DNA of 64,000 nt, taken from assembly GCA_015075105.1 (NCBI GenBank), contig JABTUZ010000001.1, forward strand, positions 817,001-881,000, given 5' to 3'. The position numbers were made by a program, and so were the translations under genes. Each line of letters starts with the position of its first letter. The stretch's first letter is position 1. This document shows positions 1 through 64,000 of the stretch, in pieces. This DNA is from Leptospiraceae bacterium (GTDB lineage: Bacteria; Spirochaetota; Leptospiria; Leptospirales; Leptospiraceae). The notes under the pieces are model-generated. The model ran no database searches and had not been told where the DNA came from. It saw only the letters and a list, made by a program, of their open reading frames with translations.

Positions 1-1093
1 CAAACCCTGTGTTGTTTTCCGAATATAAAAAAGCGATTGCACCACTGTGAAACTTTCTTTTTAATTTTTCAAAACTTTTTCCTTCATAGATAAATTTTGT
101 GCCTTCACATTTTGATTCAATTGTTTGTTTTAGGGAGCTTAGTTCATCTTTCGTAAACCGAAATTGCAAATCATCGTTTTGTAAAAGAAGTGAAATCCCT
201 CCCATCGTTCTAAATATCCCTTTCCAGTTATTTTTTTCTAAGTTCAAATACCCTCTTTGTTTTAACTCTGTATTCGGGTAACAAATTCTGGAAACATCCT
301 TAAATCCATGGTCGGACACAATGATTAAGGAAAGATTTTTTTTTGAATAGAGTGAAGTCTTTTCGATGATTTCTTTTATCAAAGAGTCAATCTCGATTAA
401 TTTTTCTTTTGCCTCTTTGGAATAGACTCCATAGGTGTGGTGAGCTGAGTCCAAATCAGTGGTGTATATAAATAATGCGTCTGGTTTTTTCTTTTTCCAT
501 ATAGATAGACCTGCACGCACCTTTTCTCTGTCGGGTGTGATTTCACTTACCGTAATACCTTCTTCTTTTAGCTCCTCGTATAGCCCTTTTGTTGAAAGAA
601 TTCGGATTAGTTTTTCATCTTCTGAATTTTTTGCTCTCCAGTATTGTGGAATATTGTAATCAATTTCTGCACCTGCGCTAACAGGCCAGTACACTGAAGC
701 AGATTTTTTGTGACTTTCTTTAAGAAACTCAAAAATTGTTTTGGCATTGATTTCCTCATAATACCACATCCACCCTCCAAGGTTTTTATTGTACGGATCG
801 AAAGGGGTATTTGAGCGAATTCCATGAACTTCAGGATCCACCCCTGTAATCATGGAAGTGTGTGCAGGGTAGGTCATAGTCGGATATACTGAGGTAACCA
901 AATTAGAAAAATTGGACATCCTTCTCAGTTTATTTAAGTTGGGTGTATATTGATAAAATTTTGAATCCGTATTTGCATAGTACCCGGGAAATCCGTCTAT
1001 AGACAATACAATTAATTTTTTCTTGGATTCTTTTGGATACAATGAATTAGTTGATGCAAGAACTACAATCAGCAAAAAAAACAATTTTGACAT
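1..1093 (-). CDS. Type I phosphodiesterase/nucleotide pyrophosphatase family protein, C-terminus cut by window edge
   Basis: The minus-strand frame is open from the ATG at 1093 to base 1, at least 364 residues, with no stop, so the 3' end lies outside. The first ~20 residues (MSKLFFLLIVVLASTNSLYP) are a signal peptide. Alkaline-phosphatase-superfamily signatures follow: a metal Asp in VLSIDGFPG, the region PTMTYPAHTSMITG carrying the expected Thr nucleophile, then TTDLDSAHHTYG and VSDHGF with further metal ligands. The fold is that of nucleotide pyrophosphatases that hydrolyse phosphodiester or pyrophosphate bonds outside the cytoplasm; the substrate cannot be read from sequence. Its ATG overlaps the stop of the upstream VWA gene (TGATG at 1091-1095), so it is the last visible member of a translationally coupled operon. 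Confidence 0.85.
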   Translation of the reverse strand, partial: MSKLFFLLIVVLASTNSLYPKESKKKLIVLSIDGFPGYYANTDSKFYQYTPNLNKLRRMSNFSNLVTSVYPTMTYPAHTSMITGVDPEVHGIRSNTPFDPYNKNLGGWMWYYEEINAKTIFEFLKESHKKSASVYWPVSAGAEIDYNIPQYWRAKNSEDEKLIRILSTKGLYEELKEEGITVSEITPDREKVRAGLSIWKKKKPDALFIYTTDLDSAHHTYGVYSKEAKEKLIEIDSLIKEIIEKTSLYSKKNLSLIIVSDHGFKDVSRICYPNTELKQRGYLNLEKNNWKGIFRTMGGISLLLQNDDLQFRFTKDELSSLKQTIESKCEGTKFIYEGKSFEKLKRKFHSGAIAFLYSENNTGF

Positions 1094-2799
1094 CAAAGAT
1101 AACTAAAAGACTTCTTTTTATTATTTATAAAATCATAAAGTATGATCTGACTCAATTCATTTGGGTTGGAATAAAAAACTCTTCCTTGTGCAATTTTGGA
1201 AAATTGTTTGATAAAACTTTCTTCACCAAAATAATTATAATCCCAGTCAGAGGTCAATAGAAATGTATTAATTGATATGTTTTCGGCTACACACTTTTTT
1301 ACTTCAGAGAGTGTCTCTTCAAAGTCTTCTATGCTCGGAGGATAATTTATATGCAAGGTAGAGCCTTTGAAGTGGGCGGTAGGCGCACCGTCTGTAATCA
1401 ATATTATATTTTTATTGTTTGTTTCTTTAGAAGAAAGAGTCATTCTGGCAAGAGACAACCCTCTTTGTAAATTTGTAAAATACATTGGAACCAAAGTTTC
1501 TATTTGCAATTTACTCAAATTAGAAAAATTGAATTTGAGTCGGATAAGAGGGTTATAAATTGTAACAGGATAGGGTTGTAAAAATGCCAACTTTGGGATA
1601 GAGATGATTTTTGCTGTGCTGCCGAATCCGATTACGGTAAGTTTGTCTTCTTTATACTCTTGTCGAATTAGCGAATCGAGAGCAAGGGTGATTTTTTTTG
1701 CGTTGTAAAATCTCCCAGATCTTTCCATCGACCCGGACATATCAATAAGAATAACAGTGGAAGACTTAGAAAACCCTCTCGAATAAAATATATCTAAATC
1801 TGATAGGCTTATATTTTTACCATTCCCTCTTGCGATACTATTGGTTATACTTCCAATATAATCAATTTTAGTTACGCTATCTCCAAATTCATATTTTTTG
1901 GTTAAAGAAATTTCTTCTTCTGACTCCCCAAGACTCTGAATTGGATTATTCCCGCTTTCATCACTTTTTAATTCCAGAAAAATTTCTTTGAGTATATTTC
2001 TTCCAATTTTTTGAATAGAGCCGGGTGAAAGGCTAACTTCCCCATTTTCGTCTTCAATAATTTTGCCTTCATTTTTTAAAAGTTTTTTTAGATTTTCAAG
2101 TATCTCATTTCTTTTTTCTATAAACTCTTGGTAGCTTTCCGCACCAAGATAATTTGCAATATTCTCCAAATTGATATTGAATATATCTCCTGTTTGGATC
2201 ATATTTTTTAAAGTGGAAAGTAATTCAGTTAAATGATCCAGACTTTGAATTATATCAACGGCTTCTTTTTTTGAGGGAAATTCATTACCGAGAAATATAT
2301 ATTTAGAAGCACCCCCAATAATTTCATAATAAGACTGATGAATGGAGGATAACGTATCAATAATTTTTGCCAGCTCTGGATTTTCTTTTTGAGGCTTCGA
2401 CCATTTTAATTGAAATAGAAAGTCGGCACCTTTTCTATCTTGGATTTTTAGAATTTCTTGAAATTCAGAAGTTTTCCTAATTGGATTTTTCTCGTAAAGG
2501 TTTAGAAATTTTTGAATCTCCATATTCTTAAGTTCTTCTTGTGTAGAAAAATTATAGGTTTCTAAAATGTTTTGGATTTTATCTTGAATTTTTTTTTCTA
2601 AGTCAGAGACCAAACTATCCATTTTCCCTTCTTTCAAAAAAATATTCACCGGCAGCCCGCGGTTGAGCAATTCTTGAATCGCCTCGTCAAGAGAAATTTG
2701 ATAGTGCATCATCAAGTCAGAAATTATAGACATGAGTGAATCAACGGATGCGCTGTTTTCCTCCTCTGGGTTATAAGGAGAATACTTGTAAACAATCAT
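1093..2799 (-). CDS. VWA-domain protein with long helical N-terminal region
   Basis: 568 residues with no signal peptide or membrane segment. Residues 1-330 are charged and mostly helical. A von Willebrand factor A domain fills about 345-560: the MIDAS motif DMSGS is at 353-357, a GFGSTAK segment at about 391-397, and the second metal loop ITDGAPT at 468-474. Such proteins bind Mg2+ and often act as partners of MoxR-type AAA+ ATPases, but no AAA+ gene is in view, so the partner is unknown. The start overlaps the end of the small exported protein upstream by four bases (ATGA, 2796-2799), and its stop overlaps the next ATG, so the three genes are co-translated. The function of the N-terminal half is not recognised. 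Confidence 0.8.
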   Translation of the reverse strand: MIVYKYSPYNPEEENSASVDSLMSIISDLMMHYQISLDEAIQELLNRGLPVNIFLKEGKMDSLVSDLEKKIQDKIQNILETYNFSTQEELKNMEIQKFLNLYEKNPIRKTSEFQEILKIQDRKGADFLFQLKWSKPQKENPELAKIIDTLSSIHQSYYEIIGGASKYIFLGNEFPSKKEAVDIIQSLDHLTELLSTLKNMIQTGDIFNINLENIANYLGAESYQEFIEKRNEILENLKKLLKNEGKIIEDENGEVSLSPGSIQKIGRNILKEIFLELKSDESGNNPIQSLGESEEEISLTKKYEFGDSVTKIDYIGSITNSIARGNGKNISLSDLDIFYSRGFSKSSTVILIDMSGSMERSGRFYNAKKITLALDSLIRQEYKEDKLTVIGFGSTAKIISIPKLAFLQPYPVTIYNPLIRLKFNFSNLSKLQIETLVPMYFTNLQRGLSLARMTLSSKETNNKNIILITDGAPTAHFKGSTLHINYPPSIEDFEETLSEVKKCVAENISINTFLLTSDWDYNYFGEESFIKQFSKIAQGRVFYSNPNELSQIILYDFINNKKKSFSYL

Positions 2800-3176
2800 T
2801 GTATGATTTCAGTTTTTTGAATATTGGCAGGGATACAGATATTTTTCTGGAAATCACAATAGAAAATTTTTGCATTTATGTTTAGCTTTCCCTTCCCTTT
2901 TAGAGTAATTTTCATGTCTTCTACTTTATTAAAATATTCTTTTTTCTCAGAGTGAATACCGCCGCGAAAGTTTAAGTCTGCTTTTTGTACGCTTAGTCCA
3001 TCTTCCCCACTCAGTAAAATCCGATTCGGCACATCTCTTTGGATTCCGTATTGCTTAGGTGTATTTATTGAAAGTCTGTATTCATTTCCTTGGATTTTTC
3101 GTATTTCAAAATGAATCGGGTGATCTTTAGAAAAAATAGAAGTAGAAAGAAAAAGCAAAATAAGAATTATCTTCAT
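2796..3176 (-). CDS. Small exported protein resembling a DsbD N-terminal domain
   Basis: About 127 residues when started at the ATG at 3176; an upstream in-frame start at 3191 would add MSLIN ahead of the signal peptide and is less likely. MKIILILLFLSTSIFSK is a signal peptide. The mature part ends in a two-cysteine pattern, IFYCDFQKNICIPA, preceded by LKGKGKLNINAK, which resembles the immunoglobulin-like N-terminal domain of DsbD (G-x-Y-x-x-C...C-x-P). In DsbD that domain passes reducing equivalents in the periplasm. Here it stands alone without the membrane or thioredoxin domains. It is the first gene of the coupled operon with the VWA protein and the phosphodiesterase. The domain assignment is by eye. 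Confidence 0.65.
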   Translation of the reverse strand: MKIILILLFLSTSIFSKDHPIHFEIRKIQGNEYRLSINTPKQYGIQRDVPNRILLSGEDGLSVQKADLNFRGGIHSEKKEYFNKVEDMKITLKGKGKLNINAKIFYCDFQKNICIPANIQKTEIIQ

Positions 3177-3263
3177 ATTTATTAGACTCACTTAAATAGT
3201 ATATTGATAGAGTTTTCGATTTAGGAAAATGAGTAAAGATTTTTTTAATATAGAGAAATTATT

Positions 3264-3917
3264 TTAAATTAGTGTAAAAATTCCGATACAGAACAACATC
3301 TGAGCAGAATAGTATGTAGATAAAATAAAAATCTGAGCAAAATAAAAAGGTTTTACGAATTTGTTATAACCCCATATAGAATCAGAAAATGTAAAAAGTA
3401 GAACTCCAAAGCCGAAGTACGGAAAATTCGTTTGCAATTCATTATTCATACTGATTCCGCTCGCAGCCATAATGGAAATTCCGATTGCGTATAGAATTAT
3501 TGCAGGGAAGTATTTTTGTTTATTTGTTCGGAAAATTTTAGTTATTAAAAAACCTGAATACAAAAGAGCTAAAAGTATTGCTACAATAAATACAGTTTCG
3601 TTGTAAGTTTTAGAATTTTGTAAAAATCCGATTGTGTAACCTATATGACCAATTAAAAAAGAAATTAACCCGAAAAGGAATAGTCTTTCTTTCAATAGAA
3701 AAATATCTCCAAGTAGTCCAAAAATCAGTCCGATTAAAATCCAGTTATTGAATGTAGTAAACCCATCGGTTTGTATCAAAAAATAGAGTAAGAATAGGAT
3801 CATAAGGGAAAGAGGAATAGGCTTTGCTATGAAATACCAGTTTTCCTTCTTGTATCTGCAATACATAGAGAAACTTGAGCTTATAATTAAACTGATAGAG
3901 AAGAAAATAAGAAACAT
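3264..3917 (-). CDS. YhhN/TMEM86-family membrane protein
   Basis: 217 residues, almost entirely hydrophobic, with about seven or eight membrane spans. The family signature is visible: LLGDIFLLKERLFLFG followed by FLIGHIGYTIGF, and near the C-terminus LLFTFSDSIWGYNKF, carrying the conserved Asp and His residues of the YhhN/TMEM86 fold. Characterised animal relatives are lysoplasmalogenases that cleave vinyl-ether lysophospholipids; bacterial members are mostly unassigned. It is transcribed away from the peroxiredoxin gene and separated by 72 bases from the exported-protein operon downstream on the same strand. Confidence 0.75.
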   Translation of the reverse strand: MFLIFFSISLIISSSFSMYCRYKKENWYFIAKPIPLSLMILFLLYFLIQTDGFTTFNNWILIGLIFGLLGDIFLLKERLFLFGLISFLIGHIGYTIGFLQNSKTYNETVFIVAILLALLYSGFLITKIFRTNKQKYFPAIILYAIGISIMAASGISMNNELQTNFPYFGFGVLLFTFSDSIWGYNKFVKPFYFAQIFILSTYYSAQMLFCIGIFTLI

Positions 3918-4010
3918 AATTCGACGATTTATTCAATAATCTTAAATTTTTGCTTTAATTCAACCTATTTTTTATCTAAATGAGGAAATTGATAGGAAAA
4001 GTGATAAATT

Positions 4011-4027
4011 TTTAGAATCATTCTAAA
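4011..4027. promoter_or_regulatory. Perfect Fur/PerR-like palindrome upstream of peroxiredoxin
   Basis: TTTAGAATCATTCTAAA is a perfect inverted repeat with 8-base arms around a central C. Its core, TTAGAATCATTCTAA, has the 7-1-7 layout of Fur-family (Fur/PerR) boxes and differs from the Bacillus PerR consensus TTATAATnATTATAA only at the symmetric G/C positions. It ends seven bases before the -35 element of the peroxiredoxin promoter. A peroxide-sensing repressor is the natural reader, but none is encoded in this window. Confidence 0.6.
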
Positions 4028-4034
4028 TTTTTAG

Positions 4035-4062
4035 TTTACAATCTAATCCCTTTTTATATAAT
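4035..4062 (+). promoter_or_regulatory. Sigma-70-type promoter of the peroxiredoxin gene
   Basis: TTTACA (4035-4040), a 16-base spacer and a perfect TATAAT (4057-4062) lie 30 bases before the ATG at 4093. A strong ribosome-binding site (AGAGGGGA, 4081-4088) follows. The adjacent Fur/PerR-like palindrome supports this as the regulated start. Confidence 0.6.
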
Positions 4063-4092
4063 GGTCATTAAAATAAGATTAGAGGGGAATAT

Positions 4093-4677
4093 ATGCCACA
4101 AGTTACATCAAAAGCACCAGAGTTTAAAGCAGATGCAGTCGTAGGGAATGAATTTAAAGAAATATCTTTATCGGATTATAAAGGAAAATGGGTGGTTTTG
4201 TTTTTCTATCCACTCGACTTCACCTTTGTGTGCCCGACAGAGATCATCGAATACGACACGAAGTTAGATGAGTTCAAAAAAATCGGAGCCGAGGTGATCG
4301 GAGTATCCGTTGACAGTAAATACAGTCATTTAGCTTGGAAAAGAACTTCAAGAAAAGAAGGTGGAATCGGTGATATTCGCTATCCTTTAGTTGCGGATAT
4401 AACCAAACAGATTTCAAGAGACTATGGGGTTTTACTCGACGCAGGGGTGGCTCTTAGAGGGACTTTTGTAATCGACCCAAATGGAGTGATACGTCAGGCG
4501 ACAGTAAACGACAATTCTGTGGGAAGAAACATAGACGAGTTTATAAGAATCGTAAAAGCCTTCCAGTTTGTAGAAAAACACGGAGAAGTTTGTCCGGCAA
4601 ACTGGCAAGAAGGTGGAAAGACAATGAAGCCGGATGTAGAAAAATCTAAAGAGTATTTTACTGCAGTGAATAAGTAA
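4093..4677 (+). CDS. Typical 2-Cys peroxiredoxin (AhpC/Prx1 type)
   Basis: 194 residues, full family length. The peroxidatic cysteine is C47 in FTFVCPTE and the resolving cysteine C167 in EVCPANW. The enzyme reduces H2O2 and organic peroxides in the cytoplasm using a thioredoxin-type donor. It carries both motifs linked to overoxidation-sensitive peroxiredoxins: a GG-x-G loop (GGIG, about 90-93) and a C-terminal YF (188-189). The gene is monocistronic: its own promoter and Fur/PerR-like box lie upstream and a strong terminator follows at once, a layout typical of a peroxide-inducible gene. Confidence 0.96.
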
Positions 4678-4689
4678 GCGAATTCGACA

Positions 4690-4720
4690 AAGCCGAAGAA
4701 ATTCGGCTTTTTTGTTTTTT
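4690..4720 (+). terminator. Rho-independent terminator after the peroxiredoxin gene
   Basis: AAGCCGAA (4690-4697), loop GAAA, then TTCGGCTT (4702-4709) form an 8-bp stem with a stable tetraloop, followed by a T-rich tail to 4720. It begins 12 bases after the stop codon. The remaining bases to 4975 hold no convincing gene. Confidence 0.9.
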
Positions 4721-4975
4721 TCTTTTGTGTAAATATATTTCTTGTTTTGAATTTTTCTGATAATTTTGAGTCAATTGGTTCGGTAAAAAATTCTGTGAAT
4801 GGTGGTAGCGGCATTGATTAGTAAACTGTAAACGAAAACAAATAATTTCACCTCAAAAGAAAACTGTCAGCTATTTAAACGCGCTTTAGGATATACAAAA
4901 AAGGGAAGAAGCAATAAGACAAAAACCATGCTATGATTGATAATTATTATTAAAAATAATGGATTATAAAAACTA

Positions 4976-6154
4976 TCATAAAGTAATTTCTATTTTCACT
5001 GTAGTTTTTTCTTTTGAAGGTTCAGGGAAAATATTACAAAAAAATTTAATTCCTTCTTTTTTGCATATATCTTCAAGATAGGAAATATACAATAGTCCAA
5101 GACCCGCTCCGAGTTTGTCTGTATCTCCACTATCTTGGTAGAAGCTGGCAACAGAAATTTCAGAGGTATCACTTTTCATTTTACTTGCAAGCGAAGCTCT
5201 AGTTCTTTCATCAATCAAACCGAAATTAGAAAGAGAGATTTGTACCTTGAAATTATTTCCGGTACTTGATCTTTCTGAATTCATATTCCAGGACAATTCC
5301 AACATCTGATTTCTTTTTTTCGCTTCATCAATCACCCACTTTCTGTTTTCGGAGTTTTTTAAGAATTTATCAATTTCTGATTTTTTAGCCATATTCTGGT
5401 GAACTATAATTCTTTCAAAGTGGGCTTTTTCTGCGTTTTGTATAAATTCCATAAGTAGATTACTTAGGTGAGTTGCGAGTTTTGTTCTGTCTAAGTAGAG
5501 TGCGATCATATCTGCGAAGTGCTTTTTAATTTCGTCTTTGAGTGGAGTTTGATAAATCACAAAATACAAGTACCAAATTCTTTTGTCTATATAATTGATA
5601 AACTTTTCCAAACTTCTCATTCGTACGAGTTTATCCTCTTCTTCTATTTCTTTATTAGAGGTAATTCTTTGAATTACTTCATTTTTTATTTCTGTTTCCA
5701 TCATATCAAAGAAATCTTTTTTTGCAGATCGAAGAGCGTCCAATTTAGCTCTGTCAACGTGGTTCAAACTGGTAATTAAGGATTTTGGATTTTTACGGTT
5801 GTAGTCTTTTAATACATTGGATTCAAAAAGCATGGTTGCAAGAGAAGGGCTGAGCTTTTTGTAAAGAATTCCGTAAAGGACCAAATTATTCGTATCAATG
5901 ATTTCCATTCTTTTTCTCAAGAAATCAGGGAGGCTAATAAAAATTTCTTCTAAATAAGAATTCATAACTAATTTCTGGACAGAAACCGAGTTGTAAGCCT
6001 CTGACTGCATACCTTGTTTTAGGCTACCTTCTCTGTTTTTGAATTTTTTAATTACGCTTGGGTTGTTGGCAAACAGTAATAACCCGTCTCCGGTCAGAAC
6101 AAGGCTAACCGGAAGGTTTATGTATGGGTCTTTTTTCCCTTCTAAATTTAGCAT
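4976..6154 (-). CDS. Protein with C-terminal GHKL (HATPase-like) domain
   Basis: 392 residues without signal peptide or membrane segment. The C-terminal part (about 225-392) looks like a histidine-kinase-type ATPase domain: an N-box-like MEFIQNAEKAH (235-245) and a G-box-like GAGLGLLY (349-356). No HisKA phosphoacceptor helix or receiver domain is evident. Residues 1-220 are not recognised; they open with a short strand-rich segment (about 15-30) and then become helical and charged. It could be an unorthodox sensor or an anti-sigma-type ATPase. It stands alone, divergent from the VOC protein gene across a 160-base gap. Confidence 0.65.
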   Translation of the reverse strand: MLNLEGKKDPYINLPVSLVLTGDGLLLFANNPSVIKKFKNREGSLKQGMQSEAYNSVSVQKLVMNSYLEEIFISLPDFLRKRMEIIDTNNLVLYGILYKKLSPSLATMLFESNVLKDYNRKNPKSLITSLNHVDRAKLDALRSAKKDFFDMMETEIKNEVIQRITSNKEIEEEDKLVRMRSLEKFINYIDKRIWYLYFVIYQTPLKDEIKKHFADMIALYLDRTKLATHLSNLLMEFIQNAEKAHFERIIVHQNMAKKSEIDKFLKNSENRKWVIDEAKKRNQMLELSWNMNSERSSTGNNFKVQISLSNFGLIDERTRASLASKMKSDTSEISVASFYQDSGDTDKLGAGLGLLYISYLEDICKKEGIKFFCNIFPEPSKEKTTVKIEITL

Positions 6155-6314
6155 AATGAATTTATTAAAAATAAGTCAAAAGTATTCAACTAAGAAATTA
6201 TTTTAGAGTAATATTTTTTAATACCTAAGCCAAAAAATTAAAATACGTTTTTAATAAGGAAGTCCTATCTATTTTTTAGCGTAATCTTATATTGGCTTTG
6301 ATGGAAGAATCGAA

Positions 6315-6644
6315 ATGAACACAGTATTCAGGCTATATTCAGTAAATTTATTTTCAAAAGATTGCGAAAGATCTGCAAAAATATTCTCTGAAGTGTTTGG
6401 CTTTCAAATTATTGGATTTCAGCCCGGTCATTCGGAGCTTATATCTAAAGAAGGGTTACGGATTATTTTTTCCAATAAAAGTGAGGATTGTCCCGTAAAC
6501 TCAGGCACAATTACTTTTTCATCCGAGAGATTAGAAAAGGAGTATCTTTCAAAATTTTTTACAATAGAGAAAGAAAGCCCCGACTATATTGCTTTTTTAG
6601 ATGAGTATGGAAATAGAATTTGGAATTACTGTAAACCTGTTTAG
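6315..6644 (+). CDS. VOC-superfamily (glyoxalase-like) protein
   Basis: 109 residues. The opening FRLYSVNLFSKDCERSAKIFSEVFGFQIIG matches the beta-strand-helix start of a vicinal-oxygen-chelate module (family pattern: strand, then F/Y in an FY-x-x-x-LGF-like turn), and GHSELISKEGLRIIF and DYIAFLDEYGNRIW match later strands of the same fold. Length corresponds to one VOC domain. Metal-ligand His/Glu positions are not clearly conserved, so no reaction is proposed. Its stop overlaps a GTG of the exonuclease III frame, so the two genes are probably one transcript. Confidence 0.6.
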   Translation: MNTVFRLYSVNLFSKDCERSAKIFSEVFGFQIIGFQPGHSELISKEGLRIIFSNKSEDCPVNSGTITFSSERLEKEYLSKFFTIEKESPDYIAFLDEYGNRIWNYCKPV

Positions 6645-6670
6645 TGAAAAATAGAAATAGTGGATTATAT

Positions 6671-7441
6671 ATGAAATATATTTGTTTTAATTGTAATGGA
6701 ATTCGCTCTGCAACTTCAAAGGGCTTAATGGAATTTATCCAAAAAGAAAATGCAGACATTGTAGCACTTCAAGAAATCAAGGCAACCGAAAAAGATATAG
6801 GTTTGGAGTTTTGGGAAAGACTCGGATACTTTCCATTTATTTTTAGTGCAGAAAAAAAAGGGTATAGCGGTACAGCCGTATTCTCTAAACTAAAACCCAA
6901 AAGTTTTTCTTACGGGCTTGGGCATGATTTTTTTGATAAAGAGGGTAGGGTGATTCTTCTAGAGTTCAAGGATTTTGCATTTGTAAATACTTATTTTCCT
7001 TCCGGTACTTCAGGAGAAGATAGGCAAAAATTGAAAATGGAATTTTTGGACTATTACAATAAAAAGTTTATTCAATGGAAAAAGAAATACAAAAAAATCA
7101 TTCTATGCGGAGACGTAAACATTGCACACAAAGAAATTGATATTCATAATCCGAAAGGCAACGAAAAAAATAGCGGGTTTTTGCCTGAAGAAAGGCAATG
7201 GTTGACTCAGTTTTTAGATAATGGTTTAATAGATACATTCCGTAGTCTTTACCCGAATTCCAAGGATGAGTATTCTTGGTGGACTTATAGATTCAACGCA
7301 AGAGCCAATAACAAAGGTTGGAGAATAGATTATTTTTTCATCACGGAAAATATAAAGAGTAATTTGAAAAATTCTAAAATTGTTCAGAGTGTAGTTTTGT
7401 CTGATCACGCTCCTTTAATTTTAGAAATGAATTTACCTTAA
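6671..7441 (+). CDS. xth: Exodeoxyribonuclease III (AP endonuclease)
   Basis: 256 residues from the ATG at 6671. MKYICFNCNGIRSA matches the usual family start; a GTG at 6644 would add nine atypical residues. Family landmarks are present: DIVALQEIKAT (catalytic Glu), YSGTAVFS, NTYFPSG, CGDVNIAH (Asp/Asn pair), YSWWTYR with ARANNKGWRIDYFF, and the C-terminal SDHAPL (catalytic Asp-His). The enzyme cleaves DNA at abasic sites and trims 3' blocks in base-excision repair. Confidence 0.95.
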   Translation: MKYICFNCNGIRSATSKGLMEFIQKENADIVALQEIKATEKDIGLEFWERLGYFPFIFSAEKKGYSGTAVFSKLKPKSFSYGLGHDFFDKEGRVILLEFKDFAFVNTYFPSGTSGEDRQKLKMEFLDYYNKKFIQWKKKYKKIILCGDVNIAHKEIDIHNPKGNEKNSGFLPEERQWLTQFLDNGLIDTFRSLYPNSKDEYSWWTYRFNARANNKGWRIDYFFITENIKSNLKNSKIVQSVVLSDHAPLILEMNLP

Positions 7442-7507
7442 ATAGTTTTTTTTAAGAATGGTTTTATCGACAAAGACCTGTAATAGTTTAGGGAAAAGGA
7501 GATTCTT

Positions 7508-8287
7508 ATGAAACAAAAAATTTTTATTTTTTTTGTATTGATTTTTGTTTTAGACATACATGGCTTTGATATTAAAAAGAAAACCCTTTTAGATTTTACA
7601 AGCCCTGCCAATGCGAAATACCGTGACGGGGAAAATGTTATTGGATTTAATGATGTTTTCTTAACAGGGAAACCTTTGGTGTTTTTCCTAATCTACTATA
7701 AATGTCCAACAGTTTGCAATACTCAGTTGAATTCATTTTTTAAAGCTGTTAAGGAATTGAATCTTACACCGGGGAAAGAATTTCATCTCACTGTTTTGTC
7801 TTTTGATCATCATGAAACTCCAGAGCTTGCTTTAAAGAAAAAAAATGCTTACATGGAAGAATTTGAAAAATCCGGCAAGAAGGCAGACTTTCGATTTTTA
7901 ACAGGAGACAAAGAAAGCATCCAACAAATCACCGATTCTTTACGGTTTACTTTTTATTTTGATAAAAATGAAAAACAGTGGGTTCATCCTGTAGGTGCTT
8001 ATATTTACACAAGTGAAGGTCGCTTTTTTAGAAAAATCGGAGGAACGATATTTCAACCTGAGACTCTGTACTATACTTTAGCAGAGATAGATCCGAGTAT
8101 CATGAATAGTTTTTCTAAAAAAGTTCATTTGTATTTTTTGAGATATGATATGATGGCAGGCGATTACAAACTTCACACTGATCGAATAGAGCATGTTTTG
8201 ATTCCTTTGTTTTTACTTTTCAGTGGAGCTTTTATTTTCTTTAAACTTTACAAGACTTTAAAACGCAAAAAAAATTATACAGGATAG
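7508..8287 (+). CDS. SCO1/SenC/PrrC-family copper chaperone
   Basis: 259 residues with an N-terminal signal/anchor (MKQKIFIFFVLIFVLDIHG) and a hydrophobic C-terminal span (about 228-245). The thioredoxin-fold copper site is intact: C66 and C70 in YYKCPTVC, and H160 in WVHPVG. SCO proteins deliver copper or keep the CuA cysteines reduced during cytochrome c oxidase assembly, which matches its place just ahead of coxB. An SD-like AAAAGGAG precedes the start. The C-terminal membrane span is an extra feature relative to many SCO proteins. Confidence 0.92.
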   Translation: MKQKIFIFFVLIFVLDIHGFDIKKKTLLDFTSPANAKYRDGENVIGFNDVFLTGKPLVFFLIYYKCPTVCNTQLNSFFKAVKELNLTPGKEFHLTVLSFDHHETPELALKKKNAYMEEFEKSGKKADFRFLTGDKESIQQITDSLRFTFYFDKNEKQWVHPVGAYIYTSEGRFFRKIGGTIFQPETLYYTLAEIDPSIMNSFSKKVHLYFLRYDMMAGDYKLHTDRIEHVLIPLFLLFSGAFIFFKLYKTLKRKKNYTG

Positions 8288-8291
8288 AAAA

Positions 8292-8717
8292 ATGAATTTT
8301 AAAATTACAGACCTTCCTTTACTCAATGCAAGCCTAAATCTATTCGCAACAATTTGTATTCTCTTGGCGTTTATTTACGTTAAGAAAAAAAAGATTCATC
8401 TCCATAAATTATTTATGGGTTTTGCATTAACAGCATCAGTTTTATTTATTGTATCTTACTTGGTTTATCATTTTAATATACCTGTGGAGAAGAAATTTCC
8501 TAAAGAAAATCCACTAAGACCGGTATATCTCACAGTTTTGATTTCCCATATTGTGCTCGCTATTCCAATGGCTCCGGTTGTTTTCACTGCATTGTATTTC
8601 GCACTAACAAAAAGGATTTCTAACCACAAAAAAATCGTAAAATTGGCTTTACCGGTGTGGTTGTATGTATCTGTGACAGGGGTATTGATATACATTTTTT
8701 TGAACCATCTGTCATAA
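8292..8717 (+). CDS. DUF420-family membrane protein (CtaM/YozB-like)
   Basis: 141 residues with four hydrophobic spans. LNASLNLFATICILLAFIYV, the His-rich HLHKLFMGFAL, YHFN and SHIVLAI match the DUF420 family, whose conserved histidines sit near membrane ends. The Staphylococcus member CtaM is needed to mature a heme-copper oxidase, and the family commonly lies beside SCO and cox genes. It starts four bases after the sco stop, so the two are co-expressed. Confidence 0.85.
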   Translation: MNFKITDLPLLNASLNLFATICILLAFIYVKKKKIHLHKLFMGFALTASVLFIVSYLVYHFNIPVEKKFPKENPLRPVYLTVLISHIVLAIPMAPVVFTALYFALTKRISNHKKIVKLALPVWLYVSVTGVLIYIFLNHLS

Positions 8718-8743
8718 AAATCGCAAAATAATATATTTTAAAC

Positions 8744-8790
8744 TAAAATGATTCTAAAAAAACTTGCAAATTTTTAGAACTATCTTAAAT
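8744..8790. promoter_or_regulatory. Two Fur/PerR-like sites upstream of coxB
   Basis: TAAAATGATTCTA (8744-8756) is an imperfect 6-1-6 palindrome; its complement TAGAATCATTTTA shares TAGAATCATT with the peroxiredoxin box at 4011-4027. A second, weaker copy, TTTAGAACTATCTTAAA (8773-8789), has the same outer arms. They lie 60-105 bases before the coxB ATG. A TTGCAA (8764-8769) / TAAATT (8786-8791) promoter would have the second site between its elements. The binding protein is inferred from pattern alone. Confidence 0.4.
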
Positions 8791-8849
8791 TGTTCAAATC
8801 TGTGGTCAATATTCTTAAATTTTGACCTCTACAAGTGAGGTTCTTACCA

Positions 8850-9581
8850 ATGAACTTATTACCCGAAAATATCAGCACTTTCGGTACTCAAATAGATTCC
8901 CTGACTACAACTATAACTTATTTTGCGGTAATTTGGTTTTTTGTAGCCTTTGGGACTCTTATGAGTTTTTTAATATTGTATAGAAGAAGAAATGGCGTAA
9001 AAGCACACTATATCACCGGAAACACTTGGAAGGAAGCTAAGATCTTAGCGTTTTTTGTATTTTTGGTAGTATTAAGCGATTTATATATAGACATATTGAA
9101 TACAGGTGTTTGGAATCATATCAAAACCTATATCCCTCAATCCGAGGAAGTCGTAAAGATCAATGCTTTTCAGTGGAGCTGGTCTTATACATACCCGGGG
9201 CCTGACGGAAAGTTAAATACGGAAGATGACAAAGAGGCTTATGAGCTTCATGTTCCAATTGGCAAGAAGGTAGTGTTTGATCTAACTTCCAGAGATGTAG
9301 TGCATAGTTTTTGGGTGAAGGAGCTTAGGCTAAAACAAGATGCAGTTCCTGGCAGGACAATCAAGGGTTGGTTTGAAACAACTAAAATAGGCAAGTATGA
9401 AATCATGTGTGCAGAAATTTGTGGACTGAACCATTCTATGATGAAGGGCACTCTAATCGTAGATTCTTTGGATGATTATCGTAAATTTACAAACCAATTG
9501 TATGGGATTGCAGAGCAGAAACCGGCTTCAATCACCGGTACTCCTATGGAAAACAAAATAAAAAATAAGGAGGGAAAATAA
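8850..9581 (+). CDS. coxB: Cytochrome c oxidase subunit II
   Basis: 243 residues. The ATG at 8850 follows AGTGAGG (8834-8840), so it is preferred over an in-frame GTG at 8835. Two N-terminal membrane helices (about 22-44 and 65-83) precede the periplasmic cupredoxin domain. The CuA site is complete: H152 in VVHSFWV, then C187, C191, H195 and M198 in CAEICGLNHSMM. NAFQWSWSY is the aromatic patch for electron entry. There is no fused C-terminal cytochrome c, so this is not a classical caa3 subunit II. The stop overlaps the coxA ATG (TAATG). Confidence 0.96.
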   Translation: MNLLPENISTFGTQIDSLTTTITYFAVIWFFVAFGTLMSFLILYRRRNGVKAHYITGNTWKEAKILAFFVFLVVLSDLYIDILNTGVWNHIKTYIPQSEEVVKINAFQWSWSYTYPGPDGKLNTEDDKEAYELHVPIGKKVVFDLTSRDVVHSFWVKELRLKQDAVPGRTIKGWFETTKIGKYEIMCAEICGLNHSMMKGTLIVDSLDDYRKFTNQLYGIAEQKPASITGTPMENKIKNKEGK

Positions 9582-11251
9582 TGACCTTGACTCATGAAGA
9601 AAGTTTTATTCGTAAATATATATTTTCAACCGATCACAAAATGATTGGTAAACAGTATTTTATTGCAGGGCTATTTATGGCTTTTGTTGGAGGATTTTTA
9701 GCGTATGTTTTTAGGATGCAGCTTGCCTACCCCGGGCAGAGCATTCCATTGTACGGAAAATTAACTCCTATCGGTTACAACTCAATGGTTACTATGCACG
9801 GGACTGTAATGATTTTCTGGGTGGCAATGCCTTTGCTTCTAAGTGCTGCAGGAAATATACTGATTCCACTCATGCTCGGCACAGACGATATGGTTTTTCC
9901 AAAATTAAACATGCTATCGTTTTGGGTATTTTTTATTAGCATGGTTATTCTACTCGCTTCATTTTTTGTTCCCGGTGGTGCCTTTGGTGGCGGTTGGACA
10001 GCCTATCCTCCTTTATCTGCCGATGGATACCCAAAAACTCCTCCTCCACTTTATTCAGGGGGAACTCTTTGGGTAATTGCAGTTGCACTCGAATTTGTTT
10101 CCATGCTCATGGGTGGGATTAATTTCATCGTCACCACAGTCAACAAAAGAGCTAAAGGTATGGGTTTTATGGACATGCCTATAATGATCTGGATGTTGAA
10201 TTTAGCTTCCATTATTTTTATGCTCTCTGTGGGACCTTTAATCGCAGGGGCAATCATGCTACTTTTAGATCGAACGATTGGAACTGGTTTTTACGATCCT
10301 GCAAGGGGTGGGGACCCAGTTTTATTCCAGCATTTCTTCTGGTTTTTTGGCCACCCTGAAGTGTATGTTTTACTTTGGCCAAGCCTTGGAATGGTAGGTG
10401 AAATTATTACAAACTTTTCCAGAAAACCTCTTTTTGGATACAAAACAATCGTAATAGCATCCGTTCTGTCCGGTTTTCTTAGTATAATTGTTTGGGCACA
10501 CCACCAGTTTATTGCAGGGATAGACCCAAGGATGGCGAATTTTTTTAGTATTACTACGATCATTATTTCCATTCCTTTCGCGGTAATAGTATTTTCTTAT
10601 ATTGCTACATTTTTTAGAGGCTCTATAGAATTCAAGGTTCCAAATCTATTTGCAATCGGAATGCTTGCAGAATTTTTAGTAGGTGGGGTGACAGGAATTT
10701 ATTTAGGTTCTAGTGCATTCGATATTTATGCGCACGATACTTACTTTGTAATTGCCCACTTTCATTATACACTAATTCCAATAGTGTTCTTTGGAGGACT
10801 TGCAGGTACGTATTATTGGTACCCTAAAATTATCGGAAGAAAGATGAACGAGACTTTGGGGCAAATTCATTTTTGGCTTACCGCTATTTTCTTTAATATG
10901 ATATTTATGCCTTTGTTTTTTTCGGGCATGAAAGGAGAGCATAGAAGAATTTTTAGCTACACTGCGTTTGAGTCTCTAAAGTCCAATGAGGGAATTCGAG
11001 TGATTGCAACTATTGCAACAATTGGTCTCATTTTATCCCAAGCTGTGTTTCTATTCAATTTTATTGTAAGTCTTTTTAAAGGAGAAAAAGCAGAAAAAAA
11101 TCCTTGGAAATCGAATACATTAGAGTGGGTCGCTGACTCTCCGCCACCTCACGGCAATTTTCATTCAGAGATACAAGTGTATAGAGGGGCTTATGAATAC
11201 AGTGTGCCAAACAGGAACTCAGACTATTGGCCACAAAATGAAAAAAATTAG
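9581..11251 (+). CDS. coxA: Cytochrome c oxidase subunit I, A-type, without the K-channel lysine
   Basis: 556 residues, about twelve membrane spans. Heme and CuB ligands are present: H73 (TMHG), H258 with cross-link partner Y262 and E260 in GHPEVY, H307/H308 in WAHHQF, H393/H395 in AHFHY. The D-channel Asp is D103 in DDMVFP. By its HPEVY glutamate it is A1-like. In helix VIII, where Paracoccus-type enzymes read P-T-G-x-K-V-F, this protein reads IPFAVIVFSY (331-340), so both the K-channel Lys and Thr are replaced (I336, F333). It reduces O2 to water with proton pumping in relatives. A strong SD (AAGGAGGG) precedes the ATG. Confidence 0.96.
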   Translation: MTLTHEESFIRKYIFSTDHKMIGKQYFIAGLFMAFVGGFLAYVFRMQLAYPGQSIPLYGKLTPIGYNSMVTMHGTVMIFWVAMPLLLSAAGNILIPLMLGTDDMVFPKLNMLSFWVFFISMVILLASFFVPGGAFGGGWTAYPPLSADGYPKTPPPLYSGGTLWVIAVALEFVSMLMGGINFIVTTVNKRAKGMGFMDMPIMIWMLNLASIIFMLSVGPLIAGAIMLLLDRTIGTGFYDPARGGDPVLFQHFFWFFGHPEVYVLLWPSLGMVGEIITNFSRKPLFGYKTIVIASVLSGFLSIIVWAHHQFIAGIDPRMANFFSITTIIISIPFAVIVFSYIATFFRGSIEFKVPNLFAIGMLAEFLVGGVTGIYLGSSAFDIYAHDTYFVIAHFHYTLIPIVFFGGLAGTYYWYPKIIGRKMNETLGQIHFWLTAIFFNMIFMPLFFSGMKGEHRRIFSYTAFESLKSNEGIRVIATIATIGLILSQAVFLFNFIVSLFKGEKAEKNPWKSNTLEWVADSPPPHGNFHSEIQVYRGAYEYSVPNRNSDYWPQNEKN

Positions 11252-11260
11252 AGAGGGTTT

Positions 11261-11862
11261 ATGACTACTGCAAATACAATGCCAAATAACGTATCTATCG
11301 TGCCTAAGGGAAGACTCGCATTTTGGGTTTTGATTACCGGAGAGATTGCGATCTTTGGAGGCCTTATCGCAACATACATTTTACTTAGATTGAGATACCC
11401 TGAGTGGGCAGAACAAACCGCACTCACTTCTACACCACTTGGGGCGTTGAATACCTTTGTGTTACTTTCCAGTAGTTATACAATTGTTTTGGCTCATTCT
11501 TACGCTGCAAAAAAAGATTTTCAGAAAGCGTTTTACCTTATGCTTTTTACGGTATTTTGTGGTTTTATTTTTCTTGGGGTAAAGACAATAGAATATTCCC
11601 ATGAAATTTCACTCAGATTGACTCTTACTTCACCCGGGCTTGTAGCATCCGGTAAAGGGATCGGATCTTCTGGACATTTTACTATACTATGACTGGATTA
11701 CACGCAATCCACGTATTAGTCGGGATGACGATTATTTCTATCGTTATGTTTCAAGTGAAAAAAGGAAAAAACCTACACAGGGTAGAGTTAGTGGGTCTTT
11801 ACTGGCACATGGTGGATATTATTTGGATTTTTATATTTCCAATGCTGTACATTGCAAAATAG
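11261..11862 (+). pseudogene. coxC: Cytochrome c oxidase subunit III, in two frames (frameshift or split gene)
   Basis: The first frame (11261-11692, 143 codons) has the N-terminal half of subunit III: FWVLITGEIAIFGGLIATYI and later helices, ending SSGHFTIL then TGA. The C-terminal half, starting MTGLHAIHVLVG and including GLYWHMVDIIWIFIFP, lies in the next frame at 11689-11862. One extra T in the TTTT run at 11677-11680 would give HFYYTMTGLH and a continuous ~200-residue protein, normal for the family. Alternatively the stop and second start overlap as ATGA (11689-11692), so two coupled half-proteins are possible. A SD (GAGAGGG) precedes 11261. No classical slippery heptamer is present. Confidence 0.85.
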
Positions 11863-11873
11863 AGGAGAATTCT

Positions 11874-12197
11874 ATGCAAAAAAATGAAACTACCGAAGAA
11901 ATTGAGTACCACGGGCACCCTAATTATTTTCTAATATATACAGTTCTTGTAGGATTTTTATTGATAAGTTTGGTTGCAGATTGGATTCCTAATCATAAAA
12001 TAGCTGTCTATTTGATTTTTGTAACTGCAATTATAAAAGCCTATTTAGTGATCGCAAACTTTATGCACTTAAAATACGAGCCTTACGCTCTTATCGTCCT
12101 TTTTGGGTTTGGGGTTTGTGTCGGTTTATTTTTCTTTTTCGGAGTGTACCCGGATACCGTGATTGTACCTTTGGAAGTAGTGAAAAAACCTTTTTGA
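11874..12197 (+). CDS. Cytochrome c oxidase subunit IV (prokaryotic COX4/CyoD type)
   Basis: 107 residues from the ATG at 11874, which follows AGAGGAGAA (11861-11869). Three hydrophobic spans. FVTAIIKAYLVIANFMHLKYE is the hallmark of prokaryotic subunit IV (K-x-x-x-V...F-M-H-L). The protein stabilises the subunit I-III assembly in relatives. It begins 12 bases after the C-terminal coxC frame and ends one base before the next gene. Confidence 0.88.
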   Translation: MQKNETTEEIEYHGHPNYFLIYTVLVGFLLISLVADWIPNHKIAVYLIFVTAIIKAYLVIANFMHLKYEPYALIVLFGFGVCVGLFFFFGVYPDTVIVPLEVVKKPF

Positions 12198-12198
12198 A

Positions 12199-12780
12199 AT
12201 GAGTGCAACAAATAAAGAAATAGCAATGAAAAGTGAAATCATCCCAAGTGCTTATCTTGGGATGATAATGTATTTGTTTACTGAAGTCATGTTTTTTTCT
12301 GCTCTTATCAGTGCTTATATAGTCGGGAAGGCAGGATCCATGGTTCCATGGCCACCGGAAAATCAACCGAGACTCCCTGTAGAGATTACATTTTTCAACA
12401 CACTAATATTAATTTTCAGCTCTTTTACAATGTATTTTATTTTTCGATCCAATGAAAAACAAAAAATCCAAAAACTTCTTTTAGCTACAATTCTACTTGG
12501 AACAACTTTTCTGTTGATTCAAGGGTATGAATGGGTGCGTTTGATTGGTTTTGGAATGACTACTACATCCAATTTATTTGCAGGATTTTTTTACACTATT
12601 GTGGGTGCTCACGGTCTGCACGTAGTGATAGGAGTTGTAGCTCTTTCCTACTCTCTATATAGATTCAATCAAAGTAATGACTTAAGTGAGTCTAGGGTTT
12701 CATTACAGGCTGTGGGGATCTATTGGTTCTTTGTAGTTTACCTTTGGCCGTTTTTATACTATCTTTTATATTTATACTGA
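12199..12780 (+). CDS. Second cytochrome c oxidase subunit III-family protein
   Basis: 193 residues with five hydrophobic spans. YLFTEVMFFSALISAYIV, PVEITFFNTLILIFSSFTM, the GYEW segment, GFFYTIVGAHGLHVVIGV and the closing GIYWFFVVYLWPFLYYLL all match subunit III, with the conserved helix III Glu in FTEVMFF. It is clearly homologous to, but distinct from, the broken coxC upstream. If that gene is non-functional this protein may be the working subunit III; if both are intact the oxidase has two subunit III-like chains. Confidence 0.88.
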   Translation: MSATNKEIAMKSEIIPSAYLGMIMYLFTEVMFFSALISAYIVGKAGSMVPWPPENQPRLPVEITFFNTLILIFSSFTMYFIFRSNEKQKIQKLLLATILLGTTFLLIQGYEWVRLIGFGMTTTSNLFAGFFYTIVGAHGLHVVIGVVALSYSLYRFNQSNDLSESRVSLQAVGIYWFFVVYLWPFLYYLLYLY

Positions 12781-12781
12781 T

Positions 12782-12946
12782 ATGATAGACTTATTTTTTT
12801 CTTGTAGCGTATGTGGGGGACCGGTAAGTAAGAATGCCTTAGACGCTTATTTGTTCATCACAATTTTAATGACAAGTTTACCAGTTATCTTAATCGGTAT
12901 ATTTTTTTTTCTTGTAAAAAGAAGAATCAAAGATGAGTCTAAGTGA
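12782..12946 (+). CDS. 54-residue membrane protein with Cys-x2-Cys, end of cox operon
   Basis: ATG at 12782 opens one base after the stop of the second subunit III gene and runs 54 codons to TGA at 12944-12946. The N-terminus holds SCSVCGGP (C8, C11), a hydrophobic span follows at about 23-46 (AYLFITILMTSLPVILIGIF), and the tail is basic (KRRIKDESK). There is no separate ribosome-binding site, so translation would be coupled. I do not recognise a named family. The cysteine pair next to a membrane helix in an oxidase operon suggests a metal or redox assembly role; this is inference. Confidence 0.6.
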   Translation: MIDLFFSCSVCGGPVSKNALDAYLFITILMTSLPVILIGIFFFLVKRRIKDESK

Positions 12947-13024
12947 GCTATATTTTTTTAAAATTTTATATCGTTGTCCTAATTTTTATGTAGAATAAAT
13001 TTTTGTTAGTAATTTCTCTTGAGG

Positions 13025-13966
13025 CTATTTATTTATAAGTGATGCCACCTTTTCTGCAATAGATACTTTGGCAGTGGAGCCTGAATTGAATTCTAAAAAA
13101 TCTGACTCCATTCCATCTGAAAATATTACTCCTTTTTCAGGCATTAAACTTTCTATTACGAGTTCACTTTGGGAAGTGATTTCCCCTGCAACAAGATCTG
13201 CACCACTCCACTTGCTGACAAATGGCTCTCTAACTATAAATGTGAGTTTTTTGGCTTCCCAGTTTGGAGTTTTTTTATTCGATGATTTTTTCGAATTCGA
13301 TTGCGAATTTTTTTTAAACTTATTTATTCCTTCAGTCATGTTAAATAGAGAACTTAACCAACCGGTAGCTCCAATAGGAGTGGACACAATAATTCCACTG
13401 GAAGAGTGCCTTTCTGTTTTTTCTCCAAATTGCAAAGAGTATCTCGCACTAATATGAGAATTTGCACCTATAAAAAAATCATTGCAAGCGTACAAGAATT
13501 GTCCATCCGTTAAATCTACTCTCGCCATTGTAATCTTTTTAGTTTGGAATTCATTTTTTTCTATTTTTTGAATAGTTTGGGTTACTTCATTTTCTCTAAA
13601 TGGGAGAAGAACTCCGTCAAACCTTTCCGGGTCTGGGTTTACGGCTAAAATGTTTTGTGAGTTTAAATATTTGGCTACATTGATTACAAGCCCATCTTGA
13701 CCGAGAGTTAAGATTAAATCTTTTTTCCCAAACACAAAATTTGGCAAAAAGTTTCTATCTATGATCTGAAATCTTATGGAAGAGGGAATAGACTTCACTA
13801 CAAGGTCTTTTGCCCTGTGGTAGTTTTCGTATTCTAATTCATAGTCTGCAAAAGACTGCCCACGCTTTTCAATGTAAAATTTGGCTTGCCCTTTGGTGTT
13901 AAATCTTTTAATATTATCTTCAAGGCGGGTGAGTCTTGTAACAATAATAATTTTATCTATTTCCAA
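13025..13966 (-). CDS. NAD kinase family protein, NADK2 (mitochondrial)-like
   Basis: 313 residues. The usual GGDG motif appears as LTLGQDGLV (about 87-95; G89-Q90-D91-G92). It is followed by AVNPDPERFDGVLLPF, which resembles the corresponding segment of human mitochondrial NADK2 (GVNTDPERSEGHL) more than the GVN-x-G-x-LGF of ordinary bacterial NAD kinases. ACNDFFIGANSHISARYS, SSGIIVSTPIGATGWLSS, the FIVREPF segment and the late EFNSGS-x-A tract keep the same order as NADK2. The likely reaction is phosphorylation of NAD(H) to NADP(H), if the Gly-to-Gln change is tolerated. No other NAD kinase gene is in the window. Confidence 0.75.
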   Translation of the reverse strand: MEIDKIIIVTRLTRLEDNIKRFNTKGQAKFYIEKRGQSFADYELEYENYHRAKDLVVKSIPSSIRFQIIDRNFLPNFVFGKKDLILTLGQDGLVINVAKYLNSQNILAVNPDPERFDGVLLPFRENEVTQTIQKIEKNEFQTKKITMARVDLTDGQFLYACNDFFIGANSHISARYSLQFGEKTERHSSSGIIVSTPIGATGWLSSLFNMTEGINKFKKNSQSNSKKSSNKKTPNWEAKKLTFIVREPFVSKWSGADLVAGEITSQSELVIESLMPEKGVIFSDGMESDFLEFNSGSTAKVSIAEKVASLINK

Positions 13967-14011
13967 GGATCCCTCTATCTTGTATTATCATCTAATATAA
14001 AATCTAATGTT

Positions 14012-14203
14012 TCATGAATATTTTTTTTTTGCATTTTTTATTTTGATCTTTTTGTATGCAGCTAAACCTAATTTTTGAATTGAAACGGACAGAGTGTATT
14101 TAAAAAAGCTATAGGGTGAATTGATCACTCCTTCAAAATCATTGGTTTTTTCTTTATTTGTCTTTTCTCGAAGTTTGTTCATTCCTTGCTCAATAATTCC
14201 CAT
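14012..14203 (-). CDS. Possible small basic protein (63 residues)
   Basis: Reads MGIIEQGMNKLREK... and ends in a lysine-rich tail. Composition is protein-like (a SPYSFFKYTLSVSIQKLGLAAY stretch between charged ends), but there is no good ribosome-binding site before 14203; an internal ATG at residue 8 has AAGGA too close to it. It overlaps the next small frame by 14 bases. Existence is uncertain and no family is recognised. Confidence 0.3.
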   Translation of the reverse strand: MGIIEQGMNKLREKTNKEKTNDFEGVINSPYSFFKYTLSVSIQKLGLAAYKKIKIKNAKKKYS

Positions 14204-14453
14204 AGATAAGAGTATTGTAACAATTACAAAGGTTCCTTACTAAAATTTTATTATAAATGGTATACCTGCAAAAAGTCGTTTTTTGAAAAAGCAATTGTTC
14301 AAAAAGCAAATAAAAGTGCCATTTTATAGCGTTGTAAAAAGCCCTGAAAGGGGTTTTTGCAGTAGCGTCATAAATATCCCAATTGAACAAAGATAAGAAA
14401 AGATCAAAGTCATACAAATTTTCTTTCTTTAGCTTGGAGACAATTTGAGCCAT
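14190..14453 (-). CDS. Possible small protein coupled to the methyltransferase gene (87 residues)
   Basis: The ATG at 14453 lies five bases after the methyltransferase stop, and the purine-rich GAAGGAAG overlapping that stop is a well-spaced ribosome-binding site, so coupled translation is plausible. The first ~45 residues (MAQIVSKLKKENLYDFDLFL...) look protein-like; the rest is rich in Tyr/Cys/Asn and less convincing. A terminator-like hairpin lies inside the frame (14336-14358), which argues against it. No family is recognised. Confidence 0.35.
   Translation of the reverse strand: MAQIVSKLKKENLYDFDLFLSLFNWDIYDATAKTPFRAFYNAIKWHFYLLFEQLLFQKTTFCRYTIYNKILVRNLCNCYNTLIYGNY
14336..14358. terminator. 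Candidate bidirectional terminator hairpin
   Basis: AAAAAG, then CCCT-GAA-AGGG, then GTTTTT form a short GC stem extended by A/T pairs across one G/G mismatch. The A and T flanks make it readable as a terminator from either strand. It could end the methyltransferase transcript. The short stem and its position inside a possible small gene keep this uncertain. Confidence 0.4.
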
Positions 14454-14457
14454 GAAA

Positions 14458-15219
14458 CTATCTTCCTTCTACGTCCAATAGCTTCGTCATTTTTACAAGA
14501 ATTCTTATTATAATATAAATACTCGCCCCAACTCCAAAAAATACTATTTGAGTAGGTTTTAGCATATTCCAAAATCCATCAAAACTAAATCCAAGCTCGT
14601 TAAAAAACATGATTAAGACATCGTACAGAGTAAAGAAAAAAACTAAGCCAAAAAATCCAGGATATTCTCTTTTTAAAACATTTTTAAACGAAAAACTCAT
14701 ATCCGGTTTACGGAAGTTTTTAAAACAAGGAATAATCGCAGGTGTGGAGTTCGCCCATTTCAGATAGTCGTCACCAAATTTACCGCGAAGAAATTGTTCT
14801 TCTGTAAACATAATTCTTTCGTAATAGAACCAATAGAACAAGATAAAAATTAACACAAAAGAAAAGTCTCTAAAAAACAGAACAAGACCAAAGAACATAA
14901 AAAAATTTCCGACGTATAATGGATGGCGAACTGTAGAATATATCCCTGTTTGGTTGACTACATCTGCAATTTGGACTTTCGTATTTCTTCCAGATGTCCT
15001 TGCCGGGGCGAAGCCAACTACTATAGATCGAATGAGTAAACCAAAAAGACTAACTAAAATACAAAATCCTACCCAAATTAAATTATCTTCGTATCTGAAA
15101 TTTAGGTATTTATAACCCGGAATATAAAATGCTGAAAGAAGCAAGATGAAAACCGGTATATACGATCTCCAACGAAACAGAAAACTTCCTTGTTTTTCAA
15201 ATTCTTCAATTAGTGCCAT
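14458..15219 (-). CDS. ICMT-like membrane methyltransferase (LmtA-type candidate)
   Basis: 253 residues with five or six membrane spans. The isoprenylcysteine/phospholipid methyltransferase signature is clear: YSTVRHPLYVGN (RHP at 98-100) and, about 40 residues on, EEQFLRGKFGDDYLKW followed by a Pro-rich P-A-I-I-P turn, which form the SAM-binding C-terminal half. In Leptospira the ICMT-like enzyme LmtA methylates a lipid A phosphate; given the probable host, that is the leading candidate role, but methylation of another lipid is possible. It is divergent from an acyltransferase gene with only 61 bases between, a context favouring lipid metabolism. Confidence 0.8.
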   Translation of the reverse strand: MALIEEFEKQGSFLFRWRSYIPVFILLLSAFYIPGYKYLNFRYEDNLIWVGFCILVSLFGLLIRSIVVGFAPARTSGRNTKVQIADVVNQTGIYSTVRHPLYVGNFFMFFGLVLFFRDFSFVLIFILFYWFYYERIMFTEEQFLRGKFGDDYLKWANSTPAIIPCFKNFRKPDMSFSFKNVLKREYPGFFGLVFFFTLYDVLIMFFNELGFSFDGFWNMLKPTQIVFFGVGASIYIIIRILVKMTKLLDVEGR

Positions 15220-15280
15220 TTTTTCTCCTTATTTAGAAAACTGCTTGCTATACATAGATGAAAATTTTAGATTTCAGTTT

Positions 15281-16531
15281 ATGTCAATTGAATCATTTAT
15301 TCCGCCAAAACAAAACTTCCCTACTTTATGGTTTACAGACCTTTCTTTACCGATATTAATTAAAACTATTCACAATTTAGATGATATTGTAGTCAGAGCA
15401 GAGGATATTCTTATGCTTAGGTCTTTAAAAGACGAAAGATTGATTTACGCATCAAATCATCCAACCACGAAAGAGCCTCCTGTTGCCTATCATGTTGCCA
15501 ACTTGATGAATACTCGATTTTTTTATATGGCGGCCAGGGAAGTTTTCGATTGGGGAATGGGGTTTGTAGGAGATTTTATTCAAAGTATTGGTGCATTTTC
15601 TGTTTTAGCAGGGACTACTGACAGGGATTCTCTAAAAACAGCTAGGTCTATTTTGGCAAGTCCTGCCGGGAAATTGGTATTATTCCCTGAAGGGGAGCCA
15701 ACCGGGGCAGAAAATGACAATCTATTGCCTTTTCAGCCGGGGGTATCTCAATTGGGGTTTTGGGCACTTGAAGACGCTAAAAAAGTTAGCGATGATGCGG
15801 ATATTGTAGTGTTACCTTCTTATGTAAAATACAGGATGAAGGGTAGTATAGATAGTATAAAAAGGGATATAGACCATTCTATTGAAGTAATGGAAAATAC
15901 ACTCGGGATTTCTAAAACTGGTAAAAATATAACTCACAGATTGTTGTCTGTCGGGAAAAAACTTGTAGAAAGAGCTGAAAAAGAATTTGGGATTACTCCA
16001 AAAGAAAGCGAGTCGTTTGATTATAGAATAGGGCATTTACGCCATGCAATTCTAAACGATATTGCCGAAAAAATAGACATCCGAAAATGGGATGAAAAAG
16101 ATCACGCAATTGATAAACTTAGAAAAATTTTAACTACAATAGAATTGACCAATGTGGGTATCCCTGATCCTAAAAATGAATTGCCTACAATTGACGCTGC
16201 GAGATGGGCAAGGCTTGCTTGTCAGAGAGCTTACGATTTTATTGCTATCAAGGTGGATTACTTGACTTCTTTACCTTCGGCAGAGAGGATTTATGAATGG
16301 ATCTATCGCTTTGAAAATGAGTTATTCGGCAGGACCAATCCAAGAGCAAATATAGCTTATGTGCATTACGCTACTCCTTTTAAATTGAGTGAATATTTGG
16401 AAGAATACAAAAAAGATAAGAAAAAGACAGTAGAGAAAATGACTCTTAGGCTTCGCAGTGATATAGAAAAATTATTAGAAAAAGAAAAATCTTTAAGTAA
16501 AGAGTTGTATGAAAGTGATTTTTTGTTTTAA
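15281..16531 (+). CDS. PlsC-like acyltransferase with long C-terminal extension
   Basis: 416 residues from the ATG at 15281; the frame is open further upstream, but that would run into the divergent methyltransferase gene. Residues ~50-150 carry the glycerolipid acyltransferase blocks: SNHPTTKEP (H60, with Glu65 where the HX4D motif has Asp) and LVLFPEGEPTG (E137-G138). The region 200-416 is helical and charged and not recognised. It probably transfers an acyl chain to a lipid acceptor at the inner membrane face; there is no obvious membrane span. Its partner across the 61-base divergent promoter region is an LmtA-like methyltransferase. Confidence 0.75.
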   Translation: MSIESFIPPKQNFPTLWFTDLSLPILIKTIHNLDDIVVRAEDILMLRSLKDERLIYASNHPTTKEPPVAYHVANLMNTRFFYMAAREVFDWGMGFVGDFIQSIGAFSVLAGTTDRDSLKTARSILASPAGKLVLFPEGEPTGAENDNLLPFQPGVSQLGFWALEDAKKVSDDADIVVLPSYVKYRMKGSIDSIKRDIDHSIEVMENTLGISKTGKNITHRLLSVGKKLVERAEKEFGITPKESESFDYRIGHLRHAILNDIAEKIDIRKWDEKDHAIDKLRKILTTIELTNVGIPDPKNELPTIDAARWARLACQRAYDFIAIKVDYLTSLPSAERIYEWIYRFENELFGRTNPRANIAYVHYATPFKLSEYLEEYKKDKKKTVEKMTLRLRSDIEKLLEKEKSLSKELYESDFLF

Positions 16532-16557
16532 TTAAAATTATTTAGCTGATTGTTTAG

Positions 16558-16592
16558 AAAAAAAAGTCTAATTTTGCACACAGTGTGCAAAA
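16558..16592 (-). terminator. Terminator: 23-base palindrome with T tract on the minus strand
   Basis: Bases 16570-16592 are a perfect inverted repeat with 11-base arms (ATTTTGCACAC and its complement) around one central base. Read on the minus strand the stem is followed after TAGAC by seven Ts (16564 down to 16558), the arrangement of a rho-independent terminator for the DUF1343 gene that ends at 16657. It lies between convergent genes and could also slow plus-strand transcription. A second small stem, ATACG-AAAC-CGTAT, is at 16609-16622. Confidence 0.65.
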
Positions 16593-16656
16593 TCTATGGT
16601 AGGGACGTTATACGAAACCGTATGAAAAAAATCTTTGTAGATTGAAAACTTAGTGA

Positions 16657-17910
16657 TTAATATAAAAAGTATTTTTTAATTTTTTCAGAGTACTCATTTT
16701 CTTTTTGAGCGTATGATTCATGGAAAGTATGAAATGGGATTTTAGAGTTGATCGACTTTCTAAATGAATCACTACCCCAAAGATAATCTATATGAGGAAT
16801 CTTACCGTAAGAATTCCAGCTCACATTTTGTTTATAGATTTCTTTAAAAGCCTGAATCAAAACATAGCCTAATTCTATCGGATTGTAATTTCTATTGACT
16901 AAGTTCAATCTTAACCCTCTACATATTTGATCCTTGTACGGGCCAAACGCAGGTTTAAAGAAAACATTGGAGAAAAAATAGTCTTTTGATTTAGTTTGTG
17001 AAATAACATAATCAGCCAACTTTTCAGGATTTTTCATCCAGGGCGCTCCAAAATAAATAAAAGGCGCTCCTGTTCCCCTTCCTACAGATACATTGATTCC
17101 TTCTAAAAACACCAAAGCAAAATAATTTCTTGCAGACTCTAAATTGGGCAAATTAGGTGAAGGAGTGTGCCATTCTAAACCGGTTTCTTCAAAAGTTTGT
17201 CCTCTTTTGAATTTTTCTACTGGGATTACTTGTAGTTGAACTTTATTGGATAAAAATATCTCGTTATAGTAGTTTGCACTCTCTCCGAGTGTAAGTCCTG
17301 TAAAAAATAGAGACGGAAATTCACCTGCAAAGTTTTCGTATTCGGGTTTTATTGTATCTCCTGTGGGCTTAATGTGCAGTGCCGGGTTTATGTGATCTAA
17401 GATGATCATTTTTTTTGTTCCAGATGTCATCTGTTCCATGAGCCTTTTTAACACGGTCAAGTAAGTATAACACCTCATCCCCATGTCTTGAACGTCAAAT
17501 ACGATAGAGTCAACCTCTGAAATCAAGTTGGCCAATTCATTTTTTTTAAGTCTGTAAATATGGTAAATTGGCGCATTGAAAAGAGTATCAATAGTTACCG
17601 GGGTTTGGCTGAAATCTTCTTCTAATCCTAAAAATCCGTGCTCTAAACCGATCAGATGAGTAATTTTTGCTCCATTTTTTTTAAATTCCGACTTTAAAAA
17701 TTCAGGGTTATTTCCAATCCCTGAAGGGTTTGTTACAAGTAGGATTTTTTTCCCGTTTAGAGTTGGTAAAACTGCCTCATAGAACTTAAAATAGGACGGT
17801 TTTACGTCTGATTCCTGTGGATGAACTCGGATTTTTGTATCGGGTTGGAGCGAGCAAAAGGATATAAACAATAATAAAATTAAAATTGGAAATAAATTTT
17901 TCTTGAACAT
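16657..17910 (-). CDS. DUF1343 (NamZ-type exo-N-acetylmuramidase) lipoprotein
   Basis: About 417 residues from the ATG at 17910; an ATG two codons earlier is possible. The N-terminus is a lipoprotein signal with lipobox LLFISFC. The body shows family landmarks: GKKILLVTNPSGIG, ITHLIGLEHGFLG, SIVFDVQDMGMRCYTYL, ILDHINPALHI, ETGLEWHTPSPNLPNLESA and EGINVSVGRGTGAPFIYFGAPW. Characterised members (Bacillus NamZ) release terminal N-acetylmuramic acid from peptidoglycan fragments. Here the enzyme would be membrane-anchored and probably works in periplasmic wall recycling. It is monocistronic, ending in a strong terminator. Confidence 0.88.
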   Translation of the reverse strand: MFKKNLFPILILLLFISFCSLQPDTKIRVHPQESDVKPSYFKFYEAVLPTLNGKKILLVTNPSGIGNNPEFLKSEFKKNGAKITHLIGLEHGFLGLEEDFSQTPVTIDTLFNAPIYHIYRLKKNELANLISEVDSIVFDVQDMGMRCYTYLTVLKRLMEQMTSGTKKMIILDHINPALHIKPTGDTIKPEYENFAGEFPSLFFTGLTLGESANYYNEIFLSNKVQLQVIPVEKFKRGQTFEETGLEWHTPSPNLPNLESARNYFALVFLEGINVSVGRGTGAPFIYFGAPWMKNPEKLADYVISQTKSKDYFFSNVFFKPAFGPYKDQICRGLRLNLVNRNYNPIELGYVLIQAFKEIYKQNVSWNSYGKIPHIDYLWGSDSFRKSINSKIPFHTFHESYAQKENEYSEKIKKYFLY

Positions 17911-17960
17911 ATACATTCAGGAAAATTATGCTAAGAAAATCATCAAGGAGAATAATTAGA

Positions 17961-19217
17961 ATGAATAAGAAAATCACACAATCTCGATTTTTTTGGAGTA
18001 TTTTATTTATAGCGCTTTTTCAGTACTGCGCAACCGGTAGTTCAAAAGGGAAAAAAGATGCAGACGTAGTTGGAAGAGATGGAAATACAATCACTGTATT
18101 TGGAGAAGCGTCAATTTACCAAGGGGATAAGCAGTTAGCAGAGCAAAAAGCAATCAAGGATGCAAAAACTGTTGCAGTTCGTAAGCTACTTGGTGAGCAG
18201 ATTTCATCAAAAAGTGGGGTTTCTGACGGAGAAAGTCTCGGGTCCAGTCTATTGGCAAAATCAGATGGATTCGTAAAAAATTATGAAATCATAGATAGGA
18301 ATTTCTATAAATTAGATACTCAAGATATGATTAAACTCACGGTAAAATGTGTGGTTGAAGAATCCAAGTTGAATACTGCTGTAGATGCACTCATGGCTGA
18401 TATTGGTAATCCGAGAACAATGGTTCTTGTGAAAGCAGATTTGGGTGGAACAATTGTAAACGCTGGAGCAAACGGGAACATGGCTGAGGCTATGATTATC
18501 GAAGCACTGAAAAAAAATGGTTCTAGAGTAATTGATGCCAGTGTTGCAAGAAAGCAACTTGCTAAAAATCCAAAAGCACAAGCAGGTGCAGACCCGGACT
18601 CGATTCAAGAAGGATCTCCGATCATTTCAATTGCTCAAGAAGCAGGTGCCGAAGTTTTGATCATCGGTGAAGTAAAGACTACAGATCAACCTCCAATTAC
18701 ACAGATGAACGGAAAAGCCTTGGACAAACCGATTTATAATTCTTCAGCAGATGGAACTTACAAAATTGTTCTTCTTTGGGGAGATGGCAAAATTGTAGGA
18801 ACAGGTGCTGAAAACGAAAGAGGGCCGGATATTACGCCTAAGGTAGCAAGAGACAATGCAGTAAAAAAATGGGGTGAAAAAGTAGCCAAGAAAGTAAACA
18901 AACAATTGAAAGATGAGTGGTTTCAATTAGCCGAAGGAAATCATATTATTTTGAAATTCACAGGTTTGAACGCAGAAGAAGCTACAAAATTTTCTGATGA
19001 TCTAAAAGAGTTTACGGCAGTAAAAGACGTAAATCAAAAATCAACTGCCGAAAGCGGTTCAGAATGGGAATTAACCTACCCGGGTAAAGAATCTGCATTC
19101 ACAGATGAATTGACATACAAAAAAGATAGAGGATTCAATTATCTAAGTAAGAAAGTTCTTACAATCAAAGGCTCCAAGAGAGGAGTTGTGGAAATAGAGT
19201 TTACCCCAATAAAGTAA
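17961..19217 (+). CDS. LPP20/FlgT-N-like lipoprotein
   Basis: 418 residues from the ATG at 17961, which follows AAGGAG (17945-17950); an upstream in-frame start at 17928 lacks such a site and would spoil the signal peptide. A lipobox ends at LFQYC. The mature N-terminus, ITVFGEASIYQGDKQLAEQKAIKDAKTVAVRKLL, resembles LPP20/FlgT-N modules (repeated Ala-rich helix after a short strand). The remaining ~250 residues include EAGAEVLIIGEVKTT and a repeat-like LKFTGLNAEEA segment; no enzyme motif is seen. It probably faces the periplasm or outer membrane. A strong terminator follows, so it is monocistronic. Confidence 0.7.
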   Translation: MNKKITQSRFFWSILFIALFQYCATGSSKGKKDADVVGRDGNTITVFGEASIYQGDKQLAEQKAIKDAKTVAVRKLLGEQISSKSGVSDGESLGSSLLAKSDGFVKNYEIIDRNFYKLDTQDMIKLTVKCVVEESKLNTAVDALMADIGNPRTMVLVKADLGGTIVNAGANGNMAEAMIIEALKKNGSRVIDASVARKQLAKNPKAQAGADPDSIQEGSPIISIAQEAGAEVLIIGEVKTTDQPPITQMNGKALDKPIYNSSADGTYKIVLLWGDGKIVGTGAENERGPDITPKVARDNAVKKWGEKVAKKVNKQLKDEWFQLAEGNHIILKFTGLNAEEATKFSDDLKEFTAVKDVNQKSTAESGSEWELTYPGKESAFTDELTYKKDRGFNYLSKKVLTIKGSKRGVVEIEFTPIK

Positions 19218-19241
19218 ATTTCTAATTACATCGAGTTCGGT

Positions 19242-19282
19242 AAACCCCGTTTTGTAACTACAGACGGGGTTTTATTTTTTTT
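19242..19282 (+). terminator. Rho-independent terminator after the LPP20-like lipoprotein gene
   Basis: AAACCCCGT (19242-19250) pairs with ACGGGGTTT (19264-19272) across a 13-base loop, followed by a T-rich run to about 19282. It lies 25 bases after the stop and directly before the M20 peptidase gene. Confidence 0.9.
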
Positions 19283-19291
19283 TAAAATACT

Positions 19292-20494
19292 ATGAAAGCT
19301 AAACTACAAATTTCAGAAGAAAGAAGAAATGAGTTGATTTCTCACAGAAGAGAAATTCACAAACACCCTGAACTTAAATTTGAAGAGATGAAAACTGCAA
19401 ATTTTATCAAGGATCATTTAAATAAATTAGGCTTTGGATTTCAGGATAATATTGCTAAAACAGGAGTCGTGGCTCTTATTGATTCTAAAATTCCGGGTCC
19501 AACAGTTATTGTTCGAGGAGATATGGATGCGCTTCCTATTACGGAAGAAAATTCAGTAGAATATAAATCTAAATACGAAGGTTTGATGCACGCCTGTGGG
19601 CATGACGCACATATTGCAATTCTACTTGGGTTTGCCTCTGAATTAAAGGAAAATATTTCCAACATTCTCCCCTTGGGGAAAGTACTCTTGGTGTTTCAAC
19701 CTGCGGAAGAAGGTGGGGCAGGTGCAGACTTGATGGTAGAAGAGGGGATTTTAGAAAAATACAAAGTGGACGGAGCCTTTGCTCTGCACGTTTGGAATCA
19801 TATAGAGGTTGGAAAAGTGGGAGTAGTGAAAGGGGCAATGATGGCTTCTGTAGATGAGTTCAAAATTCTGATTCGGGGCGTTAGTGGACACGGTGCAATG
19901 CCACAACATGCGATTGATCCTATTCTTGTTGGCTCTCATATAGTTACAGCGATCCAATCTATTGTGTCCAGAAATGTAGATCCTTTAGACTCTTGTGTTG
20001 TGACTATCGGTAGTTTTCACGGGGGCAATGCGTTTAACGTAATTCCAGAAACAGTGGAGCTGACAGGTACTGTGAGAACCTACTCTAAAAGTTTGCACGA
20101 TCAATTTCCGGGTAAGTTAGAAATTTTAGTAAAAGGAATTGCTCAATCTTTTGGCGCAACTGTTGAAATTGAATATAGGAAAATTGATAAGCCTACAGTC
20201 AATCATCCTAAAATGGCTGAGATTGTGAAAATTGCGGCTAAAAATATTTTAGGTGAAGATTCAGTTACTGAAGAAAATGTTCGGACTATGGGTGGGGAGG
20301 ATTTCTCTGCATTTTTAGACAAAGTACCGGGTTGTTATTTTTTTATAGGTTCAAGAAATTCTGAAAAAGGTTTTACGTATCCACACCACAGTTCAAAATT
20401 TGACTTTGATGAAGATGCCTTGAGTATCGGTCTTTGTGTAATGAAGGAAACAGTAAAAACTTATATGTTGCAAGAAAAATCACACTTCACGTAA
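19292..20494 (+). CDS. M20-family amidohydrolase (N-acyl-amino acid hydrolase type)
   Basis: 400 residues, usual length. The N-terminal [24 protein letters not shown] and [14 protein letters not shown], then [14 protein letters not shown], carry the Cys/His/Glu metal ligands of the M20D group (hippurate, IAA-amino acid and N-acetyl-amino acid hydrolases). GGEDFSAF and [11 protein letters not shown]-like C-terminal blocks are also present. It hydrolyses an N-acyl bond of an amino acid or peptide in the cytoplasm; the substrate cannot be fixed. The 3' end overlaps the convergent pepP gene by 15 bases. Confidence 0.9.
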
Positions 20495-21772
20495 GTCTTC
20501 AATTTCTTCGATTTCTTTTGGAATTTCTTTTGTTAGATTGATTGGATTTTTTCCGTTTACTAGTATATCGTCTTCGATTCTTATACCAATTCCTCTGAAA
20601 TGTTTTGGGATAGAGTTGTCACTCGCATCGAAATATAGCCCGGGCTCGATTGTAGTAACTTGTCCGTCTTCCAACCTTCTGGATTTCCCGTCTATGTAGT
20701 ATTTTCCTACATCGTGTACATCAAGACCCAACCAATGACCGGTTTTATGCATAAAGAATTTTTTGTAGCTCTCTGTTTCAATAATTTGAGAAATACTTCC
20801 TTTCAGTAAATTCAAATCTTTTAGCCCTTCACACAAAGCATAAACAGTTTTTTCGTGTATTTCAGAAAATCGTCTGTTTTTTGTAACCAAAGAGATTGCC
20901 TCTTTTTGTGCGATTAATACCAATGAGTAGATTTCTTTTTGTGGAGTCGTAAATTTTTTCCCGGCTGGAAATACTCTTGTTACATCCGCAGTGTAGTAAT
21001 TTTTTTCTGCTCCACTATCTACTAAAATCAGGTCATTTTTTTGAATCACCGAGTTATTTTTTGTGTAGTGAAGTATAGTCGCATTTTTTCCTGATGCAAC
21101 TATATGCCCATAACCTCCACCCCAAGCACCTTGGCGAATATATTCACTTTCGAGTATCGCTTCTAATTCAAATTCAATCATCCCGTATTTGGCTTTTTTC
21201 ATCAGTTCAAGGTGACCAAGTTTTGTAATCCGAATCGACTCTCTGATACAATCAATTTCTTCTTTGGATTTGATGAGCCTCATCTCATGAAGAAACGATG
21301 GGAACTCTATTTTTTCCGGTCCATAATTCCCGTCTCTTAGTTTTTTGTTAAGTGTATCGCATAACGTAAGTATTTCATTGTCTCTTTCTTTATCTTTCCC
21401 AAAAAAATAAAAAATTTTTTCTTCGTTCGTGAACAGTCTTTCTTTTTGACTGCCCCAGTCTTGTAAGTCAAAACTTTCTGTAAGCTGTAGGAATTGTTTT
21501 ATTTTTTCTTTACCAAGACGAATCCCAGTCCAGATTTCTTTTTCTTTATTTTTGGGAAGTGCGAAAATTGCAGAGTAATTATTTTTTAAAATGAGAATTG
21601 CATCTGGTTCTTCGATTCCGGTAAGATAGTAAAAGTCTGAATCTTGTCTGAACTTGTATTCTACATCTTTGTTTCTTATTTTATTTTGTGCCGCAAAAAG
21701 AATGAGAACTTCTCCTTTTTTTAAAAGACTCATTGCTTTTTGTATTCTATCCTTGTGAAATTTTTCTTTCAT
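20480..21772 (-). CDS. pepP: Xaa-Pro aminopeptidase (M24B)
   Basis: 430 residues. The N-terminal non-catalytic domain (about 1-160, with [21 protein letters not shown]) is the AMP_N fold. The pita-bread catalytic domain shows all five metal ligands: two Asp in [16 protein letters not shown], His in [14 protein letters not shown], Glu in TIEPGLYF and Glu in GIGIRIEDD. The enzyme removes N-terminal residues preceding proline. It starts four bases after the GT9 gene stop, within the minus-strand series, and overlaps the M20 gene tail-to-tail. Confidence 0.95.
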
Positions 21773-21776
21773 AAAA

Positions 21777-22805
21777 TTATTCTTTTAATATAGAACGTAA
21801 ATTTTTATATATTTGTTTTGGGTTTTGATCCATCATGCAACGAAAGTGTTTTTTGGGGCAGGTGTTTCCTCCATGGATTCCGCACGGGCGACAGTCTAAG
21901 CCTTGTATTTCAGAAATATACATAGCATCGGATAAGGGAGTGTAGCCGAAGTCAGGAATAGTTGCACCGAAAATAGCAATAGTAGGGATATTGAAAGCTG
22001 AGGCAAAATGTATTGGAGAAGAATCGTTGGAAACTACCGCCGAGGATTCGCTGATTATATACGCAAGCTCTGTAAGGTTTGTTTTCCCTGATAAGTTTAT
22101 TACGTTTTTGTTGAAATTTTTTTGAATTGATTCAGAAAGATTAATATCTGATTTCGATCCGATTAGTACAATTTGATATTTGAAATTTTGTAAGATAAGC
22201 TGAATTAGCTCAATGAATTTTTCTTTTGGCATTTTTTTAGTCTCCCATACCGATGAAGGAGCAATAACAATATATTTTTTTTGTTTTAGATTTTCTTTTT
22301 TCATTATGTTTTTTATATTTATAGTTTTTGAATCTTCCAAATAAATTTCGGGTCTTCTTCTTTTTGGGTATTGACCTATACTTGGGTAAATTAAAGAAAA
22401 TAGTTTATCTACTTCGTGAACTCCAAGAATGGGTCTGTGGATTTTTTTTGTAAGTAGATTGGAAAAACCTGCCTCTTTGTAACCGATTCTTTCTTTTGCC
22501 CTTGATAAAAAAGAAAGTATGGAAGACCTGTGGGAGAAGTGGGGAGATAAACAAAGGTCAAATTTTCTTTTTCGTAGCTGTGATGCGAACCAGAAAAAAT
22601 AGAGTAAGTTTTTTTTTGCTTTTTTCTTATCAAATTCTAAAACCTCTTTTAAAAATGGATTTCCGCTTAGGATTTCTTCTGTTCCTTTATTCACTACGAT
22701 TGTGATAGAAGGTCTGTCGTATAACGCATATACTTCTCTTATAAAAGGAGTAGTAAGGATTAGGTCTCCGAGAAACGCAGTCTGTATGATTAAAATATTT
22801 TTCAT
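21777..22805 (-). CDS. Glycosyltransferase family 9 (heptosyltransferase-like)
   Basis: 342 residues. MKNILIIQTAFLGDLILTTPFI is the standard GT9 start with the GD pair near the acceptor site, and VVSNDSSPIHFASAFNIPTIAIFG is the nucleotide-sugar donor motif. ADP-heptose:LPS heptosyltransferases have this architecture, so a role in lipopolysaccharide core synthesis at the inner membrane is likely; the sugar is not certain. The CRPCGIHGGNTCPKKHFRC tail is a cysteine-rich patch found in part of the family. It overlaps the thiolase-like gene by four bases. Confidence 0.88.
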   Translation of the reverse strand: MKNILIIQTAFLGDLILTTPFIREVYALYDRPSITIVVNKGTEEILSGNPFLKEVLEFDKKKAKKNLLYFFWFASQLRKRKFDLCLSPHFSHRSSILSFLSRAKERIGYKEAGFSNLLTKKIHRPILGVHEVDKLFSLIYPSIGQYPKRRRPEIYLEDSKTINIKNIMKKENLKQKKYIVIAPSSVWETKKMPKEKFIELIQLILQNFKYQIVLIGSKSDINLSESIQKNFNKNVINLSGKTNLTELAYIISESSAVVSNDSSPIHFASAFNIPTIAIFGATIPDFGYTPLSDAMYISEIQGLDCRPCGIHGGNTCPKKHFRCMMDQNPKQIYKNLRSILKE

Positions 22806-23908
22806 GCTTTTTTAATGAGGGTCGCAAAGTTATTCGTAGCCAGCCCACCTATAGAATGGGTTAACCCTATCTCTGCATTGGGTGCATTTTTCATAAACTC
22901 AATAATCTCTGCAATTTGGGCAAGCCCTGAAGCTCCCACTGGATGACCTCTGGTCTTTAGACCACCGGATGGATTGATTGGGATTTTTCCGTTTGGGTGA
23001 GTTACCCCACCTATTACATTTTTTAGTGCCTCTCCTTTTGGAAAAATTCCTGCATCCTCTGCCCCTATTAGCTCAAATGTAGTAAATGCGTCGTGCAATT
23101 CGGCTACATCCACCTCAGATGGAGAAATATTCCCTTCATTATAAGCCTTTCGGAAGGCATCCTTGGACGCAGTAAAGCTATATCCAAAATCCACAGATTG
23201 AAAACTTCCTGTTCCATGCCCTGTTCCGATGATGGAAAATTCTGATTTTACTTCGCTTGATACTACAATAGAGCAAGAGCCATCTGAGAGCGGGCTAATA
23301 TCATATAAACAAAGTGGAGAAGAAAAAACAGGAGATTGAATGTATTCATCAAAGCTCAAATTTTTTTTTATGTGAGAAATTGGATTTTTTAACCCATTGT
23401 CGTGCAGCTTCTTTGAAATAGGAAATAAATCATTTTTAGAATACCCAAAGTCATTTAAGTAACGATTGGTAATTAGTGCTGCTCCTTGTGCCATGGACAT
23501 GGATAGAGAAATTTGTTTTTGTGATAAGACTGAGCCGAGTAAAATATTATTTTCTTCTCGGTTTAGCCTCGACATAACTTCTGTTCCTATGACTAACCCT
23601 GTTTTGAATTTCCCTGAATCCAAAAGAATTTTTGCAAGGTGAATGGCAGATGCACCACTAGACGACGCAGTTTCTGATCTGATACAAAAAATAGACTCAA
23701 GACCAAGTGCATCGCCTATCTTGGCAGGTAAGTTAAACTCTTGGGTATATCTCTCCGGAGCAAATGCAGAAAAAATCAAAAATTCGATTCTCTCTTTATC
23801 AAAATTCTGAATTGATTTTTTAGCTACATCTACAGATAACTCGAGATAGCTTTTATTTGTTTTTCCGAATTGGCTTAATACAGGGGAGTGAAGATAAACA
23901 TGGCTCAT
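22802..23908 (-). CDS. Thiolase-superfamily protein lacking the nucleophilic cysteine
   Basis: 368 residues with the SCP2/acetyl-CoA acetyltransferase layout: LHDAFTTFE (H272-D273), NPSGGLKTRGHPVGASG (GHP at 321-323) and GLTHSIGG (H351). Where active thiolases have a Cys three residues before the conserved Gly (as in CASG), this protein reads TASSSGASA (80-88), so Ser82 replaces the nucleophile. The C-terminal second Cys is also not evident. Claisen chemistry is therefore doubtful; it may be a CoA-binding partner or have altered chemistry. It lies between rsfS and a GT9 gene, with no partner oxidoreductase or DUF35 gene next to it. Confidence 0.85.
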   Translation of the reverse strand: MSHVYLHSPVLSQFGKTNKSYLELSVDVAKKSIQNFDKERIEFLIFSAFAPERYTQEFNLPAKIGDALGLESIFCIRSETASSSGASAIHLAKILLDSGKFKTGLVIGTEVMSRLNREENNILLGSVLSQKQISLSMSMAQGAALITNRYLNDFGYSKNDLFPISKKLHDNGLKNPISHIKKNLSFDEYIQSPVFSSPLCLYDISPLSDGSCSIVVSSEVKSEFSIIGTGHGTGSFQSVDFGYSFTASKDAFRKAYNEGNISPSEVDVAELHDAFTTFELIGAEDAGIFPKGEALKNVIGGVTHPNGKIPINPSGGLKTRGHPVGASGLAQIAEIIEFMKNAPNAEIGLTHSIGGLATNNFATLIKKA

Positions 23909-23914
23909 ATTTTT

Positions 23915-24316
23915 CTAAGATAGCTTTACGGGTTTCGCATCACCCCACAGTCTTTCGAGATCATAAAAATTCCTCTTTTCTTTAGTCATTATGTGTACTA
24001 AGATTTCTCCGAAATCGAGGAGTATCCAGCCAGAGTCTAAACTACCCTGACCATTGGATTGATTTCCCTTGCCGAGCTTTAAGTGTTTGAGGCTTTTTTC
24101 TAATTCACGAGCGGTTGCCTGCGCTTGAATGCTTGTCATCACTGTACATATCACAAAATAGGATAAGTAGGAATTTACATTCTCAAGATTTAAGATAGAA
24201 ATTTCTTCGCATTTTTTTGAAGCAAGAATTGTTTGAATCTGTAATAGAATTTTCTTGGTATCGCTATATTTTTCTTTTTTTTGAGGAATATTTTTACCTT
24301 CAAGGTTTGATTTCAA
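23915..24316 (-). CDS. rsfS: Ribosomal silencing factor RsfS (Iojap family)
   Basis: 133 residues. The Iojap core is clear: [47 protein letters not shown] and [14 protein letters not shown]. RsfS binds L14 on the 50S subunit and blocks subunit joining when nutrients are scarce. It overlaps the end of the LCP gene by 17 bases. The order nadD, yqeK, LCP, rsfS is a recurrent arrangement. Confidence 0.95.
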
Positions 24317-25433
24317 AATCTTCTCCTACGATTACAGTTGTATCTAAACCGAGTTCTTTGCGAATCAGGTGAACTACTTTTTTGGAATTTAAAGTTTCTG
24401 CAATTTTATATGAATACTCAGTATTCCCCGACCTGTCAATTACGATAGTTTTTTTTTGATTGGTTATCCAAGCATTTTCCACAGACAGTACTTTCAATCT
24501 TTTATCGTTTAGTATGGATTTTACTCTTCTTGCAAGCCCGGGCACATCTGTAGCATTCAATACTTCAGTTCTTGCCTTTTCTCCATCTAAAAAGTAATCA
24601 CTTCGCATATTTTTTTCAAAATTAGTAAAAGAGATTTTTGCAGTGTCCTCTTTTACAAATAGAAACGGTTCTTTTGTTTTTTTATCGGTCATAAGTTCTC
24701 CTGGAAGTTCAGAAGTTGAAAAAATAATATGGCTTGAAACAAAAAAATCATACAAAGAAAATAGTTCTAACGGGCTTAAATCTGTTTTTACTCGTAAAAA
24801 AAAAGATTTAATCCATTCTTTGGGCAAATCTTTAGATTTACTCAACCTATCATAGACTGTAAGCATCATGCTCAATTGCTTGTTCATTCTATCTACATAG
24901 TGGAGAGGAGATTGATCTTTTAATTTTAGGTATTCAGACACTGCTTCTCCGCTAAGATTCTCCTCACCTTTTTCCCAAAGAAATAGAGTAGATGGAATGG
25001 GTTTATCATCAAAATAAAAAGAAATCCCACCCATTATATCAACGAAGTCTTCTAAGTCTTTTTCTTTTACCTGCAAAAAGTAGTGAACAGGGAGATTGGA
25101 GAAGTGCGTAAACTCTTTGGAGAGAGAATGGATTTTCGAGCTTCCTCTGGATTCTACAATATCGTTTTTGTCGTCAAAAGAAGATAGCGGGTTTATAAAG
25201 TAAAGCCCACATTTTTTTTCTTTTGGTAAAAGGATCGCAAAAACGGAAAGAGAAATTTTATCATCTGAACCAACAGAAGACAGAAAAATTGTAATGGGTT
25301 TATTTTGAGATAGCCTTTTGTCTAATTTCGTCTTAGTTGCTTGCTTATAGACGAATAGACCTATAGAAAAAATTAATACGAAACCGGAGAGAACGAGTAC
25401 AAAAATTTTCTGTTTTTTCTTTAGGTCTTTCAA
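24300..25433 (-). CDS. LytR-CpsA-Psr-like protein with degenerate LCP domain and LytR_C domain
   Basis: 377 residues with an N-terminal membrane anchor (about 8-28). LCP-like features include the opening [13 protein letters not shown] and [11 protein letters not shown], matching the R-x-x-(R/K)-Q helix. The usual catalytic segments are altered: where active LCP proteins read SDT and S-I-P-R-D, this one reads SVFAILL and YFINPLSS, so the Arg and Asp for pyrophosphate handling are missing. The C-terminus (about 290-377, [17 protein letters not shown]) is a LytR_C module. A transfer role onto cell-wall or surface glycans is possible, but the catalytic losses make a structural role as likely. Confidence 0.75.
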
Positions 25434-25474
25434 ATGGTGATTACACTTATCTATTTAATTTGAAAACCAAAATA

Positions 25475-26068
25475 TCAAAGGTTTACTTTTTTTAAAGCTA
25501 AAATTGAGTATTTGTACACTGCAATCGTATTTTCATGGATGTCATACTTTTTTTGAAGAAGTTTCTCTATAGTCCTACTCGATTTTAAATAAGTCCCGTA
25601 TTCTAAAATTTTTTTTGTTTTTTCTAACCAAAATTTATACTCTTTATGATTTTGAGCGTATTCTGAGCCTAAAAAATCGGAGCAATAAATAATCTTTTGT
25701 AAAAGACTCATCGACTTTTCGCCAAGCGTATGTGAGTCTATTGCAGAAAAAATTTCTTCATTGGTAAATCTATAAACCTCCTGAATATAAAATCTTGCGG
25801 AATAAGAATGGTAAGAAGACTCTGGAATTTCAAAATATTTCTTGAATTTATTTTTTTTGAACAAAGAAATATGAAATTCATTTCCTTTTTGTTTTGTAAT
25901 ATCGTGCAAAAGACCGGCAAGATAGGCTTTTTCAGGATCAGAATATCGAAACTGTTTAGAAAGTAGTTCTGCTATTTCAGCTACTTTTAGAGAATGTTTG
26001 TAACGAGACAGGGATAATTCATTTTTAATGATTTTAGAAAATTTTTTAATTTCTGAATCTTTTTTCAT
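25475..26068 (-). CDS. yqeK: HD-domain hydrolase YqeK (Ap4A hydrolase type)
   Basis: 197 residues. SRYKHSLKVAEIAELL and AYLAGLLHDITKQKG supply the H...HD ligands, and IDSHTLGEKSMSLLQKIIYCSDFLG the later His and Asp, matching the YqeK branch of HD hydrolases, which split diadenosine tetraphosphate symmetrically. It lies 41 bases upstream of the LCP gene and appears to be the first gene of the 26.1-to-20.5 kb minus-strand series. Confidence 0.88.
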   Translation of the reverse strand: MKKDSEIKKFSKIIKNELSLSRYKHSLKVAEIAELLSKQFRYSDPEKAYLAGLLHDITKQKGNEFHISLFKKNKFKKYFEIPESSYHSYSARFYIQEVYRFTNEEIFSAIDSHTLGEKSMSLLQKIIYCSDFLGSEYAQNHKEYKFWLEKTKKILEYGTYLKSSRTIEKLLQKKYDIHENTIAVYKYSILALKKVNL

Positions 26069-26416
26069 TTAGAAAGTGCCTTAATAAATCTTTTTAGCAA
26101 TTGGCTCAAGATGAAGAATCGTACATTGAATAGAACAATTCTAATCTCAAGATTATAAACTATTTTAAAATTCCGATTTGTGAAGCACAATTCTATTTTT
26201 TTTTATTCAAAAAATAGAAGAGATAAAAATTTCGCTTGTTTACTTGAATTGATTAATGGTAAAACTTTTTTATAAAATATTATTTATTGTGTATCTATAT
26301 TTTTATTCGTTGACATAGTAGGGTGGATTTTACAATTTCTATTAATTACAATTTAGAATTTCTACTTCAGGAACATGTAGCTTGGTAGAAAGACAATTGA
26401 GGAGTATTACGAATTC
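26069..26416. other. 348-base divergent intergenic region
   Basis: No gene is apparent. The region separates yqeK (minus) from the Hpt gene (plus). It contains a partial Fur/PerR-like palindrome (about 26130-26144, TAGAAC-A-ATTCTA core), a purely A/T 11-bp stem (26191-26201 with 26209-26219), and a possible plus-strand promoter TTGACA (26310-26315) with TACAAT (26331-26336) at a short 15-base spacing. A GAGGAG (26399-26404) precedes the Hpt start. Confidence 0.4.
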
Positions 26417-26764
26417 TTGAAAGATGTAGTTATTGATTCAAATAAGGCTAATGAATATAGGGAGTTAAAAGGTGGGACAAACGAGCTACTCATCCGACTC
26501 TTAGAGAAATATATTAGTACAGCAGAAGATTATATTTCAAAGGCAAAGATTTCTTTTTCAGAAAAGGATCACAAAACTTTATACCATATTATTCATAATT
26601 TAAAAGGCTCTTCTCTCACAATGGGGTTGTTGCAGATGTCTGAAATTTTAGTCGAATTGGAAACTCAGATAAAACAAAATAATTTTGAGAATTTTGAGTC
26701 TATGCTTCAAGAACTACAGGAAAAACTCATTTTTGTAAGAGAGTATTTTGCAACCCTAAGTTAG
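26417..26764 (+). CDS. Histidine phosphotransfer (Hpt) domain protein
   Basis: 115 residues from a TTG at 26417; GAGGAG lies 12 bases before it. The single domain carries the Hpt signature YHIIHNLKGSSLTMG, with H60 as the likely phosphoacceptor in H-x-L-K-G-S, set in a four-helix bundle. Such proteins relay phosphate between receiver domains. The response-regulator gene begins 28 bases downstream, so the pair is probably one transcript. No cognate sensor kinase is in the window. Confidence 0.85.
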   Translation: MKDVVIDSNKANEYRELKGGTNELLIRLLEKYISTAEDYISKAKISFSEKDHKTLYHIIHNLKGSSLTMGLLQMSEILVELETQIKQNNFENFESMLQELQEKLIFVREYFATLS

Positions 26765-26792
26765 AAAAAATGAATAATATTAAGAGAGCGAA

Positions 26793-28040
26793 ATGTCAGA
26801 TAGTAGAATTTTAATTGTAGAAGACGATCCTACAATTGCTTTAGCTTTGAAAGAAATTTTAACAAGTTCAGGGTACGACGTAACCCACCGGGAAAATGGA
26901 CTTTTAGCACTGCAAACTTTTAAAGAAGAGCCATTCCAAGTTGTGGTTACTGATTTAGAAATGCCTGTTATGGACGGACGGACATTAATTGAAAATATCC
27001 TTACTATTCGAGAGGATACGGTCATCATCGTTCAAAGTGCTCACGAAGAAATTCCTACAATTATTGATGTGATGAAAAAAGGAGTTTACGATTATTTTAT
27101 AAAACCTCTAAACGTTCAAGACTTTATTTTGAAAGTAAAAAGGGCAACTGAGGCGGCAGAATTAAGAGTTTTAAAACAGATTCGAGAAAAAGAAAAAATC
27201 CTAAGATTAGAAAACCAGATGAGCTGGTATAAGTATAAAGAAAAAGCGTCAGGGGGTGTCGACTCAAAAGATAAGCTAAAATTTCATAGATCGCTTTTTG
27301 ACAGCTTGAAAACAAATTTTTCTCAAGGCGCAGGTTTTGGAATGATGGTATCTCTCGCAGAGATGATTTCTATTTCTCCCAAAAATGAAAAAAATGAATA
27401 TTTGATTAGTGGGGAAATTATTGAATTATTTTTAAACAATATTAAAGTAACAGAGAGAGCACTATCCATTTTTTCAGAAATAGATTATATTATTTCAAAT
27501 TCTATTCCAATGGAAACTGTTACTGTAAAAGAATTCTATGAATTTGTATCTCAGATAAAATCGGATGTGTCAAAATACGCAGAATTGAAACAACAAAAAC
27601 TAATTTTAAGCGATTTGAAACTGAATTTTGAAAAACAAATCTTAGAGATCAATCGTGAGTTTTTGCAAAAAGCTATTGTAGAATTATATAAAAATGCAAT
27701 GAAATTTTCTACAAAAAATTCCAATATTATTTCTATTTTAGAAGTTCGAGACAGTCGTGTAAATTTTTCAATTATTAATCAGTCAAATACCCATAAACGA
27801 GGGATCATAGTCAATCCTCAAGAATATCAGAATATTATTTTTGAGCCATTTTTTAGGTTGTGGGATCATATTTTTGAAGGATACGATACTTTGGACTATG
27901 GCTTGGGACTTACATTTGTAGAAAAAATTGCAGAGAAGCATAACGGCAACGTAAATGTTACAAATTTAATTGATCATAGTGAAAATGAGCCTGAAATCAA
28001 AGTGGAATTTTCTATTTCTATTCCATTGAAGCAAGCCTGA
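26793..28040 (+). CDS. Response regulator with C-terminal GHKL ATPase domain
   Basis: 415 residues. Residues 1-120 are a receiver domain: ILIVEDD acidic pocket, phosphoacceptor D54 in VVTDLEMP, and K104 in YFIKPL. A coiled-coil-like linker (about 120-150) follows. The C-terminal ~130 residues form an HATPase-like domain with an N-box-like VELYKNAMKFS, and YGLGLTFVEKIAEKHNG as G-box. A canonical HisKA H-E/D-x-x-N/T-P motif is not visible in the middle region. It may autophosphorylate atypically or act through ATP binding. Together with the Hpt gene it forms a phosphorelay module in the gap between two minus-strand operons. Confidence 0.8.
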   Translation: MSDSRILIVEDDPTIALALKEILTSSGYDVTHRENGLLALQTFKEEPFQVVVTDLEMPVMDGRTLIENILTIREDTVIIVQSAHEEIPTIIDVMKKGVYDYFIKPLNVQDFILKVKRATEAAELRVLKQIREKEKILRLENQMSWYKYKEKASGGVDSKDKLKFHRSLFDSLKTNFSQGAGFGMMVSLAEMISISPKNEKNEYLISGEIIELFLNNIKVTERALSIFSEIDYIISNSIPMETVTVKEFYEFVSQIKSDVSKYAELKQQKLILSDLKLNFEKQILEINREFLQKAIVELYKNAMKFSTKNSNIISILEVRDSRVNFSIINQSNTHKRGIIVNPQEYQNIIFEPFFRLWDHIFEGYDTLDYGLGLTFVEKIAEKHNGNVNVTNLIDHSENEPEIKVEFSISIPLKQA

Positions 28041-28061
28041 CCATGGAATAGATCCATATCA

Positions 28062-28694
28062 TTAATTTTTTTGGTATAGATTTTGATGTAAAATATAGCG
28101 ATAAAGAGAACTTCCAAGGATAGATTTCACTTTTTTTGTAGTCAAAGTAGAATTTTCGTTTCTATTGTAGAGTAGATTTTTAATTTCTGTAGAGCTGGAT
28201 TGTATCCTACTGTTGTTTATGAAAATAATATTTGTTTTTTTATTCTGAAAATCTTTTTTTATAGATGTTAATTTTTTTAAATGAATTCCCGGTTTTCTTC
28301 TAAAAACTACAAGTGTAGATAGACTTAAGATACCCTCATGATTTTTCCATTTATGGAAATTTTCTAAATTGTCTTCACCGATGAGAAGTAGGATTTTATC
28401 CATAGGGTATGTTTTTTTTAAATAGGCAAGGGTATCTATCGTATAACTTTTTCTTTTTCTCTTTAATTCATACAAACAAATTTCATTTCTGGGTTCTGGA
28501 ATTGCTTCAAGAAAAATCTTTAGCATTTCTGATATTTCTGCCCCTGTCGTATTTTTGGAGTTTTTGAAAGGAGAAATATAGTTTGGTACAATTAGAAGTT
28601 TTTTCGCATTAGGAAAATTTTTCCAAAATTCCAGAATAATTTTTTTATGTCCTTTGTGTGGAGGATCAAAACTTCCGCCAAACATCCCAATCAT
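28062..28694 (-). CDS. nadD: Nicotinate-nucleotide adenylyltransferase
   Basis: 210 residues from the ATG at 28694, one base after the proA stop; an earlier in-frame start at 28721 would add nine residues ahead of the normal MIGMFGGSFDPPHKGH. That nucleotidyltransferase motif (GSFDPPHxGH) and the SSTEIKNLL block near the end define the family. It joins ATP and nicotinate mononucleotide in NAD synthesis. Close packing behind proA indicates co-transcription. Confidence 0.93.
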   Translation of the reverse strand: MIGMFGGSFDPPHKGHKKIILEFWKNFPNAKKLLIVPNYISPFKNSKNTTGAEISEMLKIFLEAIPEPRNEICLYELKRKRKSYTIDTLAYLKKTYPMDKILLLIGEDNLENFHKWKNHEGILSLSTLVVFRRKPGIHLKKLTSIKKDFQNKKTNIIFINNSRIQSSSTEIKNLLYNRNENSTLTTKKVKSILGSSLYRYILHQNLYQKN

Positions 28695-28695
28695 T

Positions 28696-29961
28696 TTATC
28701 TTCTGACCTGACCCTCTCCAAATAAATACGTAGTTGTGGTTGTCAGGTGTGGGAGTCCCATTGGACCTCGTACATGCAATTTCCCTGTAGAAATTCCTAC
28801 CTCGGCTCCAAGCCCCAACTCTCCACCATCATGGAATCTAGTGGATGTATTTACGAAAACTGCCGCCGAATCAACCAATTGTAAAAATTTTTGGATGTTT
28901 GAATAGTCTTCGGATACGATTGCCTCAGTGTGCCCGGATGAATAGGCTTCAATAAATTCAATCGCTTCATCCATAGTGTTCACAAGTTTTACGGACAATC
29001 TCATGTCCAAGAATTCTGTCTTAAATTCTTCCTCTGTTGCAATTTTGGAATTTGGAAAGAGGGATGTTAGTTCCTTGTCCAAGTAAAGCTCCACTCCAGA
29101 TTCATTTAATTTTTCTAAAACTTCTTTTATTTCAGGGTAACTCTTGTGAAAGATTAAATTTTCCAAAGCATTGCACACACCAGGTCTTTGCGTTTTCGAA
29201 TTCAAAACAATAGGAAGTAATTTTTTTGGGTCTGCGGATTTATCTACATAAAGATTGCAGACTCCTTTGTCGTGCATAACAATCGGGATTTGTGAATTTT
29301 CGCTTACAAAACGAATCAGTCCTTCCCCACCCCTTGGAACTACAATGTCGATTTTATTTTTCAATTTAAGTAAAGGAATTAAAATTTCTCGATCTGTGTT
29401 ATCAATAAAAACTACCGAATTTTTAGGCGCATTATTTCTTTCTAATACATTGGAAAAAATATTTACAAGAACTGAATTTGTATGAACTGCCTCGCTCCCA
29501 CCTCGCAATATACATACATTCCCTGATTTGAAAGACAGAGCCCCCACATCTATAGTTACGTTTGGTCTTGACTCATAAATTACTAGAATTACGCCAAGGG
29601 GAACTCGTTTTGTGATTAGCTTCAATCCATTTGGAAGTGTTGCTCCCCGTACGACTTCTCCTATTGGATCGGGTAATGATACAATTTCTTTTACTGAATT
29701 GGAAAGCGCAAGGATTCTTTTTTCGTCAAGAATCAGTCTGTCAATTAAAGCAAGGGATAGGTTTTTCTTTTTTCCTTCTTCTATATCTATTTTGTTGGAA
29801 GCGATAATTCTTTCTTTTTCTATTATCAATTCTTCAGACAATTCAAAAAGAATTTTATTTTTTATTTCTGTAGAAAGTTTTCGTACAGATTTTTTTTCTT
29901 TGAAAGCTAAATTAGAAATATTTTCGGTGTATTTTGTTATTTTATCCATTGAGGACTCCAT
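28696..29961 (-). CDS. proA: Gamma-glutamyl phosphate reductase
   Basis: About 420 residues, usual length. [22 protein letters not shown], the [11 protein letters not shown] segment with the catalytic Cys, and [22 protein letters not shown] are typical of the ALDH-fold ProA. It reduces gamma-glutamyl phosphate to the semialdehyde in proline synthesis. It overlaps the end of proB by 20 bases (8 if the ATG at 29949 is used). Confidence 0.96.
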
Positions 29962-30808
29962 GAAAATTTGATTTTAAAATTTCTGAAAAGTTGATTTCGT
30001 TAAATTCTTTTTTTAGATGAGAAGAGGAAATAAATGTACCGGATTCATTTTTATCTACAAAATGAAAAAGTGAGTTTTTCATTTTTCCATTAATTATCGC
30101 TGTAGGAATTCCATACTCACTTAAAAAAGCAGCGGCTCTGAGTTTCGTATTCATTCCACCACTCCCCGGCCCTTCCGGCCCTTTAGCAAACCGCAAGTCT
30201 TCTTGACTTACATTTTTTAATAAACCCACGGTTTCATTGTTTTTGATAAACCCATCCACCCCGGTTAATACTACAAGTAAGTCAGCTCCGATGAGTGCAG
30301 AAACAATAGCGCTTAAAAAATCGTTATCACCTAATTTTAATTCTTCTGTAGCAATAGAATCATTTTCGTTTACAATCGGAAGAACATTCCATTTTAGAAG
30401 TTGCTCAAATGTACTTTTTAGATTTTTCAGTCCTTCTTTTTTTTGAATATCTCCTATACCGAAAAGAATTTGAGCAATAGTAATGTTTGCTTTGGAAAAA
30501 AAACTTTCATAAAGATTCATAAGCCTGTTTTGACCCATTGCTGCGAGTGCTTGTTTCTCCTGAAGAGATTCGTATTTTTCTTTGGAAATGTCATGCATTT
30601 CAGAAATTTTATTTCTTCCTTGAGCGATAGCTCCACTGGAAACAAGTATGATTTTTTTCCCGTTGTCTCTTAACGTCCTGACATCACTGATAAGAGAAAA
30701 TAAAAAATCATGAATTTCGTTTGTGTTTCCAGATACCCTCGCTGAACCGATTTTCACAACGATGGTTTTCGCTTCCTTAATAAAACTATTAAAATCTTTT
30801 CTATCCAA
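29942..30808 (-). CDS. proB: Glutamate 5-kinase, without PUA domain
   Basis: 288 residues of amino-acid-kinase fold: [13 protein letters not shown] near the N-terminus, [34 protein letters not shown] and [21 protein letters not shown]. The enzyme makes gamma-glutamyl phosphate, the first step to proline. The E. coli-type C-terminal PUA domain is absent, as in many short ProB proteins. It directly precedes and overlaps proA. Confidence 0.95.
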
Positions 30809-30828
30809 GTTCTTCCTTCTTTGGTTTG

Positions 30829-31440
30829 TTATTCTTCTTTTTTTAAAGTATCATTTCTTAAAATAATTTCAGTAGAGTGACTCTCTTTGGAAATAGAGAA
30901 TATTCCTGTGCCTTTTTCTCTATGAAAAAATTTTTTAATTCCCCTTTGTTGGGACGTTAGTGAATCGATACATTCTTTAGGCAGTTCGTGGAAATTTTTT
31001 ATGGAAACCGAAAATGAAAAAAACTCTGTTTCGTTTGGACGTATTTTTTTTATATCGAATTTTGGTTTTATGGATAAACAAGTGATCCCCTTAGAAGATT
31101 TAATTCTATAATCAAAAATATAATCTTTTGGTGGGAAGTTTTCAATTTGATTGCCTGTGTTTTTTACAAACAAAAAGTAGTTGGCAGATTCTTTTTCGGT
31201 TTCCTTTGATTTTTCTAAATAGATTTGAAAATCTCCTTCTTTGATTTTTTCTGTTTTTTGTCCTAAATAGTCTAAGGATGGGTTTATGTTTTTTGCCACA
31301 AAATAAAAAACAATCATCAATACAAAAATATCTATATATAGAATGATCTGAACCCATCTTCTTTTTTTAACAGGTTGATTGACTTTCTTCAGAAAATCTT
31401 TAAGCTCTTCAGGACTTCTTGAATGATAACCCTTAGCCAT
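30829..31440 (-). CDS. Hypothetical single-span membrane protein
   Basis: 203 residues from the ATG at 31440 (MAKGYHSRSPEELKDFLKK); an upstream start at 31458 is possible. A basic N-terminus precedes one membrane helix at about 33-50 (VQIILYIDIFVLMIVFYFVA), leaving a ~150-residue outer domain that is strand-rich (FQIYLEKSKE..., TEFFSFSVSIKNF) and could be an immunoglobulin-like beta sandwich. No named family is recognised. It overlaps the nnr stop by eight bases and lies 20 bases before proB. Confidence 0.7.
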   Translation of the reverse strand: MAKGYHSRSPEELKDFLKKVNQPVKKRRWVQIILYIDIFVLMIVFYFVAKNINPSLDYLGQKTEKIKEGDFQIYLEKSKETEKESANYFLFVKNTGNQIENFPPKDYIFDYRIKSSKGITCLSIKPKFDIKKIRPNETEFFSFSVSIKNFHELPKECIDSLTSQQRGIKKFFHREKGTGIFSISKESHSTEIILRNDTLKKEE

Positions 31441-32917
31441 AAAAAAATCTCTTTTCAATATATTTTCTGATTTGTGACGCAGTTGGAAATTCTTTTTTTA
31501 TTGGAGCTGAATTTTGCAAAATAGATAGTGCAATTTGAACTGAGTCTGTCAAGTTATATCCTCTCGCTAAAACCCCCAATAAAAACCCTGCCAATAAATC
31601 CCCACTTCCCATGACACTGAGTTTTGGATTCGGATATTTCCAAAAATACAAATTTCCTAAAAAATCAGAGAAGATGGAGAGACTGTCTTTCAATAGAATA
31701 TTCACTCTGTGTGTTTTAGAATATATCTTCAAATCTTCGTAAGCCTCAAAAAAATTCGTATAGGTATTTCCTGTCAATCTGGAAAATTCTCCGGTGTGCG
31801 GGGTTAGTATTATATTCTGAAACAATTTTTTTCCTTTTATTAAGTCAAGAGCACCCGCATCGAAAATATAAAATTTTTCCTTTTGGATAATGCTCTCTAT
31901 ATCAACAGGGAAATCATTTTTATTCAACCCCGGGCCAATGAGTACTACTTTCGACTTTTGAAAAAAAACGTCTTCCTGAAAATCTTTCAGACTTTTTGCC
32001 ATCATAGATTCATCTTTGGATATGATTTCTGAGATTGTAAGTTCTGAATTTGAATACACTTTTGAAATTCCTCCACCAACTGTGTGAAACGCGCGTTGCG
32101 ATAGAATTACAGAGCCGCTCATTCCTTCCGACCCGCCGATGATAGATGCAGAACCATTGGAATATTTATTGGAAGTGTTTTTCCTTTTTAGATATTTTCT
32201 TATCTTTTTAAAAGGAATTTTCTTGAATTCAGTTGTTGACTCGTCGGTGTTCTTGAAAATTTGTTTTGGAAATCCAATCTCGTGAAATGTTTTTTGTAGC
32301 CTCCCATCAAAAAATAAGGAATCAATTTTTCTAGTTCCGATTTCACAAAGTATATCTGAAAAAACATATACACCCTTCCTGCTTGTAGGCGAGTAACCGG
32401 AAATAGTATCTATAGAGATGATTGGTATTTTTGCAGATTTCTTTTTTATCGAATTTACTTTTTTGATAATATTTTCATATTCCTTAGACAAGGGAGGGGA
32501 AAACCCAATGCCAAGGAGGCAATCTACAAAAACAATATTTTGATTTTCGGAAAAATCTGTAGTTTCAAATTCCGACAATGGGCTTAAATTTACCTCTGAC
32601 CGAATTAGAAGATTTTTATAAAAGTTTGTTTCACTTGAATGGTCTCCATGTTTTAAGAACACTCGAACTTCTTCTCCACAAGAATTTAAAAAATAGGCAA
32701 GGCTTAACCCATCTCCTCCATTGTTTCCTCTGCCGCACAGTAGGACTGTAGTTTTATTTTGAAATAGCTTGAAATATTTTTGAAAAACAGAAATCGCAGC
32801 AAATCCCATAAGAGAAGTACCGGAGATTCCAAATTCAGTAATTGTAAAATCATCTATATTTTTGGATTCTTCGTTTGAAAAAATCGGTCGCCTGTATTTT
32901 TTGAAATTTATTTCCAC
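31433..32917 (-). CDS. nnr: Bifunctional NAD(P)H-hydrate epimerase/dehydratase
   Basis: 494 residues, two fused domains. The epimerase (YjeF_N) part shows VLLCGRGNNGGDGLSLAYFL and FVDCLLGIGFSPPLS. The dehydratase part (about 235-494) shows SASIIGGSEGMSGSVILS, VVLIGPGLNKN, ILTPHTGEFSRL and the closing SVMGSGDLLAGFLLGVLARG. The pair repairs NADH and NADPH hydrates. It overlaps the upstream lipoprotein gene by ten bases and the next gene by eight, indicating coupled translation. Confidence 0.93.
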   Translation of the reverse strand: MEINFKKYRRPIFSNEESKNIDDFTITEFGISGTSLMGFAAISVFQKYFKLFQNKTTVLLCGRGNNGGDGLSLAYFLNSCGEEVRVFLKHGDHSSETNFYKNLLIRSEVNLSPLSEFETTDFSENQNIVFVDCLLGIGFSPPLSKEYENIIKKVNSIKKKSAKIPIISIDTISGYSPTSRKGVYVFSDILCEIGTRKIDSLFFDGRLQKTFHEIGFPKQIFKNTDESTTEFKKIPFKKIRKYLKRKNTSNKYSNGSASIIGGSEGMSGSVILSQRAFHTVGGGISKVYSNSELTISEIISKDESMMAKSLKDFQEDVFFQKSKVVLIGPGLNKNDFPVDIESIIQKEKFYIFDAGALDLIKGKKLFQNIILTPHTGEFSRLTGNTYTNFFEAYEDLKIYSKTHRVNILLKDSLSIFSDFLGNLYFWKYPNPKLSVMGSGDLLAGFLLGVLARGYNLTDSVQIALSILQNSAPIKKEFPTASQIRKYIEKRFFYG

Positions 32918-34032
32918 TGGTAGATTTCCAAGAATCCATTTCTAATTCGGATCGAATAGATGTTGTCGTCTTGATCTGTGTAGGTTTCTCTCCATTGACC
33001 TCTGGGAGGAGTATATGAAAGACGTATATTATTTACGTGATTTCCTTCCTTGTTGTGTACTTGCAATTTAACAGAGTTTCCGTTATCCTCGGTTTCCCAA
33101 ATATAAAATTCTCCATTCTTTTTTAGAGCAAACAACATTTCTGAGGGGTCTTGTATTTCTGTTAAAAGGGTTTCTGGTTTTTCATTTTTATAATAGTATT
33201 TATAGATTCTTCTAAATTGAAATCTATAATCATTTTTATTAAAATAGGAGGCACTCACTAAAGCGTATTTATCTTCACCGTGTGGAATCATATTTTCTAT
33301 TTTTATCTTATATTTTTTTGAATCTTCACCAGAAAATATACTCAGTCCTCCTTCTTTTAAAGTAGAATTCAATTCTCCGTTTACGTAGTGGCTTAATCGC
33401 ATTTCTTCAGCTACTTTATGATAGGCATATAAATTCCCGTCGTCAAAGGCATAAATTTTTTCTATATAACGAAAAGGCTCTGAATTCAATCCTGAAACTC
33501 CAATCATGTATTCAGTTGCACCCTTGTTGTTTAATTTAAAAATATACGAAGGGATGTTGCCGTCTTCTGTAACTTCAAAATTTCCGCTGTACTTTGTGTA
33601 AGGAGTTTCTTTTATAGTTTTTTTTGGGAGTTGGTCTTTTGCACTGATTCTATTTTGAACATAGATTTCGTCTTTTTCTGCCGGTAATATAAATCCCAGT
33701 CCTCCAAATTTGTTTGGAAGGATTTTTGTTTTGATTTGTGTTTTTACTGGTTGGTTTCCGATTGCATAGTCTAACTGACCTCCAAAATCAAATACTTTGA
33801 TCATTGAGTTTTTAAAATCTGTAACAAATATTCTTCTAGAAAACACTGGAATTGTAACCGGAATATTCGTAATTACATTATTCACCATACTTCCTTCTAT
33901 AAATTGAAGACCCTCTCCAATTTTTATTTTTGAAATAAGATCCGGTTTATAGTTTTCTACTTTAAAACGAATACAATTTCCAAGAAATAGAGAATACAAT
34001 ACAACTATGGTTAATTTTTGAAAAACTTTCAT
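32908..34032 (-). CDS. Hypothetical lipoprotein, likely beta-propeller
   Basis: 374 residues. The signal peptide ends in lipobox YSLFLGNC. The body is strand-rich with repeated short blocks such as RRIFVTDFKNSMIKVFDFGG, GGLGFILPAEKDEIYVQNR, EDGNIPSYIFKLNNKG and DDGNLYAYHK, consistent with NHL- or WD-like propeller blades, though not a textbook match. Such proteins are common among spirochaetal surface and periplasmic lipoproteins. It is the first gene of the minus-strand operon leading into nnr and proBA, and is divergent from rimP. Confidence 0.65.
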   Translation of the reverse strand: MKVFQKLTIVVLYSLFLGNCIRFKVENYKPDLISKIKIGEGLQFIEGSMVNNVITNIPVTIPVFSRRIFVTDFKNSMIKVFDFGGQLDYAIGNQPVKTQIKTKILPNKFGGLGFILPAEKDEIYVQNRISAKDQLPKKTIKETPYTKYSGNFEVTEDGNIPSYIFKLNNKGATEYMIGVSGLNSEPFRYIEKIYAFDDGNLYAYHKVAEEMRLSHYVNGELNSTLKEGGLSIFSGEDSKKYKIKIENMIPHGEDKYALVSASYFNKNDYRFQFRRIYKYYYKNEKPETLLTEIQDPSEMLFALKKNGEFYIWETEDNGNSVKLQVHNKEGNHVNNIRLSYTPPRGQWRETYTDQDDNIYSIRIRNGFLEIYQWK

Positions 34033-34104
34033 AATTAGAGTCTTAAGATTTTTTTGCTTTACATGGCAACTAAGTTTTATGGTATGTTATTTTTATGCTT
34101 GTTT

Positions 34105-34121
34105 GCCCTAAAATTTAGGGC
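34105..34121. repeat. Perfect palindrome between the lipoprotein gene and rimP
   Basis: GCCCTAAAATTTAGGGC is an inverted repeat with 8-base arms and a single central A. It lies in the 134-base divergent gap, 62 bases before rimP and 73 before the lipoprotein ATG. No T tract follows on either strand, so it is not a terminator. It could be an operator for either gene or a hairpin in the rimP leader RNA. Confidence 0.5.
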
Positions 34122-34166
34122 TATTTCAAGAAATTGTCGTGAGATTGGCGGAGGTTAATTGCTTTT

Positions 34167-34658
34167 TTGCTATCTTCTTTAGAGTTAAAGATAAAGGAAA
34201 TTGTTCAAAACTGCATTGTGTATCCTCTTGAGGTATTTGAATTAAAAGTTCAAACTGGAAGAAACCACTCACTCATTGAAATTGTCCTCGATAATTTGCA
34301 GCATCCTACAGGATCTGTAACAATCAGTGAATGCGAAAAAATATCGCGTTTTGTTTCAAAAGAGCTGGAACAACTTGGAGAAGAGTTTGATTTTACTCTA
34401 CAAGTCGGCTCTGCCGGGGCAGAAAGGGCGATTCGTTTGCCTCTTGAATTGAAAAGATTTATAGGGCAAAAGGCAAGGATATTTTATTATACCGAAGATA
34501 ATAAAATAATCGAAGGTATTTTTATTATCCAAGAAATAGAAGGTGAGTTTGTGATTTTAAAAGAAGTGAAAAAGAATAATAAAAAGACAAAGGAAGTCAA
34601 TTTACTAAAAATTGAGATTTCAAAAATACAAAAAGGGAATTTAGCTCTGAATATATAG
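34167..34658 (+). CDS. rimP: Ribosome maturation factor RimP
   Basis: 163 residues from a TTG at 34167, with GGAGG (34150-34154) 12 bases upstream. The family pattern is visible: PLEVFELKVQTGRNHSLIEIVLDN, ISECEKISRFVSKELEQL, FTLQVGSAGAERAIRLPLELKRFIGQKARI. RimP helps assemble the 30S subunit. It is the first gene of the nusA-infB operon, and its stop is two bases before nusA. Confidence 0.9.
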   Translation: MLSSLELKIKEIVQNCIVYPLEVFELKVQTGRNHSLIEIVLDNLQHPTGSVTISECEKISRFVSKELEQLGEEFDFTLQVGSAGAERAIRLPLELKRFIGQKARIFYYTEDNKIIEGIFIIQEIEGEFVILKEVKKNNKKTKEVNLLKIEISKIQKGNLALNI

Positions 34659-34660
34659 TT

Positions 34661-36010
34661 ATGGCAGCCAGAAATACAAAAGTAGAAGGGAATTTATTCG
34701 AGGCAATTCAACAGTTTTCGGCAGATAAGGGATTGACCAGAGAATCAGTGATGAACGTAATAAAGGATTCACTTGTTGCAGCTTACAGGAAGAAGTTGAA
34801 TCTTTTGGAGCCGACTGATGAAGATACGGATATTTCGGTTGAGTTTCTTTCTGATTCAAACGAAGTAGTTATTTTGATAAACAAAACTGTTACAGAGAAT
34901 CCATCCGGTCCGTTGGAAATATCAATAGAAGACGCTAAGAAGATTGATGATTCGGTTGAATATGGAAGTAAAGTTTTACAAAAAGAGAAACCTATAGATT
35001 TTTCCAGAATTATTTCTAGTCACGCAAGACAGATGGTTTTTCAAAAACTAAAAGAAATGGAAAGGGAAATTCTTTACAATGAATACAAAGCTAAAGAAGG
35101 AGAATTGACCCACGGTTATTTCCAAAGATGGAAAAATAAAGACGTGATGAGTATCGACCTCGGTAAGATAGAAGGGATTATGCCTAAAAAAGAGCAAAAC
35201 CCCGGAGAAAAATATCATACCGGAGATAGAATGAAAGCGATTATATCTAAGGTAGAGTTGAAAAGAGAAAAGTCAAAAGAACCTGGCCCTTTTATTACTC
35301 TATCCAGAGCCTCTGCTGATTTTGTTAAAAAATTGTTTGAGATGGAAATTCCTGAAATTTACGATGGGATTGTTACAATTGTAGATATTGCAAGAATTCC
35401 TTCCATTAGAACAAAAATAGTTGTTGCGGCTTCAAGAAATGATATTGATCCAGTTGGTGCTTGCGTAGGGATGAAAGGGGTTCGGATTCAATCTATCGTA
35501 AGAGAATTAGGAAACGAAAGAATTGACATTGTCCAGTATTCAGACGATCCAATCGAATTTATTACAAATGCAATTTCTCCTGCAAAACCTTTGGAAGTGA
35601 GGGTGGATAATGAAGGGAGTGAAGCACTTGTAATTGTTTCAGACGATTCACTTTCATTGGCAATCGGCACAAGCGGGTCCAATGTTAAGCTCGCATCTCA
35701 ATTAACCCAATACAAGATCGATATAAAGTCAATTTCTCAGTTCAATGAAGATATGACATCTCCTGAAGCGAGAGAAAAATTAGATAAACTATTTAGTGCT
35801 GAAACTAAGGAAGAAAAAGGCACCCCACTTGAGGATATTCCCGGATTAACGTCCAGAGTGATTGGTCTTTTAACCCTTGGTGGAATCAAAGACGTAGAAA
35901 CACTTATTGAAATGGATACGGAGTCTCTTGCAAAAATTCCAGGAGTTGGTCAAACTACAGCAGAGCATATATCAAGACTATTGTCTGAATCTGTTGAATG
36001 GGTTGAGTAA
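34661..36010 (+). CDS. nusA: Transcription termination/antitermination factor NusA
   Basis: 449 residues. The N-terminal RNA-polymerase-binding domain (about 1-135), an S1 domain containing KKEQNPGEKYHTGDRMKAII, KH motifs (DPVGACVGMKGVRIQSIVREL and SLAIGTSGSNVKLASQLT), and a C-terminal helix-hairpin-helix segment (IPGVGQTTAEHISRLL) are all present. NusA binds elongating RNA polymerase. Position between rimP and infB is the classical order. Confidence 0.97.
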   Translation: MAARNTKVEGNLFEAIQQFSADKGLTRESVMNVIKDSLVAAYRKKLNLLEPTDEDTDISVEFLSDSNEVVILINKTVTENPSGPLEISIEDAKKIDDSVEYGSKVLQKEKPIDFSRIISSHARQMVFQKLKEMEREILYNEYKAKEGELTHGYFQRWKNKDVMSIDLGKIEGIMPKKEQNPGEKYHTGDRMKAIISKVELKREKSKEPGPFITLSRASADFVKKLFEMEIPEIYDGIVTIVDIARIPSIRTKIVVAASRNDIDPVGACVGMKGVRIQSIVRELGNERIDIVQYSDDPIEFITNAISPAKPLEVRVDNEGSEALVIVSDDSLSLAIGTSGSNVKLASQLTQYKIDIKSISQFNEDMTSPEAREKLDKLFSAETKEEKGTPLEDIPGLTSRVIGLLTLGGIKDVETLIEMDTESLAKIPGVGQTTAEHISRLLSESVEWVE

Positions 36011-36032
36011 TTTCAGAAAATTATAGGAAAAT

Positions 36033-38651
36033 ATGGAAAAAAACACAGATAAATCCTCTATAGGAAAAAATTTGCAAGGTGCAAATAATCCTTCTAAAAA
36101 GAAGCTTGTAATTAAGAAAAAGCCGCAATCTTCACCTGTTTCTTCAAGTCAAAACGCATCTAAAAAGAAAAATTTAGATGATTTAGTAAAAGAGGAAAAT
36201 AAAAAGCAATCTTTGATTAGCCCAGAATCTAAAAATACAACTGTAGAAAGTCGTTCTCCTGAATATTCTAAACCAACAGATATAGAAAAATCAGATCAAG
36301 AGTCTCCAAAAAAAGAATCCAATATTCATTCTCATTCAAAATTGGCTTATCCTGTAAGACGAGAAGATAAAAATCCTATAATTTCTCGTCCTGTGAAACC
36401 TACTCAAGGTGGATTTCAAAAAGAGCACAGAGAGCCAAGGCAGTACGGCGGGTCGAGTCCACAAGGTGCTACAGGCAGCGGTAATTATAAATTTCGTAGT
36501 GGGGGGCAATCTCAAGGGAGTGGAAACTACCAGAGAAATACATCAGGAAATCGACCCAATGGTGGAGCGGGTGGTGGAAGACCCGGTGGTGGATACCAGC
36601 AAAGACAGGGGAGTGGTGGAAGTCATTCTTTTAGCAATAGAGGAAAAGGCAATTTTACTCCGGGTGGTGGAGGATACAAAGGGAAACAGGGAAGTGGTGG
36701 AGATGCCGGAAAAAGCGAGTTTAGTGGCACGGACACTAAAATAGAAATTGTTCCTGAAGGGCAATCGAATAGAAAACGTACAGTCTCTCATCAATCTGAA
36801 AAATCTAGAGAAAAGAACGACAAGGGTGTTAAAGAAAATGCTAAATTTTTCCAACAGATGCGTAAAAAGCAAAATCTTCCACCTGTTTCAGGTACAACTG
36901 TACCTAAAGAAATTTCCATTATGGAGAATATCCAAGTCGGAGAATTAGCTAAGAAGATGAATTTAAAACCGGGTGATGTTATAGCCAAGCTAATGAAACT
37001 CGGAATGATGGTTACAATCAATAATATTATTGATAGCGATACGGCGACTTTACTTGCTGATGAATACGATTGTAAGGTAAAAATTGTTTCTCTATACGAG
37101 GAAACAGTTGTGCCTGAAGACATAGACAACCCTGAAGATTACATTACCAGACCTCCAGTAGTCACGATCATGGGTCACGTAGATCACGGAAAGACAAAGC
37201 TATTAGACACAATTCGAAAAACTTCGGTTATTGATACTGAATCCGGTGGGATTACACAGCATATCGGTGCTTATCAAGTTACGATTCCGAGAGGAACTAT
37301 TTCATTTCTTGATACTCCCGGTCACGAAGCTTTTACATCCATGAGAGCAAGAGGTGCGTCTATTACAGATATAGTCGTACTTGTTGTAGCTGCTGACGAT
37401 GGAGTGAAGCCACAAACTATCGAAGCCATAAACCACGCAAAAGCTGCCAATGTACCGATTATAGTAGCAATTAATAAGATAGACCTTCCTGCAGCTAACC
37501 CTGAAAAAGTTATGCAAGAATTGGCAAATTTAGAACTTCAACCTGAAGAATGGGGAGGATCTACCATTACTTGCAAGGTGTCTGCCAGAGAAAATATTGG
37601 AATAGACAAGCTATTGGAGATGATACTGATTCAAGCTGAAGTAATGGAGTTAAAAGCAAATCCGAAAAGGCGTGGAAAGGGAACGGTCATCGAAGCAAAA
37701 TTAGACCCGGGTAGGGGAGCTGTAGCTACTGTACTTATACAAAATGGAACTCTCAGGACAGGTTATCCGTTTGTAGCAGGTGTTTATTCCGGCAGGGTCA
37801 GAGCAATGTACGATGATCTTGGACATATAATCGAAGAAGCTCCCCCTTCCTATCCTGTGCTTGTTACCGGATTAGAAGGAGTTCCTGAAGCCGGAGACCC
37901 GTTTGATGTGCTTGGAGATGAAAAAGAAGCAAGAAATATTTCTCAACATAGACAAGAATACCAGAGGATCGGTCAAGCAGGAAATACGGTCAAAGTAACC
38001 CTCGACAATATGAATGAAATTATCCAGCAGGGTGGGCTAAAAGAGTTAAAAATTATTCTAAAAGCAGACGTTAGAGGAACAGCAGAAGCGATTAAAGAAG
38101 CATTAGAAAAATTAACCACAGCAGATATTAAACTGAATGTAATTCATGCCGGCACAGGTGCTATCATTGATACAGATGTAATGCTTGCATCGGCTTCAAA
38201 CGCAATCATTGTAGGTTTTCATGTCAGAGCCAATCCAAGAACCTTGTCTCTTGCAGAAAAAGAGAAAGTCCAGATTAAATACTATAGTATAATTTATGAT
38301 ATAGTAAACGAAATCCGTGCAGCCATGGAAGGAATGTTGGAGCCGGAAAAGATTGAGACCGTTATCGGAAACTTAGAAATTCGAGATAATTTTAAAATAT
38401 CTAAGATTGGAAATATTGCAGGATGCATGGTGAAATCCGGAAAAATTAACAAGTCTTCTTCTGTTAGGGTGATTCATGACGGAGTGATCGTATTTGACGG
38501 AAAATTAAAATCCTTGAAGAGGGTGAAAGACGATGTAAATGAAGTACTAACCGGATTTGAGTGTGGAATTCTTTTTGATGGCTACAATGACTTTGTAGTT
38601 GGAGATGAAATTGAAGTCTATGAAGTTACTACTATTGCCAGAAAATTGTAA
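36033..38651 (+). CDS. infB: Translation initiation factor IF-2
   Basis: 872 residues. Residues ~1-300 are a disordered extension: Lys/Ser-rich first, then a Gly/Arg/Gln-rich stretch at about 138-226. An IF2_N segment ([18 protein letters not shown]) precedes the GTPase domain at about 380: [28 protein letters not shown] and NKIDLP. Domains II-IV follow to the end. IF-2 places initiator tRNA on the ribosome. The gene lies 22 bases after nusA. Confidence 0.97.
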
Positions 38652-38660
38652 TCAATTCAA

Positions 38661-39014
38661 TTGAATTCTCAAAGAAAACTCAAAATTGAATCTGAAATCG
38701 TCAAGACAATTTCTAAATTGATTGTCTCTGGGAAAGTAAAAGACCATAGAATTGGACTTGTCAGTGTTCACAGAGCTGACTTGAGTGAAGATATGTCTCA
38801 CGTAAAAGTGTGGGTTACGTCGTATATTCCTGAAAATGAAATTGCGAATTTTATGAAAGGGTTGAAAAGTGCAAGTGGCTATATTCAATCTATAGTCGGA
38901 AAGGAACTCGGACTCAGAATAACTCCAAAAATTAGCTTTGTATGGGACGAAGCCTATATAAAAGGATTTCAGGTCAATCAACTGATTGATGAGCTAAGCC
39001 AAAAGACGGAATGA
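38661..39014 (+). CDS. rbfA: Ribosome-binding factor A
   Basis: 117 residues from a TTG at 38661, nine bases after infB; no strong SD, so translation is probably coupled. RKLKIESEIVKTISKLI, VSVHRADLSEDMSHVKVWV, and ELGLRITPKISFVWDEAYIKG are the family blocks (KH-like fold). RbfA acts in 16S rRNA 5' end maturation. The stop overlaps the truB start as ATGA (39011-39014). Confidence 0.92.
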   Translation: MNSQRKLKIESEIVKTISKLIVSGKVKDHRIGLVSVHRADLSEDMSHVKVWVTSYIPENEIANFMKGLKSASGYIQSIVGKELGLRITPKISFVWDEAYIKGFQVNQLIDELSQKTE

Positions 39015-39907
39015 ATTTTGAATCCGGTTTTTTATTGGTAAATAAACCAAAAAATATGACTTCTTCGAGTGTTGTCTTAGAAGTGAAGAAGTTAATCAAA
39101 AAAAAAATTGGTCATACAGGTACTTTGGATAAGTTTGCAGAGGGTTTATTGATTTTGCCTTTTGGAGATTGTACGCACTTTTCTTCGATCTTTTTAGAAA
39201 TGGAAAAAAAATATTCTGCAGAGATCGAATTTGGGAAGGCTACAGATTCAGGAGATATTGACGGTAAAATTTTAGAAGAGTGGGACTTTGAAAAAATACA
39301 CTCTTACTATCAATTCCATTTAGAAAATATTATTCGTGAAATAGACAAAATACAGGATATAAAAAAACAAACTCCACCAAAAATATCTGCGTTAAAAATA
39401 AACGGGGTAAGACAGGCAGAGTTATTTAGGAAGGGAGTTGAGTTTGAATCTATATCCAGAGAAATCTCAATAAGTAATTTTTTCTATTCCAATTTATCCG
39501 CAAAAGGGTTCTCCATGAGTTTAACCGTAAGCTCAGGAACGTACATTCGTAAATTAATTATGGATCTATTTGAAAATACCGGTTTACCTATGTTTATAAG
39601 TAAACTCATCCGAACAGGCATTGGAAATACAGATTTGAGCGAGTCTAATTTACTCGAATCAATCAAAGAAGGGAAATATTCTGTGAAAAAAATTGAAGAG
39701 ATAATCGATATTGCCTCTGTCTTGATTGATAAAAAAGAAGAGACTTTAGTGTCCCACGGCGGTTATATTAATATTTTGGATCCAAATACTTCTAAATACG
39801 GATTTTTATTGAAAAATGAAAAACAAGAAATTGTTGCATGGTGCGATTTTTCGGGAAAGAAAAGCCATCTACCCTATAAATACAATAAAGTATTTGTGTG
39901 TGTATAA
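39011..39907 (+). CDS. truB: tRNA pseudouridine-55 synthase
   Basis: 298 residues. GFLLVNKPKNMTSS opens the protein and IGHTGTLDKFAEGLLILPFG carries the catalytic Asp. The VSSGTYIRKLIMDL block is also typical. It makes pseudouridine 55 in the T arm of tRNAs. Its ATG overlaps the rbfA stop, consistent with the infB-rbfA-truB-rpsO order. Confidence 0.95.
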   Translation: MNFESGFLLVNKPKNMTSSSVVLEVKKLIKKKIGHTGTLDKFAEGLLILPFGDCTHFSSIFLEMEKKYSAEIEFGKATDSGDIDGKILEEWDFEKIHSYYQFHLENIIREIDKIQDIKKQTPPKISALKINGVRQAELFRKGVEFESISREISISNFFYSNLSAKGFSMSLTVSSGTYIRKLIMDLFENTGLPMFISKLIRTGIGNTDLSESNLLESIKEGKYSVKKIEEIIDIASVLIDKKEETLVSHGGYINILDPNTSKYGFLLKNEKQEIVAWCDFSGKKSHLPYKYNKVFVCV

Positions 39908-40115
39908 TTCAATTGGAAGGCTTCATTATTCAATGTCCATGACGATTTTACCAACACCCGTAAATTGTAGTCCTTTATGTTATTTGTGTATAGACTTGAA
40001 GAGCGTTTTTTTATTACAGACTGTTCTATATTAAAATTAGATTTATTTTAGAAAAAAAGAACTTTTCCTATAAAGGGTAGTTTTAAAATATGGTTTAAAG
40101 GGAAATAATATAAGA

Positions 40116-40382
40116 ATGATCACTAAAGAAAAGAAAGAAACACTAGTCAAAGAAAACAGAATTCACGATAAAGACACCGGCTCCCCTGAAGTGCAAATTG
40201 CTATCATTGATAGCAGAATTAAAGAATTGAATGAGCACTTTTCTAAAAATAAAAAGGATCACCTTTCCAAGAGAGGACTTTTAAAACTCGTTAGCCAGAG
40301 AAAAAAAATGCTCGAATATTTAAAAAATAAAAACTTAGAAAGATATAGAGAATTAGTCAAGAAATTAGGCATACGTAAGTAA
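40116..40382 (+). CDS. rpsO: 30S ribosomal protein S15
   Basis: 88 residues, standard length. [26 protein letters not shown] and [22 protein letters not shown] are the conserved S15 blocks. A 208-base gap with no gene separates it from truB, giving room for a promoter and leader; S15 represses its own translation in E. coli, but I cannot identify the regulatory fold here. Followed 13 bases later by pnp. Confidence 0.97.
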
Positions 40383-40395
40383 CGGTTGAACTGAA

Positions 40396-42477
40396 ATGGC
40401 GCATACCCTTTCCCTGAATATTGGCAGGGACAATATAAGCATTGAGACCGGAAATTGGGCAAAACAAGCAAATGGTAGCGTTGTATATAGAACTGGAAAT
40501 TTAGTTTTATTAGCTACAGTTTGTGCTACAACGGATGCAAAAGAAGGGCAAGACTTTTTTCCACTCACTTGTGAATACGTAGAGAAGTTATACTCAGTCG
40601 GCAGAATCCCCGGAGGATATATTAAAAGAGAGGCAAAACCCTCAGAGCACGAAATTTTAATTTCCAGAATTATTGACAGACCTATTCGACCTATGTTCCC
40701 AGAAGGGTATCTATGTGAAGTGCAATTGATTGTCCAAGTATTAAGCGCAGATAAAAACATCTCTGTATCAGGTCATGCACTGAACGCCGCAAGTGCAGCA
40801 CTTTCTGTTTCTAATATTCCTTTTCATGGTCCCTTGGGTGGTGTAAGAATCGGAAAAGTGAATGGTGAGCTAATAGTAAATCCTACCAACGAAGAAATTC
40901 AAAATTCTGAATTGGACATGATAGTTGCAGGTACATCTGATTCTATTTTAATGATAGAAGGAGAGGCGAGTGAATTATCGAATTCAGACTTGATCTCAGC
41001 CTTGGAATTTGCTCATAAATATATTAAAGAATTTGTTTCTTTTCAAGAAAATTTTATTAAACCTTTGAATGTTCAAAAAAGTGAAGTGAAGCTAAAGCAA
41101 AAAAATGAGGCTCTAATCCAAACTGTGAAAAGTTTTGCTTTTGAAAAACTTTCAGTGGCAAATAAAAATAAAGACAAGATAAAAAGAACAACAGAAATCA
41201 ACCAAATCAATCAAGACACTTTAGAGCATTTTAAAGCGATTCCTGAGTATGCAGAAAAGTTAAAAGAAATCAAAAATCTTCTGCATGAGTTTGAGTCTGA
41301 AATTGTGAGAGATTTAATTTTTAATGAAAGTGTGCGGGCAGATGGAAGAGCACTGGGCGAGATTCGTCCTATTACATGTGAAATTAACGTCTTGCCGGGC
41401 CCTCATGGCTCCAGCGTGTTTACAAGGGGACAGACTCAATCTCTTGGAATAGTTACTCTTGGTACAATTTCAAGTAATCAAAGATACGAAAATTTAGAAG
41501 GGCAAAAAGAGAAAAATTTCATGCTACACTATAACTTTCCAGCGTTTTCTGTCGGAGAAGTTAAAAGGATGGCAGGCCCCGGAAGAAGAGAGATCGGGCA
41601 TGGAAATTTAGCAGAAAGGGCTTTGAAAAAAGTTCTTCCTACATTTACAGAATTTCCTTATGTCATTCGAGTTGTATCAGAAATCCTTGAGTCCAATGGC
41701 TCTAGTTCGATGGCATCTGTTTGTAGTGGATCACTGGCACTTATGGCAGGTGGTGTTCCTATTAAAGATGCAGTTGCTGGTGTCGCTATGGGAATCATCA
41801 CAAGGGAAGATGGAAAGTTTGCAATTCTTAGTGATATTGCGGGGTTAGAAGACCATTTTGGAGATATGGATTTTAAACTTGCAGGTACTTCTAAGGGAGT
41901 CACTGCGTTACAGATGGACTTGAAAGTCAGGGGACTTGGTTTGGATGTTCTAGCTAAGGTGATTACTCAAGCAGAAGAAGGTAGAAATCATATTTTAGAC
42001 GAAATGAATAAAGTAATTTCTGCTGTTGCAAAAGATTTATCAAAAACTGCGCCAAGAATTACAGTCAGAATGATTCCAAAAGATCGAATCGGTGAGCTTA
42101 TCGGTCCTGGTGGAAAAAATATTCGAGCAATTATAGAGCAGACTAAAGCAGATATAAATATTGAAGACGATGGTAAGGTGACCATTTCCAGTACAGATTT
42201 TGATTCATCACAAAAAGCTATAGAAATTATAGAAGGTATGTTTGCAGATGTTGAAGTAGGTAAGGTTTACGAGGGCACTGTAAAAAAGATAATGGACTTT
42301 GGTGCATTTGTGGAAATTTTGCCTGGAAAAGAAGGGCTTTGTCATATCTCAAAATTAGATTCAAAAAGAGTGAATTCAGTTAGAGATATTGTGAAAGAAG
42401 GCGATAAAATTCGCGTGAAAGTGTTGGGGATCGATCGACAAGGAAAAATTGATTTATCTAAAAAGGATGCAGAATAG
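40396..42477 (+). CDS. pnp: Polyribonucleotide nucleotidyltransferase
   Basis: 693 residues. Two RNase PH domains (the second beginning near [18 protein letters not shown]), a KH domain near residue 555 ([16 protein letters not shown]) and an S1 domain near 620 ([26 protein letters not shown]). The enzyme degrades RNA phosphorolytically from the 3' end. Immediate linkage to rpsO is widely conserved. Confidence 0.97.
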
Positions 42478-42621
42478 AATACTTTTTAGAATGCAGTTCT
42501 AATGATTTATTCGACTTAGTTTTGTGTTAGGAATCACTTTTAAGGAAATACTTTTCTAAAATTCGTTATAAAATTTATCTAACAATATTTATCCTAAACA
42601 TTATTTAACAGGGGAATTAAA

Positions 42622-43890
42622 ATAGAAGATTTTAATAAAAAAAAATTACCAAACGGTTTAACCTTAGTGTTCCAGAGAGCACCTAATAGCGTAAGTGTTT
42701 CTATTGGGTTATGGTTAAAGACAGGATCCAGACACGAGACTGATTTGGAGAGAGGCTATTCTCATTTTTTAGAGCACATGCTATTTAAAGGCACAGAGAA
42801 AAGAACAGCCAAAGAGCAAGCTCAAGATATAGAAAGAGTGGGGGGGATTCTAAATGCGGCTACTTCGCGGGAATATACATATTTTTATACAATTTTGATC
42901 AAGGACCGAGTAGAGTTAGGTTTTGAGTTTTTGAGTGATATGGTTTTTCATCCTCTTTTAAATGAAGCAGATATTCAAAACGAGTCACAGGTAATTTTAG
43001 AAGAAATGAAGAGCTATGAAGATTCTCCAAGTGAGTTTGTTTATGACTTTTTTTATAACAATATTTTCCCTGATTCAAGTCTTGGAAAAAATATTAGTGG
43101 TACTGAAAAGTCAGTATTATCCGCATCTTCAGATAGTTTGAGAAAATTTTATAAGGAAAATTTTCGACCTGAAAATATGATTCTTTCTGTTTCGGGGGAT
43201 TTTTCTTTTTCTGAAATCGAAGATTTATCTATGAGGTATTTTTCAAAATATTCAGGCTCTATGGTTCAAAATCATACTTTCCCTAAAATAGATAAGTCTT
43301 TTGGTGTATTTATTAAAGATCGAAAAGAAGTTGAGCAGATAAATTTTGTGATTGGGGCTGAGGGTTTTCCTAAAAATATGGAGACTTATGCAACGTACAG
43401 TCTTTTTTCGATTATTTTTGGTGGGGGCATGTCTTCCAGATTATTTCAGAAGATTCGAGAAGACCATGGACTTTGCTACAGTATCAGTAGCCACATGAAC
43501 ACATACAGAGATACGGGAGTGTTCAATATAAGCTGCGCAACTTCACACGAAAAATTTGTAAATTGTTTGGATTATATAATTCAAGAAATTCAAGGCGTAA
43601 TAAAAAATGGAATTACTTCAAAAGAATTGGAGGACGCAAAATCCAATATGATTGGCTCACTAGCAATAGGGTTTGAGGTTTCAGAAAGCAGAATGGTGAA
43701 TATTGCTTTGCAGGAATTGTACTTTTCAGAATTTTATAGCTTTGAAGATAGAGTTCATAAAATCCATTCGGTAAAATTAGATGAAGTAAACCTTATGATT
43801 CGAGAAATTTTTTCTATTGAAAAACTACATTTATCTCTTGTCGGAAATTTGAATTCCAAGGTAAGTAAAAAAATTTCAACATCTTTATGA
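42622..43890 (+). CDS. M16-family zinc protease with non-standard start
   Basis: About 422 residues if translation starts at the ATA at 42622, eight bases after the SD AGGGG (42610-42614). The first standard start in frame, GTG at 42667, would delete KLPNGLTLV, the conserved first strand of M16 peptidases. The zinc motif is intact: HFLEH (about 48-52) and downstream E in NESQVILEEMKSYEDSPSE. The domain-2 features GGGMSSRLFQKIREDHGLCYSISS are present. It degrades peptides in the processing-peptidase style. The order pnp-M16-dut is common. The stop overlaps the dut ATG. Confidence 0.9.
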   Translation: MEDFNKKKLPNGLTLVFQRAPNSVSVSIGLWLKTGSRHETDLERGYSHFLEHMLFKGTEKRTAKEQAQDIERVGGILNAATSREYTYFYTILIKDRVELGFEFLSDMVFHPLLNEADIQNESQVILEEMKSYEDSPSEFVYDFFYNNIFPDSSLGKNISGTEKSVLSASSDSLRKFYKENFRPENMILSVSGDFSFSEIEDLSMRYFSKYSGSMVQNHTFPKIDKSFGVFIKDRKEVEQINFVIGAEGFPKNMETYATYSLFSIIFGGGMSSRLFQKIREDHGLCYSISSHMNTYRDTGVFNISCATSHEKFVNCLDYIIQEIQGVIKNGITSKELEDAKSNMIGSLAIGFEVSESRMVNIALQELYFSEFYSFEDRVHKIHSVKLDEVNLMIREIFSIEKLHLSLVGNLNSKVSKKISTSL

Positions 43891-44339
43891 AATATAATAT
43901 TTCAGTAAAAATTAGAAAGCTCCATGAGGATTCCTGTATTCCCAAAAAACAAACTGAATTTTCGGCGGGGTATGATCTTCATGCGTATTGTAAAGAATAC
44001 CCGATAATTATCCCTCCTGGAAAATTAGGGTTAGTTCCTTCAGGGGTTTCCATGGAAATACCAGTTGGGTATGATTTAGAGATCAGACCCAGGTCTGGAA
44101 TTTCTACTAAATTTTTAGTCATAATTCCAAATTCGCCTGGTACTATAGACTCAGACTATAGAGGAGAAATTTTTGTTCCAATGTTGAATTTGAGTGAAAA
44201 AGATTTTGAAATCCAGCACGGTATGAGAATCGCACAAGGTGTTATCCGAAAGACCTACAATATTTCTTGGGACATTGTTCAAGAGTTAGATTTGTCGTCC
44301 AATCGGGGTACTGGAGGATTTGGCTCTACAGGAGTTTAA
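43887..44339 (+). CDS. dut: dUTP diphosphatase
   Basis: 150 residues. All five trimeric dUTPase motifs are seen: AGYDLHAY, RPRSGIS, NSPGTIDSDYRGEI, GMRIAQGVI and the P-loop-like C-terminal RGTGGFGSTG. It hydrolyses dUTP to dUMP, preventing uracil incorporation. Start overlaps the protease stop as ATGA (43887-43890). Confidence 0.96.
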   Translation: MKYNISVKIRKLHEDSCIPKKQTEFSAGYDLHAYCKEYPIIIPPGKLGLVPSGVSMEIPVGYDLEIRPRSGISTKFLVIIPNSPGTIDSDYRGEIFVPMLNLSEKDFEIQHGMRIAQGVIRKTYNISWDIVQELDLSSNRGTGGFGSTGV

Positions 44340-44381
44340 AAAATTCCATAGTTTTTCGCCTTATTCTTCGATAATTATTCT

Positions 44382-46952
44382 ATGGGGAAGTTAAAAGAAG
44401 AGTCAAAGGAAAATCCACTGTTTTTATTTTCGATCAATAAGCAATTCTTGCCGTATTTGCTTTTATTTTTCGGAATTTTTACCGTATTTTCTCTACTGTC
44501 ATTTGATGAAACGGAAAAAGGAATAGATTTTAATATTTTCGGAAGGGTTGGTTTTTATTTTTCTTATGGGATGTTTTTCTTATTTGGAAAAGCGTCTTAT
44601 ATCCCAGGATTATTTTTTTTATTATTTGCCTATTTAAAATTTCACAAAAAAGAAACAGAGATTGTTTCTCGAATTTTTGTAATACCAATTTTGATTCTAT
44701 CCATTTCTATTTTTTTGAATTCTATCGAAGGGAATTCTGAAAGTATAAAAGCCTCTGGAGGTTTTTTTGGGGAAAAACTTTCAGTTGTATTAGAATATAT
44801 ATTTGGCAGAACAGGGAAAATTATTTCCAATTCTTTATTGTTTTTATATTCGTTTCTCTATTTATTCAGAGAGTCTCCAATGTTGTTGTTGAAAAAGAAT
44901 TTTTCTATTTTTAAAAAGATTTTTCACCTAAAGTTTGTATTAGCAAAAAATATAAAATCAGAAATCTCGAAAGAAGAAATTTGTACTTCCAAAAAAAGAT
45001 ATGAGTTACTCCCTTGGCTTCAAATTAGTAAAAAAGTAAACGAAGTAGAACCTATCCAAGTTAGTAAAAAAGATTTTGAATTAGTTTTAGAAAAGTTAGA
45101 ATTATCTAAAAATGAGAAAAGCTATTCTACCGGAACAATATTCGACGGATTTTTTGAGGATAAAATGGTTTTTAAGTTTCAAAGATCTTCCTCAGATTTG
45201 ATCGAAAAGCTGACAGATATTCCGACAAAATTTACTATAAAAGATAGCGAGTTTTGTGAGCCTATAGATTTTATCGATGAAGGATTTGGCGAATTAGAAA
45301 AAAACCAATTCACTGAAATTCCAGAATCGAGAGAGCTGAACAAACTCGACCTTATAGAGGACTTACCGGAAATCAAGCAAATTCAAGAAAATGAAAATCC
45401 GGAGGATATTCCTGAATCGACTTGGATTGATGATTCTACGATGGATGGGGCTTATAAAAAAAATAAAAAATCTTCCTTGTTGAATGAAGAAGAAAATTTG
45501 TCTTTATTTCCGGCACAAAATACTACAGTTCCCGAAGTAAAACTGAAAAAAAGTTTTTATAATATATCGAGAGAATTGCTGTCAACCAATCAAAATTCCG
45601 GTAAAGACCCTCTATTTAAGATGGAAGCTGAATTTGTTGCTAAAAAAATTGAAGAAATTATCAAAGAGTATGGTTATGATTCAAAAGTAGTCTCCTGGGA
45701 AAAAGGGCCAATAATTACTAGATACGAATTAACCCCACCTCCTGGAGTAAAACTTGGAAGAATTACTTCCCTCTCCGATGAGCTTAAGTTGTATCTTGCA
45801 GTAAAAAGCATTCGAATCGTGGCCCCCATCCCTGGTAAATCCACCATAGGGATAGAAGTCCCAAATAAACACAGAGAAGATATTTTACTTGGAGACATGA
45901 TTCGTGAATCAACTTCTTTGAAAACTTCAAAAGAATTGACTATCCCGCTAGGAAAAGACATATCTGGCAAGAATGTATTAATCGATTTAAACAAGATGCC
46001 CCATTTACTCGTAGCCGGAACTACAGGTTCAGGAAAATCGGTTGCGATGAATTCGATGATATCCTCACTCTTATTTTCCAAGTCTCCCGAAGAGATTCGA
46101 TTTTTAATGATTGACCCTAAGATTGTAGAATTTGCGCCTTATGAAGATGTGCCTCACTTGCTTATGCCGGTGGTCACAGATCCAAGAAAAGCTACAAAAG
46201 CCTTATTTTGGGCTGTTCAAGAAATGGAAGCAAGATATTTTAATGTTTCCAACTTGAGGTGTAGAGATCTGAAAAGTTATAATGAAAAAGTAGAGCTTCC
46301 TCAATACAAATCTAAGTATAAAAAAATGCCTTATATTATTATTTTTATTGACGAGTTGAGCGATTTGATGATGGTCTCAGGAAAAGAATTGGAAGACTAT
46401 ATAGTTAGAATCACTCAAAAATCCAGAGCGGTCGGAATCCATTTAGTCATGGCAACTCAAAGACCTTCAGTGGATGTGATTACAGGACTAATCAAGGCAA
46501 ATTGCCCGGCAAGAATTGCATTTCATGTAGCTCAAAAGACTGACTCTAAAATCATCCTAGATTACAATGGTGCAGACACTCTTCTTGGAAAGGGCGACAT
46601 GCTGTATAAGTCTCCTACATCTGCCGATCTACAGAGAATTCAAGCTCCTTATGTTTCAGAAGATGAAGTAGAAAAAATTGTGGAGGAATGCAGAAAATTC
46701 GGAAATCCTTCTTATGTTGATATTAGCCTTGATGAAGAGGCTGTTTTAGAAGAGCTTGCAGAAGAAGATGAAGGGTTATTTGAAGAAGCTTGGGAAATCG
46801 TAAGGCTTGACAGAAAAGCAAGTGCCAGCTATTTGCAAAGAAGAATGAGAATCGGATACAATAAAGCCGCTAGGCTCATGGAGCTAATGGAAGAAAAGGG
46901 TTATGTAGGTCCACAGATTGGCTCGAAGCAGAGAGAAATTCTAAAATCTTGA
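44382..46952 (+). CDS. ftsK: DNA translocase FtsK/SpoIIIE
   Basis: 856 residues. Four N-terminal membrane spans lie within about 20-175, followed by an acidic/charged linker (about 175-400). The motor has Walker A VAGTTGSGKSVAMNSM near residue 543 and Walker B IIIFIDELSDLMMV, then ATQRPSVDVITGLIKANCPARIAF. The C-terminal ~65 residues (RLDRKASASYLQRRMRIGYNKAARLMELME) are the gamma winged helix that reads KOPS-type sites. It pumps chromosomal DNA at the septum. Confidence 0.96.
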   Translation: MGKLKEESKENPLFLFSINKQFLPYLLLFFGIFTVFSLLSFDETEKGIDFNIFGRVGFYFSYGMFFLFGKASYIPGLFFLLFAYLKFHKKETEIVSRIFVIPILILSISIFLNSIEGNSESIKASGGFFGEKLSVVLEYIFGRTGKIISNSLLFLYSFLYLFRESPMLLLKKNFSIFKKIFHLKFVLAKNIKSEISKEEICTSKKRYELLPWLQISKKVNEVEPIQVSKKDFELVLEKLELSKNEKSYSTGTIFDGFFEDKMVFKFQRSSSDLIEKLTDIPTKFTIKDSEFCEPIDFIDEGFGELEKNQFTEIPESRELNKLDLIEDLPEIKQIQENENPEDIPESTWIDDSTMDGAYKKNKKSSLLNEEENLSLFPAQNTTVPEVKLKKSFYNISRELLSTNQNSGKDPLFKMEAEFVAKKIEEIIKEYGYDSKVVSWEKGPIITRYELTPPPGVKLGRITSLSDELKLYLAVKSIRIVAPIPGKSTIGIEVPNKHREDILLGDMIRESTSLKTSKELTIPLGKDISGKNVLIDLNKMPHLLVAGTTGSGKSVAMNSMISSLLFSKSPEEIRFLMIDPKIVEFAPYEDVPHLLMPVVTDPRKATKALFWAVQEMEARYFNVSNLRCRDLKSYNEKVELPQYKSKYKKMPYIIIFIDELSDLMMVSGKELEDYIVRITQKSRAVGIHLVMATQRPSVDVITGLIKANCPARIAFHVAQKTDSKIILDYNGADTLLGKGDMLYKSPTSADLQRIQAPYVSEDEVEKIVEECRKFGNPSYVDISLDEEAVLEELAEEDEGLFEEAWEIVRLDRKASASYLQRRMRIGYNKAARLMELMEEKGYVGPQIGSKQREILKS

Positions 46953-47074
46953 TTTTTTTCTAATGAAAAATATATTCAAATTGAATTAGAAAGAGAAATT
47001 AAAAAAAGTGACAAAGTATAAGTATTTCACAAAATCGTTTAAAATTCAGTAATTTCGGAAGAGTAAATAAGGGT

Positions 47075-47797
47075 ATGACAACAAAATTTTTTTCTTTTTT
47101 AGTAAAGATTTGTATTATTTTTAGTATTTTTTTTAGTTTTTTTCCGGTTTTCTCTCAGCCTCATAACTGGAACTCCCCATCTGAAGTCGTAAAAAAGATT
47201 AAGAAAAAATTTGCAAACATGAAAAGTTATTCTGCGGAGTTTCGGATTACTACAGTGAATAATAAGAAAACAACTCTGCACAGAGGAACTTGCTTTTATA
47301 AAGCACCTGGAAAAATTCGATACGATTTTAAAGAGCCAGAAGGTGATGCTATTGTATCCGACGGGAAAACTTTATGGATTTATATTAAAAGAATCGGTGC
47401 TGTTGGAAAACAAGATCTTGAGCTTAAAAAGAGCAACTCTTCCGGACCTATTTTTCAAACTGGTTCGGTTGAGGGGTTGAATAGATTATTTAGAAAGTAC
47501 CATTATAAATTTGATTCAATCAACCAGCCACAGATTTCTCCGAAAGACGGAAAGTCGTACTTTGTTTTGGCTTTAGAGCAAAGAGAAAAAATAGGAGGTT
47601 ATGAACAAATGATTTTATTCGTTGATTCAGAGACTTACTTGATTAAAAAAGCAGTGGCTATAGACGGAAGAGGAAAAGAATCTACTTTGGAGTTCGCGTC
47701 CATTCAATTGGATACGGACATTGAGGACGGAATATTTAACTATCATATTAGCGGAAATGCAAAAATTGTAAATAACCCACTTGTAAGCGAGAATTAG
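47075..47797 (+). CDS. LolA-like outer-membrane lipoprotein carrier
   Basis: 240 residues. A signal peptide ends near FFPVFSQ. The mature part begins [21 protein letters not shown] and continues [35 protein letters not shown], the typical beta-sheet start of LolA/LolB folds. LolA ferries lipoproteins across the periplasm, fitting the lipoprotein-rich content of the window. AAGGG precedes the ATG. Confidence 0.85.
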
Positions 47798-47799
47798 TA

Positions 47800-48903
47800 A
47801 TGGATAGAAAAAGAGTAGGGCAGATTTTAAAAGAAGCAAGAGAAGCAAAAAAACTAGCAGTTAGAGATGTGGCTAAAGAAACAAAAATTTCTGTTAAGTT
47901 TATTTTAGCACTTGAAAATGAAGATTACGCGCAGTTCCCCGGAGAAACCTTTGCCTTGGGTTTTTTAAGAAACTATTCCGATTATTTAAAAACAGACACA
48001 GGTGCTTTAATCAATTTGTACAAGGGAGAAAAAATCGAAGAATCTCAGGTGCCTTTAGAAGAGTTGACTAAGCCAACAATTGCAGGGTTTGGCAGCTTTG
48101 ATAAGTTTAGAGCAATTACCGTTCTTGGAACTCTTGCTGTACTATTTTCAGTTTATTTAATTTTTAAAGCATTTGAAGGAAACGATTCCAGTTTTGAAGA
48201 CGAGCACTCAAGCGAGGTATCAAAAGAAAAAACTGAGTTGCCGAGAGATTTAACATTTGTTTCTCAGTCAGTCCCGGAAAATACGAGTGTGCCGTTTATA
48301 TTAACTTCTGAAAGAGGAGTCAGTTTTAGCGTAAGCAATCAGCAATGCAATATATTTATTAAAAGCGCCAAAGAAAATTCTGACCCTTCTCAAAATAAAG
48401 CTGTGATAGGTTTTAATATTGCCTCCGATAGAAAAATCTATTCCTTTGAAACGAAAGTTGGAGATGAAACAGTTTTAACAAACAGTATTCCTGAGTTGTC
48501 AACTTTGCGAAGAGATATTCGAATCTTGACCCAAGCCATTACCGGTAAGTCCGCTAAATTGCTAATCACCTTGAGTGAAGAAAAAGCAGGTACCGTAAAA
48601 AAACCGGTAGGAGATGTTCCTATACAAGTTGCACTGTATTTTTTAAAATCCAGCTATTTAGAATATATTTTAGACGGGCAAATGGGAGAGAGAGGGCTTG
48701 TAGCTGCGGGGGAAGTTAGACAATTGGAAGCCAAGGACAGGTTGGAAATAAAAGTCGGAGACGGTGGGGCAGTTGAGATGGTACAAAATGGGAAAGATAA
48801 GGTAAGATTGGGAAAACCCGGTAAACTCGTAAAAAAAGTGTATTATAAAGCACCGAGCCTTTATGATAGTACTCAATACACTATAAAAGAGCTTGGTGAA
48901 TAG
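47800..48903 (+). CDS. RodZ-like helix-turn-helix membrane protein
   Basis: 367 residues. The N-terminal ~75 residues (VGQILKEAREAKKLAVRDVAKETKISVKFILALENEDYAQFPGETFALGFLRNYSDYL) form the RodZ-type HTH_25 domain. A membrane helix lies at about 107-122 (AITVLGTLAVLFSVYLIF). The large outer part ends in an SLEYILDGQMGERG...LEIKVGDGGAVEM-type C-terminal domain resembling RodZ/DUF4115. RodZ links MreB to the wall machinery. It begins two bases after lolA, and its stop overlaps the rimO start (TAGTG). Confidence 0.82.
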   Translation: MDRKRVGQILKEAREAKKLAVRDVAKETKISVKFILALENEDYAQFPGETFALGFLRNYSDYLKTDTGALINLYKGEKIEESQVPLEELTKPTIAGFGSFDKFRAITVLGTLAVLFSVYLIFKAFEGNDSSFEDEHSSEVSKEKTELPRDLTFVSQSVPENTSVPFILTSERGVSFSVSNQQCNIFIKSAKENSDPSQNKAVIGFNIASDRKIYSFETKVGDETVLTNSIPELSTLRRDIRILTQAITGKSAKLLITLSEEKAGTVKKPVGDVPIQVALYFLKSSYLEYILDGQMGERGLVAAGEVRQLEAKDRLEIKVGDGGAVEMVQNGKDKVRLGKPGKLVKKVYYKAPSLYDSTQYTIKELGE

Positions 48904-50261
48904 TGAAAAGTTTGAAGAATAGAAAAATTTCTATTTCCAAGCCAAAGTTTTCTGATAATAAAAAATCTTTTTATATCACTACATTAGGATGTCCTAAAAA
49001 TACTGCCGACTCAAGAAGTATGAGAGAGTCTCTAATCCGAGAAGGATTCTTCCCTGCGGATAATCCTGAAAATAGCAATTTTCATTTGATCAATAGTTGT
49101 ACTTTCATTAAAGGGGCAACTAAGGAAACTATAGAAACTATTTTGGAAGCAGGAGAAATCAAAAAAAAAGAAAAGGATCAAAAATTAGTAGTGGTTGGTT
49201 GTTTTGCAGAGCGATACCCGGATGAAATTAAAAAAGAAATTCCCGAAGTCGATTATGTTTTTGGTACAGGGCAATACGACAAAGCAGGTCTATTACTAAA
49301 AGAAAAGTTTTCTAAAGACCTAAAGGTATTCACAAGATTTGAGGATGAATTATTTATTCGAGAGAGTGAAAGTGATGCACAAACCCCCCATGCATTTATA
49401 AAAATTTCTGATGGCTGCAATAGAGGGTGTAGTTTTTGTATCATTCCAAAATTGAGAGGTAGTTTTAGAGAAGTTTCTCTTTTTGAAATTTTGGAAGATT
49501 GCAAGAAAATGCTGAATAAGGGAGCCATAGAGCTTTGCTTGGTTTCTCAGGATTCGGTATTCTATGGGAAAAATACTGAAATTTTGATGGATACGATTCA
49601 AAAAATTACGGATTTGGACAAGCTGAAACTTCTTAGACTACTGTATTTATACCCTGATAAGAAGACCGAAAAACTTTTAGATTTGGTAATACAAAACGAA
49701 AAAATTGCACCTTACTTTGAATCTCCTATTCAACACGTATCTGATAAAATTTTAAAATCAATGAATCGTACTGGAAGCTATTCATTTTACAAAAATCTTT
49801 TTTTAAAAGCGAGACAAAAATCAGGATTGGAAATTCGCACATCTATAATACTCGGCTTTCCGGGTGAGACCACAGAAGACGTTGATCTGGTTTTAAAATT
49901 TATAGAAGAAGTCAAACCTGAAAAATTAGCATTATTTAGTTTCTCTCCTGAAGAAGATACACCTGCGTACAATCTACCAAGAAATATCTCCGGGAAAGAA
50001 GTGAGTCACAGAGTCAATCTTGTAAGAGATTTTCATTTGGAGATATTAAAAAAAATTCACCAAGAAAGAATTGGCAAGATATTTGATGCGATTGTGTCAG
50101 AAAAAGAAGATGAAAACTTTTTGGTAAGAAGATTTCAAGACGCACCAGAAATAGACGAAATAGTTTTTGTAGATAAGAAAGATTTAAAATTGGGGCAAAT
50201 TGGAAAGGTTCGAATTGATTCATTTTCCGAATACGATATGGAAGGTACTTGGATACAATGA
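48903..50261 (+). CDS. rimO: Ribosomal protein S12 methylthiotransferase
   Basis: 452 residues from a GTG at 48903. UPF0004 N-terminal cysteines (TLGCPKN, NSCTF, VGCFAERY), the radical-SAM cluster motif DGCNRGCSFCIIPK near residue 170 and a C-terminal TRAM domain (about 385-452) are present. RimO methylthiolates an Asp of S12. The stop overlaps the pgsA start (ATGA). Confidence 0.95.
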   Translation: MKSLKNRKISISKPKFSDNKKSFYITTLGCPKNTADSRSMRESLIREGFFPADNPENSNFHLINSCTFIKGATKETIETILEAGEIKKKEKDQKLVVVGCFAERYPDEIKKEIPEVDYVFGTGQYDKAGLLLKEKFSKDLKVFTRFEDELFIRESESDAQTPHAFIKISDGCNRGCSFCIIPKLRGSFREVSLFEILEDCKKMLNKGAIELCLVSQDSVFYGKNTEILMDTIQKITDLDKLKLLRLLYLYPDKKTEKLLDLVIQNEKIAPYFESPIQHVSDKILKSMNRTGSYSFYKNLFLKARQKSGLEIRTSIILGFPGETTEDVDLVLKFIEEVKPEKLALFSFSPEEDTPAYNLPRNISGKEVSHRVNLVRDFHLEILKKIHQERIGKIFDAIVSEKEDENFLVRRFQDAPEIDEIVFVDKKDLKLGQIGKVRIDSFSEYDMEGTWIQ

Positions 50262-50995
50262 AGTTTGAAAAAGAATTGAACTTTCCGAATATTCTGACAG
50301 TTGTTCGCGTTTTGATTGTACCTTTTTTTATATATTTTCTATTTCAAGACGGTTTAGTTTATAGAGTGACTGCATTTTTATTTTTCGTTCTCGCTTCTCT
50401 AACTGACCTTATCGATGGGTATCTCGCAAGAAAGTGGAATCAAGAAACTGAGTTTGGAAAATTCTTAGACCCCCTAGCGGATAAGATTTTAGTGATCGGT
50501 AGCTTCATCACTTTTATTCTATTAGACGAGCAGATTGAGTTGTGGATGGTATTACTGATTATTTTTAGAGATATGCTGATTACTACGCTTAGGTTTTTGG
50601 CAATTCGTTTAAATAAATCTCTACGAACTACCATGATGGGAAAAGTAAAAACTACTTTTCAGATGACCGCAATTTTACTGCTTCTCATTTTCTTTATGTT
50701 GCTATCTATTCGAGAAAGAAATGCGATAAACTTAATTTTTGAAAATGGAAGGGCAAGCGGGCTTACGGTTTTTGAGATTGCGAACGATAATTTTTTTAAT
50801 CTATACAATACTTTAAGTTCTGGTATTCAATTATCTATTTCTCAGTGTATTTTTCAAATAGCTACATTTGTCCCGTATTATGCAATGTTATTTACTACTT
50901 TTATCACAGTTTTGTCCGGGTTAAGATATTTAGTCACAAATTTAGAGTTATTAAAATTGCAAAATTTACTACAGGTATTGTTTAGAAAAAAATGA
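50258..50995 (+). CDS. pgsA: CDP-diacylglycerol-glycerol-3-phosphate 3-phosphatidyltransferase
   Basis: 245 residues from the ATG at 50258, overlapping the rimO stop as ATGA. The CDP-alcohol phosphotransferase motif is intact: DLIDGYLARKWNQETEFGKFLDPLADK (D-G-x2-A-R-x8-G-x3-D-x3-D, within 50399-50482). Several membrane spans. Makes phosphatidylglycerol phosphate. A variable insert of about 50 residues near 160-200 precedes the last spans. The stop overlaps trpD (ATGA, 50992-50995). Confidence 0.9.
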   Translation: MKFEKELNFPNILTVVRVLIVPFFIYFLFQDGLVYRVTAFLFFVLASLTDLIDGYLARKWNQETEFGKFLDPLADKILVIGSFITFILLDEQIELWMVLLIIFRDMLITTLRFLAIRLNKSLRTTMMGKVKTTFQMTAILLLLIFFMLLSIRERNAINLIFENGRASGLTVFEIANDNFFNLYNTLSSGIQLSISQCIFQIATFVPYYAMLFTTFITVLSGLRYLVTNLELLKLQNLLQVLFRKK

Positions 50996-51999
50996 ACTCT
51001 AAAGAAATCCTTTTTAAGGTTGTAGATAAAGAAAATCTTACAAAAAATGAGGCGTATGATTTTTTATCTCTTGTAATGAAAGGAGATTTCTCGGAAATTC
51101 TTCTGTCATCTTTTCTTACAGCCATGAAGTTCAAGGGAGAGGTTTCAGACGAGCTTTTTGGCTTTGCTAGGGCAATGAGAGACGCTGCGATTAAGCCAAA
51201 AAGGAAGTTTGATTTTGATTTTTTAGATACTTGCGGAACGGGTGGAGATGGTAAAAATTCGATAAATATATCTACATTGGCAGCACTTACCCTTGCATCT
51301 ATGGGAGTGAAGGTTGCAAAGCACGGCAATCGCTCTGTTTCTTCTGTTTGCGGATCCAGTGATTTGTTGATTGAGTTAGGCTATAAAATGGACAAAACTC
51401 ACGAAGAGGTCGAAGAAAATTTTTTGCGGTTTGGTTTTGTATTTTTGTTTGCACCATTTTGGCACCCTGCAATGAAGTTTGCTGCCAATGTGAGAAAAGA
51501 GTTAGGGTTTAGGACATTTTTTAACTTGATCGGTCCTCTGTGCAATCCATTTTCTGCACCTTACCAGATTGTTGGAGTCTATTCAAAAGAATACCTTGAA
51601 ATTATAAGTAAGGTTTTAATTCAGTTGGAGTTGAAAAAATCCATAGTATGCCACTCTGAAGACGGATTTGATGAATTTTCAGTATTTCATCCTACACTAT
51701 ATTATCACTCTAATGGAAATGATTTATCAAAAGAAATATTTCACCCATCAGTGTTGAAGTTGAAAAATCTAAAAGAAGAAGAAATTTTCACTGATTCGAG
51801 AGAAAAATCGGTTAAAATGGTCAAAGAAATTCTTTTGGGAAAGATCAACACTGGTAGCTATGCTGTTGCTTTGAACGCAGGCGTATCACTTTATCTTATG
51901 GAAATAGTAAAATCTATTCCAGAAGGATTTGAAAGGGCTTTGTCTGAGATAGAGTGTGGCAAGATCAATGAATATTTTAGTAGAATTTTAAACGGGTAG
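50992..51999 (+). CDS. trpD: Anthranilate phosphoribosyltransferase
   Basis: 335 residues. LDTCGTGGDGKNSINISTLAAL is the PRPP-binding block; KHGNRSVSSVCGSSDLLIELGY, HPAMKFAANVRKELGFRTFFNLIGPLCNP and a late G-SYAVALNAG segment follow. It adds phosphoribose to anthranilate in tryptophan synthesis. No other trp gene is nearby; it lies between pgsA and the yajC-secDF operon. Confidence 0.94.
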   Translation: MNSKEILFKVVDKENLTKNEAYDFLSLVMKGDFSEILLSSFLTAMKFKGEVSDELFGFARAMRDAAIKPKRKFDFDFLDTCGTGGDGKNSINISTLAALTLASMGVKVAKHGNRSVSSVCGSSDLLIELGYKMDKTHEEVEENFLRFGFVFLFAPFWHPAMKFAANVRKELGFRTFFNLIGPLCNPFSAPYQIVGVYSKEYLEIISKVLIQLELKKSIVCHSEDGFDEFSVFHPTLYYHSNGNDLSKEIFHPSVLKLKNLKEEEIFTDSREKSVKMVKEILLGKINTGSYAVALNAGVSLYLMEIVKSIPEGFERALSEIECGKINEYFSRILNG

Positions 52000-52017
52000 A
52001 AAAACTAATCAATTTAT

Positions 52018-52039
52018 AAGCCTAAAGGAGGCTTTTTTT
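52018..52039 (+). terminator. Terminator-like hairpin overlapping the yajC Shine-Dalgarno
   Basis: AAGCCT (52018-52023), loop AAAGG and AGGCTT (52029-52034) form a 6-bp stem whose 3' arm runs into seven Ts (52033-52039), which end at the yajC ATG (52040). The ribosome-binding site AGGAGG (52026-52031) lies partly in the loop and partly in the 3' arm. The same bases can act as a terminator after trpD or expose or hide the yajC start. Confidence 0.65.
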
Positions 52040-52369
52040 ATGCTAAACAATGAGTACTTTTTTCAGATAGGGGCAATACTTGCACAAGACAGTGGCGCAG
52101 ACCCTAACAAATCAATATTTTCAACGTTAATTTTGATTCCGGTGATGTTTATTATCATGTATTTTTTGGTGATACGTCCTCAAAGAAAAGAAGAAAAAAA
52201 GAAAAAAGAAATGATTGCTAATCTAAAAAAAGGGGACTCGGTATTAACAACCTCCGGGATTTACGGTAAAATTGTAGAGTTCAAAGACAATAACGAAACT
52301 GTGGTTTTGAATATTGCCCAAGATACAAATGTTTTGTTTGCTGCTTCTTCTGTGATTAAAAAGAAATAG
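52040..52369 (+). CDS. yajC: Preprotein translocase subunit YajC
   Basis: 109 residues. One membrane helix (LILIPVMFIIMYFLVIRPQRKEEKKKKE) and GDSVLTTSGIYGKIVEFKDNNETVVLNI match YajC. It is an accessory of SecDF in protein export. Its start follows an SD/terminator hairpin. One base separates it from the next gene's possible GTG. Confidence 0.95.
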   Translation: MLNNEYFFQIGAILAQDSGADPNKSIFSTLILIPVMFIIMYFLVIRPQRKEEKKKKEMIANLKKGDSVLTTSGIYGKIVEFKDNNETVVLNIAQDTNVLFAASSVIKKK

Positions 52370-52373
52370 AGTG

Positions 52374-52997
52374 ATGATTCGGATATTTTCTTTTCTTATT
52401 TGTTTTATTCTTTTGTTTTCTTCTTATCTGTATTCACAGGAAGGAGAAGATGATTTTTTAGATAAAGTCAGTGAAGAAAAGCCAAAGAAGGTTACCAAAA
52501 AAGAGAATCCGAAAAATAGTCCTCAACCAAAACGAAAAAGAAAAAAAAAGAAATCTATAAGTAAGACCAAAAATTCAATCAATAAAAAAAAGATAGAAAA
52601 TACTTTAGAAAAATCTGAAAACAATAGTTCTGTTTCACCTCAAAAATACAGTGAGGGCGATTGGATCAACGAAGAGTTGGAAGTGAAATCAGATCGAATT
52701 GAAGGAATAGACCGGAAACCTGAAAATCTTTCAACTAATACAGAAAAGAAATCGACTGATTTCTCTTTTAACTCAGAAAATAAAACAACTATTTCTGTTA
52801 CTGAACCGAAACCTATAGAGACCAAATCCTTATTAGAGAAATTCTTTGGATCTTTTTCTGATTATAAAAAGGTGCTAATCATTTTTGGTTTTATTATTGC
52901 ATTTATTATTTATAGAATCAAAGTCGGGAAGAGTAAAGCAGGTGGGAGTTCTCCAAGAGGCTCTCCGAGAACTATCAGTAATTTCCGAAAAAAATAA
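52374..52997 (+). CDS. Lys/Ser-rich exported membrane protein between yajC and secD
   Basis: 207 residues from the ATG at 52374 (a GTG at 52371 is possible). The signal peptide ends near SSYLYSQ. The region ~25-150 is disordered and very rich in Lys, Ser, Asn and Glu. One membrane helix (about 165-180, VLIIFGFIIAFIIYRI) is near the C-terminus with a short basic tail. No family is recognised. Its place inside the yajC-secD-secF operon suggests a Sec-linked role, but that is only context. Confidence 0.75.
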   Translation: MIRIFSFLICFILLFSSYLYSQEGEDDFLDKVSEEKPKKVTKKENPKNSPQPKRKRKKKKSISKTKNSINKKKIENTLEKSENNSSVSPQKYSEGDWINEELEVKSDRIEGIDRKPENLSTNTEKKSTDFSFNSENKTTISVTEPKPIETKSLLEKFFGSFSDYKKVLIIFGFIIAFIIYRIKVGKSKAGGSSPRGSPRTISNFRKK

Positions 52998-53019
52998 TAA
53001 TTATATTTAGGAGTAAGTT

Positions 53020-54954
53020 TTGAAATCAACAGCGTGGATTATTTTACCTATCGTAATACTTATCGCATCCGGTATTGTATTGTATCCGAATTTTGCAGAA
53101 AGAGAGCTTGAACTTTTTATTAATCCAGAGTTCCATTCTCTTTCCAAAGAAACAAAAGAAAAGTATCTGCAAAATTTTGGAGAAAAGTGGAAGAAGGACT
53201 ACAATAACAATGGAAGTCTTTCTATCTCCGTAGAGCCAACCTTGCAAAATTTACCATCTAACAATTTGATCATTGTTCGAGGGCGATTTATAACATCGGC
53301 AAAGATCAACCAAATTTCTCAGGAGAATTCAAAATTATTTTTAGAATCTAAAAATCGTCTTCGACCCACAGAAATCGAAAATTTTCTGAGGGGTGGAAAG
53401 CTCATGACTATAAAACTCGGTTTAGATTTACAGGGTGGGATGCGTGTCGTGATGAAAGGAGATTTTGAAAGTTATGCGGAAAAGCTAAGGGATATTTATT
53501 CCAAGGAAATTTCAGAGTTAGAAACTACAATTAATACTCCTTCCAAAACAGAAGATGAAAAGAAAAAAGCAAAAAATCGTCTTAATGAAATTAATGAATA
53601 TTTTACGCTGAATGATTCCAGAAAACTAATAGAGCTTGAAAAAGCAAAACTGATTATAGACAATAGGCTGACTACTCAGAATTTAACTGAACCTCAGGTG
53701 AGAATTCAAAAAGATCAAGATTCGATTGAAGTATCTTTGCCGGGAGTTGCAAACTCTTCTCAAATTTTAGAAATTTTACAGAATACAGAAACTGTTGAAT
53801 ATAGACTCGAAGAGCCAAGGACTGAAAATAGTTTTGAAGCAGCGATCGAAAGGAATGAGCAAGAATTGGTCAATAAAGGGAAACGAGAAGATACAGAGAT
53901 TATTCAACTGCAAAATCTTGTAAATTCCAGACAAGGAAAAAATTCGATAGATGACTTTCTTGAAAAAATGGAAGCTCGTTACAAGATTCCAAAAGACAAA
54001 TACAAGCTATATACATACTGGGCAAGAGGAAGTAAACCCAATTCCCCTCTAATTCCCAGAAGGTTTGTAGTTTTAGAAAGAGCAATTGCCTTAAGTGGAA
54101 ATGATTTAACAAATGCAAGACCTTCTTTTAATTCTAATAATTATGGCTGGACTGTATCCTTTTCTCTTACGGCTATGGGGGCTGAAAAGTTTTTTGATAT
54201 AACCTCAAAAAATAAGGGCAGAAATTTAGCCATCGTGTGGGGTGATAAAGTAATTTCCAATCCTACTATAAACGAGCCGATTGCAGGAGGGCACGCTGAA
54301 ATTTCTGGTAGTTTTAACCAAGAAGATGCAATACAATTATCCAATGTAATCAGTGAAGGCGCACTACCTATTCCATTATCTGTTTTAGAGATGAGGTTTA
54401 TAGGCCCAACACTCGGTATTGAATCTATCGAAGTGGGGCTAAAATCTGTAGTTATCGGATTTTTACTCGTTATGATTTATATGCTTTTTTACTACAAGCT
54501 CGTAGGTATTGTAGCAGATATTGCTTTACTTGCCAATGTTATCATTATGGTCGGGCTACTGACTCTTATGGACTTTACTCTGACTCTGCCGGGTTTTGCC
54601 GGAGTCATATTGACTGTAGGTATGGCGGTAGATGCAAACGTAATTATTTATGAGAGAATTAAAGGTGAAATTCGTGCAGGTAAACCTATTTCTATTGCAG
54701 TGACTCATGGGTTTGAAAATGCTTTTTGGACAATATTTGATAGTAATATCACTACACTTATTTCTGGTATTCTAATGATTCGATTGGGAAACGGGCCGAT
54801 TAAAGGATTTGCCATAACACTTTGTTGGGGGATTATTACTTCCATGTTTACATCTTTACTTTTGAGTAGGTTACTCCTTGATATATTAGTGAATAAGATT
54901 GGAGTTAAAAAACTAAGTATCGGGTTTAAAATGTTGGAGGGAAAAAATGATTAA
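53020..54954 (+). CDS. secD: Protein translocase subunit SecD
   Basis: 644 residues from a TTG at 53020, six bases after AGGAG (53009-53013). The N-terminal helix is followed by a large periplasmic region with KLGLDLQGGMRVVM and later TNARPSFNSNNYGWTVSFSL. The six-helix RND-type core begins near GPTLGIESIEVGLKS and includes GVILTVGMAVDANVIIYERIKGEI. SecD uses proton force to finish export. secF begins before its stop. Confidence 0.96.
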   Translation: MKSTAWIILPIVILIASGIVLYPNFAERELELFINPEFHSLSKETKEKYLQNFGEKWKKDYNNNGSLSISVEPTLQNLPSNNLIIVRGRFITSAKINQISQENSKLFLESKNRLRPTEIENFLRGGKLMTIKLGLDLQGGMRVVMKGDFESYAEKLRDIYSKEISELETTINTPSKTEDEKKKAKNRLNEINEYFTLNDSRKLIELEKAKLIIDNRLTTQNLTEPQVRIQKDQDSIEVSLPGVANSSQILEILQNTETVEYRLEEPRTENSFEAAIERNEQELVNKGKREDTEIIQLQNLVNSRQGKNSIDDFLEKMEARYKIPKDKYKLYTYWARGSKPNSPLIPRRFVVLERAIALSGNDLTNARPSFNSNNYGWTVSFSLTAMGAEKFFDITSKNKGRNLAIVWGDKVISNPTINEPIAGGHAEISGSFNQEDAIQLSNVISEGALPIPLSVLEMRFIGPTLGIESIEVGLKSVVIGFLLVMIYMLFYYKLVGIVADIALLANVIIMVGLLTLMDFTLTLPGFAGVILTVGMAVDANVIIYERIKGEIRAGKPISIAVTHGFENAFWTIFDSNITTLISGILMIRLGNGPIKGFAITLCWGIITSMFTSLLLSRLLLDILVNKIGVKKLSIGFKMLEGKND

Positions 54955-55960
54955 TTTTTCTAAAATAAAATTTGTTTCTATTTCGTTATCCATAGTATGT
55001 ATTATTTTTGGATTTGCATATACTTTTCTGGTACATAAAGGATTTGCGCATTCATTAGATTTTAATGGAGGGCTTAGAACAGTCATCACTTTTGAAAAAT
55101 CTATAACCAGATCCAATCTTGAAAAGTATTTTCAAGACAAGGACATTGAGGCTGTAATTATTTTATTAGATAAGGATAGAAATAATTTTCAGATTGATGT
55201 TGGACTTGGGGCTATTCCAAAAATAAAAGAATTGAACTTAGGATTCGTTTCACAACCCGATTTATCAAAAACCTCCAAGGAGAAAGAGAAGAAGTCCATA
55301 ATTCCTCCGACTAAGGCTGAAATAAAAGATACGGGTGCAAATAAGAAACTTACTTCTATAGATGAATTGATTATTTTATTAAAAAGAGATTTTAAATTAA
55401 CAGACGACGATGTTTTAAGTGCAGATCAAGTAGGTGCAATTGTAGGTGGAGAACTAACTTCTACAGGGATTACTTTGTTACTTTCTACTCTCGGGATAAT
55501 AACTGTGTATTTGAGTTTTCGATTTCAGTTCAAATTTGCCTTAGCCGCTTCAGTTGCTTTGGTGCATGATCTTTTGTTTACTATTGCAATGATTGGATTT
55601 TTTCAAATCAAGCCAAGTATTCCGATTATTGCTGCATTATTGACACTGCTTGGATATTCTATCAATGATACGATTGTAATCTTTGACAGGATTAGAGAAA
55701 ATGCCCACGGTAAATTAAAAGAATCCATTTCTTCTTTAATCAATATTTCTATCAATCAAACTTTAAGCAGGACAATCAACACTACTGTATCTACTTTGAT
55801 TTCAGTAGTTGCACTCATATTTGGTGGGGCTGTTGAACTTTATGATTTTGCTTATGTGTTGACTTTTGGGATTATTATAGGAACCTATTCATCTATTTTT
55901 ATTGCATCTCCTTTAGTTGAGATTTACGACACTATAGCTTCTAAAAGAGCCAGACTCTAA
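54947..55960 (+). CDS. secF: Protein translocase subunit SecF
   Basis: 337 residues. LDFNGGLRTVITFE near the N-terminus and GYSINDTIVIFDRIRENA in the membrane core are the SecF hallmarks. An insert with LSKTSKEKEKK separates the first strand region from the core. Overlaps secD by eight bases. Functions with SecD. Confidence 0.95.
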   Translation: MINFSKIKFVSISLSIVCIIFGFAYTFLVHKGFAHSLDFNGGLRTVITFEKSITRSNLEKYFQDKDIEAVIILLDKDRNNFQIDVGLGAIPKIKELNLGFVSQPDLSKTSKEKEKKSIIPPTKAEIKDTGANKKLTSIDELIILLKRDFKLTDDDVLSADQVGAIVGGELTSTGITLLLSTLGIITVYLSFRFQFKFALAASVALVHDLLFTIAMIGFFQIKPSIPIIAALLTLLGYSINDTIVIFDRIRENAHGKLKESISSLINISINQTLSRTINTTVSTLISVVALIFGGAVELYDFAYVLTFGIIIGTYSSIFIASPLVEIYDTIASKRARL

Positions 55961-55966
55961 GAGAGT

Positions 55967-57205
55967 TTGAAAAATATTTATAATATAACCCATGAGATTG
56001 AGGAAGAGCTTGTTAAGCAATCTTTTTTGGCTATGGGTTATTCTTCCCCCAACCCACCCGTAGGGTGTGTTCTTTCTGATTTAGAAGGGAATATACTATC
56101 CAAAGGGCATACTCAAAAAACAGGCTTCGATCACGCTGAAATTTCTGCCTATAATAATTTTACAAAAACAGGTGTGTCGCATAACGTATTTGTCACCCTC
56201 GAACCCTGTACTCATACAGGTAAAACTCCTCCTTGTGCAGATACAATTTTAAAAAAAAGACCAGAATCTGTATTTTATGGATTGAAAGACCCAAACCCGC
56301 TTGTCGTGGATAGTAGTTTTGAAAAAAAATATTCAGATGAAAAAATTGATATATCTAAATCAGATGAAATACAAAAAATTGCAAAAGCCTATTTAAATGG
56401 ATTTTTATCCAGAATTCATTTTGGACGACCGGCAGTTTTGGTAAAAATCGTCGAAACCAAGGAAGGATTTTTTGGGTCTCAAGATGAGTCTGTTAGAATT
56501 TCCTCTCCAGAGTCCGATAATATGAGCCAACTGTTAAGAGCCAAATTTGATGGAATTATAGTCGGTCCAAAAACTATTTCTATGGATAAGCCTTTATTAG
56601 ATTTTCGTAAAATTAAAAGCCGAGAAAATAATTACAAAGTTACTCAAAATGAAAATTTGTTTTTTTCAAATCTTTTTTCTATTTCGGGGGATGATTCTGT
56701 AATCTCGTTTCATTCTGAAAATAGTGAAGATTATCAACCCTTTCGGATTTTTGTTTTAAGCCGAGAAGAAGAAGTGTCGGAAGATTTTCTTATCAAGCAA
56801 TTTGAAATTAATGAAAAGCATAAATCTAAAAAAGCAATTTTTTTCCTGTTGGATAGTCGAAGGAAAAATATAAATTGCATATCCGAAAAAACGATTATAA
56901 ATCTGAAAAAGTTGACTCTCCATGAAATCTTTCCAATCTCTGAAGAAGAAATTCCTTCGAAAATATTTGATTCCTTGAAAAAATTAGAATTAAATACTCT
57001 TATTGTAGAGGGTGGGAATTTGTTGTATAGGGCGTTCACAAAAAATTTATCTCGTTACGATTCGATCCTAAAAATTACGGGGAATTCAGTTTCTTTAAAG
57101 AAAGGAATCCTGCCCGAGTTGAATTACCAAAATACATGTAGAAATTTTCGAGCAGAGATTGGAAGAGATACTTGGGAGGTGTTTGGATGTTTACCGGAAT
57201 CATAG
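55967..57205 (+). CDS. ribD: Bifunctional riboflavin deaminase/reductase RibD
   Basis: 412 residues from a TTG at 55967. The deaminase half has HAEISAYNNF and VTLEPCTHTGKTPPCADTIL, the zinc site. The reductase half begins near VLVKIVETKEGFFG and includes FDGIIVGPKTISMDKPLLDFR and TLIVEGGNLLYRAF. It converts the first pyrimidine intermediate of riboflavin synthesis through two steps. It starts six bases after secF. Confidence 0.95.
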   Translation: MKNIYNITHEIEEELVKQSFLAMGYSSPNPPVGCVLSDLEGNILSKGHTQKTGFDHAEISAYNNFTKTGVSHNVFVTLEPCTHTGKTPPCADTILKKRPESVFYGLKDPNPLVVDSSFEKKYSDEKIDISKSDEIQKIAKAYLNGFLSRIHFGRPAVLVKIVETKEGFFGSQDESVRISSPESDNMSQLLRAKFDGIIVGPKTISMDKPLLDFRKIKSRENNYKVTQNENLFFSNLFSISGDDSVISFHSENSEDYQPFRIFVLSREEEVSEDFLIKQFEINEKHKSKKAIFFLLDSRRKNINCISEKTIINLKKLTLHEIFPISEEEIPSKIFDSLKKLELNTLIVEGGNLLYRAFTKNLSRYDSILKITGNSVSLKKGILPELNYQNTCRNFRAEIGRDTWEVFGCLPES

Positions 57206-57825
57206 AAGGAGTAGGTGAAGTTATAGAAAAATCTAAGAACGAAAGTGGAATTGATTTCTTAGTTAAAACAGGTTTAGATTTACGAGATTTGTACAGAGGA
57301 GACTCTGTCTCTGTGAATGGAGTTTGTCACACAATAGTAAATTTTTCTAAGAGAGATAAAACTTTTACTTTTTATTCATCGTTTAAAACTTTAGAAATCA
57401 CCACAATGGGCTTATTGGAAAAAAAATCTATAGTGAATTTAGAAAGGGCGCTTCTCCCCACTTCTCGAATGGGTGGACATATTGTTCAGGGGCATGTCGA
57501 TACAGTCGGAAAAATTTTTGATTCTAAATGGAAAGATAATGGCAAAGTGAAAAGTTTATGGATTCAACTTTCAAAAGAATTTGCTAAATATATTGTAGAA
57601 AGAGGAAGTATTTGCGTAGATGGGATTTCTCTAACTGTTGTAAATAAGAAAAAAAATACTTTTGAAATTCTTTTAATTCCAGAAACGATAAACAAAACAA
57701 ACGCAAAATTTTGGGAGAAGGGAGTGTATGTAAATCTGGAATTGGATATCCTTGCAAGGTATATGGAGAATTTTTTTTTAAATCAATCCTTGTGGAAAAA
57801 TTTTTTGCCAAAATTCTTTCGTTGA
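57187..57825 (+). CDS. ribE: Riboflavin synthase, alpha chain
   Basis: 212 residues from the ATG at 57187, giving the usual MFTGIIEGVGEV start after GGGAGG (57174-57179); an earlier start at 57172 is unlikely. Two lumazine-binding repeats are seen (first near VNGVCHTIVNF, second near RMGGHIVQGHVDTVG and VDGISLTVVN). It makes riboflavin from two lumazines. It overlaps ribD by 19 bases and the convergent gene after it by 48. Confidence 0.94.
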   Translation: MFTGIIEGVGEVIEKSKNESGIDFLVKTGLDLRDLYRGDSVSVNGVCHTIVNFSKRDKTFTFYSSFKTLEITTMGLLEKKSIVNLERALLPTSRMGGHIVQGHVDTVGKIFDSKWKDNGKVKSLWIQLSKEFAKYIVERGSICVDGISLTVVNKKKNTFEILLIPETINKTNAKFWEKGVYVNLELDILARYMENFFLNQSLWKNFLPKFFR

Positions 57826-58698
57826 ATGTATGGGCTTTGTTACCGGATAGAAATATATTTCATAATCCACGATTAGATTTTTAATTTGAAAATACACATC
57901 GTCAAATCTATGCTTCATCGACTCTATATCACATTCGTAGGAATATGTCAAAAAGGATTGGTGACTTAACCGATACAGTAAATCTCCTTTTTTTAAATAG
58001 CTTAAAATAATAAGCCTGACTTCTTCTAAAATTTCACCAGATCTGTATTCTCCCATTGCTGTAAAGTAGGGACCTAAATCTTGAATGTAAAAATTGGCAA
58101 TGACTCCAGTTTTTTTTTCGTAAGAATACGAATTGATTTGTGATAAAAATAAATTTTCAAATTCTCCAAAAAAATTTCTATACTGCTTATCAATTTTACC
58201 CGGAAGGCAAAGGTAGTATCTATTGATTAAGGAATGGATCATCTCAACCGATTCTATATTCAGTTTGAAGCCTTTGTCTTCGATAAAGAAAATCTCAACT
58301 TTTGATTCTTTTAATGAAGAGGTAGAGTAGAATAGGTTGATATTTTTTTCACCAAAGGAATTGGCGTTCAATTGTTTTAAAAATATATCTTTATCAGAAA
58401 TTTTATGAATAGATAAATGTTCTTCTTTATCAAGATTTTTGTTTATGAGATTGGAGAATTTTGAATTTTCTCCAAATTCAAATATTTGTTTTTTGTTTTC
58501 ATAGATACAACCATATATGCAATTGGAAGTAAAAAAGAAATAGATTAGATTTTTTTGAAAATAGGATCTATAGGCATCGTTTGTAAACTGAATTAGGGAA
58601 AGACTATGGACCAAATTTTCTCTTTCCGAAAAATTTTGGAATTTTTTTTTCAGATTATAAGAATCCTTCAAGTGGTCTGTAGTCAATGAGTATTTCAT
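57778..58698 (-). CDS. Degenerate GGDEF-domain protein
   Basis: 306 residues, no membrane segment. The C-terminal ~110 residues keep the diguanylate cyclase order: VIANFYIQDLGPYFTAMGEYRSGEILEEVRLIILSYL, then GDLLYRLSHQSFLTYSY (243-250 where R-x-GGDEF stands in active enzymes). The GGDEF signature is replaced by LSHQSF, so c-di-GMP synthesis is not expected. The N-terminal ~190 residues could be a sensory domain but are not recognised. It may bind a nucleotide or act as an inactive partner. It overlaps ribE tail-to-tail by 48 bases. Confidence 0.6.
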   Translation of the reverse strand: MKYSLTTDHLKDSYNLKKKFQNFSERENLVHSLSLIQFTNDAYRSYFQKNLIYFFFTSNCIYGCIYENKKQIFEFGENSKFSNLINKNLDKEEHLSIHKISDKDIFLKQLNANSFGEKNINLFYSTSSLKESKVEIFFIEDKGFKLNIESVEMIHSLINRYYLCLPGKIDKQYRNFFGEFENLFLSQINSYSYEKKTGVIANFYIQDLGPYFTAMGEYRSGEILEEVRLIILSYLKKGDLLYRLSHQSFLTYSYECDIESMKHRFDDVYFQIKNLIVDYEIYFYPVTKPIHSTKEFWQKIFPQGLI

Positions 58699-58823
58699 TA
58701 TTCTTATTATCGGTAGTCTGATTTGTGAATATTATCTCTTGAAGCAGTATTTTACTTGAATCTTAAAGGTCAAAATTTATCTTTTCATTAGTATTAAATT
58801 TCTAAAAAAGGTGGATTCCTGTT

Positions 58824-59858
58824 TTGATTTCTAAGCACCCAAATGATATGATGAGTTTGTCTCAATACCTCATCGAAGAGCAGTTAAAATTGCCTCACGC
58901 CAAAGGAGACTTTACTGCACTTATGAGCCATTTAGTCTATGCGGCAAAAATTGTTTCAAGAGAAGTCAGAAAGGCAGGACTATTGGAATATATCCTTGGG
59001 ACTACTGGAGATACAAATGTTCAAGGAGAAGCAGTCATGAAATTGGATGAGTATGCAGACTCAATTTTTACCAATGCCATGAGAGTATGCGGTCACCTTT
59101 GTGTGTTGGCAAGTGAGGAGCAAGAATCCATTATAAAAATACCTGAAGGGTATTCAATTGGTAAATATACTTTTGCTTATGACCCATTGGACGGATCGTC
59201 CAATATAGACAGTAACGTATCTATTGGCACGATTTTTTCTATTCACGTAAGAAAGTCCCCCTCAGGAACTCCAGGAACGGAAGACGATTTATTGCAAAAG
59301 GGAGCCCTCCAGAGGTGTGCCGGCTACATCCTTTACGGCTCGTCCACTATGATGGTTTTGACGTTTGGTAATGGAGTGGTTGGGTTTACGTTAGACCCAT
59401 CTTGTGGAGAATTTTTGCTTTCTCACCCTAATTTAAAAATGCCGGAGAATGGGAATATTTATTCAATCAATGAAGGAAATTATAATTATTGGTCGGATAA
59501 AATAAAAAATTATATTCGTTCCATTAAGAGCCTTGAGAATTCCAACAATCCTAAAACTCTTAGGTATATCGGATCACTTGTTGCTGATTTTCATAGAAAT
59601 CTTTTGAAAGGTGGAGTATTTTTATACCCAGATGATATACACTCCAAGAAATACCCTCTAGGAAAACTCAGATTATTATATGAAGTCAATCCGATTGCGT
59701 TTATTGCAGAAGAGGCTGGGGGAATGGCTGTTACAGTAGATGGAGATAGAGTTTTAGATATTGAGCCTACAAGCCTTCATCAAAGATCCACATTGGTAGT
59801 CGGAAGTAAAAAAGAGGTGGAAGAGTTTATCCATATCACTAAAAATCTTCATTCTTAA
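58824..59858 (+). CDS. fbp: Fructose-1,6-bisphosphatase, class I
   Basis: 344 residues from a TTG at 58824, with AAAGGTGG (58807-58814) about nine bases before; a later ATG at 58848 is possible. The sugar-phosphatase metal motif DPLDGSSNID lies near residue 121, with EEQESI before it and RYIGSLVADFHRNLLKGGVF and EVNPIAFIAEEAGG after it. It is the key gluconeogenic phosphatase, consistent with an organism living on fatty or amino acids. Confidence 0.96.
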   Translation: MISKHPNDMMSLSQYLIEEQLKLPHAKGDFTALMSHLVYAAKIVSREVRKAGLLEYILGTTGDTNVQGEAVMKLDEYADSIFTNAMRVCGHLCVLASEEQESIIKIPEGYSIGKYTFAYDPLDGSSNIDSNVSIGTIFSIHVRKSPSGTPGTEDDLLQKGALQRCAGYILYGSSTMMVLTFGNGVVGFTLDPSCGEFLLSHPNLKMPENGNIYSINEGNYNYWSDKIKNYIRSIKSLENSNNPKTLRYIGSLVADFHRNLLKGGVFLYPDDIHSKKYPLGKLRLLYEVNPIAFIAEEAGGMAVTVDGDRVLDIEPTSLHQRSTLVVGSKKEVEEFIHITKNLHS

Positions 59859-59933
59859 TTTGCTTACAATAAAATGTCGATACTTCTTACAAAAATTATT
59901 AAGAACTATTTTTTGCAATAAAGCCAGTGCTTC

Positions 59934-62165
59934 TTAAAACACAAACTCAAGAGAGTTTTCGTAAACTTTTTTTAGAGCTTGTAAATCCATTTTTAGGTTG
60001 AAATTTGGAATTGCAATTTCTTCCTTTTGGGTAACAACTCCTATGTGTTTCCAATCCAATTTGTGCTTTTCTGTAATGGACTGAATTTGACTTTCATTTT
60101 TAGAATGATAAGAAATAATTGCAGATGATGCTGACTCTCCAAATAGAGCCTCATCCAATCTGAAAGAATTCAAAAATTCAGAGAAATCCAATTCTAATCC
60201 TAAATTTTTCGGAAAAGATTTTTTTAATAGAGAAATTAGTAATCCGCCGAGAGAAAGATCTTTTGCAGAATTGATGAGCTTACTATTGTTTAGTTCTAAA
60301 ATTAGATTTTGCAGGTTTAACTCATCTTCTAAATTGATTTCGGGAATAGCTCCTTCGATTTTATGAAAAAATGTGTGGAGGTATTCTGATCCGCCGAGTG
60401 TTGGTTTAAATTTTCCGATAAGTGCAATTTTTAAACCTGACTCTAAAAAGTAAGATTTTAAATGGTCTTTTACATTTGAAATCAGTCCTACCATTCCAAT
60501 TGTAGGTGTTGGAAGTACAGGCCCATCGGGAGATTCATTGTAAAATGAAACATTTCCTCCTGTTACCGGCAGCTTTAGAAATCTACAGGCATCACCCATT
60601 CCTCTGATACATTCGGTGAACATGTAATAGTTTTCAGGAATATACGGATTCCCAAAATTCAAATTATTTGTAATTCCGATTGGACTTGCACCTGTTACTA
60701 CTACATTCCGTGCGCTTTCGCATACCGCATGGATGGCTCCAAGGTAAGGGTTTAGATAGGTGTATCTGGAGTTGCAGTCTGTTGAAACTGCAATTCCTTT
60801 TTCTGTTCCGGGAACTTTATACAACCCACCGTCAAACCCTGGAGGTATAACTTTTCCAAGACCGACTTCAGTATCGTATTGTTCAAATAGGGGTTTTCGT
60901 GAACATATATTTAAGGAAGTTAAAATTTTTAATGTAGTTTTTTCGATTTCTTCCTTTTGAATATCTTGAATTTTACTTAAAGCAAGTTTAGATTTTTCAT
61001 CTAAATAGGCAGGTCTTTTTGTTTCTCTTTTGTATCTTGGGGCACCTCCACCAAGAACTAAACTTTCTGCTGGGATTTCGGCTTTGATTATTCCGTCTTT
61101 TTTTACTCTTAGAAATTTATCATCAGTTACAAAACCAATTTGTACTACATTCAAATCCCATTTATGAAAAATTTCGATAAGCTCTCTTTCTTTCCCTTTT
61201 TTTGGGACTACAAGCATTCTTTCTTGGCTTTCGGATAGCATGGCTTCATAAGCATTCATCCCTGTCTCTCTATAGGGAACCTTATCCAAATCTATCTCCA
61301 TCCCTGAGTTGCCTTTTGCAGACATTTCAGATGTAGAGCAAGAAATTCCAGCGGCCCCCATGTCTTGAATTCCTACGAGTAAATCTTTCTCGATTGCTTC
61401 AAGACTTGCCTCCAATAACAATTTTTCCATGAATGGATCCCCCACTTGCACGGCGGATCTTTTTTCTTCTGATTCTTTTGTTAAGTCTTTAGAAGCAAAT
61501 GAAGCCCCGTGAATTCCGTCTCGACCGGTAGAAGCACCCACTATAAAAACAGAATTCCCGATTTCTCCTCCTGTGGTCGCTTTTGCCATTTTGTCAATTC
61601 TTGCAATCCCTACTGACATAGCGTTGACAAGAGGATTTTTTGAAAAAGATGAGTCAAAGAATAATTCTCCACCTCCAACTGCAATGCCAAGTGAATTCCC
61701 GTAATCTCCTATTCCTTTTACTGATTGGGATAATAAATGTTTATTCTTTTTGTCTGTAGGAAAACCAAACCTAAGTGAGTTTAGAGAAATAAATGGCCTT
61801 GCCCCCATTGTGAAAATATCTCTCATGATCCCACCCACACCTGTCGCTGCACCTTGGTAAGGCTCAATTGCAGTCGGATGATTATGGCTTTCAATTTTAA
61901 AAACTACAGCGAGTCCATCCCCAATAGAGAGCGCACCTGCATTTTCTTCTCCCGGTTTTGCAACTAATAGATCCGATTCGTTTGGTAGTGTCTTTAGTTG
62001 AAGAATAGAATTTTTATAAGAGCAATGCTCACTCCACATACCGGAAAATATACCGAGTTCTGTTGAGTTAGGAATCCTCTTTAATATATCTATAATCTTA
62101 TTAAATTCTTCTTCTGTAATTCCATGCTCTATAGCGTCTTTTAGAGATACTTCACTTTTTTCCAT
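59934..62165 (-). CDS. purL: Phosphoribosylformylglycinamidine synthase subunit II
   Basis: 743 residues, the short PurL type that works with PurS and PurQ. MWSEHCSYKNS, KIESHNHPTAIEPYQGAATGVGG, RDIFTMGARP, VGIQDMGAAGISCSTSEM and PVTGGNVSFYNES are conserved blocks of the ATP-binding AIR-synthase-like domains. It catalyses the fourth purine synthesis step. It stands alone between fbp and gap. Confidence 0.96.
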   Translation of the reverse strand: MEKSEVSLKDAIEHGITEEEFNKIIDILKRIPNSTELGIFSGMWSEHCSYKNSILQLKTLPNESDLLVAKPGEENAGALSIGDGLAVVFKIESHNHPTAIEPYQGAATGVGGIMRDIFTMGARPFISLNSLRFGFPTDKKNKHLLSQSVKGIGDYGNSLGIAVGGGELFFDSSFSKNPLVNAMSVGIARIDKMAKATTGGEIGNSVFIVGASTGRDGIHGASFASKDLTKESEEKRSAVQVGDPFMEKLLLEASLEAIEKDLLVGIQDMGAAGISCSTSEMSAKGNSGMEIDLDKVPYRETGMNAYEAMLSESQERMLVVPKKGKERELIEIFHKWDLNVVQIGFVTDDKFLRVKKDGIIKAEIPAESLVLGGGAPRYKRETKRPAYLDEKSKLALSKIQDIQKEEIEKTTLKILTSLNICSRKPLFEQYDTEVGLGKVIPPGFDGGLYKVPGTEKGIAVSTDCNSRYTYLNPYLGAIHAVCESARNVVVTGASPIGITNNLNFGNPYIPENYYMFTECIRGMGDACRFLKLPVTGGNVSFYNESPDGPVLPTPTIGMVGLISNVKDHLKSYFLESGLKIALIGKFKPTLGGSEYLHTFFHKIEGAIPEINLEDELNLQNLILELNNSKLINSAKDLSLGGLLISLLKKSFPKNLGLELDFSEFLNSFRLDEALFGESASSAIISYHSKNESQIQSITEKHKLDWKHIGVVTQKEEIAIPNFNLKMDLQALKKVYENSLEFVF

Positions 62166-62283
62166 ATATTTACAATAAAAAAAAAATGCTCATTTTTATC
62201 TCTTATTTTACCATTTTTTTACATATAAATTCCTATTTTCTTATAAGTATTTTCGTGATTTCTAATTCCATGTATTTTTCTTT

Positions 62284-62312
62284 TTGACTTTCTTTGTCCT
62301 TTGAAAAATATT
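62284..62312 (+). promoter_or_regulatory. Candidate promoter of gap-pgk
   Basis: TTGACT (62284-62289), a 17-base spacer, and AATATT (62307-62312) lie ~80 bases before the gap ATG. An imperfect inverted repeat AACAC-TATAG-GTGTT (62324-62338) follows just downstream and could be an operator. AAGGAG precedes the ATG. Confidence 0.4.
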
Positions 62313-62379
62313 GAGTCTTAACGAACACTATAGGTGTTTTGATTGTATTCAATAGAAGACGTAAAAAGTATTACAGTAA

Positions 62380-63405
<1,026 letters not shown>

Positions 63406-63408
63406 TCA

Positions 63409-64000
63409 ATGAATCTTCCCCGTATTGAAAATATTGATGTAAAAGGGAAAAGAGTTTTTCTAAGGGTTGATTTTAATGTACCCATGAAAGATGGGAAGGT
63501 AAGCGATTCAACCAGAATAGAAAAGACTATGCCAACGATTGAGATTTTGTTGAGCAAGGGAGCAAGACTCATCGTAGCGAGCCATCTCGGGAGACCCGAT
63601 GGGAAGGTTGACCCCAAATATTCCATGAAACCGGTTTGTGATACTTTTCAAAGTATTTTGAAAAAAAGCGTAGCTTTTTCCGAAAAACTTGTCGGAGACG
63701 ATGTTGTAAACTTGACTAATGGACTGAAAGACGGTGAAGTCCTAATGTTAGAAAATTTGAGATTTTCTAAGGAAGAAGAAGAAAATTCTCCTCAATTTTC
63801 CAAGCAGCTTTCAGAATTGGCAGATATTTACGTAAACGATGCTTTTGGAACAGCACACAGGGCGCACGCATCTACCGAAGGGATTACCCATTTTCTGCCA
63901 GCTTATGCAGGTACTCTTATGTACAAGGAGATTGTGTTTTTGACCGGACTATTTACAAAACCGGAAAGACCGTTTGTGGCAATTATTGGTGGAGCAAAAG
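63409..64000 (+). CDS. pgk: Phosphoglycerate kinase, N-terminal part, cut by window edge
   Basis: ATG at 63409, then an open frame to the window end (197 codons, no stop). [21 protein letters not shown], the substrate loop [40 protein letters not shown] and the final IIGGAK are the PGK blocks of the N-terminal domain. It interconverts 1,3-bisphosphoglycerate and ADP with 3-phosphoglycerate and ATP. The gap-pgk order is standard. Confidence 0.95.

Follow-up and report, generated by a model that had tools for sequence, protein, structure and literature searches.

Organization of the oxidase operon and the two frames of coxC1

Examination of the window, the whole stretch of 64,000 nucleotides analysed here (contig 1, positions 817001-881000 of a 3.42 Mb spirochaete genome that is assembled in 4 contigs and 99.97% complete), reveals a cytochrome oxidase operon with, according to the ORF list and Pfam matches, the gene order SCO1, DUF420, coxB, coxA, coxC1, coxD (COX4_pro) and coxC2. 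Its genes and the features of coxC1 considered below are as follows:

7508-8287, + strand: SCO1-like copper chaperone (PF02630), intact
8292-8717, + strand: DUF420 protein (PF04238), intact, an upstream oxidase gene like SCO1
8850-9581, + strand: coxB, subunit II (PF00116, 2.4e-17), intact
9581-11251, + strand: coxA, subunit I (PF00115, 2.1e-134), intact
11261-11692, + strand: coxC1, N-terminal part (Cox3, 5-TM type), ORF of 143 aa (PF00510, 2.3e-06)
11653-11668, + strand: zone of the frame change (-1) in coxC1, from profile scoring; homology to orthologue L005 resumes at 11665
11658-11667, + strand: tandem GGATC GGATC in the sequence, candidate lesion
11656-11862, + strand: coxC1, C-terminal part, -1 frame, by translation (PF00510, 1.2e-08 for 11689-11859; 70% identity to orthologue L003)
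11689-11692, + strand: ATGA, corresponding in orthologue DNA to the in-frame Met-Thr codons of MTGxH; Shine-Dalgarno score 1
11874-12197, + strand: coxD/COX4_pro, caa3 subunit IV (PF03626, 4.9e-08), with its own Shine-Dalgarno sequence agaggag just past the coxC1 stop
12199-12780, + strand: coxC2, the doublet's second Cox3 (PF00510, 2.3e-19), intact

The mechanically listed ORF of coxD begins at TTG 11823 and overlaps coxC1; the likely start, judging from the agaggag just upstream, is ATG 11874.

The coxC1 gene, which is identical in the whole-genome copy and in the window, starts at 11261 and runs into a TGA at 11690-11692, and the remaining Cox3 sequence lies in the -1 frame and ends at 11862. 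Its N-terminal part consists of true Cox3 residues to about 11656 and of out-of-frame residues from there to the TGA. The ORFs and their translation thus bear out the initial annotation in its description of a coxC in two frames, with the ATG of the C-terminal part at 11689 and an ATGA at 11689-11692. Aligned to the five-TM bacterial form of Cox3 (PF00510; PDB 7q21 chain E and 6adq chain G), the two halves cover successive stretches, namely profile positions 121-180 and 198-255 with 28.1 and 35.5 bits, both above the curated cut-off of 23.8, and the intact orthologue L005 finds such Cox3 structures (e.g. 7q21 chain E, 6adq chain G) with matches up to 4.5e-23. The N-terminal part is 51-56% identical to its closest intact orthologues. 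The two-frame feature exceeds chance, since the alignment of an intact Cox3 orthologue continues past the break, with 51% and 70% identity in the two frames.

Position of the frame break

The frame had initially been taken to be lost in the TTTT run at 11677-11680. This run does lie at these positions; however, the frame of the C-terminal half is open from 11656, where it reads RDRIFWTFYYTMTGLHAIHV (...RDRIFWTFYYTMTGLH), with no ATG, GTG or TTG before 11689. Its segment IFWTFYYT (11665-11688) is homologous to intact orthologues, with the counterparts VFWTYYYT in L003, NFWSFYYL in L005 and VFWSFYYV in L006, and more distant Cox3 proteins carry an (F/Y)F..YF form at this place. We scored every possible break position against orthologue profiles: with a profile of six close orthologues, breaks at 11653-11668 reach about 280-284 bits versus 269-273 bits at 11677-11680, and with a wider Cox3 profile 221-228 versus 210-213 bits. 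Placing the break at the TTTT run costs 11-15 bits and leaves out the conserved FW motif. Because the C-terminal frame is open from 11656 and IFWTFYYT is homologous to the orthologues, we place the break at 11653-11668, in the variable loop about 10-25 bases upstream of the TTTT run. In relation to the five-TM Cox3 architecture, the frame is broken immediately ahead of the conserved FW..YY.MTG.H helix.

The only base runs in the break zone are AAA and GGG, and the zone also holds the tandem GGATCGGATC (11658-11667). A duplication of 5 bp would yield exactly the frame change seen in coxC1. The genome has 0.0019 tandem 5-mers per position, corresponding to a chance occurrence of about 2% in the zone. 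In terms of homology, a 5-bp duplication fares no better than a single-base change (280.4 and 284.2 bits), and the tandem GGATC is suggestive only as the lesion.

A frameshift mutation or a sequence error

Among 296 genomes drawn from the phylum, 52 others contain a match to coxC1, and in none of them is Cox3 split: all the matches are single open frames without internal stops, and the break occurs in the present genome (G000) only. A scan of genome contigs for relatives recovered one order-level relative (L032) and no congener, a scan of viral contigs gave no match, and in the literature searched, with partial coverage, there was no bacterial coxC split like coxC1. Set against the intact orthologues by tblastn and profile scoring, coxC1 displays an isolated indel, and no decay is seen elsewhere in the gene and in the operon. 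The good conservation that both halves retain, together with an otherwise intact operon, makes a real and recent lesion probable; we propose, with a probability of roughly 60%, that coxC1 carries an ordinary recent frameshift mutation that is present in the organism.

According to this proposal, coxC1 would be a normal five-helix subunit III gene with one small frame-changing indel at 11653-11668, for which the tandem GGATC duplication is the most natural candidate, with a change of one base there as the alternative. Translation would leave the frame in the loop, gain about 11 wrong residues and terminate at the TGA within ATG-ACT, and a full-length coxC1 product is not expected. The gene resembles single-event frameshift pseudogenes in having one small indel, conserved sequence on both sides, intact relatives and an intact paralogue nearby.

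A less probable, though plausible, explanation is that the organism possesses an intact coxC1 and that the deposited sequence is off by a few bases at 11653-11668 through an isolated sequencing or assembly error. The conservation of both halves (51-70%) with no further decay, the intactness of all relatives and the otherwise intact operon speak for such an error; the contiguity and completeness of the assembly, the runs of at most 3 bases in the zone and the absence of other frame breaks in the homology-covered DNA argue against it. In a tblastn survey, 2,652 ORFs taken from relatives were compared with 864 kb of this genome, with coxC as the positive control; the method overlooks short breaks at gene ends as well as genes that have no relatives. 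About 237 kb was covered (the homology-covered DNA amounts by exact count to 228.5 kb over two tblastn searches), and coxC1 is the sole place therein where one protein continues in another frame. The covered DNA includes 1,222 homopolymer runs of at least 6 bases (6-10 bases), with no break at any of them. Since there is only one break in about 237 kb despite these 1,222 intact runs, a homopolymer assembly error is disfavoured, and a generally indel-rich assembly is unlikely. An earlier tblastn with the distant G011 only, which had low coverage, found no break. A coding-potential HMM run over the 864 kb for frameshifts was set aside as too insensitive in T-rich membrane genes, since it did not even detect coxC; the remaining weak pairs that it gave, part of which were checked, looked like ordinary adjacent genes.

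Elsewhere in the genome, a MiaA-like P-loop ORF (G000:C1:362013-362957; L051:2013-2957) has no ATG, GTG or TTG near its conserved start (RALKKSNLFVISGPTGSGKT) and overlaps an upstream acidic ORF, possibly because it uses a rare start codon or because its frame is disturbed.

Possible recoding or gene splitting and the meaning of the ATGA overlap

That full-length subunit III is still made from this sequence, by a -1 recoding of unrecognised kind within the loop ahead of the FW..YY.MTG.H helix, or that the gene is switched on and off through the GGATC repeat, is very unlikely. The recoding option taken by itself, i.e. programmed -1 frameshifting or transcript slippage leading to full-length Cox3, we consider highly unlikely: the required shift is indeed -1, no stop interrupts the -1 frame from 11656 onwards, and the proteins that would be read through a slip in the zone reach scores like those of real Cox3, but the codons from 11651 to 11692 (GGT AAA GGG ATC GGA TCT TCT GGA CAT TTT ACT ATA CTA TGA) contain no in-frame slippery heptamer of the form X XXY YYZ, and transcript slippage would need longer runs. 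Moreover, slipping at the only simple site, the TTT at 11678, would leave the FW motif out of the product, and no relative uses such a site.

The initial annotation had correctly recognized a frameshift in coxC and offered a sound list of options for it, namely an assembly indel, an inactivating mutation and a functional split, invoking the ATGA geometry in favour of the last. In such a true split gene the C-terminal half would be produced by termination-reinitiation at ATGA 11689-11692, and both parts would assemble into subunit III. The geometry is present and also common in the genome, where 69 ATGA/GTGA/TTGA pairs were located in 864 kb; because coupled pairs of this kind are so common, it has no weight by itself. 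Furthermore, the MTGxH motif is widely conserved in Cox3, and the ATGA of coxC1 represents its Met-Thr codons. Since Met-Thr is always encoded by ATG-ACN, the ATGA, with a TGA in the next frame, is inherent to the gene. When 31 homologous Cox3 genes are read into this place in the +1 frame, 9 first meet a stop at the equivalent TGA and another 16 at the preceding codon, which overlaps the position of the ATG; with 25/31 stopping at the ATG or one codon before it, an upstream shift of this kind usually yields an apparent stop/start overlap. The Met 11689 start has essentially no Shine-Dalgarno match: its score of 1 falls below those of all 69 coupled pairs (2-6) and within the lowest 5% of random positions. 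The ATGA overlap in coxC1 is hence best read, from these comparisons of homologous genes, as a by-product of the conserved Met-Thr pair and not as evidence of coupling. The same caution would apply to any ATGA overlap at a conserved Met-Thr pair within a protein family: it is no sign of a coupled split gene, because ATG-ACN always carries a TGA one base on.

Other features likewise speak against the split gene, which is highly unlikely. IFWTFYYT lies upstream of the ATG and would therefore be in neither product, the N-terminal half would carry about 11 non-homologous residues at its end, and no split Cox3 occurs among the 52 other genomes with a match. From the placement of helices in Cox3, a start at Met 11689 would cut into the core helix beginning at IFWTFYYT. 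A naturally divided subunit III is known in mycobacteria, where it is divided between TM2 and TM3 into CtaF and CtaE (PMC8361435), and coxC1 is similar to this pair in that its subunit III is not encoded in a single frame. The coxC1 break does not correspond to such a TM2/TM3 division: it falls in the core helix region, at the start of that helix, with no start codon or Shine-Dalgarno sequence upstream of the conserved residues.

Reversible phase variation through gain or loss of a GGATC unit is scarcely credible: two tandem 5-bp units do stand at the break, but there are only two copies, and known contingency loci usually have many repeat units.

The Cox3 doublet and the consequences of a possible coxC1 loss

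In five related loci (L004-L008) coxC1 and coxC2 co-occur, both intact, and the doublet flanks coxD in L004, L005, L006, L007 and L008 as it does in the window (11261-12780). Because the two genes stand intact together in these loci, the Cox3 doublet is ancestral and coxC2 a long-standing partner rather than a recent back-up. The earlier suggestion that the paralogue at 12199 had newly taken over from coxC1 is at odds with this arrangement. A Cox3 doublet is also found in the COX operon type a-III (PMC4013037), which the window and L004-L008 resemble in that a pair of Cox3 genes flanks coxD within a single operon; the present operon differs in its frame-broken coxC1, and the likeness concerns the doublet. 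The two Cox3 types differ in their core motif, (F/Y)W(S/T)(F/Y)Y..TG as against (F/Y)(G/A).FFY...G.H, which suggests, at the level of sequence, that they have distinct roles.

Subunits I and II form the minimum functional unit of the oxidase, and in many oxidases that lack subunit III, activity is lost as the enzyme turns over (PMC8361435). A Pfam search found no cytochrome bd in the genome. A second haem-copper oxidase locus is located at about 1,081,700-1,086,500 of contig 1, with a Cu-A-type subunit II and a haem o synthase nearby. Delimited more widely, this locus spans about 1078708-1086500 (G000:C1; L067:17708 to L068:5268), and it encodes a short Cu-A subunit II, a subunit I of 579 aa that weakly matches CtaD, a third COX1-like match, a 315 aa protein, a long ORF of 713 aa and the haem o synthase CtaB. 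If the frameshift mutation has indeed disabled coxC1, the cell would retain coxC2 along with this second haem-copper oxidase locus, and because both are present the loss of coxC1 may be tolerable in principle. The lesion, if real, would mean that an old Cox3 doublet has lost one of its partners in nature, and would open the question of the role that each Cox3 of the doublet plays.
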